Below, piece by piece: positions 1-64,000 of a stretch of 64,000 bases of DNA (position 1 is its first letter; every line of letters starts with the position of its first letter). A model generated the notes under the pieces. It saw only the letters and a list, made by a program, of their open reading frames with translations. It had not been told where the DNA came from and ran no database searches. The position numbers were made by a program, and so were the translations under genes. The stretch spans positions 1 to 64,000 of the forward strand of contig CANGYY010000001.1 in assembly GCA_947458585.1 (NCBI GenBank). The letters are read 5' to 3'. The stretch comes from Cyclobacteriaceae bacterium. GTDB taxonomy: Bacteria > Bacteroidota > Bacteroidia > Cytophagales > Cyclobacteriaceae.

Positions 1-81
1 AAAATTTTTAGTTTAAAATTGAATTAACGTTGGGATTTGAATTCCTTATATACTTTTTTCGTAAAATTAAATATATACTTT

Positions 82-594
82 ATGCACAAATACCTTAGCG
101 TACTTACATTGCTTGCCTTACTTTTTGCCGGGCTGTCTGGATGTACCGGAAGTTCAACTACACAGCAATTGGAAACCCCCGAACTACAATTGTCCGCCGA
201 GGGACCCCTTTATGCGGGTGCCAATTCATCTACGGCAACTTGGGAATTTGATATAACCGAAATTCTTGGGAATGCTGAAAAAGAGGTTTCGGAAGCACGA
301 ATTACTTCGGTAGAAGTGCTTTTGGTGGGGGCAGATAGCCTTCCTGCTATGGAAAAGATGGTGTTTGAGGTTACCTCAAAAAATACGCCCATGACCCGAA
401 TAGGCTTGTATGAAGGAAAAATCACCGCTGGACAGCCGTTCACCTTGACGATAGCAGACGAACAAGAGAATCTTGCTGCAGCATTTGCTGATGGTAAAAT
501 GACCTTTGTGGGCGACTTCGACCTTTTGGATGAAGAATACATGGGAAATATAGAATTCACTCTCAAAGTGAAGTTTGACCTGGGGAAAAAATAA
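82..594 (+). CDS. putative secreted lipoprotein, unknown function
   Basis: ORF with signal peptide and lipobox-like LFAGLSGC. The ORF track starts at 37; the internal ATG at 82 fits the signal peptide better. Confidence 0.7.
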   Translation: MHKYLSVLTLLALLFAGLSGCTGSSTTQQLETPELQLSAEGPLYAGANSSTATWEFDITEILGNAEKEVSEARITSVEVLLVGADSLPAMEKMVFEVTSKNTPMTRIGLYEGKITAGQPFTLTIADEQENLAAAFADGKMTFVGDFDLLDEEYMGNIEFTLKVKFDLGKK

Positions 595-620
595 GCATAA
601 CTTCTAACTACTGATTTACT

Positions 621-1064
621 ATGAAAAAATTAATCGCAATCTGTGCCTTTCTATTTGCTTCAACCGTAGCCATGGCGCAAGATGCCAATGCTATCGTGGG
701 TGTATGGGAACCAGGAAATGGCAAAGCAAGAGTAAAAATTGATAATATAGATGGGAAGTTTTACGGCCGCATCGTGTGGTTGAAAGAACCCAATGATCCA
801 AAAACAGGTAAGCCAAAAACAGATGTGAATAATTCGGATGCCAGCATGAAAAATGTGCCGCTCAGAGGCTACCGAATGCTGAAGGATTTTCAATACAAAG
901 GAAAGGGTATCTGGGAAGAAGGAACCATCTATGATCCCGAATCTGGCAATACCTACACCTCAGTGATCACGATGAAGGATGCAAATACCCTCGATATACG
1001 AGGCTATGTAGGGGTGAAGACCTTTGGACGCTCCGATACTTGGAGAAAGTTGAAAGTGAATTAA
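621..1064 (+). CDS. DUF2147 domain-containing secreted protein
   Basis: Signal peptide, then IVGVWEPGNGKARVKI...GKFYGRIVWLKEPND...GTIYDPESGNTYTSVITM, the typical DUF2147 pattern. Confidence 0.85.
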   Translation: MKKLIAICAFLFASTVAMAQDANAIVGVWEPGNGKARVKIDNIDGKFYGRIVWLKEPNDPKTGKPKTDVNNSDASMKNVPLRGYRMLKDFQYKGKGIWEEGTIYDPESGNTYTSVITMKDANTLDIRGYVGVKTFGRSDTWRKLKVN

Positions 1065-1076
1065 GGGCGAGCTGAG

Positions 1077-2186
1077 ATGAAGATAAAACTAGTATTCGCC
1101 ACATTTGCTTTATTCCTCACATTTCTTTCTCAAGGCGTTGCCCAAGTAGGTGAGGAAGAAAATTGGGATTTATACGATGACTTAGCGCTCGTAGACGACA
1201 CCAAAGTAAAACGATTTGCCAAGCCTACGATCGTAGGAATGAGCCCTACGCGCTTCCTAAGCTTGTCCTACGACCAGCAGCTGCCCTACATCATGAATCT
1301 TTCGGCGGCACGTTTCCCTGTCAGTAGCAACTCTGGCTGGGGTGTAGACGAAGAAGCACCGGTAAGTTCAAGCGGGGATGTGACGTTCACGGGGGGCATG
1401 CGATTCAATTCGAATATCCCGGTGATTTCCAAAGCGAGTCTAGTCTGGCAAACAGGCCTGAATTACATGCGGACCGGCTATTCGATTTCAGCGCCTGCAG
1501 GTCAAACTAAATTACCCGTGTTTGCGAATGCGCTGAATGAGCGTGGGTTAAACAATTTGAGTTGGGCGAATACCGTTTTCGTTCCGGTGAGCGAACAAAG
1601 CTTCCTTATTTTCCAAGGATCCCTAGACCTCAGTGGAGATTATGACTGGAGTCTGCAGCCACTCCAAACCGTGCGATGGAGCCTGGCCGCCATCTATGGC
1701 AAGCGGGTCAGCGAAACAAAACGCTGGGGTTTTGGTCTAGCCCGAACCTACCGTGTGGGCAACCTGAACTATGTACCCGTGATCCTATATGACGTCACCA
1801 GCCCAAATAGAAAATGGGGCACGGAGATCCTTTTTCCTGCAAGGGCACATGGACGATTTAACTTCAGTAAGAATTCCCTCTTGCTATTCGGATACGAGCT
1901 CGAAGGGCAGTCCTATCGCATGGATGCGCTTTCAAAAGGAAACAACAGTTACGAGATTCGAAGAGGAGAGCTGCGGCCGAGATTGGAACTTCAAAAGCAA
2001 CTTACGGGGCCTTTTTGGTTGAATCTCCAAGCGGGATACCGAATCGATTATTCCTTTGATGTGGACGAGTTGCCAGAGGGGCGAGAGTTTTTCAGAGGCT
2101 TCTTTGGAGAGCAGCCCTTCGGCATGCGCAATACCCTGCACGATGCGCTATACTTCAATATCGGAATCAGCTTTGTGACCTTGTAA
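1077..2186 (+). CDS. outer-membrane beta-barrel protein (DUF6268-like)
   Basis: Signal peptide, alternating aromatic beta-barrel strands, RWGFGLARTYRVGNLNYVPVILYD region. Confidence 0.65.
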   Translation: MKIKLVFATFALFLTFLSQGVAQVGEEENWDLYDDLALVDDTKVKRFAKPTIVGMSPTRFLSLSYDQQLPYIMNLSAARFPVSSNSGWGVDEEAPVSSSGDVTFTGGMRFNSNIPVISKASLVWQTGLNYMRTGYSISAPAGQTKLPVFANALNERGLNNLSWANTVFVPVSEQSFLIFQGSLDLSGDYDWSLQPLQTVRWSLAAIYGKRVSETKRWGFGLARTYRVGNLNYVPVILYDVTSPNRKWGTEILFPARAHGRFNFSKNSLLLFGYELEGQSYRMDALSKGNNSYEIRRGELRPRLELQKQLTGPFWLNLQAGYRIDYSFDVDELPEGREFFRGFFGEQPFGMRNTLHDALYFNIGISFVTL

Positions 2187-2214
2187 GTACTTCTCCATTT
2201 AGGAGAATAGTACT
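2186..2214. terminator. imperfect inverted repeat, possible 3' end structure
   Basis: AGTACTTCTCC-attta-GGAGAATAGTACT directly after the stop codon of 1077..2186. No strong T-tract. Confidence 0.3.
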
Positions 2215-2606
2215 ATCCCATTCCTTATTCCGGATATACCGGTGAATTTTTTTACTCCCCTACAAGGAAGGGAAAAACTCTTTATTATCGGTACAAATTC
2301 CAGGGTTAGTGTTCCTTGGTCAACTTTTAATTTCCAGCATGATTTAGTTGATTTCTGGGTGAATATAGACGTATAAGGGTTGTCTGGATTTCATGGAATA
2401 ACTAGGAGAGTTTGAGAAGGCGTTTCATTCTTACATAGGCTGAATAAAAGCATAAACTGCTCCCAAAAGGCGGGGTACTATTGAAATAAATAATTCGCTA
2501 AAAAATTATTTCCTTTTGAATTATTCAAGTACATTTCTTTCAGTTAAATCACCCAACCTGAATCTTAAAAAAGATGAACAGCACCAGATACTCAAAGAAA
2601 TTTTTG

Positions 2607-2969
2607 ATGAAAAAAATGTTTTTTGTACTTCTTTTTTTGGGTAGTCTACCACTTAGTTTCGCTCAGTCCCGTATAGAGATGTTTGTAGAGAATAGGAAAT
2701 ATGTAAATGACCAAACAGGCTTAGTGTTTCGGTATGGTTACATTTCTTCGCTCAATACTTATGGCGTTACTCTTTCAAATGCTAATTCCAGTGGAATAAA
2801 TTACATTAATTGTTCCAAGGATGTAGCATCTGACGAGTCATATATGATCCTTTCCAATTGCTTTGATCCGAATACAGGATCTGGAGGCTTTTCTAGAGCA
2901 GTTGTTGGTTCAAGAAGGGCGATTCTTTCTTTTTCAGATGGTGAACTTGAGTTCGAATTAGTTGATTAG
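2607..2969 (+). CDS. small secreted hypothetical protein
   Basis: Internal ATG at 2607 gives the signal peptide MKKMFFVLLFLGSLPLSFAQ. No recognisable domain. Confidence 0.6.
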   Translation: MKKMFFVLLFLGSLPLSFAQSRIEMFVENRKYVNDQTGLVFRYGYISSLNTYGVTLSNANSSGINYINCSKDVASDESYMILSNCFDPNTGSGGFSRAVVGSRRAILSFSDGELEFELVD

Positions 2970-3001
2970 TGATTATTAATAACCCTAAATATTTAATCAA
3001 A

Positions 3002-3340
3002 ATGAAAAAAACAGCCCTTTTCCTAGTCGTGTTTTTAGTAGTAGTAAGTTTTGTTTATTCTTCGGCGCCCCTAAATTCAAAGCCAGAATTAACTGCAAAC
3101 AACGCGGAAAGAGTCAACTTTAAAATTAAAGGTACCGGCTCAAAAAATATTGCAGTAACGATTGGGATCGGTTCCCAACCCGGTAGTGGAGCTTGTTGCT
3201 CTGGGGTAAGTCCTTTCACTACGGCTAGTTTTGTGGGTAACGTAGGGGATGTGGTGTATGATGGAAAAACGAGACGGGTAATTACCAAGATTTACAGTGA
3301 AATGAATGGGACAACGATTGATCTTGCGCAGTACTATTAA
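3002..3340 (+). CDS. small secreted hypothetical protein with Cys-Cys motif
   Basis: MKKTALFLVVFLVVVSFVYSS signal peptide, mature part with GSGACCSGVSPFTT. Follows 2607..2969 closely. Confidence 0.6.
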   Translation: MKKTALFLVVFLVVVSFVYSSAPLNSKPELTANNAERVNFKIKGTGSKNIAVTIGIGSQPGSGACCSGVSPFTTASFVGNVGDVVYDGKTRRVITKIYSEMNGTTIDLAQYY

Positions 3341-3401
3341 TTTCAATTGATAAAAACAGAGTTTAAATTGATTGATTTAGACTTCAATTTCATTACCAAA
3401 C

Positions 3402-3432
3402 CAAAGAGACCCGAAAGGGTCCCTTTGTTTAT
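3402..3432 (+). terminator. rho-independent terminator-like hairpin
   Basis: CAAAGAGACCC-gaaa-GGGTCCCTTTG followed by TTTAT. Confidence 0.65.
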
Positions 3433-3467
3433 ATTCACAAATAGTTATTCACTCCAAAAAAAACAGT

Positions 3468-4259
3468 ATGATTAGGAACCATGAAATCGATTACAAAATC
3501 TATGGAGAAGAACTCCAATTTGTTGAAATTGAATTAGATCCCAATGAAACTGCCATCGCAGAAAGCGGCGCCTTTATGATGATGGAAAGTGGCATTGAAA
3601 TGCAAACCATTTTTGGTGATGGAAGCCAGGAGCAATCTGGTGGATTTATGGGCAAATTGTTTAGTGCTGGAAAGCGTTTACTGGTAGGTGAAAGTTTGTT
3701 TATGACTGCATTTACCAATGTAGGCCAGGGAAAAAAGAAGGTAAGTTTTGCATCTGCCTATACCGGAAAAATTATTGTATTCGACCTGAAGCAATTGGGA
3801 GGAAAAATCATCGCACAGAAGGATGCCTTTTTATGCGCCGCCAAAGGAGTAAGCATTGGCATTGAGGTTCAGAGAAAACTGGGTACAGGTATATTTGGAG
3901 GTGAGGGATTTATTATGCAAAAGCTAGAGGGTGATGGACTCGCATTTGCACATGCTGGAGGATACATCGTTGAAAAGGATTTGCAGCCTGGCGAAGTACT
4001 CAAGGTAGATACAGGATGTGTGGTAGCTTATACTGCAGGGGTTGACTTTGATATCGAAATGGTAAAGGGAATTAAGAACTTTATGTTTGGTGGAGAAGGT
4101 TTGTTTTTAGCCGTATTGCGAGGCCCAGGAAAAGTATGGTTGCAGTCCCTTCCCATCAGTAGACTTGCGGGACGTATCATGCAATATGGTGGTACAACTA
4201 GAAAAGAAGAGGGTAGTGTGTTGGGAGGACTCGGTAATTTATTAGATGGCAGAGAATAG
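3468..4259 (+). CDS. TIGR00266/AIM24 family protein
   Basis: YGEELQFVEIELDPNETAIAESGAFMMM...GEGLFLAVLRGPGKVWLQSLP, typical of the AIM24/TIGR00266 family. Confidence 0.9.
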   Translation: MIRNHEIDYKIYGEELQFVEIELDPNETAIAESGAFMMMESGIEMQTIFGDGSQEQSGGFMGKLFSAGKRLLVGESLFMTAFTNVGQGKKKVSFASAYTGKIIVFDLKQLGGKIIAQKDAFLCAAKGVSIGIEVQRKLGTGIFGGEGFIMQKLEGDGLAFAHAGGYIVEKDLQPGEVLKVDTGCVVAYTAGVDFDIEMVKGIKNFMFGGEGLFLAVLRGPGKVWLQSLPISRLAGRIMQYGGTTRKEEGSVLGGLGNLLDGRE

Positions 4260-4278
4260 GATATAAAAGATGCCAACA

Positions 4279-4312
4279 AAAAAGCCCTTCGTAAATGCGA
4301 AGGGCTTTTTTG
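4279..4312. terminator. bidirectional terminator hairpin
   Basis: AAAAAAGCCCTTCGtaaatGCGAAGGGCTTTTTT. Confidence 0.85.
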
Positions 4313-4472
4313 ATTACTGGTAATTGTTCTGCTTGTTTTCAAAGGAAAGTAGGGGTCGATTTTAGCTTGTTTGATTTTTTGAATATCCTCTCCTTTTAGG
4401 TTAATTGGTTTTCAATTTCTAAATACATCTTTGGAAGGTTTATGTTCAATAAATGGTATTTTGAATGCGTAA

Positions 4473-5171
4473 TCATAAAAACACTTTGGCAAATGCCCGA
4501 ACAGGAAAGGTCCCCATTCCTTTGATTTTAGGAGGGATGGCATTGAAGAAAAACCCTTCCTCTGGTAGGTTTTCCAGATTGCATAAATGCTCCACAATTA
4601 AAATTTCGGAGGCCAAAAGCATACTATGTGCCGGTCTTGAGTTTGTTGCCGTATTGTCTAGGTTGTGCGAGTCAATCCCTACCAGTTTCACTCCAGCTTC
4701 CTTCAAAAAAATAGCTGCCTCCTCGGTGAGGTAGGGGTGATGCTCGTAGTAGCGTTCGGTATTCCAATGACAAGCCCATCCCGTATTCACGAGCACCGCG
4801 CGGTGCCTAAGTTCTTTATTTTTGAAATGCTCCGGAGTAATCACTAAGGTTTCAGTAAAGGGCACTCGGACCACAATCCCTTCTAGCTCAGCAAATGCGG
4901 TTAAATCTACCTCGGAAATATCTTTTCCGTCCGCATACCGGTGGAAGGGACAGTCAATGTAGGTCCCTGTATTGCCCACCAACTCTAGCTTCCCGATTTG
5001 AAATTCTGTACCGGCAGCATACTGCTGTCTGGAATCTTCCCGACTCAGGTAATCGCAAATGATCGGTGCAGGCAATCCCTTGTAGGTAACTAATCCCGCT
5101 TCTATGGTATGACTTAGGTCCACCAAACGACCCGAATGCTGACTTTGCTGCATAAATTTAGTTTCCATCAT
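4473..5171 (-). CDS. cyclase family protein (kynurenine formamidase-like fold)
   Basis: VDLSHTIEAGLVTYKG...GNTGTYIDCPFHRYADGKD...VGIDSHNLD; cyclase family pattern with variant motif. Confidence 0.8.
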   Translation of the reverse strand: MMETKFMQQSQHSGRLVDLSHTIEAGLVTYKGLPAPIICDYLSREDSRQQYAAGTEFQIGKLELVGNTGTYIDCPFHRYADGKDISEVDLTAFAELEGIVVRVPFTETLVITPEHFKNKELRHRAVLVNTGWACHWNTERYYEHHPYLTEEAAIFLKEAGVKLVGIDSHNLDNTATNSRPAHSMLLASEILIVEHLCNLENLPEEGFFFNAIPPKIKGMGTFPVRAFAKVFL

Positions 5172-5391
5172 CGAGGGTAAGGGGTACAGGTGGCCTTTCG
5201 CTAGGATCCAAATGGAATCGGCTCTTGGAAGGGTAATGGAAGTAACAAGCTAATCAAAATCAACAAATTCTATAAATTTGGAGAAGTTCATTCTCAAAAA
5301 ACAAAAACCCATTAATCTGAAATTTGGAACACCGGGCTTGTTTTAAGCCCTAATCCTGAACCTATTTCTTTTAAAAATTACTGCTATTCCC

Positions 5392-5835
5392 ATGGAACAA
5401 TCCCTATTCAAAGAACTTTTGGCCCAAAATATTCAAAGCTGCAGCTATGCCTTCGATGCGATTACCGAAGAAAATAGCAGCTCTAGACTGAATGAAACCA
5501 CTGCCTCCGTAGGATTTATCTTTCGGCATGTAGGAGAGACAATGTTACTCTTTGGGTATTTTTTTGGCATTCCGACAGACGGTACCAATACCACGATGGG
5601 CAAGCAAGATACCGGACAGGGCAAGGATCTCAGTACGAGTCGGGAACTACTACAAAAAGGCTATGCCTTGCTGGAGCAGATTATCAATTCCACTCCCGCC
5701 GAAGGCTGGTTCGAGCCTGTGGAAACTCCCTTTTTTGGAACGGTGTCTAAGGCTAGACTATTTTCCCATATCCTCTACCACAACTCCTACCATGCAGGTC
5801 AGATCGCTCTGACGCTTAAGCGGGCATCGAAATAG
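5392..5835 (+). CDS. DinB family protein
   Basis: Four-helix pattern with metal-binding His: FRHVGETMLLFGYFFG and ILYHNSYHAGQIALTLK. Confidence 0.8.
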   Translation: MEQSLFKELLAQNIQSCSYAFDAITEENSSSRLNETTASVGFIFRHVGETMLLFGYFFGIPTDGTNTTMGKQDTGQGKDLSTSRELLQKGYALLEQIINSTPAEGWFEPVETPFFGTVSKARLFSHILYHNSYHAGQIALTLKRASK

Positions 5836-5895
5836 TTTGCATGCCTCAACTCCCAAATAACTTCAATCCGTTTACTTGAATTCCATTCTTTGATT

Positions 5896-8229
5896 ATGTC
5901 TATCCGTACGTTTTGGTTCTGCTGTTTCTTCATGCTACTTCCTAGGATCATCCATGCAAAAGCCCCTGACGCAGCAACCCAATCCATCCAATGCATCACC
6001 GTTTTGGGAATCGCCCAAGATGGGGGCTACCCACAAGCGGGCTGTCAGGAGGAACATTACTTACGTGATTGGAAAGAAGACAAAATCAGCCACGGGCTCA
6101 CAGATCAGATCCGTGGACAAAGCACATTTAAAGCTCAAATCTTAGATAATGCAACCGGGAATCCCTTGGCTGGGGCTACCCTCTTTTTTCCACAGTTGGG
6201 ATTGGGTGGCATTTCGGACGAAAAGGGCTGGGTGTCCGTGGCCGATATCCCCAATGGGACCCACACACTTCTCGTGCAGTACCTAGGCTATGAAACCCTT
6301 CGACTTCGCCTCAGCTTTCCACTAGAAGGTTCCGAACCAGTTGTTTTCAGATTGGAGCAGGAAGAGGAGGAACTCGAAATCCTCTTGGTTCAATCCAACC
6401 GGAGCAGCCGTGTGATCGAAGATGTGCCTACCCGAGTAGAAATTATTGCAGGGGAGGAGCTCTCCGAAAAGGGCAACATGAAACCAGGGGATATCCGAAT
6501 GCTCCTCAACGAGAGTACGGGAATCCAAACTCAGCAAACCTCTGCCACTAGCTACAACTCCAGCATCCGCATTCAGGGGCTAGATGGAAAATATACCCAG
6601 CTACTTCGAGATGGATTGCCACTCTATGCTGGTTTTTCTTCTGGATTGAGTTTGATGCAAATTGCCCCTCTGGACCTCGCGCAGGTGGAGGTGGTGAAAG
6701 GCGCTTCCTCCACGCTCTATGGGGGAGGAGCCATCGCAGGCTTGGTCAATCTGATTTCCAAACGGCCCGAGGAAGAACCCGAGCTCTCATTTTTACTCAA
6801 CGGTACTTCTGCCCGGGGTCTCGATGCCAGTGCCTTCTATGCTGCCAAAGGGGAGAAATTTGGGACCACGGTTTTCACTTCCTTCAACAAAGGGACTGCC
6901 TATGATCCTGCAGGCATTGGTTTGACGGCCATCCCAGAATTTGAGCGATTTACGGTCAATCCCAAACTCTTTTGGGACCTAAATTCCAATACCAATTTGG
7001 TGGCAGGAATCAATTACAGCCAAGAAGATCGACTGGGAGGTTCCATGGACTACATCCAAGGAAAAACTGCTACTGATCCTTACTTCGAGGCCAACGCCAC
7101 CGATAGGATTTCTACCGAACTCACTTTCAAGACCCAATGGGCCGACACCCAGTCCTTGACCTTCAAAAATAGCCTCAACTTGTTTAGCAGGTCAATAGAA
7201 ATTCCAGAATATCAATTCGATGGCAGGCAGGTTTCTTCTTTTTCTGAGATGAGCTGGTCTTCGACAAAGCCCAAATCTTCTTGGATTTCGGGAATCAACG
7301 TCTGGACCGATCGCTTTACGCAAAGCCAGGGTAATCTCTCCAATCCCTTGGATTACTCACTGACGACCCTGGGTGCATTTGTACAAAACATCTGGAATGC
7401 CAACGATAAATGGACCCTAGAATCGGGCTTCCGCTTGGATCATTTGAATACGGAAGGATTTTTTCCTTTGCCAAAACTATCCGCTATGTACACCCCCAAT
7501 GCGGCACTTACCCTGCGAATTGGAGGCGGATTGGGCTATAAATCTCCGACCGTATTCACCGAAGAAACTGAGCGGATTCAATTTCGTAGGGTAGCCCCAA
7601 TAGATTATGGGAAGCTCCAGTCGGAGCGTTCTGCTGGTGCAAATTTGGACATCAACTACCGCTTGGCTTTGGGAGAGGAACTTTCTTTGGTGGCTAACAC
7701 GCTCCTTTTTGTGACACAAATCCAAAATCCCCTGCTGTTGGAAAAAAGTGCCAAGGGATTCGAGTTTGTCCAGCCAGAGGGGAACTTTCAAACCCAAGGG
7801 GTGGAGGTGAATCTGAAGTGGAATTACCGGGATTTTAAACTTTTCACCGGGTACACCCTGGCGGATGTTACGCAGGAGTTTAATGGGCAGAAAAGCCCCT
7901 ATCCGCTAGTAGCTAGACACCGGCTGAATAATGTGTTGATGTTTGAGCAACATGAAAATTTTAGAATCGGACTGGAAGCCTATTATTTTTCTCCACAAGT
8001 GCTCAATGATGGAAGGGAAGGGCAGTCCTACTGGATTTTTGGTTTGATGGGCGAAAAAGCATTGGGAGAGCATTTCTCAGTATTTATCAACTTTGAAAAT
8101 TTTCTTGATGCACGACAAACTCGTTTTGATACCATCTATACAGGAGATCTAAGTAATCCCGAGTTTCGGGATATCTATGCGCCTGTCGACGGATTTGTAG
8201 TCAACGGAGGAGTAAAGTTGAACTTCTAA
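5896..8229 (+). CDS. TonB-dependent receptor with carboxypeptidase-regulatory-like domain and an N-terminal PqqB-like MBL fragment (chimera)
   Basis: CarbopepD_reg-like STFKAQILDNATGNPLAGATLFFPQ, plug IRIQGLDGKYTQLLRDGLPLYAG...VEVVKGASSTLYGGGAIAGLVNLISK, C-terminal barrel. The first ~60 aa match the start of CDS 8323..9270. Confidence 0.9.
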   Translation: MSIRTFWFCCFFMLLPRIIHAKAPDAATQSIQCITVLGIAQDGGYPQAGCQEEHYLRDWKEDKISHGLTDQIRGQSTFKAQILDNATGNPLAGATLFFPQLGLGGISDEKGWVSVADIPNGTHTLLVQYLGYETLRLRLSFPLEGSEPVVFRLEQEEEELEILLVQSNRSSRVIEDVPTRVEIIAGEELSEKGNMKPGDIRMLLNESTGIQTQQTSATSYNSSIRIQGLDGKYTQLLRDGLPLYAGFSSGLSLMQIAPLDLAQVEVVKGASSTLYGGGAIAGLVNLISKRPEEEPELSFLLNGTSARGLDASAFYAAKGEKFGTTVFTSFNKGTAYDPAGIGLTAIPEFERFTVNPKLFWDLNSNTNLVAGINYSQEDRLGGSMDYIQGKTATDPYFEANATDRISTELTFKTQWADTQSLTFKNSLNLFSRSIEIPEYQFDGRQVSSFSEMSWSSTKPKSSWISGINVWTDRFTQSQGNLSNPLDYSLTTLGAFVQNIWNANDKWTLESGFRLDHLNTEGFFPLPKLSAMYTPNAALTLRIGGGLGYKSPTVFTEETERIQFRRVAPIDYGKLQSERSAGANLDINYRLALGEELSLVANTLLFVTQIQNPLLLEKSAKGFEFVQPEGNFQTQGVEVNLKWNYRDFKLFTGYTLADVTQEFNGQKSPYPLVARHRLNNVLMFEQHENFRIGLEAYYFSPQVLNDGREGQSYWIFGLMGEKALGEHFSVFINFENFLDARQTRFDTIYTGDLSNPEFRDIYAPVDGFVVNGGVKLNF

Positions 8230-8322
8230 TTACCGTAGGAAGTATGTTTCTGGATTGGTTTCTTTAAGTCCTAACTAGTGGCATTCGTTCTCCTCTTTAT
8301 TCCCGTCACTAACTGCCTGTTT

Positions 8323-9270
8323 ATGAAAAGATATTTTTATTGGGCTTGCACCCTCTTAGTCCTAGCCCCGATTTTAACAAAGGGCCAAATCACTGCAACT
8401 GAATCAAAGCAATCTCAATACATCACCGTGTTGGGAATCGCTCAAGATGGAGGTTACCCGCAAGCAGGCTGCACAGCCGAGCATTGCTTGCGCCACTGGA
8501 GAGGGGAGGAAGAAAAGCGGCATGTGGTGAGTTTAGGGCTCACGGATCAAGCCAGTGGACAAAACTGGTTGTTTGAAGCGACTCCGGACTTTACATCTCA
8601 ACTCCAGCAACTTCAACAAGCTTCAGGTACCTCCAACCTATCGGGTATTTTTTTAACCCATGCACACATGGGACATTACGCGGGTTTGCTCCAACTCGGT
8701 AGAGAAGCCATGGGAGCCAAAGGAATGCCGGTGTATGTAATGCCTCGAATGAAGGAATTTCTAGAAAAGAATGCCCCTTGGAGCCAATTGGTGGCATTGG
8801 GAAACATCAAACTGATCTTGATGGAGCAAGAAAAATCCATTCAATTGACGCCGACTCTTCGGGTCACTCCTCTGCTAGTTCCGCATCGGGATGAGTTTTC
8901 GGAGACCGTAGGATTTCGTGTCGAGACCAGCGAAAAGAGTCTGTTGTTTATCCCAGACATTGACAAGTGGCCGTTGTGGGAAAAGGACATTCGAGCCGAA
9001 GTAGCTCGGGTAGATGTAGCCTTGCTGGATGCCACCTTCTATCAGGAAGGGGAACTTCCCAACCGGAACATGAGTGAGATCCCGCATCCTTTTGTTGTCG
9101 AAACCATGGCTTTATTTTCTCCGCTTCCAGCTGTTGAAAAACGCAAAGTCAAGTTTATCCACTTCAACCACACCAATCCCTTGATATTGGAAGGTGCTGA
9201 GCGAGATGCTGTCAAAAAGCTAGGCTTTGAGGTAGCTACCGAAGGGGAGCGAATTGTATTGAAGAAGTAA
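8323..9270 (+). CDS. PqqB-like MBL-fold metallo-hydrolase, secreted
   Basis: Signal peptide; ITVLGIAQDGGYPQAGC; THAHMGHYAGLLQLGREAMG (HxHxGH); LLFIPDIDKW; LLDATFY; IHFNHTNPL. Confidence 0.85.
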   Translation: MKRYFYWACTLLVLAPILTKGQITATESKQSQYITVLGIAQDGGYPQAGCTAEHCLRHWRGEEEKRHVVSLGLTDQASGQNWLFEATPDFTSQLQQLQQASGTSNLSGIFLTHAHMGHYAGLLQLGREAMGAKGMPVYVMPRMKEFLEKNAPWSQLVALGNIKLILMEQEKSIQLTPTLRVTPLLVPHRDEFSETVGFRVETSEKSLLFIPDIDKWPLWEKDIRAEVARVDVALLDATFYQEGELPNRNMSEIPHPFVVETMALFSPLPAVEKRKVKFIHFNHTNPLILEGAERDAVKKLGFEVATEGERIVLKK

Positions 9271-9302
9271 AAAAGCTGCCTTCTGATGGAAGCAGCCTTT
9301 CT
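9267..9302. terminator. hairpin between convergent genes
   Basis: AAAAAAGCTGCCTTctgatgGAAGCAGCCTTTCT; imperfect stem with flanking A and T tracts. Confidence 0.5.
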
Positions 9303-9304
9303 AG

Positions 9305-9745
9305 TTATTCTTGAACGGTGAGCGTGACCGTATTGCTCTTTGTGTCAATGTCAATCCGGCTAGGCTGCACTAGCGATGCAGACGTCTCTTTGGTGAGCTT
9401 GAGGTCGTAAGCTTTTCGATCGTATTTCATTACCGATCCTGATAGTACATCGATGCCCCAGCCAAACAAGTTGCCGAAATTGATAATGCTGACTAAGTTA
9501 AATTCCTTATCAAGAGTGATGAGACGAGTTTCGTAGCCGTCCAACTTAAACTCCACTTCGGTATCGTTGACACTTCGCTTGATTCGGTAGTTGCAAGGCG
9601 TGGTGCAGATTTCCACACCATCCTTGTAGATGGTAGCCCCTGAAGGAGTAGAGGTAAACGCAATTCGGTCTTTGTTACCAGTAAAAATGGTCGCACAGCT
9701 AGTCATCAAAAAGAGGGCAATCAGAAAGAATGGGATTTTGTTCAT
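9305..9745 (-). CDS. PEGA-domain lipoprotein
   Basis: Lipobox LFLMTSCATIF; FTSTPSGATIYKDGVEICTTPCNYRIKRS...VEFKLDGYETR, PEGA pattern. Confidence 0.75.
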   Translation of the reverse strand: MNKIPFFLIALFLMTSCATIFTGNKDRIAFTSTPSGATIYKDGVEICTTPCNYRIKRSVNDTEVEFKLDGYETRLITLDKEFNLVSIINFGNLFGWGIDVLSGSVMKYDRKAYDLKLTKETSASLVQPSRIDIDTKSNTVTLTVQE

Positions 9746-9923
9746 GATGCTTTTGTTTTAGTTGTATAAAAAAAGTTAAATTAATCTGCAAATAAGAATA
9801 TTTTTAGGATTATTGAGTTGTACGGAGCTGTCGTGGAAAGGGTTTGATTCCAACTAAATAAGTTTTTTTCGGAGGATGTATTCTTCCTCCCTGTCCTAGC
9901 AGCAGCGAATCTTTCTTTACGGA

Positions 9924-11267
9924 CTACCCATTAAAAATCAACTTGACCGTCGTGCCTTGGCCAAGTTCTGAGCGTACTTGAATGTTGCCCTTGTGTCGAC
10001 GCATGATTTGCTTGGACAAACTCAAGCCGATACCCGAACCCTTCTGTTTGGTGGTGAAAAAGGGAATAAAAATCTTTTCCAAGGCTTCTTCTTCGATGCC
10101 CTTGCCCGAATCGGTGACTTCTAGAATAATCTTTCCTGCCTCATCAATAAAGCCTTTCAGGTGAATTACTTGTAGCGGAGCGTCCTCTAGCGCCTGAATG
10201 GCATTGTGCATCAAGTTGATCAATACCTGCTCAATCTGGGTTTGGTCACCAAATAGGATAAGTTCCTTAGGTTCCAATTCCTTGGTTAGCTGGATGCCCT
10301 GTCGTTCTAGCTGATGCTGCAGCAAGAGTTCCAACTGATCAAAAAGTGAGGCCAACCCAATGCTTCCAAACTTGGGTGCAGGAACATGGGCCAAACTGCG
10401 GAAATCGGATACAAAGCTCACCAAACCCTCACTTCGCTTCTCGATAGTTTGAACTCCCATCAAAAAATCCTCCATGTCTGCTGGATTCAAGGATTCCTTC
10501 AGCTCCAGTTTTTGCTCCAATTCACCTTTCAAGGTCCCTGCCAAGGAAGAAATCGGGGCGATGGAATTCATGATCTCGTGCGTGAGGATATTGACTAAAT
10601 TCTGCCAGGCCTCCATTTCCTTTTCCTCTAATTCGGACTGGATGTTTTGTAGAGACACCAACTTGAAGCGCTCTCCACGCATCAGCAGCTCAATCACATA
10701 CACGGAAAGCTGCATGATTCCATCCGGGTGGGCAATCTTAATCAATTCACTGCCGCCTGTTCGCAGCTGCTGTATGGCTTGATGCAGTTCCTTATTGATC
10801 TGCTCCACCTCTTGGATTTGTTTGAGCTCCTCCACCTGTAGGATGCGCTTGGCGGCCACATTCAGAATTTGAATGTCTCCATTTTCTCCATAAGTAATCA
10901 GGCCAATGCTGAGGTGCTTGAATACAGATCGGAAATACTGGTAGTTAGCTTCCTTCTCCGCTTGGTCTTCCTTGAGTTTGGCCAAAATGGCATTGAATTC
11001 AATATGCAAGTCGTCTGTTTCGGTCCCATCAAATTTGACGGGGTAAAGTTGGCTGTACTTGTCCTGCTTGATGTTGTTGAGGAAAAGTCGCACTTTCTTG
11101 AAAGAACTTTCGGCATACTTGACTAAAAAAATAAGTTGGATCCCCGCCACGATCAGAAATAGGGAAGTAGCAAATACTCCCCAGCCTCCCACAAGGGAAT
11201 AGGCCATTAGAAACAGGGTGGCGGTAAGCAAGGCAATACGCCCTAGTAAGCCAACTTTATAATCCAT
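9924..11267 (-). CDS. sensor histidine kinase (NtrB-like, PAS + HisKA + HATPase)
   Basis: N-terminal TM segments; H-box ILTHEIMNSIAPISSLAGTL; N-box INLMHNAIQAL; G-boxes VTDSGKGIEEE, KGSGIGLSLSKQIMRRH. Confidence 0.9.
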   Translation of the reverse strand: MDYKVGLLGRIALLTATLFLMAYSLVGGWGVFATSLFLIVAGIQLIFLVKYAESSFKKVRLFLNNIKQDKYSQLYPVKFDGTETDDLHIEFNAILAKLKEDQAEKEANYQYFRSVFKHLSIGLITYGENGDIQILNVAAKRILQVEELKQIQEVEQINKELHQAIQQLRTGGSELIKIAHPDGIMQLSVYVIELLMRGERFKLVSLQNIQSELEEKEMEAWQNLVNILTHEIMNSIAPISSLAGTLKGELEQKLELKESLNPADMEDFLMGVQTIEKRSEGLVSFVSDFRSLAHVPAPKFGSIGLASLFDQLELLLQHQLERQGIQLTKELEPKELILFGDQTQIEQVLINLMHNAIQALEDAPLQVIHLKGFIDEAGKIILEVTDSGKGIEEEALEKIFIPFFTTKQKGSGIGLSLSKQIMRRHKGNIQVRSELGQGTTVKLIFNG

Positions 11268-12636
11268 ATTTCTCCAATCTTCTGTACAAAGAGGCGCGCG
11301 TTAGTCCCAGTTCCTTCGCGGCTTTGGAGATGTTTCCTCCATTTTTATCGATTGCACGTTGAATGGTATTTCGTTCCATATCATCCAAGTTGAGTGTGGT
11401 ACTTGCCTGTGTTTTTTCGGAGGCGGGCTTCGCGGAAAGAAAAAAGAAGTCCCGGGTATCCAGTTCATCCCCATCTGCCATGATGATGGCACGCTCGATG
11501 GCATGCTGCAGTTCGCGGATATTTCCCGGCCAGGAGTAGCGCTGCAAAAGTTCCATGGCTGTAGGCCGGATGCCTTGGAAGTTTTTGCGGTACTTCTGCG
11601 CATACTGTCGTAAGTAGTGGTTGGCCAGTTGCGGAATGTCGTCTTGCCGCTCCCGAAGCGGAGGTAGGTAGATTTCCACGGTATTGATTCGGTACAAGAG
11701 GTCTTGTCTGAAGGTATTGTAGGATACCATGTCGTGCACCGGCATATTGGTGGCACAGATCAGTCGGATATCGACCGGGATGGATTGATTGGTTCCGATG
11801 CGGGTCACTTCCCGTTTTTGGAGTACAGTGAGCAACTTGGATTGCAAGGGCATGGATAAGTTGCCAATTTCATCCAAAAAGAGGGTTCCCTGGTCTGCCA
11901 CTTCAAATCGACCGGCCCGATCTTCCTTGGCATCTGTAAATGCCCCGCGCTTGTGTCCAAAGAGCTCAGATTCAAAAAGCGTTTCAGTAATAGATCCCAT
12001 ATCCACCCCTGCAAAAATCTCTTCATTGCGTAGGGAGCGCTCATGGATTGCACGGGCAATCAGTTCCTTGCCGGTTCCGTTTTCTCCCAAAATCAAGACG
12101 TTGGCATCAGTTTGCGCCACCTTATCGATGATGGAAAAAATGTTTTTCATGGAAGCGGACTGTCCAATGATCTCGGTATAGTTCTTCTTTAGGTCGCTTT
12201 GCAAGGTTTTTTGCTTCTTGTGCAACTTGTCTACCTCTTTGTAGCTTTCCTTCAATTTGAGCGCTGCGGATAGTGTGCCAACCAACTTCTCATTTTGCCA
12301 AGGCTTCAGGATAAAGTCAGTTGCTCCCTCCTTCAAGGCCTGAACGGCCATTTCCACATCCCCAAAAGCGGTAATCAAAATCACCACGGCATTGGGATCA
12401 ATCTCCTTGATCTGGCTCAGCCAGAAAAATCCTTCCTTACCCGAGGTGGTGTCTTCCCGAAAATTCATATCCAAAAGGATTACATCGAAGTTTTGGGTAT
12501 TGATTAAAAATGGGATTCTTCGAGGATCTTTCTCAATATGCACTTCTTTGGCATGCTTCTTCAATAGCATTTTTGCTGCAAAAAGTAAGTCCTCGTTGTC
12601 ATCGATGATCAGTATACGTCCGAGTTGCTGTTCCAT
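11257..12636 (-). CDS. sigma-54-dependent response regulator (NtrC family)
   Basis: Receiver domain (ILIIDDNEDLLFAA..DVILLDMNF), AAA+ GENGTGKELIARAIH, GAFTDA loop, Fis-type HTH at C-terminus. Confidence 0.93.
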   Translation of the reverse strand: MEQQLGRILIIDDNEDLLFAAKMLLKKHAKEVHIEKDPRRIPFLINTQNFDVILLDMNFREDTTSGKEGFFWLSQIKEIDPNAVVILITAFGDVEMAVQALKEGATDFILKPWQNEKLVGTLSAALKLKESYKEVDKLHKKQKTLQSDLKKNYTEIIGQSASMKNIFSIIDKVAQTDANVLILGENGTGKELIARAIHERSLRNEEIFAGVDMGSITETLFESELFGHKRGAFTDAKEDRAGRFEVADQGTLFLDEIGNLSMPLQSKLLTVLQKREVTRIGTNQSIPVDIRLICATNMPVHDMVSYNTFRQDLLYRINTVEIYLPPLRERQDDIPQLANHYLRQYAQKYRKNFQGIRPTAMELLQRYSWPGNIRELQHAIERAIIMADGDELDTRDFFFLSAKPASEKTQASTTLNLDDMERNTIQRAIDKNGGNISKAAKELGLTRASLYRRLEKYGL

Positions 12637-12763
12637 GGGAGTTGTTTGGGATATACCCTAGAAAAATAGTGCCAACAGGGATTAAATCCTTTCACACTAG
12701 ATTTCAAGGTAAATATGTCCGAAAATGTACGATTTTATCCGATTTCCGTACACTTTTTTTGGT

Positions 12764-12794
12764 TTGGGGCACCTAATTGTTTTTCCTACCTTTG
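12764..12794 (+). promoter_or_regulatory. Bacteroidetes-type promoter (TTG-N20-TAnnTTTG)
   Basis: TTG at 12764-12766 and TACCTTTG at 12787-12794, about 22 bp upstream of the FKBP start codon. Confidence 0.55.
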
Positions 12795-12816
12795 GCGTTC
12801 ACAAAACTTGAATCAC

Positions 12817-13242
12817 ATGTCAGCTAAAAAAGGGGATGCCGTAGCCGTCCATTACACCGGAAGATTGGAAGATGGGAGTATTTTTGACTCCTCGGTTTCC
12901 AGGTCACCACTGAGTTTTACACTTGGCGATGGCAACATGATCAAAGGCTTTGATTCGGCAGTTTATGGAATGGCCATCGGAGACCATAAAACAGTGACCA
13001 TTCCCGCAGCAGAGGCCTATGGAGAGCGTCGTCAGGACATGATGATTGAAGTGCCCTTGTCACAAGTTCCCCCAGATATTCAGCCTGAACTCGGACTTCA
13101 ATTGACGCTTCAAGGTCCAGGTGGGCAACCCATGCCTGTAACCGTGGTGGAGCTAGACGAAGAAAAAATCGTCCTAGATGCCAACCATGAATTGGCAGGT
13201 CAAGACCTAATTTTTGACATCGAACTGGTTTCTATCGGATAA
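12817..13242 (+). CDS. slyD: FKBP-type peptidyl-prolyl cis-trans isomerase (SlyD-like)
   Basis: MSAKKGDAVAVHYTGRLEDGSIFDSS...GFDSAVYGMAIGDHKTVTIPAAEAYGER. The longer ORF start (12715) lies upstream of the putative promoter. Confidence 0.85.
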   Translation: MSAKKGDAVAVHYTGRLEDGSIFDSSVSRSPLSFTLGDGNMIKGFDSAVYGMAIGDHKTVTIPAAEAYGERRQDMMIEVPLSQVPPDIQPELGLQLTLQGPGGQPMPVTVVELDEEKIVLDANHELAGQDLIFDIELVSIG

Positions 13243-13286
13243 GCATTCTTTGGATACACTATCCCTAAGTAGTGGATTCGTAAATC

Positions 13287-13325
13287 AAAAAAGCCCTTCA
13301 ATATTCCTTTGAAGGGCTTTTTTTG
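13287..13325. terminator. bidirectional terminator hairpin
   Basis: AAAAAAGCCCTTCAatattcctTTGAAGGGCTTTTTTT between convergent genes. Confidence 0.85.
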
Positions 13326-13346
13326 ATCAAATTTCTAGTTCCAGGG

Positions 13347-14168
13347 TTACTTCTCAAAAGTTGAGTCATATGGAATTGCACTTGAGCTAGGAGTGGAGGT
13401 AAACTGCAGGAGCTTGACTTCCGAATCGCTCATTTCCAGATAGGTACTCTGGCTCACCCATTCGCCTAGATTGAAATAGGTAGCGCCTTCGCCCACTGGC
13501 AACTGTAAGGGGAGGTGCCGGTGTCCAAAGATGTAGTAGTCATGGGCCGATTTCTGATCGAGTTCTTTGCAGTAGGCCCAAAGCCATTCTCCATCTCCCA
13601 AAAATCGCTGCTCATCCTTGCTACTATTACTGACCCGACTTTTGCCTGACCAGGCCTTTGCTAGCCGGATCCCAATGTCTGGGTGAATCCATCGGAAAAG
13701 CCATTTCGCTAAAGGATTGGTGAATATTTTCTTCAAAAACTTGTAAGTGGCATCTCCAGGACCCAAGCCGTCTCCATGGCCTACTAAGATTTTTTTGCCA
13801 GCCACTTGAATTTCAATGGGATGGGTATACACAGGAATCCCAAGTTCTTGGGTGAAATAATCTCGCATCCATAGGTCGTGGTTGCCTGTAAAAAAAAGAA
13901 TTGGAATCCCTCGGTCACGAAGTTGGGAAAGCTTTGCTAAAAAAGGGAGCTGCCCTTTGGGGATGACTTCGCGGTACTCAAACCAGAAGTCGAAAACATC
14001 TCCTACCAGAAAAATAGCTGCTGCCTCGTCTGCAATGTAGTCCAGCCAAGCGATGATGCGATCTTGACGCTCCCTGCTCGATTTGAAATCAGGGGCACCT
14101 AAGTGAAAGTCGGAGGCGAAGAACAGCTTTTTCCCGTGAAGGGGAAAATTCAGGTCGGAGGCTTGCAT
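13347..14168 (-). CDS. lpxH: UDP-2,3-diacylglucosamine diphosphatase (LpxH-type calcineurin-like phosphoesterase)
   Basis: FFASDFHLGAP, FLVGDVFDFWFEYREVIPKG, FFTGNHDLWM, GHGDGLGPGD, IFGHRHLP. Confidence 0.85.
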   Translation of the reverse strand: MQASDLNFPLHGKKLFFASDFHLGAPDFKSSRERQDRIIAWLDYIADEAAAIFLVGDVFDFWFEYREVIPKGQLPFLAKLSQLRDRGIPILFFTGNHDLWMRDYFTQELGIPVYTHPIEIQVAGKKILVGHGDGLGPGDATYKFLKKIFTNPLAKWLFRWIHPDIGIRLAKAWSGKSRVSNSSKDEQRFLGDGEWLWAYCKELDQKSAHDYYIFGHRHLPLQLPVGEGATYFNLGEWVSQSTYLEMSDSEVKLLQFTSTPSSSAIPYDSTFEK

Positions 14169-14200
14169 GGGGTAAAGATAGATGCAATCCCTCAAAAAAG

Positions 14201-14228
14201 GAAAAGCCCCGGAAATCCGAGGCTTTTC
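14201..14228 (-). terminator. terminator-like hairpin after ftsH
   Basis: GAAAAGCCcCGGaaatCCGaGGCTTTTC perfect stem arms. Confidence 0.65.
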
Positions 14229-14231
14229 ACG

Positions 14232-16307
14232 TTAAGCTTCTGTTTTGGATTCTTCAACATCCGGATCCGTACTAGGGGGAATTGCTTCTGCAGTTTCTTC
14301 CTTTTTCGTCACCTCCTCGGCTTCAGGTCCTGATTCAGCCACTGCGGGCTCTTTTTTATTGGTAAAGGCCTGGTAGGTCGTCTCCTTTTCAAAAGGTCGT
14401 TTCCCGATTAGACGCTCCAAATCTGCTTGGAATAGAATCTCTTTTTCAAGTAACTCCTTGGCAAGTATTTCAAGTTCTGCCTGGTGCTTGCGCAACAAAT
14501 CAAGAACACGTGTGTAGGCAAACTGGATCAACTTACTCACTTCCTGATCAATCATCTCTGCAGTCGCTTCCGAATAGGGCTTTGTCATCTTGTACCCATC
14601 GCTCTTGCTTTCGTAGAAGGAAACATTGCCTAATTTCTCGTTCATGCCGTACACCGATACCATGGAGTAGGCCATCTTGGTAATGCGCTCTAGGTCACTC
14701 AAGGCTCCTGTAGAGATCTTTCCAAAGATAATTTCCTCCGCAGCTCTACCCCCTAGGGTCATGCACATCTCATCGATGAGCTGCTCAGTTTGGTACAGGA
14801 ACTGTTCCTTAGGCAAGTACTGGGCATAGCCGAGTGCCGCCACTCCACGTGGTACGATGGATACCTTTACCAAAGGGTCAGCATGCTCCAAGTACCAGCC
14901 GGCTACTGCGTGACCAGCCTCGTGGTAAGCCACAATTTTCTTTTCTTCTGGAGAGATAATCTTGGTTTTCTTTTCCAATCCTCCAATCACTCGGTCGATG
15001 GCATCTTGGAAATCTTGCATATCCACCGCTTCCTTATTTTTTCGAGCAGCAATCAAGGCTGCTTCGTTGCAGACGTTGGCAATCTCTGCCCCTGCAAAAC
15101 CAGGAGTTTGCGCAGCCAATTTTTTAGCATCCACTTCTGCGATGGTCTTGATTGGCTTGAGGTGCACCTTGAAGATGGCCTCTCTACCTACGATGTCTGG
15201 CTTGTCAATAGAAATCTGACGGTCAAATCGTCCTGGCCGAAGCAAGGCACTATCCAATACGTCTGGTCGGTTAGTTGCTGCCAATACAATGACTCCTGAA
15301 TCGGTACCGAATCCATCCATCTCCACCAATAGGGAGTTGAGCGTGTTCTCCCGTTCGTCGTTGGAGCCTGGCATTTGGCCTTTGCCACGTGAACGGCCGA
15401 TGGCGTCAATTTCATCGATGAAAATGATACAAGGCGCCTTTTCCTTGGCTTGCTTGAATAGGTCACGTACACGTGCAGCACCTACCCCTACAAACATTTC
15501 CACGAAATCAGAACCGGAAAGCGTGAAGAAAGGTACACCCGCTTCACCAGCTACGGCTTTGGCAAGCAAGGTTTTACCCGTACCTGGAGGGCCTACGAGC
15601 AATGCACCTTTTGGTATTTTTCCACCCAACTTGGTGAATTTGGATGGATTCTTTAAAAATTCTACAATCTCCTGGATTTCAACTTTGGCTTCATCTAGGC
15701 CTGCCACATTGTCAAAGGTAATTTTCACCTTGTTATCGGCATCAAATAGTTGTGCTTTGGATTTGCCCACATTGAAAATCTGTCCACCTGGACCTCCGCC
15801 ACCTGACATGCGGCGCATCATAAACCAGAAGAGTACAAACAATAAAATCATGAACCCAAAGCTTCCAAAGTAGTTGCTCCAGTTTTCTTCGTTAGTCACC
15901 GAGAATCCTATTTTTTCGGCTCCGGCCGGCATTTTTTCTTCCAATGCCTGGAAGTCAGCCTGGAATTTGTCTGCAGTAGTTACTTGCAAAGCATAGTGAG
16001 GACCTTCAGGATTGAAAAAAGTGGAATTGGCTTCCAGCTCAGTTTTGTATTTGGCATTTTGAAGTGCGGCAGGTTTGAGGGTCACATCCACCCGATTCAT
16101 ATTCCGTACGATCACTACCTTAGCAACATCTCCAGAAGTGTAAATATCCTCGAAACGCTTCTGGGTGATGTCAATGACAGCACCACGCTGCTGAATCCAG
16201 GTTAGGCCTAGAAGCACCAACACTGCGGCTACAATCAGCCAAAGTTGAAAATTGGGTTTCTGAGGTGCCTTAGGGGTAAAATTCTTATTTTTATTTTTGT
16301 CGCTCAT
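14232..16307 (-). CDS. ftsH: ATP-dependent zinc metalloprotease FtsH
   Basis: [26 protein letters not shown] region, [10 protein letters not shown] zinc motif, two N-terminal TM segments. Confidence 0.97.
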
Positions 16308-16373
16308 CGCTTGTTAGGGAGTGCTGGTGTAAATGCTAAAACAGATTTGGGAGGTGAAAGTTCAGGGAAGCGC

Positions 16374-16721
16374 TTAGGAAATTCGAGTGGTCTTGGCATC
16401 CCCCCACAATTCTTCAAGACCGTAGTATTCTCTTTTGTCTGAAAGAAAAATATGGACCACCACATTGACATAGTCCATCAAAACCCATTGCCCATTGGCT
16501 CGGCCTTCAATTTTCCATGCTGGCGATTCTCCAGCCTTGTGTACTTGCTCCTCGATAGATTTGGAAATTGCGTCCAATTGGGTGTCTGAATTACCCGAAC
16601 AAATTACAAAAAAATCGGTCACCGTATCTTTTACTGACCGAAGGTCCATGACCGTAATTTCGGAAGCCTTTTTTTCCTCCATTCCTTTGACGATGACCTT
16701 ACTCAGCTGTTGTGCTGTCAT
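16374..16721 (-). CDS. rsfS: ribosome silencing factor RsfS
   Basis: KASEITVMDLRSVKDTVTDFFVICSGNSDTQLDAI...GQWVLMDYVNVVVHIFLSDKREYYGLEELWGDA. Confidence 0.95.
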   Translation of the reverse strand: MTAQQLSKVIVKGMEEKKASEITVMDLRSVKDTVTDFFVICSGNSDTQLDAISKSIEEQVHKAGESPAWKIEGRANGQWVLMDYVNVVVHIFLSDKREYYGLEELWGDAKTTRIS

Positions 16722-16725
16722 ACTA

Positions 16726-16755
16726 TTGATTTAAACTATGTCTTCGGTACCTTTG
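16726..16755 (+). promoter_or_regulatory. Bacteroidetes-type promoter (TTG-N19-TAnnTTTG)
   Basis: TTG at 16726-16728 and TACCTTTG at 16748-16755, 19 bp upstream of the birA ATG. Confidence 0.6.
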
Positions 16756-16774
16756 AGTTCCGAATCTCTAACGA

Positions 16775-17539
16775 ATGTATAAAATTCTTGCCAACACGCT
16801 TTTTCTAGGTAAAGATATTCATTTTCTGCCAGACTGTCATTCTACCAATGACATCGCTTTGCAGGCTTTACGCCAAAAAGAGGCATACGAAGGGAGCATT
16901 TTTATTACAAATCACCAAACTCGCGGTAAAGGACAACGAGGAAATACTTGGGAAACCAAGCCTGGAGAGAATTTGACTTTTTCACTTGTGCTTCAACCCT
17001 ATTTCTTGGATTTGAGCGAGCAGTTTTTTTTGAATATGGCCATTTCCAATGCCATTCGGCAGGGTATGCAAGAATATATCCCCCAACTGCAAGTCAAATG
17101 GCCCAACGATTTGGTAGTTCCAGGTACAGGGAAAATCGGTGGAATCTTGATTGAAAACTTGGTAGGGAGCAAGGGTTGGGAGTATGCCGTCGTAGGAATC
17201 GGATTAAATATCAACCAAAGGGAATTTTCAAGTCCTCAAGCCACATCCCTTTCGCTGGTAACGGGCAGTTCTTATCCCTTGGAAGAACTTTTTAAGTTAC
17301 TCATCATCCAGGTAGAACAAGCCTATTTAGCGCTCAAGAAAGGGAAAAGGGAATTACTCCAACAAGAATACCTGCGACAGCTGTACTTATTGAATCAATG
17401 GGCTCAGTTTCGGGTTGGGGAACAAACCCTCGAAGGAAAAATCATAGGCCTATCCGAAATGGGAAATTTGCTTCTTGAACTACCATCGGGCCAACAGCAA
17501 AGTTTTGGTATCAAAGAGATTACCTTCCCGAATTTCTGA
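16775..17539 (+). CDS. birA: biotin--[acetyl-CoA-carboxylase] ligase
   Basis: HQTRGKGQRGNTWETKPGENLTFSLVL, VKWPNDLVVPGTGKIGGILIENLV, VVGIGLNIN. Confidence 0.93.
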   Translation: MYKILANTLFLGKDIHFLPDCHSTNDIALQALRQKEAYEGSIFITNHQTRGKGQRGNTWETKPGENLTFSLVLQPYFLDLSEQFFLNMAISNAIRQGMQEYIPQLQVKWPNDLVVPGTGKIGGILIENLVGSKGWEYAVVGIGLNINQREFSSPQATSLSLVTGSSYPLEELFKLLIIQVEQAYLALKKGKRELLQQEYLRQLYLLNQWAQFRVGEQTLEGKIIGLSEMGNLLLELPSGQQQSFGIKEITFPNF

Positions 17540-17568
17540 TTCTACTTCTGATTTTGGATTTTATCCAA

Positions 17569-17576
17569 TACCTTTG
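17569..17576 (+). promoter_or_regulatory. TAnnTTTG -7 element upstream of ahcY
   Basis: TACCTTTG, 85 bp upstream of the ahcY ATG; no well-spaced -33 TTG seen. Confidence 0.35.
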
Positions 17577-17661
17577 CGGGGCCAAAAAGGCGAACCTACC
17601 TACCCTAAGCAGTCAGGCCCTTAACATTTAACGCTTTAACATTTTTAACAATTCATAAATT

Positions 17662-18972
17662 ATGTCCACTTCCACCTACATCCCTTACAAAGTCAAAGAC
17701 ATCTCCCTAGCGGAGTGGGGAAGAAAAGAAATTCGTTTGGCAGAAGCTGAAATGCCAGGATTGATGGCCCTTCGTGCTGAGTTTGGTCCATCACAGCCCC
17801 TCAAAGGTGCGCGCGTGGCTGGCTGTCTTCACATGACCATCCAAACTGCCGTGTTGATCGAAACTTTGGTTGCCCTAGGCGCTGAAGTAACTTGGTCTTC
17901 GTGCAACATTTTCTCTACCCAAGACCACGCTGCTGCGGCCATCGCTGCTGCTGGCATCCAAGTATATGCTTGGAAGGGACAAACTGCCGAGGAATTTGAC
18001 TGGTGCATCGAGCAAACGCTATTTTTCGGTGAAGGCCAGCAGCCGCTCAACATGATCCTAGACGATGGTGGTGACTTGACCAACATGGTGCTTGATCAAT
18101 ACCCTGACTTAGTGGCAGGAATCAGAGGTCTTTCTGAAGAAACCACCACTGGGGTACACCGCCTGTACGAGCGCATGAAAAACGGCACGCTCCCTATGCC
18201 TGCGATCAACGTGAATGACTCTGTAACCAAATCTAAGTTTGACAACAAGTACGGCTGTAAGGAATCTCTAGTAGATGCGATCCGTCGCGCTACAGACGTG
18301 ATGATGGCTGGTAAAGTAGCTGTTGTGGCCGGATACGGTGACGTAGGAAAAGGATCTGCTGCATCGCTCAAAGGTGCTGGTGCACGTGTAATCGTCACTG
18401 AAATTGACCCAATCTGTGCGCTTCAGGCAGCTATGGACGGCTTTGCCGTGAAGAAGATGGCTGATGCAATCAAAGAAGCAGATATCGTGGTGACAGCTAC
18501 AGGCAACAAAGACATCATCAGCGGAGCTCACTTCAAGGCAATGAAGGACAAGGCGATTGTGTGTAACATTGGCCACTTCGACAACGAAATCGACATGGCA
18601 TGGTTGAACGATAACTATGGCAACACGAAGAACGTGATCAAGCCTCAGGTAGACTTGTACGAGATCGATGGCAAAGAGATCATCATCTTGGCGGAAGGCC
18701 GATTGGTAAACTTGGGTTGCGCTACGGGTCACCCATCTTTTGTAATGTCCAACTCTTTCACCAACCAGACGTTGGCACAGCTAGAACTTTGGGCTAACTA
18801 CAAGAACTATACTCCTGGAGTATATGTACTTCCCAAGCACTTGGATGAGAAGGTAGCCTTCTTGCACTTGGCCAAGTTGGGCGTACAGCTAGACACCCTT
18901 TCTCAAGACCAAGCGCAATACATCGGCGTGGAGGTTAAAGGGCCGTTTAAGCCGGAATACTATCGTTATTAA
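17662..18972 (+). CDS. ahcY: adenosylhomocysteinase
   Basis: [64 protein letters not shown]-terminal KPEYYRY. Confidence 0.98.
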
Positions 18973-19005
18973 GAACAGGTAGGTTAACTCTCTTTATGAA
19001 ATTTC

Positions 19006-19036
19006 AAAAAGGAGCTCGAGTTGAGCTCCTTTTTTC
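19006..19036 (+). terminator. rho-independent terminator
   Basis: AAAAAGGAGCTCgagttGAGCTCCTTTTTT. Confidence 0.85.
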
Positions 19037-19084
19037 TTTTCAATTCGTACAAAGGGGAGTATATTGAAAAAAATTAGCAACAAG

Positions 19085-19957
19085 ATGAATTATACCGAAG
19101 GAATGCTCCGAGAAGGCTCTTTGAAGGGCAAAAACATATTGATTACAGGTGGCGGTACAGGCCTTGGCCGAGCCATGGGCGAGTATTTTTTGGAATTGGG
19201 AGCCAACCTAGTGATCACCTCCCGCAAGTTGGAGGTGCTGGAAGAAACAGCCAAGGAGATGATGGCCAAATCAGGTGGGAAGGTCCTGCCACTCGCATGC
19301 GATGTTCGAGACATTGACCAGGTTGAAGCTATGTGGGCCAATTGCATTGCAGCCTTTGGTCAAATCCACGGGGTCTTGAATAATGCAGCGGGCAACTTTA
19401 TCAGTCCTACTGAGCGCCTTTCTGCGAATGCCTTCAATACGGTATTGGATATTGTCTTGAAGGGAACCTCACAGGTTACCCTTACGGCCGGTAAGCACTG
19501 GATTGCGGCCAAGCAGCCAGGGGTATTTTTAAATATTGTCACTACCTACGCATGGACAGGTTCGGGCTATGTGGTACCCTCGGCGGCTGCAAAGGCAGGC
19601 GTTCTAGCATTGACTCGCTCCCTTGCCGTGGAGTGGGCCAAGTACGGCATCCGATCCAATGCCATCGCACCAGGACCATTTCCTACCGAAGGCGCATGGA
19701 GTAGACTACTTCCAGGTGATTTGGTTAAGAAATTTGACCCAGCCAAAAAGGTACCGGTCGGACGAGTAGGGGTACATCAGGAGTTAGCTAACTTGGCGGC
19801 CTACTTGATCTCTGACTTCTCTGCCTATGTAAATGGGGACGTGATCACGATTGATGGGGGAGAATGGTTGAAAGGTGCGGGAGAGTTCAATAATTTGGAG
19901 ATGATACCACAAGAAATGTGGGATATGATGGAGGCATCTCGCGGAAAAAAGCCCTAA
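19085..19957 (+). CDS. SDR family oxidoreductase, 2,4-dienoyl-CoA reductase-like
   Basis: ITGGGTGLGRAMG, LNNAAGNFISPTE, VVPSAAAKAGVLALTRSLAVEWAKYGIRSNAIAPGPFPTEGA. Confidence 0.85.
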   Translation: MNYTEGMLREGSLKGKNILITGGGTGLGRAMGEYFLELGANLVITSRKLEVLEETAKEMMAKSGGKVLPLACDVRDIDQVEAMWANCIAAFGQIHGVLNNAAGNFISPTERLSANAFNTVLDIVLKGTSQVTLTAGKHWIAAKQPGVFLNIVTTYAWTGSGYVVPSAAAKAGVLALTRSLAVEWAKYGIRSNAIAPGPFPTEGAWSRLLPGDLVKKFDPAKKVPVGRVGVHQELANLAAYLISDFSAYVNGDVITIDGGEWLKGAGEFNNLEMIPQEMWDMMEASRGKKP

Positions 19958-19980
19958 GCCCCAAACTACTTTGGGGCTAT
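19957..19980 (+). terminator. hairpin after SDR gene
   Basis: AGCCCCAAA-ctac-TTTGGGGCT perfect 9-bp stem; weak T-tract. Confidence 0.5.
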
Positions 19981-20079
19981 ATCAAAGCCAAATGGAAAAT
20001 TAGAGGAGCTTAGTATTCGGGTTATCGAATAACTTATGGTTGATCCAATTGTAACCCAAAAAAATCTTACCAGAAAAAA

Positions 20080-20691
20080 ATGCAAACCCCATCCTTAAAT
20101 CTGAATCGTCAGGAGTTTGGAGATTCGATCAACAAAGGCAATGTCCTTACCTTGGAGCAAGCCCATACTCTTTTAAATGAATGGGTACTGAATGAGCGTT
20201 TGAAAGTGCACATGAAACAAGTGGGCCACTTGATGAAGGCCTACGCGCTTGAGCAGGGTCTTGACGCCTCGGAAGCCCACAAATGGCACTTGGCTGGTTT
20301 GCTTCACGATGCGGATTGGGACCAATGGCCCGACCAACATTGTCGAAAAATCATTGAGGAACTGGAGGCAAGAGCCATCGATCCGGAAATAATTCGTGCC
20401 ATTGCTTGCCATGGTCCCCGTTATTTTGGAGTGGAGCCTCGTACCCCAATGGACAAGATGCTTTATGCCTTTGACGAACTCAGTGGACTGGTGCATGCCT
20501 ACTCGCTGATGCGACCGGAAGGCTATTTGGGTATGGAAGTAAAGGGGGTGAAAAAGCGCCTAAAAGACAAAACCTTTGCTGCCCAAGTAAGTCGGGAAGA
20601 TATTGATGATGCTGCCCAGCGTGCGGCTGTCCCTGTGGATGACTTGATTGCATTTGTGGTTGTCCACCAAGGTTCCACTGATTTAGCCTAA
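20080..20691 (+). CDS. HD domain-containing protein
   Basis: WHLAGLLHDADWDQWPDQH (HD motif), AIACHGPRYFG, MDKMLYAFDELSGL. Confidence 0.8.
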   Translation: MQTPSLNLNRQEFGDSINKGNVLTLEQAHTLLNEWVLNERLKVHMKQVGHLMKAYALEQGLDASEAHKWHLAGLLHDADWDQWPDQHCRKIIEELEARAIDPEIIRAIACHGPRYFGVEPRTPMDKMLYAFDELSGLVHAYSLMRPEGYLGMEVKGVKKRLKDKTFAAQVSREDIDDAAQRAAVPVDDLIAFVVVHQGSTDLA

Positions 20692-20696
20692 AATGT

Positions 20697-20726
20697 AAAA
20701 GGGCCGCATTCGCGGCCCTTTTTTAT
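20697..20726. terminator. bidirectional terminator hairpin
   Basis: AAAAGGGCCGCattcGCGGCCCTTTTTT between convergent genes. Confidence 0.85.
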
Positions 20727-21217
20727 TCTTCTTCCAGTTCTTGAGCAACCGGCTTGAAATTCCCAGGAGGTAAGTCTGGGCTTACTTCAGATTTTTCAAA
20801 AGGAAATACTTCCAAAATAGAACTCTCGGTAATGTCCGGTACTCGGAAACTCACAAGCATGTTACTCAAACTTTCTTGAATACGGTCGTAGGCTTGTTTG
20901 ATATCTTCTGCCGTCACAATCATGTATTGAGTTACCTTTTTCTCCTTCCCATTATCTCCATCCGCGATCAAGTAGGTCACCTTGCATTTGTACCAGATGT
21001 CTGCATCATCGTAGAAAAATACGTCCACGATGTTACTCTTGCTGATTCCACTCACTTGAAAATCCCCACGGATTTGAGAACCGAGTTTATCGTATAGGAT
21101 CGCTTCCGCTTCCGTAAAGGATACCGCATCCACTAGATATTGTTCCGAAATACTTTTCAAAAGACCCTCTTCAGTTTCTTTCGCATACTTTACTTTACAC
21201 AAAAACCAGATTCTCAT
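20723..21217 (-). CDS. DUF4494 domain-containing protein
   Basis: WFLCKVKYAKETEEGLLKSISEQYLVDAVSFTEAEAI...SKSNIVDVFFYDDADIWYKCKVTY. Confidence 0.8.
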   Translation of the reverse strand: MRIWFLCKVKYAKETEEGLLKSISEQYLVDAVSFTEAEAILYDKLGSQIRGDFQVSGISKSNIVDVFFYDDADIWYKCKVTYLIADGDNGKEKKVTQYMIVTAEDIKQAYDRIQESLSNMLVSFRVPDITESSILEVFPFEKSEVSPDLPPGNFKPVAQELEEE

Positions 21218-21425
21218 TTGCTACTTAGTTAAGGCTTCGAATCTACCGCATCTCTTTCAAAGCGCTAACGAAACTCAAAAAAATATTTTTACCAAAGCGA
21301 AAAAATGGAATAGCAGATCGATTTTTTTCCTCAAAGGATACCTGATAAGAACCTTGTTTGGTACGGCTGATTTAGTAGTTTTAGGGAAAGGATAAGCACC
21401 TTCTATTTTTAAATCGAATTATTCC

Positions 21426-23678
21426 ATGTGGCTAACTTTTACCCGTAGTTTCCCGATTCAACTTCTCCTCCTTCACTTACAGAAGAACCTTTCTTTGCTC
21501 TTGATTTGGGGGGTTCTGTTGGGGTTTGTGCTGCAGCAATTTGGGGTAGTGCTTGGGATTCCCTATTTGTTTCTGGATCCCGAATACCTGCATGAAGTTT
21601 CCTGGCTGAGTTTTTTTTGGATGGGACTAGGACTGGCGGTATTTACCATGGCCTTCCACATGACTACCTACATCATGGATGGCTGGCGCTTCTCGTTTCT
21701 TGCCGTGGTGCATCGTCCCTTCATCCACTTTTGCTTCAACAACTCCCTAGTTCCTCTTTTCTTTTATCTCCTCTACACAATACAATTTGTTTCTTTCCAA
21801 TTGGACAATGATCTGGGTTCCAAAGGGGAAGTTCTTCGCCTGTATCTAGGGTTTTCCTTGGGAAGCATCCTGACATACGCCATCCTATTTGGATACTTAA
21901 GTTTGACCAACAAGGGTTTCTTTAACCTTTTCTCCGGAAACATCGACAAGCGACTGCGAAAGGTGAGCCGAAGTCATCGATTGAAAAAAGGGGAAGCAGA
22001 TCCCTTCAATTTGGAGGGGCCTTTGGTGCAAGTTTACCTGAACCTCAAACTGCGTTGGGAGCACGTGCGGCCTGATATTTCCCGCTTCGAAAAGGCAAAA
22101 TTGCTTCGGGTTTTTCATCAAAATCACTGGAATCTATTTTTGATTCAAGTTTTTTTGGTGGCTCTGGTACTTTTTCTTGGGCTATTCAACGAGCAGGAAA
22201 TCCTGCAATTCCCTGCGGCCATGAGTGCACTACTATTGCTTTCCATTCTGCTCATGGCAGTGGGTGCGTTGATATTTTGGTTTCGGACCTGGGCTGCAGT
22301 CACGGTACTTGTTTTGGTCTTGGGGGCCAATTACTTCTCTACGATTCCCTGGTTGACCAAGCCGCATCAAGCCTATGGGATGGATTACAGCCCTGCTCCA
22401 GCACCCTACAACCTTGCTAGATTGGATGCCTTGACCCATCCCGATACCTTGCAAAAAGACAAGCAGGTGGTGCTGCAGATTTTGGATCGTTGGCGCGCCA
22501 AGTTTCCGGAAGGCAGCAAGCCAAAGTTGGTGCTGGTGGCGGCGAGTGGGGGAGGACAGCGGGCAGCTTTGTGGACACTCAAAGTCCTTCAAGAGCTCCA
22601 TACCGCTACTTCAGGGGAACTTACCCAACATTCATTTCTTTACACCGGCGCCTCTGGGGGTGTTTTGGGAGAGGCGTTTTTCCGTGAGTTGTATCTACGG
22701 TCCCAAAGTGATCCAAACTTGCTTCTCGATGATCCAGCGTATCTACAGCAATTATCAGCTGATAATCTCAACCCCATACTATTTAGCCTGTTGGTCAATG
22801 ACCTCTTGTTTCCCACCCAAAAATTGGACTACAAAGGGAGAGTCTATGCCAAGGATAGGGGATTTGCCTTTGAGGAGCAGCTCAATAAGAACACAAAAGG
22901 GATTCTGGACAAGTCCCTGGCCGACTACAAGGCGCCTGAGAGTTTGGCCCAAATTCCCTTGTTGCCGCTAACTACCTTAATCACCAACGATGGCAGGAAA
23001 CTGGTCATCTCTCCCCATTCCTTTTCCTTTTTTGGAAGTGCAGGAATACCTGGCTCTTACCACAAAGAGTTGAAACAATCCATTGATTTCATGCGATTTT
23101 TTGCAGCCCATGATCCCGGCAACCTGCGATTTTTGACCGCCTTGCGGATGAGTGCGACTTTTCCTTTTGTGACGCCCAATGTGGAGCTGCCCTCCACTCC
23201 CGTGATGAAAACGATGGATACGGGGCTCTCCGATAATTTTGGGATTCAAGATGCACTACGTTTCCTTTATGTCTTTCAGGAATGGATTGGAGCAAATACC
23301 TCAGGAGTGGTGCTGGTGACTATCCGAGATTCGGAAAAATCCCCCAAAATCTCCAATTCAGCATCTACCAAAATCCTGGAGAAAATAGGTTCTCCGCTGA
23401 AAAGTATCTATGGCAACTGGGATAAAATGCAAACCATCCACAACGAGGTGCTATTCAATTACATGGATGCATCCATGCCTTTTGGAGTGGAAAAAATTGA
23501 GTTTGAATATGCCCCCGGAAAACTACCTGCTCAAGGATTGGGTAATCTGGGGAGTATGCAGCGTGCCTCACTCAATTGGAGACTAACCGCAAAAGAAAAG
23601 CGATCCATTCTTGCCAATATCCATACGGAATCCAATCAAGCCGCCTTGGCTCGTGCAAAAGAGGTATTTCAAAAATGA
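21426..23678 (+). CDS. patatin-like phospholipase with large N-terminal multi-TM region
   Basis: Several hydrophobic helices in residues ~15-310, then LVAASGGGQRAALWTL, LYTGASGGVLGEAFF (GxSGG), MDTGLSDNFGIQDALR (DTG/DxG dyad). Confidence 0.8.
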   Translation: MWLTFTRSFPIQLLLLHLQKNLSLLLIWGVLLGFVLQQFGVVLGIPYLFLDPEYLHEVSWLSFFWMGLGLAVFTMAFHMTTYIMDGWRFSFLAVVHRPFIHFCFNNSLVPLFFYLLYTIQFVSFQLDNDLGSKGEVLRLYLGFSLGSILTYAILFGYLSLTNKGFFNLFSGNIDKRLRKVSRSHRLKKGEADPFNLEGPLVQVYLNLKLRWEHVRPDISRFEKAKLLRVFHQNHWNLFLIQVFLVALVLFLGLFNEQEILQFPAAMSALLLLSILLMAVGALIFWFRTWAAVTVLVLVLGANYFSTIPWLTKPHQAYGMDYSPAPAPYNLARLDALTHPDTLQKDKQVVLQILDRWRAKFPEGSKPKLVLVAASGGGQRAALWTLKVLQELHTATSGELTQHSFLYTGASGGVLGEAFFRELYLRSQSDPNLLLDDPAYLQQLSADNLNPILFSLLVNDLLFPTQKLDYKGRVYAKDRGFAFEEQLNKNTKGILDKSLADYKAPESLAQIPLLPLTTLITNDGRKLVISPHSFSFFGSAGIPGSYHKELKQSIDFMRFFAAHDPGNLRFLTALRMSATFPFVTPNVELPSTPVMKTMDTGLSDNFGIQDALRFLYVFQEWIGANTSGVVLVTIRDSEKSPKISNSASTKILEKIGSPLKSIYGNWDKMQTIHNEVLFNYMDASMPFGVEKIEFEYAPGKLPAQGLGNLGSMQRASLNWRLTAKEKRSILANIHTESNQAALARAKEVFQK

Positions 23679-23706
23679 GATGGATTAGAACTCGAGTAGT
23701 GTTGAA

Positions 23707-24186
23707 TTAGTACCCGATTCCTATTTTTCTGTAAATGAAGTGCATCAACCAAGCAGGTCCGATCATCAAAAACTGAACATCCTTTAAAAAGGAGGGTTTT
23801 TTGCCTTCGATCTTATGTCCATAAAATTGAACGATCCAGGCTAGGACAAAGACACCTAAACTGATATATGCCAGGTTGCCAGGAAAAGTAATTGACAAGT
23901 AATTGGCCAAAGCCAAGCAAAAGGCAGAAAAGAGCAACATGCCCAGCGTCAGTGCAGGGGATAGAGAGATGTAGTAAATCAACACCAAGAAAAGGGTCAG
24001 GGTAGCCCAGTTTGCAAAATCACCTAAAAACGGAAGTTGGGCCTCTAGAAATCCACTTGGAATACAAAATACCAATCCGACCACACTGAAGAAGATGGCA
24101 GGAACACAAAACCAGTGAATCAATTTGTTGGTCTTATTTTGGTGACTTTCTCCGTATTCGACCAGTAAGGAATCAATTTTTCTCAT
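23707..24186 (-). CDS. DUF962/Mpo1-like membrane protein
   Basis: LLVEYGESHQNKTNKLIHWFCVPAIFFSVVGL, WIVQFYGHKIEGKKPSFLKDVQFLMIGPAWLMHFIY. Confidence 0.88.
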   Translation of the reverse strand: MRKIDSLLVEYGESHQNKTNKLIHWFCVPAIFFSVVGLVFCIPSGFLEAQLPFLGDFANWATLTLFLVLIYYISLSPALTLGMLLFSAFCLALANYLSITFPGNLAYISLGVFVLAWIVQFYGHKIEGKKPSFLKDVQFLMIGPAWLMHFIYRKIGIGY

Positions 24187-24262
24187 GGGATTTTGGGTTT
24201 AAATGCGGTACTTGGTGTCACAAGTTAACCAACCAATTTTAAAAAGTAAATTCTCTTTGTCT

Positions 24263-25390
24263 ATGTTGAGTTTTTGGGAACAAAAAAATTTTTTGAACTA
24301 CGATTTAATCGTGGTAGGAGCCGGGTTTACGGGGTTATCTGCTGCAATTCATTTCAAGAAGCAACATAAGAAAGCAAAGGTATTGGTCATTGATCGGGGG
24401 GTCTTTCCTTCTGGTGCCAGCACCAAAAATGCAGGCTTTGCCTGCTTTGGGAGTTTGACGGAGATTTTGGATGACTTCTGGAGCATGACGCCGGACGAGG
24501 TACTGCAGTTGGTGGAGAAAAGGTATTCCGGCTTGACTCAGATTCGGAAGCAATTCGGAGACAAAGCCCTGCGCTACCAGCACCGGAATGGCTATGAAAT
24601 CCTCGGCGAAGAGCAGGTAGAGGCCTTGGAACAACTAGATTCCATCAATCATTTGCTGAAGAAAATTTTTAAGAAGGAGGTTTTTTCTCAAGTAAAAGAT
24701 CCTTCCAAATTTGGTTTTTCTGAGCAAGTGAAGGCCGTGGTGAAAAACCGTTTTGAAGGGGAATTGGATCCTGGAGCCTACTTGAATGCACTGTGGGATA
24801 AGGCTTCTGACTTAGGGATACGCATCATTTCTGGGGTGAACGTTGTGGAGGTGGATCATGAAGGAGGTAGGGTTCTGGCAGAAAAAAAAGATAAAAAGGA
24901 GATTTTTGAATTTGTTGGGGCACGAGTAGCCATTTGTACCAATGCCTTCACGCAGAAACTTTGGCCTGCATCTCCCTTGGAGCCAGGAAGGGGATTGATC
25001 TTGTTGAGCAAGCCCGTCGAGGGAGGGATTCCTTGGAAAGGAGGCTTTCATATGGATCGAGGCTACGTCTATTTCCGAGAAGTGGACGGACGACTTCTTT
25101 TAGGTGGGGCAAGAAATAAAGACTTTGAAAAGGAGAAAACCACCGAATTTGAGGTAAATCCTACGATTAAGGAACATTTGGAACGGCTGGCTCAAGAGGT
25201 GATTTTTCCAGGTAGACCCCTGGAGTGGGAGATGGAATGGACTGGGATCATGGCTTTTGGTTCCAAAAAATCACCCATCATCCAGCAGATTGGAAAGAAG
25301 ACGGCAGTAGCAGTTCGACTAGGAGGTATGGGCGTAGCCATAGGCTGGCAGGTGGGCAAGGAGTTATCCGAACTACTTTCAGATCTGTAA
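24263..25390 (+). CDS. NAD(P)/FAD-dependent oxidoreductase (DAO family)
   Basis: YDLIVVGAGFTGLSAAIHFKK, GASTKNAGFACFGS, LRLGGMGVAIGWQVGKELSELL-type C-terminus. Confidence 0.85.
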   Translation: MLSFWEQKNFLNYDLIVVGAGFTGLSAAIHFKKQHKKAKVLVIDRGVFPSGASTKNAGFACFGSLTEILDDFWSMTPDEVLQLVEKRYSGLTQIRKQFGDKALRYQHRNGYEILGEEQVEALEQLDSINHLLKKIFKKEVFSQVKDPSKFGFSEQVKAVVKNRFEGELDPGAYLNALWDKASDLGIRIISGVNVVEVDHEGGRVLAEKKDKKEIFEFVGARVAICTNAFTQKLWPASPLEPGRGLILLSKPVEGGIPWKGGFHMDRGYVYFREVDGRLLLGGARNKDFEKEKTTEFEVNPTIKEHLERLAQEVIFPGRPLEWEMEWTGIMAFGSKKSPIIQQIGKKTAVAVRLGGMGVAIGWQVGKELSELLSDL

Positions 25391-25441
25391 TTGATTTTTT
25401 TTCTTTAGTTTCATGGCTTCTAAACACTCGACTTCAACCGA

Positions 25442-26899
25442 ATGACTTCAATTCCAAAAGTACCTAAGGTGCTGGATGCACTGATTCCCTTAGGTGTATT
25501 AATTTTTCTCCTAATCATCAGCATTCAAGTTTTTGGTACAGATGGACTATCGGGTTCCAGTCAGATTGTGTTGATTTTATCGGCCACTGTAGCAGGATTA
25601 ATTGCGGTATTTCGCCTAGGGTTTAGTTGGGAAACACTCCAGGATGGCGTTGTAAAAAGTATCAGTTCTGCGATGAGTAGCATTCTCATCTTATTTTTGA
25701 TTGGTGCCTTGGCAGGAACTTGGCTGTTGAGTGGGATTGTGCCTGCCATGATCTATTATGGCTTGATGGTATTGAGTCCCACAATTTTCTTATTTGCAGC
25801 CTGTTTTATCAGTGGGATTGTATCCACAGCCACAGGAAGTAGCTGGACTACGGTGGCTACGGTGGGTGTTGCCTTGCTCGGAATTGGAAAAGCGCTTGGC
25901 TTTGAAGAAGGAATTATTGCAGGTGCCATTATTTCGGGGGCTTACTTTGGAGATAAAATGTCTCCCTTATCCGATACCACCAACCTTGCTCCAGCGATGG
26001 CGGGTACGGATTTATTCACCCACATTCGGCACATGGCCAAAACTACCACACCTACCATGATCATTACCCTGATCCTATTTTTGGTGATTGGGTTAAATTA
26101 CGATACGGAGGGAAATGTAGCGGATGTTCAGATTATTTCTGAAGTCATTTCTTCTACTTTCACCATTACTCCATGGTTATTTGTAGTCCCGCTTTTGGTG
26201 ATTCTAATGATCGTCAGAAAGGTGCCAGCATTGCCAGCATTATTGGCAGGTGCCCTTTTAGGAGGTGTGTTTGCCTTGATTTTTCAACCCGAAATCATCG
26301 CTCGAATTGTAGGGGAGGAGGGTTCATTCTCCTACATTGGGTTTAAAGGAGTGATGATGGCCTTGTTTGGTGAAATCAGTATAGTCACTGAAAATGCCTT
26401 AGTAAATGAGCTTCTGGTCACTCGAGGGATGGCAGGAATGCTCAATACCATCTGGCTGATCGTCTGTGCGATGGTTTTTGGTGGGATTATGGAGGAGAGC
26501 GGCATGCTAAAGGTCTTGGCTGAATCCATGATCCGAAAAGTTCACCGCGTTGGATCTCTGATCGCTACCACTGCAGCTACTTGCATCTTTTTTAACATCA
26601 CTACCTCAGATCAGTACTTGGCTATCCTGGTTCCAGGAAGAATGTATGCCGATGTGTATAAGAAAAGAGGCCTCAAGCCTGAAAATCTATCCCGTACCCT
26701 CGAGGATTCCGCGACCGTGACCTCGGTGTTGGTGCCTTGGAATACCTGCGGAGCCACTCAAGCCTCCGTATTGGGTGTAGCGACTCTAGTTTATGCACCT
26801 TATTGCTTTTTCAATATCATCAGCCCGATCATGACGATCCTGTACGGTTACCTCAATATTGGAATCAACTATTACGAAAAGGACGAAGAGTTGGCATGA
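25442..26899 (+). CDS. nhaC: Na+/H+ antiporter NhaC family
   Basis: Polytopic membrane protein; SSWTTVATVGVALLGIG, GAYFGDKMSPLSDTTNLAPAMAGTDLFTHIRHM, ITTSDQYLAILVPGRMY, LEDSATVTSVLVPWNTCGA. Confidence 0.9.
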   Translation: MTSIPKVPKVLDALIPLGVLIFLLIISIQVFGTDGLSGSSQIVLILSATVAGLIAVFRLGFSWETLQDGVVKSISSAMSSILILFLIGALAGTWLLSGIVPAMIYYGLMVLSPTIFLFAACFISGIVSTATGSSWTTVATVGVALLGIGKALGFEEGIIAGAIISGAYFGDKMSPLSDTTNLAPAMAGTDLFTHIRHMAKTTTPTMIITLILFLVIGLNYDTEGNVADVQIISEVISSTFTITPWLFVVPLLVILMIVRKVPALPALLAGALLGGVFALIFQPEIIARIVGEEGSFSYIGFKGVMMALFGEISIVTENALVNELLVTRGMAGMLNTIWLIVCAMVFGGIMEESGMLKVLAESMIRKVHRVGSLIATTAATCIFFNITTSDQYLAILVPGRMYADVYKKRGLKPENLSRTLEDSATVTSVLVPWNTCGATQASVLGVATLVYAPYCFFNIISPIMTILYGYLNIGINYYEKDEELA

Positions 26900-27495
26900 T
26901 TCCATACAGTATCAGCAAAGAAGAATTATTGGAGTTGCCTTTAGGCCAATTTGAAGGCCCGATCTATTTGATTGATCGTCCGGAGCAGGTGGAGGATGCG
27001 GTAGATTTTCTAGAGGATCAGTCCTTGATCGGTTTTGATACCGAAACCAAGCCTTCCTTCCGAAAAGGAGAGTTCAACCACGTTTCCTTACTTCAACTTT
27101 CTACCGCCAATCAAGCTTTTATTTTTCGACTCAACAAAATCGGATTCCCTCCTGCTTTGAGAAGTTTGTTGGAAAAAGAAAATGTACTCAAGGTGGGCGC
27201 CGCCGTACACGATGACCTCAAGGCCTTGAAAAAGTTGACGGACTCCTTTTATCCTCAATCCTTTTTTGACTTGAATGACGAACTAAAGAAGGTAGGCTTT
27301 CACAATGTAGGGGTCCGCAACCTTTGCGGGATGGTCCTCAAAATTCGTATTTCAAAGGCAGAACAGGTTTCCAATTGGGAGGCAGACAAGCTGACGGAGC
27401 GTCAACTTCGCTATGCAGCAACAGATGCTTGGGCCTGTTTGGAGATCTTCCAAAAGCTGAAGACAGAGGGATTCTTGGATGAGCTTTTTGGGTGA
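26896..27495 (+). CDS. 3'-5' exonuclease (DEDDy, RNase D-like)
   Basis: LIGFDTETKPSFRKGEFNHVSLLQLST, VGAAVHDDLKAL, LRYAATDAWACLEIF. ATG overlaps the nhaC stop (ATGA). Confidence 0.88.
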   Translation: MIPYSISKEELLELPLGQFEGPIYLIDRPEQVEDAVDFLEDQSLIGFDTETKPSFRKGEFNHVSLLQLSTANQAFIFRLNKIGFPPALRSLLEKENVLKVGAAVHDDLKALKKLTDSFYPQSFFDLNDELKKVGFHNVGVRNLCGMVLKIRISKAEQVSNWEADKLTERQLRYAATDAWACLEIFQKLKTEGFLDELFG

Positions 27496-27517
27496 TTGGT
27501 TGACCCCTAACACATTC

Positions 27518-28789
27518 TTAGCCTACCCGAACTTTCACCCGATCTACACTGGAAAAATACCGTTCCCCAATGTTTAGGAGGTCGGTGGCAGTGAATTTTT
27601 TCAGGTAATTAAACCGGTTTTCGTAGAAACTGAAGTCAAGGCCCGAATAGTAGACTCCCTTAAATTGCTCGATTAGATCAAAGGGAGAACTGAATTTCGT
27701 AAAGAGCTGACCAATCAGGTAATTTCTCAATATTTCAATCTCTTCCGAATCGGCAAGCACGGTGCGCAAGAGGTGAATTTCCTTGTCGATTTCCTCAAAT
27801 ACCTCTTTCTGATGTGCTTTTTTCACATCTGCAGCAATTATCCAGTAAGCATAATTGTCAAGTTCCACCAAGGCGGAGTGGATGCCGTAGGTATGCCCTT
27901 TGTCTTCCCGGATGTTTTTGACTAGTCGCGACCCAAAGTATCCTCCCAAGAGCGTGTTGAATACAGCTAAACCAGGGTAATCGGGATGTTTTTTGGGGAT
28001 CGCCCATGCTCCCAAACGGATGCTGCTTTGCACGGCTCCTTCTTTATCTTCCTGAAAATCCCAAAAAGGGGATGTGCTTGGTAATCCCTGTTTTTGAGCC
28101 CCATGCCTCAATGAAAGCTGTTCGAGTTGGGCAAGGAGGGAGTCCAGTTCCTGATGCGTGAAGTCACCAGAAAGAAAAAGACTACAGTCCTTCCAGAGTT
28201 GGGTCTGGTAATAGGCTTTCAGGAGCTCAGGAGTGATTTCTGAAATATGTGCTTCCGTTATTTCTTGGCCATAGGGATGTTCGGGTCCAAACAACCCTTT
28301 TTTGAATAGCTGTCCTGCTCTTGAACTGGGTTTTTCTTGGTCCAGTTTGAGGCTGAGCTTGCGTTGGGACTTTCGTTTTTCCAAGTTTTCTTCTGGAAAG
28401 GTCGCCTCCGTAAAAAGGGTGATGAATGTGGGTAGCAGCGCAAAAAGGTGTTTTTTGATGCACAGCAAACTCAGACCCTCCTGGGTGTAGCTCAAAGTAG
28501 GATAGACTTCTGCCCCATGGTAATCAAAAAATTCAGCCAGCTGCTGAGCACTTGAATGGGTCGTGCCCTCTTGGAGCATTTGCAGCGTAAAGGAGGGGGT
28601 CAGTGCATGGAGATTCGGAAGTGTTGATCTAGAACTTGCACCGATAACTTCCAGTTTGACCGCGTCAATTCCTGGCGTTCGAAAGAAAAATAACGTGCTT
28701 CCTGTGCTCAGTTGAAATTGCTGAGGAGCAGGTAAGGTAAATTCGGAAGGAAGGGAAAATTGAGGCGCTTTAGAGCGATCTAATGACAT
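27518..28789 (-). CDS. M16 family peptidase-like protein, apparently lacking HxxEH
   Basis: M16 fold: LQMLQEGTTHSSAQQLAEFFDYHGAEV..., LLGGYFGSRLVKNIREDKGHTYGIHSAL, YLIGQLFTKFSSPFDLIEQFKG. No HxxEH at the expected site. Confidence 0.85.
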   Translation of the reverse strand: MSLDRSKAPQFSLPSEFTLPAPQQFQLSTGSTLFFFRTPGIDAVKLEVIGASSRSTLPNLHALTPSFTLQMLQEGTTHSSAQQLAEFFDYHGAEVYPTLSYTQEGLSLLCIKKHLFALLPTFITLFTEATFPEENLEKRKSQRKLSLKLDQEKPSSRAGQLFKKGLFGPEHPYGQEITEAHISEITPELLKAYYQTQLWKDCSLFLSGDFTHQELDSLLAQLEQLSLRHGAQKQGLPSTSPFWDFQEDKEGAVQSSIRLGAWAIPKKHPDYPGLAVFNTLLGGYFGSRLVKNIREDKGHTYGIHSALVELDNYAYWIIAADVKKAHQKEVFEEIDKEIHLLRTVLADSEEIEILRNYLIGQLFTKFSSPFDLIEQFKGVYYSGLDFSFYENRFNYLKKFTATDLLNIGERYFSSVDRVKVRVG

Positions 28790-30003
28790 CAATTGTTGGC
28801 AATGGAGTAGCGAAGGGAGAAGCGTAGCGTTTCAGCTAGCGGATGATTTTGAACTTGAGGCACCAAGTAAGAGAAATCCAAACCAAGTCGCTTCATCGTG
28901 AATCCACCACCCATGGTGAAATACCTTCTTCCACCTTTGGAGTCATCCTCGTAAAAATAGCCCGTTCTCAAGGCAAACTTATCTGCATACAAGTACTCCA
29001 CCCCAAAAGAGAGGGTGAGTTCGCTAAGTTCTTCTTGAAAGCCATCAGGAGCATCGTTGAGGGAGCCAAACATGCCAGAAATCAAAGGTCTGTTTGGATC
29101 TTTTCCCGCAGCAATGATGAGATTGCCGCTCGCATCTGTTGCTAGGGTTCCGTCTGTGTTGGTTTTGTAGATAGGAGGGGTAGGTACCATCAATTTATTT
29201 GCATCCAAAGCAAAGGTCAAGGAACTAGTAGGGTTCACATTGATCTTGTAGGCTGTACCTGCTCTGAAAGTAGTAGGGATGTAATCCAGATCTTGTGCAC
29301 TGTTGTAAGTGATTTTTGGACCTATGTTTGATAGAGTAAGGCCCCAAGACCACATGCCCTCTTTCTCACCAACAAAGATTGGCTTCTGGTGGTACAATCC
29401 AATATCGGCTCCAACGCTTGTGCCAGGGCGAGATTCGGTGCCTCCTGATGCAGACATATTTCCGGAAAGGTTGGAATGAATAAATCGTGCAGAGATACCC
29501 AAGCCTAGGTTAGCTGATAATCGTCTGGAATACGTGCCTCCAATGGCAATATCTCTTGGATTAAACTCACCAATGGGATTTCCTCGCCCATCTGTAAGGG
29601 AAATATCTCCCATATTGAAGTAGCGCAGGTCTAAGCCAAAAGCAGAGTTCTCATCAATTTTTTTGTAGCCAGCCAAGTAACTCAAGGACATGTCATTGAC
29701 AAGCTTTCCTAGCCAAGGCGAATAGGATAGGGAAAATCCGTAACTGTCTTTGATAAAGGCGAGTTTGCCCGCATTCCAATGCGCAGAATTTGCATCAGGG
29801 GAAGTGGCCACTCCTACATCGCCCATAGCTGAATGGCGGGAGTCAGGAGCAAAATTTAAAAAAGGAACCGCTGTGGTGATGACTCTTCTGCTTGGATCTT
29901 GTCCCGAGATGATCACACTGTTTTGCGCAAAGGAGGTGAGTCCTGTAAGTACAAAGACAAGCGTAAAAATAGTTTTGTTCCCGAATATGGCTTTTTTGTT
30001 CAT
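28789..30003 (-). CDS. porV: type IX secretion system outer-membrane protein PorV
   Basis: VITTAVPFLNFAPDSRHSAMGDVGVATSPDANSAHWNAGKLAFI, GYFYEDDSKGGRRYFTMGGGFTMKRLGLDFSYLVP. Start taken at 30003 (MNKKAIFG...), after the longer ORF start. Confidence 0.95.
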   Translation of the reverse strand: MNKKAIFGNKTIFTLVFVLTGLTSFAQNSVIISGQDPSRRVITTAVPFLNFAPDSRHSAMGDVGVATSPDANSAHWNAGKLAFIKDSYGFSLSYSPWLGKLVNDMSLSYLAGYKKIDENSAFGLDLRYFNMGDISLTDGRGNPIGEFNPRDIAIGGTYSRRLSANLGLGISARFIHSNLSGNMSASGGTESRPGTSVGADIGLYHQKPIFVGEKEGMWSWGLTLSNIGPKITYNSAQDLDYIPTTFRAGTAYKINVNPTSSLTFALDANKLMVPTPPIYKTNTDGTLATDASGNLIIAAGKDPNRPLISGMFGSLNDAPDGFQEELSELTLSFGVEYLYADKFALRTGYFYEDDSKGGRRYFTMGGGFTMKRLGLDFSYLVPQVQNHPLAETLRFSLRYSIANN

Positions 30004-33000
30004 TGAATCACCAGTTTTCCACTTACCGAATCCACTTCCGAGGTGGACTCTGAGCGTAATGTTAGTTTGTAAATATAAGTTCCTTTCGTTGGATATTTCG
30101 TTTTGTGCTGTAAAAAAATCCAGTCCCAATCTTCGAGTATTTCTGGAGCTTTTATAAAACGATTTTCTTCTGAAAATAGTACTTGTCCACCCATTGAAAA
30201 AATCGTCCATGTCGCGATTAAATTCTCCTGAGGTCGGTTGTGTCGAAAGCGGATAGATGCTTTTTCTGTGGCGGGATTCGGGTAGATTTGGTGAGCAAGC
30301 ACCTGCAATCGGGTGCTATTTCGAACCTCAATTGAAAAAATATAGGTCCCCTGATTCCCAAAATTGTCCCAAGCAAGCACCTGAATTTCATTTTTCCCTT
30401 CAACCAATCCAGTCAACAAAACCCGCGCAGTTCCTTTTTCGAATCCACCTTCTAAGGCTCGGTATGCCTTATTTATAGGTTGGGGAGCTCCGTTATTTAA
30501 GCGCAGGTGCATTGTTTTTTCGGGCGATAACGATGAACTGTTGATGCCACTCACATCTTGAAACTTAAGCAGAACTTCCACCTGTGTACTGGCTATTGGA
30601 GGGCTACTCTGCACACTTTTGCCACCGAGGTCTGCAGTGATTTGTGGTCCAGACTGATCCAGAGTCCCAGTTTTTTTGTTGGCTAAAGGAAGAGTGAGGT
30701 GTCCTGTAGCCTGTATTTTTTTAACTGAATCCCAAGCCTGAATGCGTACCCTTAATTTTTCTACTTTGGACTTCAGGTGTTCGGGAAGGATCAATTGGCT
30801 AATTAATTTTCCATTGCGAACTTCTCCTTCACCAGAGAAGAGGCGTTGATTTTCTTCGGAAAAGGCTATCGGAGCGTTTTCGTCGCCAAGGGTTCGGATA
30901 TCAGTCGGTTGATCCCAGATTTCCAAGGTAAACTTGCCCTGAAAGTTTGGAAGGAAGGCTTGGGTAATTGGGTCCTGAATGGTGGCGGTGAGCTCAATTG
31001 GGACCAGGGTCCTGAGTGAATCCACTGGACTTTGACTGGGCAGGAAAATTAGCTGCTCTAGTTGTACTTTAGCCTCTGGCAATGCCAAGCGAAGACTTGG
31101 ATCCCCGAGAAGGGAAAAATTACGGTTATAGGCTCCGTTAAGGCTTTCGTTTTTGGTGCGCCGGTAGAGCGATCCCAAGTCTGCCCCCAATTCTCCTGCC
31201 GTTGCCAAAGCTTGGGTAAAGGCTTGGTTGATGCTAAAATTCACCGAGCTGAAAACTGGTCTTCCCGTAGCCAATAAACCAATGGCCCCTTTTTTTTGCG
31301 CAAAAAGCAACTCTTCAGCCGCAGATCGAATAAATGGGCTGTCGTGTCGTCCAAACTCGCAGGTGGCGGTAAACCAAATGGGGAGTTGGGTTTGCCTTGG
31401 CCAATTTTCTAAGTCCTGCACCTTAAAAATTTCCTCAGCGGTAAGCGTGGTTTCATTTCCATGCCCCACATAATTGAGTAGTAGCGTGCCCGTATTAAGC
31501 GTTTCAAGGATTGCTTTTTTTGCTTCTGGAGACTCTTGTCTACCTCCAGATTTGAGTTGCTCAAAGCGATCTAGGTACAATTTTTGGCTACGGAAAAAGG
31601 GGAGCGTTTTTTCCAAATAGGCCGCATGCACCTCCGAATCACGAACATGTACGCCATTGTCTCCATCATCTGCCAGGAAGGTGAGCGTACTGCTCGGAAA
31701 GGCCTCTCCCTGGGTTTCGTAGGCGATCGTTTTCTCCAACCAACTTTGGGCTTCTGCAAACGTGATCGCAGGGATCCTACCCACTCCAATCTGCATGGGC
31801 GCATCCCCGGCTTTACTTTCCTCCCAATTGCCCAATTCCCAGTTGACCATTCCAAAGTAATCGTCCGAACTGTAAGTGGTCAGTGGATCCAAACTGGACC
31901 TACTGGTGTAAATCGGCACTAAATTGGGTCGGCCACCTAGTTTTTTCTTGTAATCAAAAGTTCCTTTTCCCAGAAGGAGCACGTTTTTCAACTGCTTGCC
32001 TTGGTGGTATTCCTTTGCAATAAAGTTACGGATGGCGGTGATGTCTGAATTGCCATAGCCCTGCCAATCGTAAATTTCAGCGGTGAATACGAGTTGGGTA
32101 GGGATGCCCTGACTGGCTTTGAACGCTTGGAATTTTTGGGCGACTTCTTTGAACTGGGGTACAGTGATGATCAGTAATTCAGGACTTGCTGGACCTGTTC
32201 CTTTCGGAGCAATGGCTCGGACGGCTAGCAGCTCTTTTGCGTTTTTTGGTGAAAAGAGGACCCACTTTTTCCCAGTGGCAGACTTTCCCTGGTTGTAGGA
32301 TTTGGGTTGGTAAAAATCACTGACTTCCCAAGTTTGAAATCCCGTTTCCAAAGAAATTGAGCTTTCTTCCCTGCCAAAATAAAGGCCTTCCTTCAAGCTT
32401 ACATTTGAAAAGGGAATGCCCATCAGGGCAAAATCGAGGTGGCCAGTTCCTGTTCCCTGAAAACTAAAGCGGACCTGCTCCAAACGTCCTTCTTTTGGAT
32501 TGAAGGGAGTATGAATGCTTGTTTCAGATCCCTTGACTCCATAAGTGCTTGTTGGGATTGGGGAAAAGTTAACCTCCTGTAGGAGTTCGGTATCCGTCCA
32601 AATTCGAAAACTGGAAGAACTGCTGGATTGACTCATCAATCGTGCATGAAGGAGCCAGGGCGCCGTGGATCCACTGCTTTTGGCATAGGAGATGGCCAAG
32701 CTTTGTCCCTGACGAATGGGTAGGGAATACCAGGACCTTCCAGAGTTGAGTAGGTTGACTTTTTCTTCTTTGAGGGAGAAAAGTTGGTACCAAGCCGCCT
32801 GGGCAGCAGATGGATCTGCTTTTCCAGAGTTTACTTCAACGCGCTTGGGTAGGGACTTTTGGGCCAGTACATAGCGAAGGGTGTCTGTGTAGAGGTGATG
32901 CGTGTAACTTAGTTCCCCTTGATTGGAGAAGCCGCTTTGATGTGGCCCTTCTAGGTAAAAGTAAAGTTGATCTGCTAGGACCAAAGAAGGGATTTCCTGT

Positions 33001-33221
33001 GGGCTAAGTTGAGCGGAATCCAATCGCTGTGGAAGCATGCCAGGGTAACCATATATCGCTACTTCTTCTAAGCGTTGAAATCCAAGTTTCCGCGCTTGAT
33101 CTGCGCTAATCGTGTAAATCCCAGCTTCCGTCACTCCTGCAGTGTACTTAAAGGTCTGGGAAAAAGCGGTATGGCAAAATAGTCCCAGAAAAATCAAAAG
33201 GGAACAGAATTGCCGCTTCAT
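30000..33221 (-). CDS. porU: type IX secretion system sortase PorU (C25 peptidase-like)
   Basis: LLIITVPQFKEVAQKFQAFKASQG, LLNYVGHGNETTLTAEEIF, WFTATCEFGRHDSPFIRSAAEELLFAQKKGAIGLLATGRPVF; C-terminal CTD-like IYPNPATEKASIRF...GTYIYKLTL. Confidence 0.95.
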   Translation of the reverse strand: MKRQFCSLLIFLGLFCHTAFSQTFKYTAGVTEAGIYTISADQARKLGFQRLEEVAIYGYPGMLPQRLDSAQLSPQEIPSLVLADQLYFYLEGPHQSGFSNQGELSYTHHLYTDTLRYVLAQKSLPKRVEVNSGKADPSAAQAAWYQLFSLKEEKVNLLNSGRSWYSLPIRQGQSLAISYAKSSGSTAPWLLHARLMSQSSSSSSFRIWTDTELLQEVNFSPIPTSTYGVKGSETSIHTPFNPKEGRLEQVRFSFQGTGTGHLDFALMGIPFSNVSLKEGLYFGREESSISLETGFQTWEVSDFYQPKSYNQGKSATGKKWVLFSPKNAKELLAVRAIAPKGTGPASPELLIITVPQFKEVAQKFQAFKASQGIPTQLVFTAEIYDWQGYGNSDITAIRNFIAKEYHQGKQLKNVLLLGKGTFDYKKKLGGRPNLVPIYTSRSSLDPLTTYSSDDYFGMVNWELGNWEESKAGDAPMQIGVGRIPAITFAEAQSWLEKTIAYETQGEAFPSSTLTFLADDGDNGVHVRDSEVHAAYLEKTLPFFRSQKLYLDRFEQLKSGGRQESPEAKKAILETLNTGTLLLNYVGHGNETTLTAEEIFKVQDLENWPRQTQLPIWFTATCEFGRHDSPFIRSAAEELLFAQKKGAIGLLATGRPVFSSVNFSINQAFTQALATAGELGADLGSLYRRTKNESLNGAYNRNFSLLGDPSLRLALPEAKVQLEQLIFLPSQSPVDSLRTLVPIELTATIQDPITQAFLPNFQGKFTLEIWDQPTDIRTLGDENAPIAFSEENQRLFSGEGEVRNGKLISQLILPEHLKSKVEKLRVRIQAWDSVKKIQATGHLTLPLANKKTGTLDQSGPQITADLGGKSVQSSPPIASTQVEVLLKFQDVSGINSSSLSPEKTMHLRLNNGAPQPINKAYRALEGGFEKGTARVLLTGLVEGKNEIQVLAWDNFGNQGTYIFSIEVRNSTRLQVLAHQIYPNPATEKASIRFRHNRPQENLIATWTIFSMGGQVLFSEENRFIKAPEILEDWDWIFLQHKTKYPTKGTYIYKLTLRSESTSEVDSVSGKLVIQ

Positions 33222-33910
33222 TTTTTGAGAAACAATTGTTCTACTCCAGAAAGCAGGAGGTACGCAATAATGATCAAGGGAATACCCGCTAATTGTAACC
33301 AGGAGAAGAAAAAGGCACCTAAACAGAGCAAGGTGTAGCGGTAAGCATTGTCTGCAAAACTTGAGTTTTTGAACTTCAATGCAATCAGTGGAAGTTCTGA
33401 AACCAAAAGTATACTTGTTGCCCAAGCGATCACCACAAGGGCGATTGGGCTGGTTACCCAAGGCGTCAACTCGGGCCAGTGGGCCACCAGGTGCGGGAGC
33501 GTGGAGAGCAAAAGGGCATTAGCCGGGGTAGGTAGTCCAATGAATCGATCGCTTTGTCGGGTATCAAGATTAAACTTGGCCAGTCTGTAGGCTGAAAGCA
33601 TCGGGATGATCAGCGTCAAATAGGGGAGAACTTGGGAGTCGGTTTGTGTCTTGGTTAGCGAATACAAAAGAATTCCTGGCAATACGCCGAAGGATACCAC
33701 GTCTGCTAGGGAGTCCAACTCTTTTCCCATGTCGCTTTGAACCTTCAGCAGGCGGGCGGCAAAGCCATCCAGAAAATCAAAACCAGCAGAAAGGATTACA
33801 AAATAGGCTCCATAGAGCAACTGTCCCTCAAGCACCCAGAGGATACCCAACACTCCAGAAAGGAGATTCAACAGGGTAATGAAGTTGGGGAGTTGGGCTT
33901 TTAGGTTCAC
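33218..33910 (-). CDS. pssA: CDP-diacylglycerol--serine O-phosphatidyltransferase
   Basis: PNFITLLNLLSGVLGI; CDP-alcohol phosphatidyltransferase region GFDFLDGFAARLLKVQSDMGKELDSLADVVSFG. GTG start. Confidence 0.95.
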   Translation of the reverse strand: MNLKAQLPNFITLLNLLSGVLGILWVLEGQLLYGAYFVILSAGFDFLDGFAARLLKVQSDMGKELDSLADVVSFGVLPGILLYSLTKTQTDSQVLPYLTLIIPMLSAYRLAKFNLDTRQSDRFIGLPTPANALLLSTLPHLVAHWPELTPWVTSPIALVVIAWATSILLVSELPLIALKFKNSSFADNAYRYTLLCLGAFFFSWLQLAGIPLIIIAYLLLSGVEQLFLKK

Positions 33911-34560
33911 GAGTATGCTTTTAGACCCACAAATGGGTTATTCTTTTTTTCAAAGCCTATGCTGGTTTCGGGGCCATGACCTGGGTAAACCAAGGTCTCT
34001 TCCGGGAGAACAAAGAGTTGGGACTTGATTTTTTCAAGCAGCAGGGTATGATTTCCTCCAGGTAGGTCCGTACGTCCAATGCTTCCTCTGAATAGCGCAT
34101 CCCCTGCAATGCAGCGCTTACTTTCCTCATGGTAGAACACCAAGTGACCTGGCGCATGACCTGGAACGAAAATGCAGCGCAACTTTTCCTTACCTACGAA
34201 AATATCCTGGCCTTCCACCAGAAAGGAACTGGCTTCAGAAGGAACATAGTCCCGAAAGCCATAGTTGGGTGCATACACTTCCACAGATTTCAAGACGGGA
34301 ACTTCTAGAACGTGGATTTGAAGGGAAATTTGAAATCGCTCCATTGCCCAAGCATTTCCGAGTACGTGGTCGATGTGGCAATGGGTATTAAGCAATTGGG
34401 TGACTTTTAGGTTCTGATCTTCCACAAATGCCTCCAGCTCCCTTTTTTCTTCAGGAGTATAGCATCCCGGATCAATGAGTGTGGACGTTCCCTCATCGTC
34501 GTACAGGAGGTAACTGTTCTCTTGAAATGGGTTGAAGGTGAAGCACTTGATGTGGAGCAT
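33907..34560 (-). CDS. MBL-fold metallo-hydrolase (glyoxalase II-like)
   Basis: TLIDPGCYTPEEK, LLNTHCHIDHVLGNAW, VPGHAPGHLVFYHEE, IAGDALFRGSIGRTDLPGG, VYPGHGPETSIG. Confidence 0.93.
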   Translation of the reverse strand: MLHIKCFTFNPFQENSYLLYDDEGTSTLIDPGCYTPEEKRELEAFVEDQNLKVTQLLNTHCHIDHVLGNAWAMERFQISLQIHVLEVPVLKSVEVYAPNYGFRDYVPSEASSFLVEGQDIFVGKEKLRCIFVPGHAPGHLVFYHEESKRCIAGDALFRGSIGRTDLPGGNHTLLLEKIKSQLFVLPEETLVYPGHGPETSIGFEKKNNPFVGLKAYS

Positions 34561-34615
34561 GCGAAAAGTCAACAAGATTAAAGCAAAGTAAAGAATTATG
34601 GGCTTAATTTAGGAC

Positions 34616-35662
34616 ATGGAAATTGATTTTTTAATCATTGGACAAGGTTTGGCCGGCTCGGCCTTGGGCTACCGCTTGATTCATGAAGGAAGAAAAGTAA
34701 TCCTGATTGATCAGCCTGAGGAGAATAAAAGTAGCCGTGTTGCTGCAGGCTTATTCAACCCGGTTACGGGAAGGAAAATGGTAAAGACCTGGAAAGGGGA
34801 ACTCTTGTTTCCCGAAATCATTCCATTTTATCAGGAATTGGAGCAGGCGACTGGGAAAAAGTTTCTCACCCTCCAGCATATTTACCGTCCATTTCTTTCC
34901 ATTGAAGAGCAAAATGAATGGATGGGACATTCGAGTGATCCGGAAATCCAGCCTTTTCTGAATAAAATTGAGGTAGAAAACCAGCATGCAAGTCTCAAGG
35001 ATTCTTTTGGAGGAGTTCTCCTTCAGAATTCAGGCTGGCTAGACATTCCAACTTTGTTGGATGGAATGGTGACTTTTTTTGGGGATCGTTTAGTTCAGGA
35101 AGAATTCCAGGAGGAAGAATTGGTGCAGGAAGGGGAGGCTTGGCAGTACAAGCAGTGGAGAGCGAAAGCCTTGATTTATTGCAATGGATTAGGAGCCATG
35201 CGTTCCCGCTTTTTTTCATTCTTGCCTTTTGCTCCGGTCAAGGGTGAAATTTTGGAACTGAAACAAGATTTTAACCCTCCTTTTATCGTGAATCGTGGGG
35301 TGTTTCGGGTGCCCTTACCCAATGGAAATTTCCGTGTGGGCTCTACCTATACCTGGCATGACTTGGAAGAAGGCCCCACGGCAACGGCCCAAAAAGAGTT
35401 GTTGGATAAGTTGACCGAGGTGGTGCGTGTGCCTGTGGAGGAAGTGGTTGCGCACCGAGTTGGGATTCGTCCAGCAACAAAGGATAGAAAACCATTTTTA
35501 GGAAAACATCCTGAGGCTCCGCACGTTTATGTCTTCAATGGATTTGGAGCGAAGGGAGTTTCACTAGTTCCTTACTTTAGTGCGCAAATGCGGGATTTTC
35601 TTCTTGAAAATAAGCCTTTAGCAGCCGAAGTATCGATCTCTCGGTATTTTAACTATATTTAA
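34616..35662 (+). CDS. FAD-dependent oxidoreductase (DAO family)
   Basis: DFLIIGQGLAGSALGYRLIHEGRKVILIDQ, VAAGLFNPVTGRKMVKTW, FRVGSTYTWHD, VYVFNGFGAKGVSLVPYFS. Confidence 0.88.
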   Translation: MEIDFLIIGQGLAGSALGYRLIHEGRKVILIDQPEENKSSRVAAGLFNPVTGRKMVKTWKGELLFPEIIPFYQELEQATGKKFLTLQHIYRPFLSIEEQNEWMGHSSDPEIQPFLNKIEVENQHASLKDSFGGVLLQNSGWLDIPTLLDGMVTFFGDRLVQEEFQEEELVQEGEAWQYKQWRAKALIYCNGLGAMRSRFFSFLPFAPVKGEILELKQDFNPPFIVNRGVFRVPLPNGNFRVGSTYTWHDLEEGPTATAQKELLDKLTEVVRVPVEEVVAHRVGIRPATKDRKPFLGKHPEAPHVYVFNGFGAKGVSLVPYFSAQMRDFLLENKPLAAEVSISRYFNYI

Positions 35663-35677
35663 AACCTAACTCAATCG

Positions 35678-38600
35678 TTGGAAATGCGAATGCGTGTATT
35701 TCGATACCTTTTTTTAATTATTCTACTTGGCTGCGGGACAGAAGCCTGGGCTCAATTTGACCAGGAGCGATTTGGTAAAAACCGGGTGCAGCACAAGGAG
35801 TTTAATTGGTACGTCTATACCTCAGCCAATTTTGAAGTATACTACTACGATAAGGGTGGGGTAAATGCCAAGATGGCCATTGAATTTTTGGAGTCTGAAT
35901 TCAATAAGTTGACTCAAAACATTGGCTATGTAGCCTACACCAAGCCAAGAATTTACATTTACAATTCTCCAGAAGAGCGCTTGCAAAGCAATTTGGACCT
36001 CAATGCGCAGCAGTATACAGAAGAGGGGCAGACTAAATTTACCCGACTGGTGGCAGAAGTAGCCTACAAGGGTCGAATGGACCAATTTAAAGAAGATTTG
36101 CTATTTGCTACCTCCAAGGTCATTGTTAAAGAAATGCTTTATGGTGCTTCCGTAGCAGATGCCTTTCAAGCAAATTTGGTCAGTAATTTCCCTGATTGGT
36201 ACGTGGATGGCATTGCGCTTTATTTGGCCAAAGGCTGGAGCAGAGAGATGGATGATTACATCCGCCGCTACCTAAAAAATACCCCCAATCCTAAACTTCA
36301 CACGCTGACTGATCTTGAAGCAGGACTAGTGGGGCAGTCGATTTGGAATTACATTTCCGAAAAGTATGGCAGAAGGTATGTCTCTAGTATTCTGAACCTT
36401 TCTCGAATCAATCGCAATGAGGAAAATAGCATTGCGAATACCATAGGAATAAATATCAAGTCATTTATTTCCGATTGGCAGCAGTTCTACCTCAAGGTCA
36501 ATGAGCCTGTTTACAGTAATTTTAAAACCCTAGATTCGAAAAAAGCGATTGCCACTACCTCTTCTCGAGTAGATGGAGCGATTACAGATGTGAAATTTAG
36601 TCCGGATGGGCTTCACCTAGCCTACGTTCTCAACAATGCAGGGAAGGCCACTGTGTGGGCACGCGATTTGTCTACTGGCATGGAGCAGCGAATCTATCAG
36701 GTAGGTTCCAAGCACGAAGAACTTCCACCCAATTTGAATTCGCCGGTGATTGCTTGGAGGGATTCAGCAACGCTAGCGATAGCAACCTTCAAACGAGGAC
36801 TTACTACCTTAAGACAACGTTCCTTAGATGGATCCGCTCGGGACAAGGTTTTCCTTCGAAATATCACCCAGATTTTGAGTTTTGATTTCAATGAATCGGG
36901 AAGAAACATGGTCCTATCTGCCATTTCCAATGGAAAGACAGACCTGTATACGCTGAATTTAAGAGGGCAGGGGAAGCGCTTGACTGACGATGCCTTTGAT
37001 GAACTTAGTCCTGCGTTTTTGAATGATTCGACGATTGTCTATTCAAGTAATTTCACACAACTTCCAGATTCAGTTATCCAGAAAGGGCTTGCTTTGAGCA
37101 ATTTTCCTGAGCAGTACAATTTGTTTCGAGTGGAAGTACTGAAGGACACCACTATTTATACCAAGCTTACCAATGCCAATAGTAAAAGCACCTTCCCGAG
37201 AAAATTAAATTCCAACAATCTTGTGTTTTTGAGTGATTTGAGTGGGATTTCCAACCTCATGAAGCTTAGCATTGGAAACCAGGTCTCTACCCAGATTTCT
37301 TCATTTGATACCAGCATCGAAATGTTTGACGTGAATTCTCGAATGAATAAGATGGCCTATGCGGTTCGAAATGGTAAGGAGTCTCAACTTTTTGTGGATT
37401 CGTATACTGGAGCAGATCAATTTACTCCAAGTACCCCTCGACTTCAATTGGCGCAGGTCAAAGAATTGAATGAGCGCCTTGCCGCGCGAAGAATACTGGA
37501 GGCCAAAACCCAGCAAGCTACTCGAATAAAACAGGAGCAGCAGGCAGGACCTGAGTTGGTAGCGCCAATCACTCCGCTAGACACCCTTTCTCAAAAAACT
37601 TCTTCTCTCACAACCGATCGCTTGCGATTTGAGTCGAGAAGGGGAGTCAACACACAAAACTATACCTTCGACTCGATTCCTGCCCAAGCTACTACAAGTA
37701 ATACAGCAGTAGCGGCCAAGCCAGAAACTGCTAAAAATAGTATTTTGGACACCTTCCGAAAGCAAAATTTACAAAAGCTGATTTCAGGGCCCCGCCCAAT
37801 GGAGGCTCAATTTTTCACCAACCACATCAATTCCCGTTTTGTAGTAGATCCTTTGCGTGGATTTGGAATTAACCTTCAAGGAAAGATGACCGATGTGTTG
37901 GACAACCACCAATTCATGGGAGGCATCATGTATTCCTTGGATTTTGATTCCGGAGGAGATATCTGGTTTGAGTACGAATACCTCAAATCAAGACTTGATT
38001 TCAGAGGTCGTTACGATCGAAAAACACTGACAGTCACGGAGGGGGATGTGAGTTTTCAAAAATACACCCTAACCAAAGTGGAGACGGGTGTGGCCTATCC
38101 GCTATCCATCCATTCTCGCCTGTATGCCGCTCCTTTTGTGGCCAAGACGCAGTACTTCAACTTGAATGAGGACTCCTTAATCTATAGCAAGATTCCTGAG
38201 CTCAATCAATTGCAAGTTTCGTATGCTGGGGGAAAGGTAGAATATGTTTACGACCGTACCGAGCCCATGGGATTGTATGCATTCACAGGAACTAAAGGAA
38301 AGGTGGGTTTTCAGCACTACCAAGGACTAAACTTAGGGAATCGTTCGTTTAGTAATTTCTATGTGGACCTTCGCAATTACCAGAAGATACACAAGAATAT
38401 TGTCCTCGCTTCCAAATTGTATTTTGGATCCTTTATGGGAGCTAATCCTCAGAGCTACTTAGTTGGGGGAATGGACAACTGGCTTTTCAACAGTTTTTAC
38501 AACCCGCCAGCCAATCGTCCTGAGCCATCGCCTGTGCGCAACCCGAATGGGCTAGAGAATTCCAATTTGCTATTTGCAGATTTTGTAGATCTCCGAGGAT

Positions 38601-38989
38601 ACGATTACGATGAGATCCGAGGGCGAAATGCGTTGACTTTCTCTACGGAATTGAGATTGCCCTTGTTTTCGTATTTAACTCGAGGAAACATTACTTCCAA
38701 TTTTTTCAAAAACTTCCAGTTAGTAGGTTTCTATGACGTGGGCTCTGCTTGGAATGAGGCGGCTCCTTGGGAAAAAGTCAATGATCAGAATACAGAAGTG
38801 ATCAATACCTCTGGTTCACCTTTTGTGATTGTACTGAATAATTTCAACAATCCTTGGCTCCAAAGTTATGGTGCAGGACTTCGTACGGTGTTGATGAATT
38901 ACTACATCAAATTCGATGCAGCTCGACCTGTACGGAATTATAAAAATGAAGATTTGAAATTTTACTTTACTTTGGGGTATAATTTCTAA
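35678..38989 (+). CDS. large OM protein: peptidase-MA-like region + TolB-like propeller + BamA/surface-antigen-like barrel
   Basis: Signal peptide; FNWYVYTSANFEVYYYDKGG...FPDWYVDGIALYLAKGW; propeller repeats (DVKFSPDGLHLAYVLNNAGKATVWARDLSTG, LTDDAFDELSPAFLNDSTIVYSSN); C-terminal LRGYDYDEIRGRNALTFSTELRLPLF...ARPVRNYKNEDLKFYFTLGYNF. Confidence 0.8.
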   Translation: MEMRMRVFRYLFLIILLGCGTEAWAQFDQERFGKNRVQHKEFNWYVYTSANFEVYYYDKGGVNAKMAIEFLESEFNKLTQNIGYVAYTKPRIYIYNSPEERLQSNLDLNAQQYTEEGQTKFTRLVAEVAYKGRMDQFKEDLLFATSKVIVKEMLYGASVADAFQANLVSNFPDWYVDGIALYLAKGWSREMDDYIRRYLKNTPNPKLHTLTDLEAGLVGQSIWNYISEKYGRRYVSSILNLSRINRNEENSIANTIGINIKSFISDWQQFYLKVNEPVYSNFKTLDSKKAIATTSSRVDGAITDVKFSPDGLHLAYVLNNAGKATVWARDLSTGMEQRIYQVGSKHEELPPNLNSPVIAWRDSATLAIATFKRGLTTLRQRSLDGSARDKVFLRNITQILSFDFNESGRNMVLSAISNGKTDLYTLNLRGQGKRLTDDAFDELSPAFLNDSTIVYSSNFTQLPDSVIQKGLALSNFPEQYNLFRVEVLKDTTIYTKLTNANSKSTFPRKLNSNNLVFLSDLSGISNLMKLSIGNQVSTQISSFDTSIEMFDVNSRMNKMAYAVRNGKESQLFVDSYTGADQFTPSTPRLQLAQVKELNERLAARRILEAKTQQATRIKQEQQAGPELVAPITPLDTLSQKTSSLTTDRLRFESRRGVNTQNYTFDSIPAQATTSNTAVAAKPETAKNSILDTFRKQNLQKLISGPRPMEAQFFTNHINSRFVVDPLRGFGINLQGKMTDVLDNHQFMGGIMYSLDFDSGGDIWFEYEYLKSRLDFRGRYDRKTLTVTEGDVSFQKYTLTKVETGVAYPLSIHSRLYAAPFVAKTQYFNLNEDSLIYSKIPELNQLQVSYAGGKVEYVYDRTEPMGLYAFTGTKGKVGFQHYQGLNLGNRSFSNFYVDLRNYQKIHKNIVLASKLYFGSFMGANPQSYLVGGMDNWLFNSFYNPPANRPEPSPVRNPNGLENSNLLFADFVDLRGYDYDEIRGRNALTFSTELRLPLFSYLTRGNITSNFFKNFQLVGFYDVGSAWNEAAPWEKVNDQNTEVINTSGSPFVIVLNNFNNPWLQSYGAGLRTVLMNYYIKFDAARPVRNYKNEDLKFYFTLGYNF

Positions 38990-38999
38990 AGTATACCGT

Positions 39000-39878
39000 A
39001 TGATCAAATCCATGACTGGCTATGGTGTAGCCGGATTTGAGAATGAGCAACTCGTCATTCAAGTGGAAGTGCGCACGCTCAACTCAAAGATGTTAGACCT
39101 GTCTATCCGAAGTCCCAGACAATTTGCTGATAAGGAGGCTGAAATTCGAAATCGAGTACAAGCGATTTTGGACCGTGGAAAAGTTAGTATTTCCATCGAT
39201 TTTTTAGCGAAAGGGAATCAGAACCTCCCCATTCAATTGAATGAGGATTTATTCAAGACCTACTATAGTACCTTTGAGCGCTTAGCCGCTTCCGTAGGAG
39301 AGACCTCTACCGACTTATTTAAATTAGCGCTACAAGCCCCACAGGTCATGATTACCTCGACTATGGATCGAGAGGACACCGAAGATTGGTCTCAAGTAAG
39401 ATCGGTCTTGGAAGAAGCTTTGGATCGTTGTGAGGTCTTTCGTGTGGACGAGGGAGCTTCACTTTTTGTCAAGTTAAAGGAAAATATCGACCTGATTCGA
39501 CAAGGCTGGACGGCCATTAAAGGGGAGGAGCCCAATCGCAAGGAGAAAATCCAATCGCGGATTCGAGGGCATTTCGCTCAGTGGATGGATGAACACTCCT
39601 TTGATGCGAATCGATTTGAGCAGGAACTGATTTACTACTTTGAAAAAATAGACATCAACGAAGAATTGGTACGATTGGAAACGCATCTAGATTACTTCAT
39701 GAAGTGTATGGAGACAGAAGTGAACCAAGGGAAAAAATTAGGTTTTATCAGCCAGGAGATTGGTCGAGAGATCAATACTATCGGCTCAAAGGCCAACGAT
39801 GCAGGTATTCAAAAGATAGTCATCCAAATGAAGGATGAGCTAGAAAAAATCAAAGAGCAATCCTTAAACGTGTTGTAG
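39000..39878 (+). CDS. yicC: YicC family endoribonuclease-like protein
   Basis: MIKSMTGYGVAGFE...VEVRTLNSKMLDLSIR...GKKLGFISQEIGREINTIGSKANDAGIQKIVIQMKDELEKIKEQSLNV. Confidence 0.95.
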   Translation: MIKSMTGYGVAGFENEQLVIQVEVRTLNSKMLDLSIRSPRQFADKEAEIRNRVQAILDRGKVSISIDFLAKGNQNLPIQLNEDLFKTYYSTFERLAASVGETSTDLFKLALQAPQVMITSTMDREDTEDWSQVRSVLEEALDRCEVFRVDEGASLFVKLKENIDLIRQGWTAIKGEEPNRKEKIQSRIRGHFAQWMDEHSFDANRFEQELIYYFEKIDINEELVRLETHLDYFMKCMETEVNQGKKLGFISQEIGREINTIGSKANDAGIQKIVIQMKDELEKIKEQSLNVL

Positions 39879-39967
39879 TTAATCGTCCACAGACAACTGT
39901 CCACCGTTCACAGCCCACTTACTTGAACGGCAAAATTTCACTAAGGATAAGCCAATCTCTTGTTTAC

Positions 39968-40003
39968 AAAAAAAAGGCCCCGCAAATGTGCGGGGCCTTT
40001 TTT
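39968..40003. terminator. strong bidirectional terminator hairpin 1
   Basis: AAAAAAAAGGCCCCGCaaatgtGCGGGGCCTTTTTT. Confidence 0.88.
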
Positions 40004-40050
40004 GATTCTCATTTTAGTGAATTTTTGCTAACGCGTTTGGCAAATTGAGC

Positions 40051-40084
40051 AAAAAAAAAGACCCGAGATGCTCGGGTCTTTTCT
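40051..40084. terminator. strong bidirectional terminator hairpin 2
   Basis: AAAAAAAAAGACCCGAGatgCTCGGGTCTTTTCT. Confidence 0.85.
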
Positions 40085-40085
40085 A

Positions 40086-40769
40086 TTATCCAAGTTTGAA
40101 TCGGATAGGTAATCTCATTCGCGTACGAACTGGCTTACCTCTTTGCTTACCCGGCTCCCACTTAGGTGCATTTTTTACAATTTTAACGGCTTCTTCGTCG
40201 CAACCTCCACCAATACCTCTCAATACTTCTACGTCTTGAATGGTACCATCAGTGTTGATAACGAATACAACGATTACCGTACCTTCAACACCCATTCTTC
40301 GTGCTTGAGTTGGGTACTTTAGGTTGTCGGAAAGGTATTTATTCCAGCCAGACATTCCTCCAGGAGGGTTAGGCTGAGTTTCTACGACGTCAAAGATGAC
40401 ATCGGCTTTCTCTTCTTCAATCACCACTTCTTTGATGGCAACTTCTTTTACTACCGTAGCCTCTTTAACGTCAACGTCAAAGTTTACGTCGATTTTCTCC
40501 TCGATTTTCACCTCATCCGGAATTTCTTGGATCACTGGCTGCTCCATCGGTGGAGGTGGCGGTGGTGGCGGTGGCTGCTGGGTGATGGGCACATCTATTA
40601 GCTCATCGAAACTGTCTGAAACGTCACCTAGGTCCTTAAGAGCGGCGTCGTCATAAGACTTGTATTCGAAGGCAGCAAGAGTGAGACCAACGGCTATTGC
40701 AAGACCTAGATTGGTAAACATACCTACCCTTTTGGTCAAGTCAGCACTAGGAGTCTTTTTTGCTTCCAT
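40086..40769 (-). CDS. tonB: energy transducer TonB
   Basis: N-terminal TM, PPPPPPPPP linker, YPTQARRMGVEGTVIVVFVINTDGTIQDVEVLRGIGGGCDEEAVKIVKNAPKWEPGKQRGKPVRTRMRLPIRF. Confidence 0.95.
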   Translation of the reverse strand: MEAKKTPSADLTKRVGMFTNLGLAIAVGLTLAAFEYKSYDDAALKDLGDVSDSFDELIDVPITQQPPPPPPPPPMEQPVIQEIPDEVKIEEKIDVNFDVDVKEATVVKEVAIKEVVIEEEKADVIFDVVETQPNPPGGMSGWNKYLSDNLKYPTQARRMGVEGTVIVVFVINTDGTIQDVEVLRGIGGGCDEEAVKIVKNAPKWEPGKQRGKPVRTRMRLPIRFKLG

Positions 40770-40835
40770 GGTGAATTTTGGTTATACAGGTTAATCGGTT
40801 CTATTTTGAATAACAAGTGTAAGAATTATCGGAGA

Positions 40836-41210
40836 TTAATCCAAAATGAATTTGCAAGTTGGACGATATAAATATCCAAATAATCCTGATAATATACCTA
40901 ACACATTGACAATGAGGTCATTTAAATCAAGGCTTCGGTAAGGAATTAGGTGTTGAGCGGTTTCTAATCCAATGCTTGGTAGAACCGAAAGTACTAAGAA
41001 ATTCATCCACAGGCGCTTAGAACGCCAAACTTCCTTTTTTTCTCGAATTCCCAATCCGATGGAAAGGTAGGAAAGGACAAAGAAAAGGATGAAATGAATG
41101 AATTTATCTTGGAAACTGAATACCGATACCTCGGGTAGGGCACTTCCAGGCGTGAGCATGGCAACTGAGCATGCTGCAAGCCACAAGAAAGTCCATACTT
41201 CCCGACGCAT
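40836..41210 (-). CDS. VanZ family protein
   Basis: FSFQDKFIHFILFFVLSYLSIG...GLETAQHLIPYRSLDLNDLIVNVLGILSG. Confidence 0.85.
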   Translation of the reverse strand: MRREVWTFLWLAACSVAMLTPGSALPEVSVFSFQDKFIHFILFFVLSYLSIGLGIREKKEVWRSKRLWMNFLVLSVLPSIGLETAQHLIPYRSLDLNDLIVNVLGILSGLFGYLYRPTCKFILD

Positions 41211-41217
41211 GTGTAGC

Positions 41218-41595
41218 TTATTCCCCGATCAAATTTTTGTAGGAAGCTGCATCCAAAAGATCAGCAGGAACTCCTTCAGTAAGTTTTACCTTGACCATCC
41301 ATCCTTCGGTGTATGGTGCATCATTCACCAGCTCAGGCGAAGATTCCAATTCTCCATTGAATTCAAGGATTTCTCCGGTAACTGGCATAAAAAGGTCAGA
41401 AACCGTCTTTACGGCTTCCACAGTTCCAAAAACCTCACCAGCTTCCAAGGTTTCTCCTAGGGTTTCTACTTCTACATAAACAATATCGCCCAACTCTTTC
41501 TGAGCAAAGACGGTCACGCCAATTGTGGCAATATCACCGTCAATTTTGACCCACTCGTGGTCTTTGGTGTACATTAATTCGTCTGGAAAATTCAT
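41218..41595 (-). CDS. gcvH: glycine cleavage system protein H
   Basis: [74 protein letters not shown], lipoyl-Lys motif. Confidence 0.97.
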
Positions 41596-41647
41596 GATGG
41601 TTTTTTTAATTCACCCAAAATTAAAAGTATTCGGGAGAGATTGAAAT

Positions 41648-44600
41648 CTATTGCGATAAATTAAATCGGAGCTGACCTCCAAAAGCTGTATTGGACCGAC
41701 GGAAGGCAGTGGTTACGCGAGGATCATTGACCGTACGTTCAAAATACACGGTCAAGTTTAAGCTTCGATTGATTACATAGCTCAGAGTAGGTCTAAACTG
41801 GAAATTGAAATTTCCGTTAGTTACCGTAGCTTTTTCCTCAATCTTTCGCTGTACCTGCTGCGTACTTCCAATCTTGGTATCCACACGCATTTGTAGGTCG
41901 TTCTTTAAGACCTTTTGTTGCCCTCCGATTTTGAAAGGAATCTTTACCCCTGCTTTGGTGTAGGAGAGTGTCAGCCCAAAATCACTGCTAGCTTGTTCAG
42001 TGATTTGAGAATTTGAAAAATTCAATCCCAGATTTCGTTCTCTGTTGTAATTCACCGCAATATTCATTCGCTGCTTGGTCAATAAATCCACCCCAATTAG
42101 TGGTGCAAATCGTTCAGTGAGCACTACCTGATTTAGGATGTAAATCGGAATAAACTGCCCTTCCAAATTGGTGAGATTAGGACGTTGGATTTGTTGCAAA
42201 GTATTGAAGAGTTCCAATCCTTGTTTGTATTGCAGGGAATTGGAGAAGTTGCTCACATCATAGGTGGAGCTGTAGGCATGGGTCAAGTTGATGCTACTGA
42301 AAAGTTCACTTAGACCTTTTAAGCGAGACAATCCCCGGTAATCCACACGCCAGTTCGGTAATGGGGTTTTTGGGAAGGGGTTAAGATTTGAGCTGCCGGC
42401 ATCTTGACCTCGGTAGGCTGCCAAAAATGCGGGAATAAGCACATCTTGTCCATTGATAGGGTATTCACCTGGCGCAGCGGCTTGTTGATCCAATCGCTGC
42501 TTGATGATCGATCTGAAATTTTCAAAGTTGGTAAATAGTTCCGATTCGTTTTCCTGGTTGTTTTTTGCAAATGTGGTTCCCAAAAGAACGGTGGTTATGC
42601 TGTAAGAACCCATTCGGCTAGGACTGAGCGATTCGAAGGATCCAGGAGTAGTGACACTATTCCTGAAGATTTCGCTGTAATCTCCAACCTCTCGTTTGTT
42701 TGCTTCTAAGGTGATTCTAAAGTCGCGTATGGGTTCGGCCAATCCTTTAATGGAAAGGTTGATGGCTTTATTTTGACGGAAACTCTGAGTCAATTCAGGG
42801 CTTGGAGCCATGTTTCCATTTTGCCCAAGCCGGTAGCGTAAATTTGCATTTTGGGCTCCAAATACAAAGGCCCAACCGGGATTTTCCCAAGCTCGATCCA
42901 TTCCTAGAAGCCCAGTGTTTGGCATGTATCCGGGAAGGAAGGTGCCTTCAATAATGCCATAGTTGAAGGTTACCTCTTTCAACAGCATTGCCACTTTAAG
43001 AATCCCGCGAGTAAGCGGAGTACCAATCGTATCGCTAGCATCTGTACTTGGTCTACCAGGAATACCAGGTCGCTTGGGTGCATTGATGGCGGCCAGGGAC
43101 TTACTTTTGTTGTAAAGTTTGATCAAATCCAGTTTACCTGATAAGGTTTGCTCTCGGGTATTCTGAATCACATTACCCAAGGTATCTCGCTGCCCAATGG
43201 CTCCTGTCTGCCAAGTATAGGTGCTGAGGTGTCTGTAGTCCGTTTGGATCCAATCTGTGAGTGGCAGCTTGGCAAAAGGCAGGGTGTAATTTACCGTTGC
43301 CGAATGGTTGTAATTCGTCGTTCTTCCAAAGCGAAGGAAGTTGGCTCGCACGGAATCGATTTTGGCTTGGCTATCCAAATCCCCTTCCGGCTCATCTACC
43401 ACCGCTGCTGCACTGGCAGCTAGGTCTACGCGTAGACTGGAGGATAAGTCCCAGTTGATGTTGAAGGAGCGATTCATGAAGAACGACTTCTGGAAGAGCG
43501 GATCCACTCCCGCTGTGCTCAGCTGATCATTGCGGTATTGGGAACGGGTAAACCTTCGGTCTACATCCATTCTTGCCAAAAGTAGGGTAGGAGATAGGTT
43601 CAGATTAATATCCTTGATTAGCTTCAAGTAAGGACTTTTCATACCTTCTGACTTTTCGAAGGGAGCTATTTTTAGCTCCTTCGGCTGGAAGCTATAGGTC
43701 ACATTTCCCTTGTTGGTTTTGAAGTTGTACCCTTGAAGCTGTGCATTAGTTTGCGTCACCGTACCGGTAGCATAGGAGAAGGCCAAGTTGGAAAGGTCAT
43801 ACACTCTGCTTGGCGCTTCCTGATTTTTCTTCAGTTTACGGACATTATTTAAACTGATATTTTTTCGTGACAATTGGTCCATCGCAATGTCCCGGTAAGC
43901 ATCTTTTGCCTCAGAGTTGGCAAACTTGTCGAGTGCCACTTCAAATGGTACATCTGGATTCAAGGGATCGTACTCGGGGCGTGTACTGGAGTTCTCCACA
44001 GAAAAATAGAGTGGAATGCTAACTCCCAAAGCCTTTGGTAGGAGCTTGTCCACTTCTACATTTGTCGAGATATCGTATTGGGTAGTGGCTTGACGGCTGC
44101 GCTGAGAGAGTTTCGTTTCCAATCCTCCAAAGCCAATGGAATTGTGGCGAATGGAAGCAGAAACCACCGCCACATCGGCAATTTTAGTGTTCAGGTAGGC
44201 ATTGGCTGCCCAGCCATTTGTTTTGGTAAATCCAGTGGCTCGAAGTTCATTCGCCCAGAGGCAAAGACTCTTGGAGGAGCCAATCCCGGTACCTGGATTT
44301 CGAACCCCAATCATCATTCCCTGCACTTGATTGAGTTCAGGTCTACCCATCACGGTGACCTTGTATTGACGGATGGTTTTGCTGAATGGCAGCGTCAGAG
44401 GAGACTGGGTATTGTCTCGCTCCGCTTTGATCGCCACGATTTCCTGGATGGCGATATCTAGCTCATTTTCCTCTGGCCATACGATCCGCGGGTCATTGCT
44501 TCCCAAGGAAGATATTTTTAGCGGAACTTCGATTTCGTAGTAATTGTCGGTATAGTCGGTACCCAGCCTCAAGAAGGCAGTCACCTCCCCATCACGAGCA

Positions 44601-47600
44601 TCTTCACTATTGGCATGGAAAAACATCTTGATGCGTTCGTATTGCACCAGATCCAAATTGATATTTTTGAATACAGCACGTGCATCTTTCGGAGCCAAGT
44701 CTTCTACACAAAGGCGGAGCGATTGCTCATTGAGTCTACGTTCAATGACTGAGGTATTGTCCCGATCTCGCTGAATTCCTGGAGGCAATACATAGGGACT
44801 GGAGGTTTGGCTACCTTGAGCATTTTGCTCAATGTTCACCACATCCACCGTGAGATTGGAGTTGTCTGGCTCAGGCAACTCAAAAAATCCCCGTTCAAAT
44901 AGAGACTCCTGGAAAGCTCTCCATTGGCTGCCTACCATTCGGAATTCGGCCATACGCAGGACCACCGGTTGCTGGAAATCAGTGAGGTAGGTACGAATCC
45001 AGCGAATGGATTTGAAGCCAGAGATATCCCCTTGGATTTTATCTGGCTGCCGTACCGGAATACGGAATAGGTACCAGTTGACTTGCTCTCCTCCCTCTGT
45101 ATGGGTGACCTGATCCACGATGTAGTTATTTCCTACCTTGAGCTGACCGGGGCGAAGGTCAATTTCGTACTCGTAGTAATTTTCTAGTTCGTTGATGGTA
45201 TTGTCAGTATTCAAGTCCTCGTTATCTGGATTATTCGTTCCAGATGGGGTGTAAGGGAGGTTTTGGTCTGCGGTAACGGGTGTATTGCCTTCGTTTCCAT
45301 TGAATTTTTTGTAGCGCTCTAGAATTTTGGTGTTGGCTTGGTCAAATTTGGAATCCAAATAGTATTGAAATCCATCCGCAGACACATCTTGAAGTAAGGC
45401 ATTTTTTGCAGCAGGGGATACGGTCAGGCGATCCAAGAATCTCCCCTTGAAAAAGTTGGCTTCCTCCTCATTTTTTAAGCCATCCAATCCCACGTCTTGG
45501 TTGACCCGAGCGCTGGCGGAATTGTCAAAAGCTGGCAACAAAAATTGTTGACGCGTAATTCTTCCCCACTCATTGACTGAAGTTTCTGCAGGGTCTCCAT
45601 CTGCTGGGAGGCCATTTTCAAAGGCATGACTCCCGTCTTTGATAATATCCTCAGCAATGTCTCCAAGGTTTAAAAAGAGTTTACCTCCAGTCGTATTGTT
45701 CTGATTGAAAATCCCGTCCAAAACCTTTCCATTTTCTCCAGGTAAGAAGGGGTCCATCAACCAGAATTCGATGTATTCGATATTGGTTCGGTCAAAATCA
45801 ACCTCAGTGGTGATTGCACGAGTGACACCTCCATAGTTTTGCCTTGGATTGGAAAGTAATCCCTCCGCAGTAAGTGCTGGGTTGTAATTGTACATCCCTC
45901 GTTCCTGTGGGAAATAAGCTAATTCAAATAAAGGCTGGGGAACCAAAATGACCTCTCGGTCTTGATTTTTAAATATCTCCTGAGGAATTACTCGTCTGAC
46001 GTAGTGGTTTCGGCGATCCTGAGCAGTAATGTTTGCTGGGACACCCGGGCCACCTTCACGGTAAAACACGTTGTCAATGTTGTACCATGCCAAGCGTGCT
46101 CTGCGGTAGGCATTGCCGAGGTTGTCTTCAGTTTGGTTGCTCAGGTCAAAACGATTGTCTGCTGTTTTTGGAGTGGAGGCGAGTTTCCAATTTTGATTCG
46201 CTTGAGCACCCAAATAGAAGGGGGTTACTGCTGCTTCAAAGTCATCAATGTAGGATGCCGCATCCCCATTGACGGTATTGGAAGTTCCGGGAATGAGGTG
46301 GGCAAATTCTGCATTAAACTGAACTAGGGATTTTTCCTTGGTGTCTGTAAAGGGAAGTGCATCTGCCATTTTGGTCAAAAAGCGTGATTCACTATTGTAA
46401 TTCAGGTCAAGCCCCCAAAGGCTGTTTCGAAGCGTCTCATTGCCAGTGGCAATGCGGGACACATTGGGTCGCTCGTTTAGAAATAGGAAAGTTCCTCCAA
46501 GGGTTAATTTCTTGTTGGCGATGTAATCCAATCGGGTACCCAGCAAACTTCGGGTTTGAAAGGAAACTAGGTCTGCTTTCTCAAAGGATACATTGATTTG
46601 TTTGCCAGATTGGAGTATAGCGTCGTTGATGATGACGAGTCGGCCCACATTGTAGTCAATCGTAAAATCTACCCCTTCGGTAAGTGGGATATTTCCTGCT
46701 TGAACAATGACTGACCCGGGGGAGATATTCAAGCCTGGAAGTTGGATTTCACTAGCGGATCCAGCCGTAAGCCTTCCTTTTATAAAGAATTTATTCAGTC
46801 GTGTGACCAGTTCCGCATCGGCTTGAGTTGTTTGGTACAGCGTGTCGTACACGTATTTCTCTCGAAGCACACGCTCGTCAGCCGTGAATTTTCGGGCTAA
46901 GTTGGAACCAAAGGGCTCCAGCACTGGAAAGATAAGAAGCCCTCGATCCGATAGCATGGTGATCCCTTCCACAAAGTCAAAGTTGCCGTCGGGAGCAGGA
47001 TCATTTTGAGGGTTCAAGTTGTCCAAACCGGTGAGGCGAATTAGGGGAACGTCTTTCACATTTTTTCCTTCCAATAAGGAAGGGTTGTCTAAGCCTGTGC
47101 GGTCATCTCGGTAGATGACTTGTAACTGGAATCCATCACGGAGAACCTGGCTTGCGTTGAGGCTATAGACGTTTTTCATCATCAAGTCCCAAGTCGGCAC
47201 TCGGGTATTGATGCGGGCTGGACGAAGAAGTTTTAAGAAAATCAATTCATCTTCTCGGCGAGACTGGTAATCTTCGGTGAGTTCGCCCACTTTATAGACC
47301 TGTCCGTTGTAGGTGTATTCGTAGGAGACGGCGATGACTTCATCGTTTTGCAAGCGTCTAAAGAGGGAAATGAAGCCCAGCTGACCATTGAAAAAGTATT
47401 CGGATGGATCTAGCTTTCGGGCACCATTGATCTGTTCAAAGTCTACTCCTTTTTTGATGCCCAAATCTCCTTCCAAGGCACGAGCTCCAGAATCGAAGGG
47501 CCTGTAGCTCGGGTTGCCACTAATGCTTGCATAGAGTCGGTTGGCGCCATTATTCGCAGGGCTGTTTGGGCTACCCGGTCCAATGGCAGGATTACTTCCA

Positions 47601-48772
47601 TTGAGGAGAACCTTCCCCTCACCAAGGTCCATGAAGGCTGCGAAATTCCGTAGGGTTTCGGTATTTGTAGCCCGGTTCATTACATAGACTTCTACTCGGG
47701 TGATGTTGACACCTGAGGTAACTTGCGGCAGCCCCTTTAGCCAGCGCTCGTAATTTTCCCGAAAGAAGTGGCTGAGAAAAAAGTGTCGATTTTCGTCGTA
47801 TTTGGAACCTTGAATATCAAATGCTCGGCCTTGTCCATTGGCATCAATCACCAAGTTGTCCCGTCTGCCTCGTTGGGTGGAGGCAACAGCAGTCACGTTG
47901 AGCTTGCCAAACTTCATTTCCGTTTTAACTCCGAAGAGATTTTGGGCCCCTTGGATCAATCGGTTTTGGATGGGTAAACTCACATTTCCCAATTCGATGG
48001 ACTGGATGATATCTTCATCAAAACCATCGTATTCTAGTTTAAGTTGGTTTTGAAAGTCAAAAGAATTGTTGGAGTCAAAGTTGGCCCCGATCTTTAATTT
48101 TTGGCCCAGGGTACCATTGACAGCCATTTGAATCTGCTGTTGGAAATTGAAATTTCCATTTTTCTGCTGACGGATTGGAATCGTAGGGTTGTCAATTCTT
48201 CGAAAAATAGCCCCAAAGTCTAGGTTGACGTAGCCTGTAGGAATGATGTTGATGGAATCACCTCCAAAGATGCGGTCAAAGGTAGGGCTCATGGTCAAGG
48301 GAGGAATGAGCCTTCTACCTTCTACGGCACTTTCACCATCTATACCTCGAGAGCGGGTTTTCCAATAGTCTTGCCGAACTTTGTATTCCTGTAGCGGAGC
48401 GAATTTATCGAAATCGTATTCCTGTTGATTTCCAAGTCCTGTGCTATCCAATTGGTCTTCTACCTGATACTTGAGGGTGGAATCCATCGTGACCTGAACA
48501 TTTCTGTTGACAGCTGAAGAAGGAAAAAATGGGGATTTTTGGTTTAAAAAAGGGTTTTGGTAGGGATAGAGCGGATTTGTTCTTCTATTTTGCCAAAGCA
48601 GAAATGAGGGGGCCAGCCTACGCTGATTTAAAGAATCTATCCGGGACTTGGGAGTAGGATTCTGTTGAGCTTGAAGGAGATTAAAAGGACTTAGGGCAAG
48701 AAGCAGACCTAGGAGGAAAACGAAACTCCGTGGCGCTTTATTCAAAAAAACAGGTAAGTCCTGAACCTTCAA
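41648..48772 (-). CDS. sprA: type IX secretion translocon protein SprA (Sov)
   Basis: 2374 aa OM protein; N-terminal YKVRQDYWKTRSRG...PTGYVNLDFGAIFRRIDNPTIPIRQQ; FQFRPTLSYVINRSLNLTVYFERTVNDPRVTTAFRRSNTAFGGQLRFNLS C-terminus typical of SprA. Confidence 0.95.
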   Translation of the reverse strand: MKVQDLPVFLNKAPRSFVFLLGLLLALSPFNLLQAQQNPTPKSRIDSLNQRRLAPSFLLWQNRRTNPLYPYQNPFLNQKSPFFPSSAVNRNVQVTMDSTLKYQVEDQLDSTGLGNQQEYDFDKFAPLQEYKVRQDYWKTRSRGIDGESAVEGRRLIPPLTMSPTFDRIFGGDSINIIPTGYVNLDFGAIFRRIDNPTIPIRQQKNGNFNFQQQIQMAVNGTLGQKLKIGANFDSNNSFDFQNQLKLEYDGFDEDIIQSIELGNVSLPIQNRLIQGAQNLFGVKTEMKFGKLNVTAVASTQRGRRDNLVIDANGQGRAFDIQGSKYDENRHFFLSHFFRENYERWLKGLPQVTSGVNITRVEVYVMNRATNTETLRNFAAFMDLGEGKVLLNGSNPAIGPGSPNSPANNGANRLYASISGNPSYRPFDSGARALEGDLGIKKGVDFEQINGARKLDPSEYFFNGQLGFISLFRRLQNDEVIAVSYEYTYNGQVYKVGELTEDYQSRREDELIFLKLLRPARINTRVPTWDLMMKNVYSLNASQVLRDGFQLQVIYRDDRTGLDNPSLLEGKNVKDVPLIRLTGLDNLNPQNDPAPDGNFDFVEGITMLSDRGLLIFPVLEPFGSNLARKFTADERVLREKYVYDTLYQTTQADAELVTRLNKFFIKGRLTAGSASEIQLPGLNISPGSVIVQAGNIPLTEGVDFTIDYNVGRLVIINDAILQSGKQINVSFEKADLVSFQTRSLLGTRLDYIANKKLTLGGTFLFLNERPNVSRIATGNETLRNSLWGLDLNYNSESRFLTKMADALPFTDTKEKSLVQFNAEFAHLIPGTSNTVNGDAASYIDDFEAAVTPFYLGAQANQNWKLASTPKTADNRFDLSNQTEDNLGNAYRRARLAWYNIDNVFYREGGPGVPANITAQDRRNHYVRRVIPQEIFKNQDREVILVPQPLFELAYFPQERGMYNYNPALTAEGLLSNPRQNYGGVTRAITTEVDFDRTNIEYIEFWLMDPFLPGENGKVLDGIFNQNNTTGGKLFLNLGDIAEDIIKDGSHAFENGLPADGDPAETSVNEWGRITRQQFLLPAFDNSASARVNQDVGLDGLKNEEEANFFKGRFLDRLTVSPAAKNALLQDVSADGFQYYLDSKFDQANTKILERYKKFNGNEGNTPVTADQNLPYTPSGTNNPDNEDLNTDNTINELENYYEYEIDLRPGQLKVGNNYIVDQVTHTEGGEQVNWYLFRIPVRQPDKIQGDISGFKSIRWIRTYLTDFQQPVVLRMAEFRMVGSQWRAFQESLFERGFFELPEPDNSNLTVDVVNIEQNAQGSQTSSPYVLPPGIQRDRDNTSVIERRLNEQSLRLCVEDLAPKDARAVFKNINLDLVQYERIKMFFHANSEDARDGEVTAFLRLGTDYTDNYYEIEVPLKISSLGSNDPRIVWPEENELDIAIQEIVAIKAERDNTQSPLTLPFSKTIRQYKVTVMGRPELNQVQGMMIGVRNPGTGIGSSKSLCLWANELRATGFTKTNGWAANAYLNTKIADVAVVSASIRHNSIGFGGLETKLSQRSRQATTQYDISTNVEVDKLLPKALGVSIPLYFSVENSSTRPEYDPLNPDVPFEVALDKFANSEAKDAYRDIAMDQLSRKNISLNNVRKLKKNQEAPSRVYDLSNLAFSYATGTVTQTNAQLQGYNFKTNKGNVTYSFQPKELKIAPFEKSEGMKSPYLKLIKDINLNLSPTLLLARMDVDRRFTRSQYRNDQLSTAGVDPLFQKSFFMNRSFNINWDLSSSLRVDLAASAAAVVDEPEGDLDSQAKIDSVRANFLRFGRTTNYNHSATVNYTLPFAKLPLTDWIQTDYRHLSTYTWQTGAIGQRDTLGNVIQNTREQTLSGKLDLIKLYNKSKSLAAINAPKRPGIPGRPSTDASDTIGTPLTRGILKVAMLLKEVTFNYGIIEGTFLPGYMPNTGLLGMDRAWENPGWAFVFGAQNANLRYRLGQNGNMAPSPELTQSFRQNKAINLSIKGLAEPIRDFRITLEANKREVGDYSEIFRNSVTTPGSFESLSPSRMGSYSITTVLLGTTFAKNNQENESELFTNFENFRSIIKQRLDQQAAAPGEYPINGQDVLIPAFLAAYRGQDAGSSNLNPFPKTPLPNWRVDYRGLSRLKGLSELFSSINLTHAYSSTYDVSNFSNSLQYKQGLELFNTLQQIQRPNLTNLEGQFIPIYILNQVVLTERFAPLIGVDLLTKQRMNIAVNYNRERNLGLNFSNSQITEQASSDFGLTLSYTKAGVKIPFKIGGQQKVLKNDLQMRVDTKIGSTQQVQRKIEEKATVTNGNFNFQFRPTLSYVINRSLNLTVYFERTVNDPRVTTAFRRSNTAFGGQLRFNLSQ

Positions 48773-48783
48773 TTCAGTGTGTA

Positions 48784-49380
48784 TTAAGAAGTTTTTAACG
48801 ATGCTTTGATCAGCTCTTCCAAGGAGATTGTTCCTCCCGTCTTTTTGAGGACGAGGGCAATGTTTTTCTCTGCAACAGCCTTTGGGAAACCTAAAGTGAC
48901 CAATGCCTGTAACGCTTCTTCTCTGATTTTATTGCCTCCATTCAAAAATCCTAGAGGGGCGGTAGATTCTCCGGTACTTGTTTTCCCTACCTTATCTTTC
49001 AATTCTAAGATAATTCGCTGGGCGGTTTTGGTTCCAATTCCTTTTACGGCTTGGATCGTCGCCACGTCTCCAGAAAGGATGGCTTGCTCAATTTCTGAGC
49101 TACTCAAGGAGGAAAGAATCATCAATCCGGTGCTGGGTCCCACGCCATTAATGGAAGTGAGCAAAAGAAATAGTCGCTTTTCATGCTCCTCCTTAAATCC
49201 ATACAGCGTATGTGCATCCTCTTTGATATGCAGGTAGGTGAGGAGTCGCAATTGCTCCTGGTCCTTAATCGCAGCATAGGTTTGAAGGGAGATTTTAACG
49301 TGGTAGCCGATTCCACCTACGTCAATCAAGACATAAGTAGGGTCTTTGTGAACCAATCTTCCATTGAGGTAATCTATCAT
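48784..49380 (-). CDS. ruvA: Holliday junction branch migration protein RuvA
   Basis: [31 protein letters not shown]...LLTSINGVGPSTGLMILSS...IQAVKGIGTKTAQRIILELKDK. Confidence 0.97.
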   Translation of the reverse strand: MIDYLNGRLVHKDPTYVLIDVGGIGYHVKISLQTYAAIKDQEQLRLLTYLHIKEDAHTLYGFKEEHEKRLFLLLTSINGVGPSTGLMILSSLSSSEIEQAILSGDVATIQAVKGIGTKTAQRIILELKDKVGKTSTGESTAPLGFLNGGNKIREEALQALVTLGFPKAVAEKNIALVLKKTGGTISLEELIKASLKTS

Positions 49381-51656
49381 AAGCTTGCCTTGCTAGATTG
49401 AGCATCTACTACTGCGATGGCGACCATGTTCACAATCTCTCGAATGGAACTTCCGAGCTGTAAAATGTGAACAGGCTTATTCATTCCCAGCAAAATTGGC
49501 CCGATTGCTTCTGCATTTCCCAGCTCAGCCAAGAGCTTGTAAGCAATGTTGGAAGAGGCCAAGTCAGGGAAAATCAGGGTGTTTACTTCTTTGCCTTTTT
49601 GAGAAAGCGCGGAAAAAGGATAGATTTCTTTTTGGATGTCTTGGTTCAAGGCCACATTGGCTTGCATTTCCCCTTCGATGATTAAGTCTGGGTATTTTTC
49701 CTTCGCCAAGGCAGTTGCTTTTGCCATTTTTGTTGGAATATCTCCTTGGGCAGATCCGAAATTGGAATAGGAAAGGAGTGCAATACGCGGAGTCATATTG
49801 AAAAACTTCACGGCAGTTGCTGTAAGTCCGATGATGTCTACTAGTTCCTCGGCAGTTGGGTTAAGATTTACAGTAGCATCTGCAAAGAAATAGGGTCCTC
49901 TAGGGGTGTTCATGATGTACATACCCGCGACCCGATTTACGCCTTTTTTCACCCCGATTGTTTGGAGCGAAGGCAAAATGGTCTTTGGGTAATCTCGCGT
50001 AAGGCCAGAAATAAAGCAGTCTGCTTCCCCTGTTTCAACCATCAAAGCCCCAAAATAATTTCGTTCCTTCACCAATCGGTAGGCATCCGTTTGGGTCATT
50101 CCTTTGCGCTGTCGTTTTTGTGCTAGGATTTTTCCAAACTTTTCGTTCAAAGCATGCTCCTCCACAGGATCAATAATGCTGACGCCTTCCAGGTCTAAGG
50201 AATTTTCTTCGATAAGCTCTAAGATGCGTTCGCGGTTGCCCAACAAAATAGGTATTGCGATTTTTTCGTCTCGAATCTGCTGTGCAGCTTTCAAAATCTT
50301 GAGGTTGTCGGCCTCTCCAAATACCACTCGTTTTGGGTCTTTTTTGGCTCTTCCAATCACGATTGACATCAAGCGTTCGTCAATACCGATTCGCTTTTGT
50401 AATTCCAGTTCGTAAGCATCCCAATCTTTGATGATTCGTTTGGCTACTCCTGATTCTATGGCTGCCTTCGCCACTGCAGGTGCGATGGTGGTGATAAGTC
50501 TCGGGTCTACTGGTTTGGGGATCAGGTAGAATCTTCCAAAACTCAAATGGCTTTCCCCGTAAGCTTTGGTCACAATTTCGGGAACCGGTTCTTTGGCGAG
50601 TTTGGCAATGGCTTTTGCAGCAGCAAGCTTCATTTCCTCATTGATGACCGTAGCTCGTACATCCAGTGCTCCTCGGAAGATGTATGGGAATCCGAGCACA
50701 TTATTGACTTGATTGGGATGATCTGAGCGTCCTGTAGCCATGACTACGTCCTCTCGAGCTTCAATTGCCGCTTCATAGGAAATTTCCGGATCCGGGTTTG
50801 CTAGCGCAAAAACTATAGGGTCCGGAGCCATGGATTGGATCATTTCCGGAGAAATGATGTTACCTGCGGAAAGTCCAAGGAATACATCTGCTCCGGGCAT
50901 GGCCTCGGCAATGGTTGTAAAGTTCTGAGTAGTGGCAAATTCCAGATGCTCCCCAGTCAATCCTGGACGATCGGTTCGGATTACTCCTTCTTTATCGCAA
51001 ACGACAATATGTTCTTTTTTGACGCCAAGGGTTACGTAAAAACGTAGGCAGGAGATAGCAGCTGCTCCAGCGCCACTCACCACAATTCGGATGTCTTCAA
51101 TGTTTTTTTCAACCAACTCCAGGGCATTGAGTAAAGCAGCAGCTGAAATGATTGCCGTCCCATGCTGGTCATCGTGCATGACGGGGATTTTCATTTCTTT
51201 CTTGAGTGTCTGCTCGATTTCAAAGCACTCTGGTGCTTTGATGTCCTCTAGGTTGATGCCTCCAAAGGTGGGCTCTAGAGATTTGATGATTTGGATCAGT
51301 TTTTTTGGGTCTTTCTCATCTATTTCAAGATCGAAAACATCAATCCCAGCAAATTTTTTAAATAGGACCCCTTTTCCTTCCATGACGGGTTTGGAGGCTT
51401 CTGGACCGATATCGCCCAAACCCAATACAGCCGTGCCATTGGAGATTACTGCTACCAGATTTCCTTTGGCGGTGTATTTGTATACGTTTTCTACATCAGC
51501 AGCAATTTCCTTACAAGGTTCTGCTACTCCAGGGGAATAGGCGAGTGCAAGGTCCAATTGGCTTGAAACAGGCTTGGTTGGGACCACTTGGATTTTTCCA
51601 GGCGAACCTTGACTGTGGTAGTTTAATGCGTCTTCTTTTCTAATCTTAATCGCCAT
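49377..51656 (-). CDS. maeB: NADP-dependent malic enzyme with C-terminal phosphotransacetylase-like domain
   Basis: [55 protein letters not shown]-terminal PTA-like half ([16 protein letters not shown]...[31 protein letters not shown]). Confidence 0.96.
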
Positions 51657-51677
51657 AAATGGGAGGATATACTGGGT

Positions 51678-52784
51678 TTACTTTACTTGATTTTCTGTCC
51701 AATTGATGTTGGTATTCAGTAGTACGGCTTGGATTTCTCGTAAGGCATCTCGGTGCACTTCATTTGGAAAATACACAAAACCTTCCATGTAGTAAAGCTT
51801 TCCTTTCTTCTGATCAATCATCAGGTAACCAAGATAGGTGCCACCCATGCTCAAATTGTTCGTTTTCCAGGTACCTCTGATTTCAACTGTAAAATTATCA
51901 TTAATGACCATGTTTCGAAAAGCAGGGGGGATTTGTTTTTCGCTGGTCATGAAGGAGCTAGGGTCCTCTGGATCTCCAAAAATATGAACCTTGGCTAATG
52001 AATCCCGAAGCGCAAGGATGTTCTGTGGGAAGGTTTGTTCTTCCTTGGTGTAGTCTTCTACATGAAAGTAAACACTAATATCAGGACGCTTGTCTGTAGG
52101 GGAGGGTTGTCGAAGCCAAAGAAATCCTGGTATTGACTTTGCGATTTGGTAGGATACTGGAGGCATGATCTCAATGCCTAGATTCTTTCGTGCATCGTTT
52201 TGAGCAGCCGCATTTTTTCGTGCCAATAAGGGCTTGGCTAGGCGGTCTCTTTCCCGCACTTCAAACAGATTCTGAAGTTGATCTTTGTTTTTCCTTAAGT
52301 TGTCAATCAACTCTTGTTCATTGTTACCAAAGAGGTACAAAACTTCTTGACCTTGGGCAAATTCATCCTCCATTCGAAGCGAATACATGCTTGGATCTGC
52401 TGCTGCCTTTGCCTTGGATTCGGGAGTAAATTGCGCGTTAATGGCTTGACTACCTCCTTTTTTGTCGTCAAAAGTAGTGACATAGATCAGGTTGGTATAC
52501 ATTTTCAACATCCGTGTCATCGCACGAGGATCTACTCGATGCACTTTGAACTGTGGTTCAGAGCGAAGCATTCCTGGTAGATCCGCCTCAAAGATGGCAC
52601 GAAGTTCCTCGCCTACAGGCCCCGCCCATTTGGTCGAATCTATAGCCAACACGATCTCGCCAATATCGCCTTTGGCTTTTGGTTTCAATGAATTACTCTC
52701 CCCATTTTCTTCGGAACAAGAGAATAGGAACAAAAAGAAAAGTGGAAGGAGACAAAATTGAATGGCTCTTAGGATTGGGTTCAT
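51678..52784 (-). CDS. DUF4837 family lipoprotein
   Basis: Lipobox FLFLFSCSEEN; IVLAIDSTKWAGPVGEELRAIFEADLPGMLRSEPQFKVHRV...MYTNLIYVTTFDD. Confidence 0.88.
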   Translation of the reverse strand: MNPILRAIQFCLLPLFFLFLFSCSEENGESNSLKPKAKGDIGEIVLAIDSTKWAGPVGEELRAIFEADLPGMLRSEPQFKVHRVDPRAMTRMLKMYTNLIYVTTFDDKKGGSQAINAQFTPESKAKAAADPSMYSLRMEDEFAQGQEVLYLFGNNEQELIDNLRKNKDQLQNLFEVRERDRLAKPLLARKNAAAQNDARKNLGIEIMPPVSYQIAKSIPGFLWLRQPSPTDKRPDISVYFHVEDYTKEEQTFPQNILALRDSLAKVHIFGDPEDPSSFMTSEKQIPPAFRNMVINDNFTVEIRGTWKTNNLSMGGTYLGYLMIDQKKGKLYYMEGFVYFPNEVHRDALREIQAVLLNTNINWTENQVK

Positions 52785-52852
52785 GTGTTTTTTGTAAAAA
52801 AGAAGGGTGCTATCCATTTCAGATTAAGGATTGAGATTCATCAAGGAAAAAC

Positions 52853-54256
52853 TTAGCCTATGATTAAGCGTTGCCCAGGTTTGATGTTGGTGCTATTCAG
52901 ATTGTTCAGTCGCTTAATCTGCTCAATGGTCAAGGAATGTTTTTTTGAAATAATCCACAAGGAATCTCCAGGTTGTACAGTATAGGTTTTAGAAGTTGGG
53001 GCACTGGCTTCATTAAGAGCTAGAGCTGAAGAAGTGACCGTACTTTGCTCTTGACCTGTATGAATGATCAGGATCTGGCCTACCTTAATTAAATTGGAGT
53101 TGAGGTTGTTCCAGCTTCTCAATTGGGAGATGCTTACTCCATGTTTGGTAGCGATTTTGCCAAGGGCATCACCAGACTTCACTTTGTAGGCAAGACGTGA
53201 AGAGGTACTGCTAGTCGCCTCAGATGAGGTGCTTGATGGGGGCGCAGGATTTGAGGCTAGCAATACGGGTGCGCTTTTTCCTAATGAATCACTGATCCAG
53301 GCCAGATTTTCCTTTACGAAAAAAACTTTTGATTTTGGGATTCGTAAAGCTATAGCCTGGTGTGATTCTGGAATTTTTCTATTCTTGATGGAAGGATTCA
53401 ACTTTTCTAAGTCAGAAAGACAAATACCAGAGAGGGAAGCCATCCGGTCCAGGTGAAATGCACGGTTGAAATGAATGGACTCGTATTCCAAAGGGTAGCT
53501 CGGTTCTTCCAGATGTAGGTTGTGTTCTTCTAAGTGGTTGAGCACGTAGAGCATCGCCTGAAATTGAGGAACATAACTGCGAGTTTCTTTAGGGAGATGG
53601 TCGTAAATCCCCCAAAAAGTGGTTTTGCCTCCAGATCTGCGAATGGCTTTACGTACATTTCCTGGGCCACAATTGTAGGCGGCCAAAGCCACTTCCCAAT
53701 TCCCAAACATTCTGTAGAGTGACTTCAGGTATTTGGCTGCGGCAACGGTAGACTTTTCGGGATCCATGCGGTCGTCCATGTCTGTGGTAACCTGCATTCC
53801 ATATTCTCTTCCTGTGGCAGGCATAAATTGCCATAATCCTACAGCACCCATTTTGGATCTGATTTTAGGGTCTAAGCCTGATTCCACAATGGAGAGGTAA
53901 ATGATGTCCGAAGGCATGTCGTGGTTTTGCATTGTTTCGGCATACATGGGGAAATACTGCTCCTTTCGAGCCAATACCATTTTGATGTATTCCCTATTGC
54001 GAACTGTGAAGTATTGGATAAATGAAAATACCCGATCATTTAATTCAAATTGCATCTCAAGGTCCATGGCTTGGATACGGTCTGAAACTTCTTGATAGGT
54101 AAAATCTGGGACATAGTCGTAGTGGTAGTTGGGCATCACGACACCTTCCACGTTACCTAACGATTCTACCTCATTTTGCTGCCCAAAAGCATCCAAACTA
54201 AAAAAATGAATACTACTCACAAGTACCACCACTAGGTGGAGAATATACTTCTTCAT
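52853..54256 (-). CDS. lytic transglycosylase with two C-terminal LysM domains (MltD-like)
   Basis: SIVESGLDPKIRSKMGAVGLWQFMPATGREYGM, VALAAYNCGPGNVRKAI; LysM repeats YKVKSGDALGKIATKHGVSISQLRSWNNL and YTVQPGDSLWIISKKHSLTIEQIKRLNNL. Confidence 0.95.
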   Translation of the reverse strand: MKKYILHLVVVLVSSIHFFSLDAFGQQNEVESLGNVEGVVMPNYHYDYVPDFTYQEVSDRIQAMDLEMQFELNDRVFSFIQYFTVRNREYIKMVLARKEQYFPMYAETMQNHDMPSDIIYLSIVESGLDPKIRSKMGAVGLWQFMPATGREYGMQVTTDMDDRMDPEKSTVAAAKYLKSLYRMFGNWEVALAAYNCGPGNVRKAIRRSGGKTTFWGIYDHLPKETRSYVPQFQAMLYVLNHLEEHNLHLEEPSYPLEYESIHFNRAFHLDRMASLSGICLSDLEKLNPSIKNRKIPESHQAIALRIPKSKVFFVKENLAWISDSLGKSAPVLLASNPAPPSSTSSEATSSTSSRLAYKVKSGDALGKIATKHGVSISQLRSWNNLNSNLIKVGQILIIHTGQEQSTVTSSALALNEASAPTSKTYTVQPGDSLWIISKKHSLTIEQIKRLNNLNSTNIKPGQRLIIG

Positions 54257-54264
54257 CTCTCGGT

Positions 54265-55695
54265 TTAATTTAAATTTAAGCCAGTTAAATACTGGCTAAA
54301 TGCATACAACTCCCTTTCTTTGAAGGAGTTGGAAATTATTTGGAGCCCTATTGGCATCCCAGAGTCATCCTTTCCGTTAGGAAGTGAGATGGCAGGCATT
54401 CCAGATACGGAGGCTTGTACAGTAAATAGATCTTCCAAATACATAGACACCGGATCATCCCCATGTTCACCAAACTTGAAGGCGGTAGATGGGGTTGTTG
54501 GAAGCAAAAGATAGTCAAAATCTGTTAATAATTTTTCAGTGACTTCTTTAATGATACGGCGAACCTTTTGAGCCTTAGTAAAATAGGCTTCGTAATAGTT
54601 TGCAGAAAGCACGAATGTTCCTAGCATAATTCTTCGCTTGACCTCTTCGCCAAAACCTTCACTGCGACTATTCTTGTAGAGCTGTTCCAAATTCGAAGCA
54701 TGGGGTGTTCTGTAGCCATAGTTGACTCCATCAAATCGGGAGAGGTTAGCACTGGCCTCTGCTGTGGTGAGAATGTAATAGGTAGGAAGCACGTATTTTA
54801 AGAGTGGAAATTCTACTTCCTCGACCTGATGACCTTCCTTTTTTAAGCAGTCGATTACTGCCAGAGTATTTCGTTTGATTTCACGTTGTAACCTAGGAGC
54901 ATGCAAGGCATCTTTCAAAACAGCCACCTTCACCGATTTAGTTGGAAAGGATAAGGAAGTGTATTGCTCTACGGCTTTTTGGGAAGAAGTGCTGTCTTTT
55001 GGATCGTATCCTGCTATTACTTCAAGCACCCGGGCATTATCCTGAATAGTGGACGAAAAAACCCCAATGGTATCAAAAGAAGAAGCGTAGGCGATCAATC
55101 CCCAACGCGAAACTCGGGAATAGGAGGGCTTCATCCCAATCACCCCAGTAAAAGCTGCTGGCTGTCGTACAGAACCACCCGTATCTGTTCCTAAGGAAAC
55201 CGTGCACAAATTGGCTTGAACTGCTACCGCTGATCCCCCTGAGGATCCCCCAGGTACTCGAGTAGGGTCTAGTTCTTGAAAAACTTTGCCGTGAATGGAA
55301 TGCTCATTTGAGCTACCCATGCCAAATTCATCGCAATTAAGGCGACCAATGATTACGGCATCTTCATCCAGAAGTCGTTGGACCGCTGTAGCAGTATACT
55401 GAGCAATGTAGCCATTTAGGATTTTTGAGCCTGCAGTGCAGGCATGTCCCTCGTAATTGAGGATATCTTTGATGCCAATGACCATCCCAGCCAGTTTTCC
55501 TGCTGTGCCTTTGGCTATTTTCAGGTCCACTTGGGCAGCTTTCTCAAGTGCGGAATGGGCATAAACTTCGACGAAGGCGTTGAGATGCGCCTTCGTCTTG
55601 ATATTTTGTAGGTAATAGTTTACAATCGATCGACAATCACTTGTCCCATTTTTAAGGGCAAATTGGATTTCGTCGAAGGAACGATATTTTTCCAA
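54265..55695 (-). CDS. gatA: Asp-tRNA(Asn)/Glu-tRNA(Gln) amidotransferase subunit A
   Basis: Amidase signature VPGGSSGGSAVAVQANLCTVSLGTDTGGSVRQPAAFTGVIGMKPSYSRVSRWGLIAYASSFDTIG; catalytic Lys in VIGIKDIL. Confidence 0.95.
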   Translation of the reverse strand: MEKYRSFDEIQFALKNGTSDCRSIVNYYLQNIKTKAHLNAFVEVYAHSALEKAAQVDLKIAKGTAGKLAGMVIGIKDILNYEGHACTAGSKILNGYIAQYTATAVQRLLDEDAVIIGRLNCDEFGMGSSNEHSIHGKVFQELDPTRVPGGSSGGSAVAVQANLCTVSLGTDTGGSVRQPAAFTGVIGMKPSYSRVSRWGLIAYASSFDTIGVFSSTIQDNARVLEVIAGYDPKDSTSSQKAVEQYTSLSFPTKSVKVAVLKDALHAPRLQREIKRNTLAVIDCLKKEGHQVEEVEFPLLKYVLPTYYILTTAEASANLSRFDGVNYGYRTPHASNLEQLYKNSRSEGFGEEVKRRIMLGTFVLSANYYEAYFTKAQKVRRIIKEVTEKLLTDFDYLLLPTTPSTAFKFGEHGDDPVSMYLEDLFTVQASVSGMPAISLPNGKDDSGMPIGLQIISNSFKERELYAFSQYLTGLNLN

Positions 55696-55713
55696 ATGAA
55701 TCGAACTGAGAAA

Positions 55714-55911
55714 TTATTTTTTCTTGTCTTTCATTCCCTCCTCGAGGTCATTTTGGATGTCTTTGGTTGCGTCTTTGAATTCACGGATTCCACGTCCTAG
55801 TCCTCGTGCCAATTCAGGAATTCGTTTTGCACCAAACAAAAGAAGAATTACCACAATAATCAGGATCATGGAAGGACCGCCAATATTGCCAATGAAGCCT
55901 AAAGTAGTCAT
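55714..55911 (-). CDS. tatA: Sec-independent protein translocase TatA/E
   Basis: MILIIVVILLLFGAKRIPELARGLGRGIREFKDATKDIQ. Confidence 0.95.
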   Translation of the reverse strand: MTTLGFIGNIGGPSMILIIVVILLLFGAKRIPELARGLGRGIREFKDATKDIQNDLEEGMKDKKK

Positions 55912-56019
55912 AATGCTGTGCGTTTAAAGATAGAGATACAAATATACAAGTATCAGTCGCTTACCCAAGGAGAACTGCAACTGATGTAAATCTTTTTTTT
56001 GAATGCCTAGTTTTTTAAC

Positions 56020-57258
56020 CTATTTGGTAATTATCCAGGTTGCAGGGTCCATGATTTGTAGACCTTTCCAAGTTTGGAAGTGAACTTCAGCTATTCCATC
56101 CGCGTTGGTGGCAACTTGTCCAATAGCTGATTTAGCTTTGACAGTTTGGCCATTGCTAACCGATATCGACTTCAGTCTACTGTACATGGTAAAGTACTCC
56201 CCATGCTTGATGATGATGGTGTTGCCGTACCCAGGAATCGTGGTGATTTTGGTTACTACCCCATCAAAAACAGCGCGAACGGTTGCGTTGGGCTGGGTTC
56301 GGATATCGATTCCATCATTTTCAAGAGTGATACCCTTCAAGGATGGGTGTGGATAGGTCCCGTAGCTCTGAGAGACGATACCTTGTTCTACCGGCCAAGG
56401 GAGCTTGCCCTTGTTTCCGGCAAATGAACTCGATAGGGCCGCGGCCTCAGGCGTCATCGGCATACTGGTACCTGCCTTTTTGGTACTGGTGCTGTTTTCC
56501 TTCTTGGAGGCAGTTTCAGCCGCGCGAATTTCAGCCTCGATAGCAGTTTTAATCATCCGATTCAACTGTTCTTGCTGCTTCTTAGTGGCAGTGATTTGCT
56601 TTTGAATATCCCGTTCTTTCTTAGAAAGCGTATTGACTAGGCCTTGCTGCTCTTTACGCATGACCTCTAATTTTTCCTTTTCAGTTTTTTCTTCCACCAA
56701 TACTTCTTCCTTGTCTACCTTTCGCTCATCGAGCTGAATGCGTTGATTGGCAAGTTCTGTGGATAGTTTTTCAATTTGCTCGGCCTGTTTTTTTCGGCTT
56801 TCGGTGTATTGTTTGAGGTATTTCAATCGCATGTACAGCTGATTGAAATTGCTTGAACTGAATACAAAAGCTACTATTGAAAGCCCCCGGTTCAATTTGG
56901 AGGAATTGTAAATCATCCGCGAATATTCCGCTTTCAATTCGATCAACTGTTTTTCTAGACCTGCAATTTTATTTTTAATTTCTAGGATTTCGTTGGATAA
57001 CAAACTCACCTCCCGATCCAAGGTGTTTACCAGGCGATTTTGGCTTTGAAACTGGCTAGTGATTGCATTCAACTCCCCAATGGATGTTTTTTTAGTAGCA
57101 GAAGTTTGTTTGAGGATGGCGTCAAATTCTTTCAAACGGGCCTGAATAGCTAACTTATCTTTCTCCAATTGCTCACGAGATTTGGTGGATTGTGCAACCG
57201 CCATATTCGAGAGAAGTAGGATGTAAAGAAGTGAAAGCAGACTCGCAAATGTTTTCAT
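56020..57258 (-). CDS. EnvC-like coiled-coil protein with (degenerate) LytM/M23 domain
   Basis: Signal peptide, long coiled coil, C-terminal PVEQGIVSQSYGTYPHPSLKGITLENDGIDIRTQPNATVRAVFDGVVTKITTIPGYGNTIIIKHGEYFTMYSRL. Confidence 0.9.
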   Translation of the reverse strand: MKTFASLLSLLYILLLSNMAVAQSTKSREQLEKDKLAIQARLKEFDAILKQTSATKKTSIGELNAITSQFQSQNRLVNTLDREVSLLSNEILEIKNKIAGLEKQLIELKAEYSRMIYNSSKLNRGLSIVAFVFSSSNFNQLYMRLKYLKQYTESRKKQAEQIEKLSTELANQRIQLDERKVDKEEVLVEEKTEKEKLEVMRKEQQGLVNTLSKKERDIQKQITATKKQQEQLNRMIKTAIEAEIRAAETASKKENSTSTKKAGTSMPMTPEAAALSSSFAGNKGKLPWPVEQGIVSQSYGTYPHPSLKGITLENDGIDIRTQPNATVRAVFDGVVTKITTIPGYGNTIIIKHGEYFTMYSRLKSISVSNGQTVKAKSAIGQVATNADGIAEVHFQTWKGLQIMDPATWIITK

Positions 57259-57263
57259 AGGAA

Positions 57264-58001
57264 TTAAAATCGGAAAGGAAAAGTTAAAGGATCCGCCTTT
57301 GGATCTAAAGAAGTCCAGGTAATGTATATCCTAAAATTTTGAGCTACTTCTGGTGCCTCAAAAGCAACTTTAAACAAAACTTCCGCAGGGAAGGCCTGTG
57401 CTTCGAGGTTTTGGTAATCTGGAAAACTAGCTAAAAGAGACCCCTTGCCAGCAATTGAGGTGCTCGAGAGCTCCGTAACTTTTCCAAGTCGGGTATCAAT
57501 TTTACTAAAATACCGAACCTGGTCACGAACTTGAGTTAATTCAAACTTTTTTCCAACTCGCACCAGACGATCTTCATAGCTAGCTGGATAAGGGCTATCT
57601 CCCCAAAGGATGTTTTGAAATAAGCCCAAGGATAATTTGATTCCAAATCGCCTTTCAAACTCCTCATAACTGAGATTGACGTCACCTGACCCCATCCGGT
57701 TCAAGATTTGGATTTTCTCCTGGCTCAGGAGACCACGAATGGCCTCAACTCCCAATCCTGGAGAAAGCGAAAACCAAATTAAGCTGTCTTTTTTTGCGCG
57801 CAACTGTAGGGTTCCTCGAGTGATCTTGCCCGAATCTTCCTCTAGTACTAATTTGGCTTTAGCTTGTAAATAGTCATACTCTGTCTTACTGGGAGCAAAG
57901 GATTCCATTTCTTCACTTGCAATTTGGGTAGTAACCTTTTGAGCACATCCCCAATTCAAAAAGACAAGCACCAGTCCAATAAGCAGTCTCATCTTAGTCA
58001 T
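57264..58001 (-). CDS. DUF4292 domain-containing lipoprotein
   Basis: Lipobox LVFLNWGCAQ; LQLRAKKDSLIWFSLSPGLGVEAIRGLLSQEKIQILNRM. Start chosen at 58001 (57992 also possible). Confidence 0.85.
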   Translation of the reverse strand: MTKMRLLIGLVLVFLNWGCAQKVTTQIASEEMESFAPSKTEYDYLQAKAKLVLEEDSGKITRGTLQLRAKKDSLIWFSLSPGLGVEAIRGLLSQEKIQILNRMGSGDVNLSYEEFERRFGIKLSLGLFQNILWGDSPYPASYEDRLVRVGKKFELTQVRDQVRYFSKIDTRLGKVTELSSTSIAGKGSLLASFPDYQNLEAQAFPAEVLFKVAFEAPEVAQNFRIYITWTSLDPKADPLTFPFRF

Positions 58002-59772
58002 GAAGTTGCCGATTTTTAATTTTTTGCTCGAGTTGCTCAGAACCCTCGGGACTTTCTTTTGCTTTTTTCCACCAAGAAACCGCATCCTCAACTTTTCCCA
58101 GACGAAAAAGAATATCCCCATAATGCTCCATCAATACACCGCTAGGCTCTTTTTCGAACTTCAACGCTTCTTCCAGATAAGTAGCTGCTTCACCATAACG
58201 GTTCAGTTGGTACAAAACCCAGGCCAAGGTATCCAGGTAGGTTCCGTTTTTTGGTTGTTTTTTTACTACTCGCTGTGCCATCTCTAAGGCCTTCGTTAAG
58301 TCTTTTTTAGCTAACGAAAGAAAATAGGCATAATTGTTCAATACCTGTTCGTCATTTGGATTGAGTGCGAGGGCTTTGTCAAAATTGGAAAATGCTGAGG
58401 CCTGATCACCCAATTGATACAAGCTATTGCCTAAAGTGCTGTAAGCCACCTCTGCTAGTTGTGGATTTTTTCCTTCATTCAACTGCAGGGCCGTTTCAAG
58501 GGCCTGTACCGCTACCGAATCCTTCTTTTGTGCGGAGAGCAATACTCCTTCGTAAAACCAAAATTCAGCGCTTTCCGGGAACTCCTCTATGGCTATCCGT
58601 GTGTAAATTCCTACTTCCTCGTAATTGGCACTCGTTTCAAAGGAATTGACAATTACCTCTTCGAGGAGCCGTTCGTTTTTGGGTTGTAGGGCCAAAGACT
58701 TTTTGTACAATTCAAGTGCTTCTCCCAACTTGTTTCCTATTTTTCTTCGGTTGCCCAGGGCTTCCAATACACTGGCATCGGCAGGATGCATTTCAGCAAA
58801 AAGCACTTCTAAGCTGTCGAGTAACTTTTCTCGCTCGGCGGTTTTCAGCTCTTGCAGCAGGCCTTGGAAGGTGCTGGCTTTGGAAGAGGTAGCCAGGTCT
58901 GGATTGGCCATGGCCTCTAACAAAAAGGAGTTTGACTGTGCGACTTGCCCCTTTTCTCCATAGAGGGTGAAAGCCGCGAGCTGAAGCTCAGGCTGATTGG
59001 GGTATTTGTTGATTTCAGTGCTGACCAATTGTATGGCTTGGTCCAACTTGGCATTGTTGTACAGAATTTCGACTAGGGAAAGAACGTAGTTGGGATTTCC
59101 GGGAAATGAGGTGATTAATTTTTCACCTTCCTCCACGGCTTTTCCGAGTTGGTCTTTGCGGAGATAAATTCGTTGCTTTTGTACAGTAAAGGGTTCTCGA
59201 ACCCCATAGTAGGCTTCTGCTCGGTCCAAGGCTACCAAGGCCTTGTCAAACTCATTGGCGTTCAGGTAGATGGATGCCAACTCCAAGTTGTACTGCTGGT
59301 TTTTGGTGGATCCCGTGGTCAACTTTTCCAACAAAGCTGCTGCCTCCAAGGGTTTGTTCAATCCGGTGTAAATTTCTGCTACCAACAAGGCATAGAATAA
59401 ATTTTCAGGATCTCCAGCTACCGCCTGCTGTGCAAAGGGAAGGGCTTTATCGGCTTGGTTGTTTTTTAAAAGAACCTCTGCCAATTTGAATGATATAGCG
59501 GGTTCTTCAGGTGCAAACTCCCGTGCTTTTGCCAAGTATTGATAAGCTTTTTCCAAATCTCCCAAGGCGAAGGCCTTTTCTCCTTCAATAAAAAAGCGAC
59601 TTGCATTTGCTTTTTGTTCTTGTGCTTTTACTTCTTTTTTAGACAAGGTTGCCTGCGGAAATCCTGCGATCGGACCCAGAAAAAAGAGGCAAAGTAGAAG
59701 AAAAATGGGGGTAACTCTCACTGAAGGATGGGATTTCAAATCATCTACACAAACATAGTGCCTTTTCCTCAA
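57994..59772 (-). CDS. tetratricopeptide repeat protein
   Basis: Multiple TPRs, e.g. ALGDLEKAYQYLAKAREFAPEEPAISFKLAEVLLK, QLGDQASAFSNFDKALALNPNDEQVLNNYAYFLS. Confidence 0.92.
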   Translation of the reverse strand: MRKRHYVCVDDLKSHPSVRVTPIFLLLCLFFLGPIAGFPQATLSKKEVKAQEQKANASRFFIEGEKAFALGDLEKAYQYLAKAREFAPEEPAISFKLAEVLLKNNQADKALPFAQQAVAGDPENLFYALLVAEIYTGLNKPLEAAALLEKLTTGSTKNQQYNLELASIYLNANEFDKALVALDRAEAYYGVREPFTVQKQRIYLRKDQLGKAVEEGEKLITSFPGNPNYVLSLVEILYNNAKLDQAIQLVSTEINKYPNQPELQLAAFTLYGEKGQVAQSNSFLLEAMANPDLATSSKASTFQGLLQELKTAEREKLLDSLEVLFAEMHPADASVLEALGNRRKIGNKLGEALELYKKSLALQPKNERLLEEVIVNSFETSANYEEVGIYTRIAIEEFPESAEFWFYEGVLLSAQKKDSVAVQALETALQLNEGKNPQLAEVAYSTLGNSLYQLGDQASAFSNFDKALALNPNDEQVLNNYAYFLSLAKKDLTKALEMAQRVVKKQPKNGTYLDTLAWVLYQLNRYGEAATYLEEALKFEKEPSGVLMEHYGDILFRLGKVEDAVSWWKKAKESPEGSEQLEQKIKNRQLHD

Positions 59773-59807
59773 TTTGACTGAAGAAAAGGGGGGTATGCAA
59801 GGCTTAT

Positions 59808-61307
59808 TTAGGATTTTTTGGCAAGTAACGAGCGAAAAAAGGTGCGCTCTCCAAAAAATACTACCGCGAGAAATAGAAGGACACCCGCATTTTTAAGGAT
59901 AAAATCCAAACCTACTGTTCCAGTTTCCATAAAGTACCCTGCATAGCTTAATCCAAATGCAAGGATCAGGTAGACCAGGCCACGGGTGGTTTGGTAGGGA
60001 ACAGGATAATATTTCTGACCATAGAAGTAGCAAACGCCAGTCATCACCAAGTAACAGGCTACGGTACTCACCGCTGCACCCATAAAGCCCCAAATTGGAA
60101 CCAATAAGGCAATGCCTACCACACTGACTAAGGCTCCTGAAAACGTAATCCAGAAACTGTAGTTGGTCTTGTCGGTCAACTTAAACCAGATAGATAAATT
60201 GAAGTAAATACCCAAAAGCAGGTAGCCCAATAACAGCATGGGTACGATGGAAAATCCGATTTGGTAGGCGTCTCCTTTGAGGAAAAGAGGGCCAATCCAA
60301 TGCAGGTTGACTGAAATCAAAATCATCAACAGGGAACAAAACAGGATGAACCCATGCATGACTCGCGCATACAATTGAGGGGAGTCTTTTTCCTTGGATT
60401 CCCTGAAAAAGAAGGGCTCCGCAGCATACTTGAAGGCTTGAATCACCAAGTTCATCAGGATGGCCAACTTGAAATTGGCTCCAAAAATACCGGCGGCCTC
60501 CCGAGAATTCAGTCCAGGGTAAAAGTCGGTAGGCAATACGTATTCAAATAGCAGTCGCGAAATAAGTTCATTGGTCACTCCTGCCAATCCCATAAAAAGG
60601 AGAGGAAGGGAGTAAGTCCACATGGGCTTTAGGATTTCTTTTTCCAATCGGAAGGAGAAGAAACCAGCGCTGCACCAGACTAGAGGAATAATTAAGCCGT
60701 TGGCAATTAAATTGGAAAGGAGGATGTATTCCACACCCCAGTCCGATTGGTAGCCTAGGAAACCTTCGGTAAGGATGCCTCCCTGAATCCATCCAGGAAT
60801 CCAAATCAGTAGCAATAGGTTGAAAAATACGTTGAGAAGAATGTTGATCAATTTGGCGCCTGCGAAGGTTTTGGCCTTATTGTCTAATCTGAGTTTGGCA
60901 AAAGGAATGGCCAACACCGCATCAAAGGCAAGCAATAAAGCTGTCCACTCAAACAAGTAGGCTTGACCGGGATAGTCCATCCATTCTGCCAAAAGCGGTG
61001 CAGAAAGGTAGACCCCTGAACCCAGCACTAGGCTGGATAAGACGAGTAGGGTTTGGGTAGTGTGGTAAACTCGCTTGGGGTCCAGATTTTTCCCCGTAGA
61101 AAATCGAAAAAAGGCGGTTTCCATCCCGTAGGTAAACACGATGTTTAAAAAACCGATCAAGGCATAAATGCCCGTAAATGCGCCCAGGTCTGCCTTGGTT
61201 AGGTAACCTGTGTATATGATGATCAGTAAAAAATTGATGGAGCGCCCTAAAATGCTACTTAGGCCATAAATGGCAGTTTGTCCGGCAAGTTTTTTGAGTG
61301 CTCCCAT
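59808..61307 (-). CDS. oligosaccharide flippase / polysaccharide biosynthesis protein (MATE/MviN-like)
   Basis: LKKLAGQTAIYGLSSILGRSINFLLIIIYTGYLTKADLGAFTGIYALIGFLNIVFTYGMETAFFRF; 12-14 hydrophobic helices. Confidence 0.9.
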   Translation of the reverse strand: MGALKKLAGQTAIYGLSSILGRSINFLLIIIYTGYLTKADLGAFTGIYALIGFLNIVFTYGMETAFFRFSTGKNLDPKRVYHTTQTLLVLSSLVLGSGVYLSAPLLAEWMDYPGQAYLFEWTALLLAFDAVLAIPFAKLRLDNKAKTFAGAKLINILLNVFFNLLLLIWIPGWIQGGILTEGFLGYQSDWGVEYILLSNLIANGLIIPLVWCSAGFFSFRLEKEILKPMWTYSLPLLFMGLAGVTNELISRLLFEYVLPTDFYPGLNSREAAGIFGANFKLAILMNLVIQAFKYAAEPFFFRESKEKDSPQLYARVMHGFILFCSLLMILISVNLHWIGPLFLKGDAYQIGFSIVPMLLLGYLLLGIYFNLSIWFKLTDKTNYSFWITFSGALVSVVGIALLVPIWGFMGAAVSTVACYLVMTGVCYFYGQKYYPVPYQTTRGLVYLILAFGLSYAGYFMETGTVGLDFILKNAGVLLFLAVVFFGERTFFRSLLAKKS

Positions 61308-61322
61308 GGGTGGTTGGATCAC

Positions 61323-62105
61323 TTATTCCCCACGGAAGACTGGTTTCCGCTTCTCCAAAAATGCAGAGGTGCCTTCCTTGTAATCCCCAGATTTGACACA
61401 ACGCGCAAAGGAGTTGGCTTCGGTTTGGTATCCATTTTCCTCAAGGAAAACAGCATTCACACAATCGACCACCATGCCGATGGCAAGGGGGGCTTTGCTC
61501 CTAATTTTTTCTAAAATCCCTTCTGCTGTAGCGATGGCTTCTTCCTTGGTAGGTAGCACATGGTTGACTAGTCCTAAGGTTTTGGCTTCCTCGGCTCCAA
61601 TCATGTCTCCAGTCATCATTAACTCATTGGCTTTACCTCTCCCTACTAGTAAGGTGAGTCGCTGCGTGCCTCCATAACCTGGGATAATGCCAAGATTGAC
61701 TTCGGGCTGTCCAAATTTTGCATTTGCCGTGGCAATGCGCATGTGGCAGGCCATAGCCAACTCGCAACCACCGCCGAGGGTGTAGCCATTGGTGACCGCG
61801 ATAACGGGCTTGTGGCAATTTTCGATCATCGCAAAAATTTCTTGTCCGCTCTCCGCAAACTTCCTTGCATTGACCTCGTTGAGGGAAGCGATTTCGGTGA
61901 TGTCTGCACCGGCTACGAAGGCCTTTTCTCCTGCTCCAGTAAGGATAACTCCTTTGATGGCTTTGTCGTCCATAACCTGATCAAATACCTGCCTAAGTTC
62001 TTCTAGGGTAGCAAGGTTCATGGCATTCAGTTTATCCTCTCGGTTGATGGTGAGGTAGAGGATTCCTTGTCGTTCTTCGGTGTGAATATTGACAAATTCA
62101 GACAT
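61323..62105 (-). CDS. enoyl-CoA hydratase/isomerase family protein
   Basis: GVILTGAGEKAFVAGADITEIASL, KPVIAVTNGYTLGGGCELAMACHMRIATANAKFGQPEVNLGIIPGYGGTQRL. Confidence 0.95.
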   Translation of the reverse strand: MSEFVNIHTEERQGILYLTINREDKLNAMNLATLEELRQVFDQVMDDKAIKGVILTGAGEKAFVAGADITEIASLNEVNARKFAESGQEIFAMIENCHKPVIAVTNGYTLGGGCELAMACHMRIATANAKFGQPEVNLGIIPGYGGTQRLTLLVGRGKANELMMTGDMIGAEEAKTLGLVNHVLPTKEEAIATAEGILEKIRSKAPLAIGMVVDCVNAVFLEENGYQTEANSFARCVKSGDYKEGTSAFLEKRKPVFRGE

Positions 62106-62273
62106 AGTCATGCGGCATAGTTCAGACAAATATACCTCCCCCTCCAACACTACCAAATTCAGGTTAGGAGAAAAAAGTAAAATATACCCAAGACGGTCTG
62201 GAATCGACTATTTTTTATTTATATCATAACGAGAATTTTTGAAGTTTGGAACCCATTTTTTGGCTTTTTTTCT

Positions 62274-62281
62274 TACTTTTG
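62274..62281 (+). promoter_or_regulatory. TAnnTTTG -7 element upstream of the isocitrate dehydrogenase gene
   Basis: TACTTTTG, 36 bp upstream of the ATG; -33 element not confidently placed. Confidence 0.4.
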
Positions 62282-62317
62282 CGGCACGAAAGAGAAGAAT
62301 TAAACCCATAACTACCC

Positions 62318-63772
62318 ATGAACTCCAAAACTAGAATTACAGTAGCCTACGGAGACGGAATTGGCCCTGAAATCATGAAAGCGACCTTGGCCATTCTAGA
62401 TGCTGCAGGCGCCCAATTGGAATACGAGGTAATTGAAATTGGAGAGCAGGTGTACCTGAAGGGAATCAGTTCGGGAATGGCTCCCAATTCCTTTGCATCC
62501 TTACGAGCCAACAAGGTTTTTTTGAAGTCGCCGATCACTACGCCTCAGGGTGGAGGCTTCAAGTCTTTGAATGTAACTACGCGTAAGTCCTTTGGCTTGT
62601 ATGCCAACGTACGCCCTTGCAAGGCCTATTCCCCTTTTATCAAAACACATTTCCCAAAAACGGATTTGGTCATCATACGGGAGAATGAGGAGGATTTGTA
62701 TGCTGGAATTGAGCACCGCCAAACCCAGGAGGTGTACCAATGCTTGAAAGTAATTTCGCAGCCAGGCTCGGAAAAGATCATTCGCTATGCCTTTGAGTAT
62801 GCCAAAAAATATGGCCGCAAAAAGGTGACCTGCATGACCAAAGACAACATCATGAAGTTGGCGGATGGGCTATTTCACAAGACTTTTGAGGAAATCGCGA
62901 AGGAGTATCCAGGCATTGAAACGGACCACAAGATCATCGATATCGGGACTGCCTTGATTGCAGAGCGTCCAGAGATTTTTGATGTAATCGTGACGCTCAA
63001 CCTTTATGGAGACATCATCTCCGACGTAGCAGCACAAGTGACTGGGTCGGTAGGCTTGGGAGGCTCTGCAAACGTGGGTGCGGAAGTAGCCATGTTCGAA
63101 GCCATCCATGGTTCTGCTCCTGACATTGCAGGCAAGGACATTGCCAATCCATCTGGCTTATTGAATGGAGCCATCATGATGCTGGTACACATTGGCCAGC
63201 CTGAGATTGCGGAGAAAATCTCCAACGCCTGGATGAAAACGCTCGAAGATGGAATTCATACCGGCGACATCTACCAAGAAGGCTTGTCCACTAAAAAAGT
63301 AGGAACCCAGGAATTTGCTCAGGCAGTCATTGCTCGCTTAGGACAGGTGCCTAGTCAAATGACACCCGCAGTTTTTGGCAAAGAAAGTACGGCTCCCATG
63401 GACGTAGCCCTACGGCCCAAGCCAAAGGCAAAGAAAGAATTGATCGGGGTAGATGTATTCCTAGACTGGGACCAAAATCATCGGGACCCAAATGTCTTGG
63501 GTAACCTTCTGAATACACTGGATACTGGTGGTTTGAAACTGAGCCTGATTACCAATAGAGGTGTAAAGGTATTTCCTGATGGCATGAAAGAAACCTTCTG
63601 TACCGACCATTGGAGATGCCGATTCAAAGTGGAGGAAGGAAAGATACTCACGCATGCCCAGGTGATTGACCTCCTTCAAAAAGTGGAAGGTCTTGGTTTG
63701 GATTTCATCAAAACGGAGCACCTCTACACTTTCGACGGAGTAAAGGGATTTTCACTGGGACAAGGAGAATAA
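62318..63772 (+). CDS. icd: NADP-dependent isocitrate dehydrogenase, with C-terminal extension
   Basis: VAYGDGIGPEIMKATLAIL, VIIRENEEDLYAGIEHRQT, NLYGDIISDVAAQVTGSVGLGGSANVG, EAIHGSAPDIAGKDIANPSGLLNGAIMML; extra ~140 aa C-terminal domain. Confidence 0.93.
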   Translation: MNSKTRITVAYGDGIGPEIMKATLAILDAAGAQLEYEVIEIGEQVYLKGISSGMAPNSFASLRANKVFLKSPITTPQGGGFKSLNVTTRKSFGLYANVRPCKAYSPFIKTHFPKTDLVIIRENEEDLYAGIEHRQTQEVYQCLKVISQPGSEKIIRYAFEYAKKYGRKKVTCMTKDNIMKLADGLFHKTFEEIAKEYPGIETDHKIIDIGTALIAERPEIFDVIVTLNLYGDIISDVAAQVTGSVGLGGSANVGAEVAMFEAIHGSAPDIAGKDIANPSGLLNGAIMMLVHIGQPEIAEKISNAWMKTLEDGIHTGDIYQEGLSTKKVGTQEFAQAVIARLGQVPSQMTPAVFGKESTAPMDVALRPKPKAKKELIGVDVFLDWDQNHRDPNVLGNLLNTLDTGGLKLSLITNRGVKVFPDGMKETFCTDHWRCRFKVEEGKILTHAQVIDLLQKVEGLGLDFIKTEHLYTFDGVKGFSLGQGE

Positions 63773-63788
63773 CTCGAGTTTTTATCCA

Positions 63789-63820
63789 GAAGGGGAAAGC
63801 AATTTCCCCTTCTTCTTTTT
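63789..63820 (+). terminator. rho-independent terminator
   Basis: AGAAGGGGAAagcaaTTTCCCCTTCTTCTTTTT. Confidence 0.75.
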
Positions 63821-63822
63821 AG

Positions 63823-63830
63823 TACATTTG
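63823..63830 (+). promoter_or_regulatory. TAnnTTTG -7 element upstream of the partial glycosyltransferase gene
   Basis: TACATTTG, 34 bp upstream of ATG 63865. Confidence 0.35.
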
Positions 63831-63864
63831 CATGTCTCCAATTTTGGCTACCGCATCGAATCCC

Positions 63865-64000
63865 ATGCAAAAACGCGTGTTAATCATCACCTACTATTGG
63901 CCTCCTAGTGGAGGTTCGGGTGTACAACGCTGGTTGAAGTTTGCCAAATACTTGCCCGAAGCAGGTTGGGAGCCCGTGATTTTTACCCCAGAAAACCCTG
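63865..64000 (+). CDS. glycosyltransferase, N-terminal fragment cut by the window end
   Basis: MQKRVLIITYYWPPSGGSGVQRWLKFAKYLPEAGWEPVIFTPENP, typical start of GT4-like family proteins; not in the ORF track because truncated. Confidence 0.7.
   Translation, partial: MQKRVLIITYYWPPSGGSGVQRWLKFAKYLPEAGWEPVIFTPENP

What the first reader, a model, noticed from the sequence alone, without database searches (positions are those of the whole stretch)
5896..6125. TonB-dependent receptor carries a truncated PqqB-like MBL N-terminus, signal peptide included
Seen directly: the receptor ORF (from ATG 5896) has QSIQCITVLGIAQDGGYPQAGCQEEHYLRDWKED...HGLTDQIRGQ, and the next gene (from ATG 8323) has SKQSQYITVLGIAQDGGYPQAGCTAEHCLRHW...LGLTDQASGQ. 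In both, exactly 32 residues precede the (C/Y)ITVLG motif, so the homology probably covers the signal peptide too. Right after GQ the receptor switches to a standard carboxypeptidase-regulatory-like domain (STFKAQILDNATGNPLAG...). The two nucleotide copies are clearly diverged (many silent and non-silent changes, one 15-bp in-frame indel), which argues against an assembly duplication. The catalytic HxHxGH part is absent from the receptor copy. This suggests an ancestral MBL-receptor(-MBL) arrangement collapsed into a fusion, giving the receptor the MBL promoter, signal peptide and a ~40-aa periplasmic extension.
Basis: partly seen in the sequence, partly recalled or inferred. Interest (0 to 1): 0.72.

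Follow-up and report, generated by a model that had tools for sequence, protein, structure and literature searches.

The report
Receptor wearing another gene's leader
In a small-genome Algoriphagus-type bacterium, a transferred outer-membrane receptor gene has landed inside an enzyme gene and now begins with that enzyme's export signal plus about 50 decaying residues, while a mosaic working copy of the enzyme follows it: a real, shared, recombination-made gene fusion rather than a new kind of machine.

Summary
The 777-aa receptor ORF (5896-8229) starts with the upstream region, signal peptide and first 75 codons of a PqqB-like metallo-beta-lactamase (MBL), joined in frame exactly where the receptor's own signal peptide should end. 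A second MAG (G014, other project) has the same joint. G005 has the receptor with an ordinary leader. Most relatives have the MBL without the receptor; six of them carry the window's leader type. So it is not an assembly error.

The fused N-terminus is not a copy of the downstream MBL. It is the resident gene's own N-terminus (60-70% aa to relatives' type-1 MBLs, 51% to the downstream one). The downstream MBL is a mosaic: it switches at codons 40-46 from a receptor-linked 5' end to the resident body. Best model: a receptor+MBL-5' segment from a G005-like donor integrated inside the resident MBL, by homology in the conserved ITVLGIAQDGGYPQAGC block on one side and a CAAA microhomology joint on the other.

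What is left is an export-signal and leader swap. The extension is predicted disordered, has lost the second conserved Cys, and has almost fully decayed in G014. Ordinary chemistry, unusually legible case.

The parts
5392..5835 (+). DinB-family gene; marks the resident locus (DinB - type-1 MBL) in relatives
   Evidence: Pfam DinB_2; directly upstream of the type-1 MBL in G013, G021, G008, G074, G096 and of the MBL in G072
5836..5895 (+). Upstream/translation-start region of the resident type-1 MBL, now leading the receptor
   Evidence: W 5836-6120 aligns at 78-82% over 192-231 nt to DinB-MBL intergenic+MBL 5' of six relatives
5896..5991 (+). Signal peptide and mature start (codons 1-32) of the type-1 MBL: MSIRTFWFCCFFMLLPRIIHA/KAPDAATQSIQ
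   Evidence: 78-81% nt to six type-1 MBLs, 43-45% to type-2; no room remains for the receptor's own signal peptide
5992..6120 (+). Remnant of MBL codons 33-75 fused to the receptor; second conserved Cys lost, 15-nt in-frame deletion; predicted disordered
6118..6121 (+). Joint: CAAA shared by the MBL (GTGGACAAAACTGG) and the receptor signal-peptide end (TTGCTCAAACTACC); reading frame kept
6121..8229 (+). TonB-dependent receptor proper: CarboxypepD_reg-like domain, plug, beta-barrel (signal peptide deleted)
   Evidence: Pfam PF13715, PF07715, PF00593; 92% aa to G005, 90% to G014, 78% to G032
8230..8322 (+). Receptor-MBL intergenic region of donor (type-2) origin
   Evidence: W 8230-8440 is 74% over 203 nt to the G005 receptor-MBL junction; no match to the type-1 loci before the conserved block
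8323..8442 (+). MBL codons 1-40, type-2 (receptor-linked) origin
   Evidence: 17 of 20 scorable diagnostic sites type-2; codons 1-35 cluster with G005/G007/G014 at 100/98
8443..8460 (+). Interval that holds the switch of origin (codons 41-46, inside ITVLGIAQDGGYPQAGC)
   Evidence: last type-2 site codon 40, first type-1 site codon 46
8461..9270 (+). MBL body, resident type-1 origin, with catalytic HAHMGH; PqqB-like, Lactamase_B_2
   Evidence: 0 of 33 scorable diagnostic sites type-2; separated from G005/G007 at 100/100; Pfam PF12706
5989..6044 (+). Direct repeat, left copy; partner 8416-8471 (87.5% over 56 nt). Recombination between them would excise the receptor and leave one intact MBL
   Evidence: excision itself is inference

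Best explanation
A receptor gene followed by the 5' end of an MBL gene (the G005-type arrangement) came from another lineage and integrated inside the resident DinB-linked MBL gene. On one side the exchange was homologous, in the highly conserved codons 40-46 of the two MBL genes. On the other side the receptor, cut exactly at the end of its signal peptide, was joined through about 4 nt of microhomology (CAAA) to codon 75 of the MBL. Because the joint lies downstream of the crossover, MBL codons ~40-75 are now present twice. The simplest physical route is one single-crossover integration of a circularised fragment, or a homology-facilitated illegitimate event between sister chromosomes. The result is (i) a receptor exported by the resident MBL's signal peptide and led by its upstream region, with about 52 extra residues before its folded CarboxypepD_reg domain, and (ii) an intact 315-aa MBL with a donor signal peptide and a resident body. 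The extension acts as leader plus spacer: the signal peptide is needed, the MBL-derived spacer mostly is not, and it is decaying. Shown: the chimera, its joint, the mosaic MBL, the younger common descent of the receptor, the relaxed extension. Inferred: a single event, its molecular route, export and expression.
For: Same joint in G014, an independent MAG. Unfused receptor with an ordinary 19-20 aa leader in G005, G032 and large-genome relatives. Unfused MBL with the same leader after DinB in close relatives. Window leader and upstream DNA match resident MBL loci at ~80%, while intergenic 8230-8322 and MBL codons 1-40 match the G005-type locus. Switch at codons 40-46: 17/20 versus 0/33 type-2 sites, Fisher p=3.5e-11; six of seven type-1 controls show no switch, G028 shows partial type-2 character before codon 40. 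Conflicting trees with 100/100 and 100/98 support. Receptor dS window-G005 0.61 against 1.56 for both FtsH and the MBL body. CAAA at the joint, within the 3-10 bp microhomology reported for such events (PMC3240628). ComEC-family competence gene in the genome. Extension: pLDDT 34-41, no secondary structure, while the CarboxypepD_reg domain starts at the joint with pLDDT 86-96. Extension-core dN to MBLs 0.16-0.22 (window) and 0.62-0.70 (G014) against 0.00-0.09 between type-1-bodied MBLs.
Against: The leader of the G014 chimera is closer to the G072-type MBL leader than to the window's, and its upstream DNA is different, so more than one recombination, or later exchange of the leader, is needed. 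The sister genomes G096 and G008 lack the receptor, which requires loss or a separate transfer. Codons 33-50 of the window extension are hardly decayed (1 non-synonymous difference in 18 codons against 12 in the next 25, Fisher p=0.003), which pure decay does not predict; later conversion or some retained constraint is possible. A two-step history is not excluded.
Confidence: 0.72

Rival explanations
1. Two steps: an MBL-receptor-MBL array existed (tandem arrangement after transfer), then a deletion fused MBL-1 codon 75 to the receptor; gene conversion later gave MBL-2 a type-1 body.
For: MBL block conversions are plausible given the near-invariant codons 34-50.
Against: No genome shows the array; it needs a separate conversion that replaces the whole body of MBL-2 from codon ~46 to the end.
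Confidence: 0.2
2. Assembly or binning artefact: the MBL 5' end of one strain was joined to the receptor of another.
For: The window genome is a fragmented draft (113 contigs, 82.6% complete), and the conserved MBL block could mislead an assembler.
Against: The joint has only ~4 nt of shared sequence, too short for a k-mer join; the same joint, independently diverged, is in G014; the window joint lies 6 kb inside a 125-kb contig.
Confidence: 0.02
3. The fused MBL segment has a kept function (for example a metal- or partner-binding periplasmic extension that couples receptor and MBL), and selection holds it.
For: In the window the first half (CITVLGIAQDGGYPQAGC) is nearly intact despite 5-12 synonymous codon differences to MBLs.
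Against: G014 has lost almost all of it (FINLNADQEEDHLQSGC) with the receptor still 90% identical; the second Cys, a His and 5 residues are lost in the window; no predicted fold.
Confidence: 0.06

Closest known systems
Bacteroidota TonB-dependent receptors with N-terminal CarboxypepD_reg-like domain (PF13715/PF07715/PF00593)
   Same: Domain order and length of the receptor proper; orthologues with open frames of 721-754 aa across the genus
   Different: Leader replaced by that of an MBL and about 52 extra residues before the first domain; seen only in G000 and G014
PqqB (TIGR02108; solved as 1XTO, 4Z7R and others)
   Same: The downstream MBL aligns over its whole mature length (E=1.9e-35 to TIGR02108; 3.6e-17 to 4Z7R)
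   Different: 122.8 bits against a 245-bit cut-off, has a signal peptide; a PqqB-like exported MBL, not PqqB
Homology-facilitated illegitimate recombination / single-crossover integration of circularised fragments (PMC3240628); merodiploids by transformation (PMC3784515)
   Same: One homologous side, one microhomology side; duplication of the homologous segment
   Different: Known HFIR usually deletes recipient DNA of similar size; here a ~100-nt duplication. Seen as a fossil, not caught in the act
Chimeric genes by leader (signal-peptide) exchange
   Same: An exported protein acquires another exported protein's leader
   Different: Here donor-like, recipient and recombinant forms survive in related species, so the exchange can be mapped to a few codons

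Membership tests
TonB-dependent receptor | Plug and beta-barrel domains above Pfam cut-offs | tested here: met
   PF07715 65.3 bits, PF00593 68.2 bits, both above the gathering score
TonB-dependent receptor | Cleavable N-terminal signal peptide | tested here: inconclusive
   Hydrophobic core and IHA/K site present; the usual +1 Gln (Bacteroidetes Q-rule, PMC5837995) is Lys here; no signal-peptide predictor available
Metallo-beta-lactamase (receptor N-terminus) | HxHxxH metal motif and alpha-beta/beta-alpha core | tested here: not met
   Only codons 1-75 present, before the HAHMGH motif; no PDB match for the 75 aa; predicted disordered
PqqB (downstream MBL) | TIGR02108 score at or above 245 bits | tested here: not met
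   122.8 bits; MBL fold family PF12706 is met
Homology-plus-microhomology integration product | One homologous breakpoint | tested here: met
   Switch at codons 40-46 of the MBL, p=3.5e-11
Homology-plus-microhomology integration product | Microhomology of 3-10 bp at the other joint | tested here: met
   CAAA; only 4 nt, and measured against present-day relatives, not the ancestors
Homology-plus-microhomology integration product | Incoming DNA from another lineage | tested here: met
   Receptor dS window-G005 0.61 against FtsH 1.56
Homology-plus-microhomology integration product | Single event (not array plus later deletion) | not testable with these tools
   No intermediate seen, but absence in 12 genomes does not exclude one

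The most novel reading that the evidence does not exclude
The locus is a reversible cassette: the leftover direct repeat (5989-6044 / 8416-8471, 87.5%) lets the receptor be excised without a scar, restoring DinB-MBL with its original leader, so populations switch between a receptor-plus-MBL state and an MBL-only state, and the leader of the receptor is kept similar to MBL by repeated exchange. This would explain the patchy occurrence (present in the window genome and G014, absent in sister G096 and in G008) and the oddly fresh first half of the window extension.
Probability: 0.1. Interest if true: 0.55.

Novelty: new variant of a known kind. Interest (0 to 1): 0.42.

Why it matters
It is a well-preserved natural example of how a horizontally moved outer-membrane receptor can survive losing its own export signal by capturing that of the gene it lands in. 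Donor-like, resident and recombinant forms exist side by side in related genomes, so the breakpoints are readable to a few codons. A later form (G014) shows the captured stretch drifting into sequence with no recognisable origin, which is one way unexplained N-terminal extensions of receptors may arise.

Tried and rejected
Assembly artefact (rejected: shared joint, no k-mer overlap). N-terminus as a duplicate of the adjacent MBL (rejected: relatives' type-1 MBLs are closer). PQQ-uptake link between the PqqB-like MBL and the receptor (the receptor hits NF041535 PqqU at 34.4 bits against a cut-off of 1200, like many other receptor models; no support). Receptor neighbourhoods in G032, G067 and G073 gave no common partner. 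rpoB could not serve as species marker because the window genome, G005 and G014 gave no match in their drafts; FtsH was used instead. A first FtsH tree was faulty because strands were mixed and was redone. Full-length receptor model uninformative (pLDDT 29); the N-terminal piece was folded instead (four sequences only). Papers on this chimera: none found in the open library. Chimeras elsewhere in the family: none in 347 genomes, all other hits lie in MBL-sized frames (225-386 aa).

Full report
OBSERVATION. The window belongs to a fragmented draft (2.78 Mb, 113 contigs, 82.6% complete) of a genus whose matching public records are titled Algoriphagus sp. or Cyclobacteriaceae. Pfam gives CarboxypepD_reg-like (from residue 81), plug and barrel for the receptor, and Lactamase_B_2 for the MBL. 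The MBL query finds receptor codons 5-77 at E=8.6e-16, so the resemblance is not chance. Receptor residues 1-75 are MBL-like; the CarboxypepD_reg strand starts right after.

RELATIVES. Twelve same-genus genomes including the window carry close MBL orthologues (82-89% aa), all 315 aa by the homologous start. Type 1 (G008, G013, G021, G059, G074, G096) has leaders like MSIRTIWFCCSLLLLPGISFAQ and sits after DinB, which is cut to its first ~41 codons in G059; none has the receptor next to it. G072 also follows DinB but has a leader of its own (MKISNFWFC...); G028 has a divergent leader and a DinB remnant. Type 2 (G005, G007) has leaders like MKSYNLWYCILFFLVPILTTAQ; in G005 the receptor precedes it, in G007 not. 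The receptor of G005 is unfused, with an ordinary leader (MHRFSLLVLALCFSTLSLA/Q), as in G032, G067 and G073. Only the window and G014 carry the fusion. G014 has MKLSNFWFCLFLLLPPVYSQGQ...LQSGCQE...LDQVTAQ joined to YTYKAQIL at the same position. Searches of 76 genus and 347 family genomes found no other.

WHERE THE PIECES COME FROM. DNA from just after DinB to the joint matches type-1 MBL loci at 78-82%; in the leader it is 78-81% to type 1 and 43-45% to type 2 and to the window's own downstream MBL. The intergenic stretch 8230-8322 and MBL codons 1-40 match G005 (74% over 203 nt). Among 57 sites that separate type 1 from type 2, the window MBL is type 2 at 17 of 20 scorable sites up to codon 40, and at 0 of 33 from codon 46 on (p=3.5e-11). 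G014 behaves likewise (13 of 21, then 1 of 32; p=2.8e-6). Of seven controls treated alike, six show 0-1 type-2 sites before codon 41, and G028 shows 10 of 28. Trees agree: the MBL body is separated from G005/G007 at 100/100, whereas the first 105 nt group the window with G014, G005 and G007 at 100/98 (the script labelled this segment codons 1-38, it is 1-35). The downstream MBL is therefore a mosaic, with its switch inside the near-invariant ITVLGIAQDGGYPQAGC block.

TRANSFER. By FtsH, the window groups with G096, G008 and G014 (100/99), and G005/G007 form another lineage. Synonymous divergence window-G005 is 1.56 for FtsH, 1.56 for the MBL body, but 0.61 for the receptor. The receptor is thus younger in common descent than the genomes. 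A ComEC-family gene is present, so DNA uptake is conceivable; this is not evidence of competence.

MECHANISM. The joint reads GTGGACAAAGCACATTTAAAGC; the MBLs read GTGGACAAAACTGG, and G005's receptor TTGCTCAAACTACCTTTAAAGC. The shared CAAA keeps frame, removes the receptor's signal peptide and nothing more, and keeps the glutamine that was its mature first residue by the Bacteroidetes Q-rule (PMC5837995; the assignment is inference). Because the joint (codon 75) is downstream of the homologous switch (codons 40-46), the MBL codons between are present twice. Single-crossover insertion of a circularised fragment gives precisely this map. In E. coli conjugation experiments such duplications were commoner than true HFIR products, and HFIR joints carry 3-10 bp of microhomology (PMC3240628). 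Merodiploid formation by transformation is another precedent (PMC3784515). A two-step history through an array plus deletion and conversion remains possible.

WHAT THE EXTENSION DOES. There is no other signal peptide left, so export must use the MBL-derived leader (direct reading; not measured). The following ~52 residues have no secondary structure and pLDDT 34-41, while the CarboxypepD_reg domain begins at the joint at 86-96 (shallow alignment). In the window the second conserved Cys is Tyr and five residues are gone. Extension-core dN to MBLs is 0.16-0.22, and 0.62-0.70 in G014, against 0.00-0.09 among type-1-bodied MBLs. Neutral simulation of the stretch at 0.25-0.6 substitutions per site gives 32-59% aa identity and loss of the open frame in 77-91% of runs, so the frame is presumably held open for the receptor while its content drifts. 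Unexplained: codons 33-50 of the window copy are nearly intact (1 of 18 against 12 of 25 codons with amino-acid changes, p=0.003), which suggests later exchange with an MBL allele or residual constraint.

VERDICT. Real, shared by two species, well mapped; an informative case of leader capture by recombination, not a new kind of system.

Noticed in passing
L075 (G059) about 1412-1534; L032 (G028) about 4498-4617; L031 (G014) 902-1285: The DinB gene upstream is cut down to its first ~40 codons in G059 and G028 and is absent in G014, so the stretch in front of this MBL has been rearranged repeatedly.
   Followed up: partly
window 5959-5961 (codon 22): The +1 position after the predicted signal peptidase site is Lys (AAA) where all sampled MBLs have Gln, against the Bacteroidetes Q-rule.
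   Followed up: no
L036 (G005) 2223-5431 versus L037 (G007) 5140-6087: Sister genomes G005 and G007 share the type-2 MBL after the same small upstream gene, but only G005 has the receptor in between: a second presence/absence difference of this receptor.
   Followed up: partly
L031 (G014) 902-1285: The stretch upstream of the G014 chimera matches the DinB-MBL loci of relatives in only short pieces (39 nt near the cyclase start; 56 nt around the start codon to G072), so its origin is open.
   Followed up: partly
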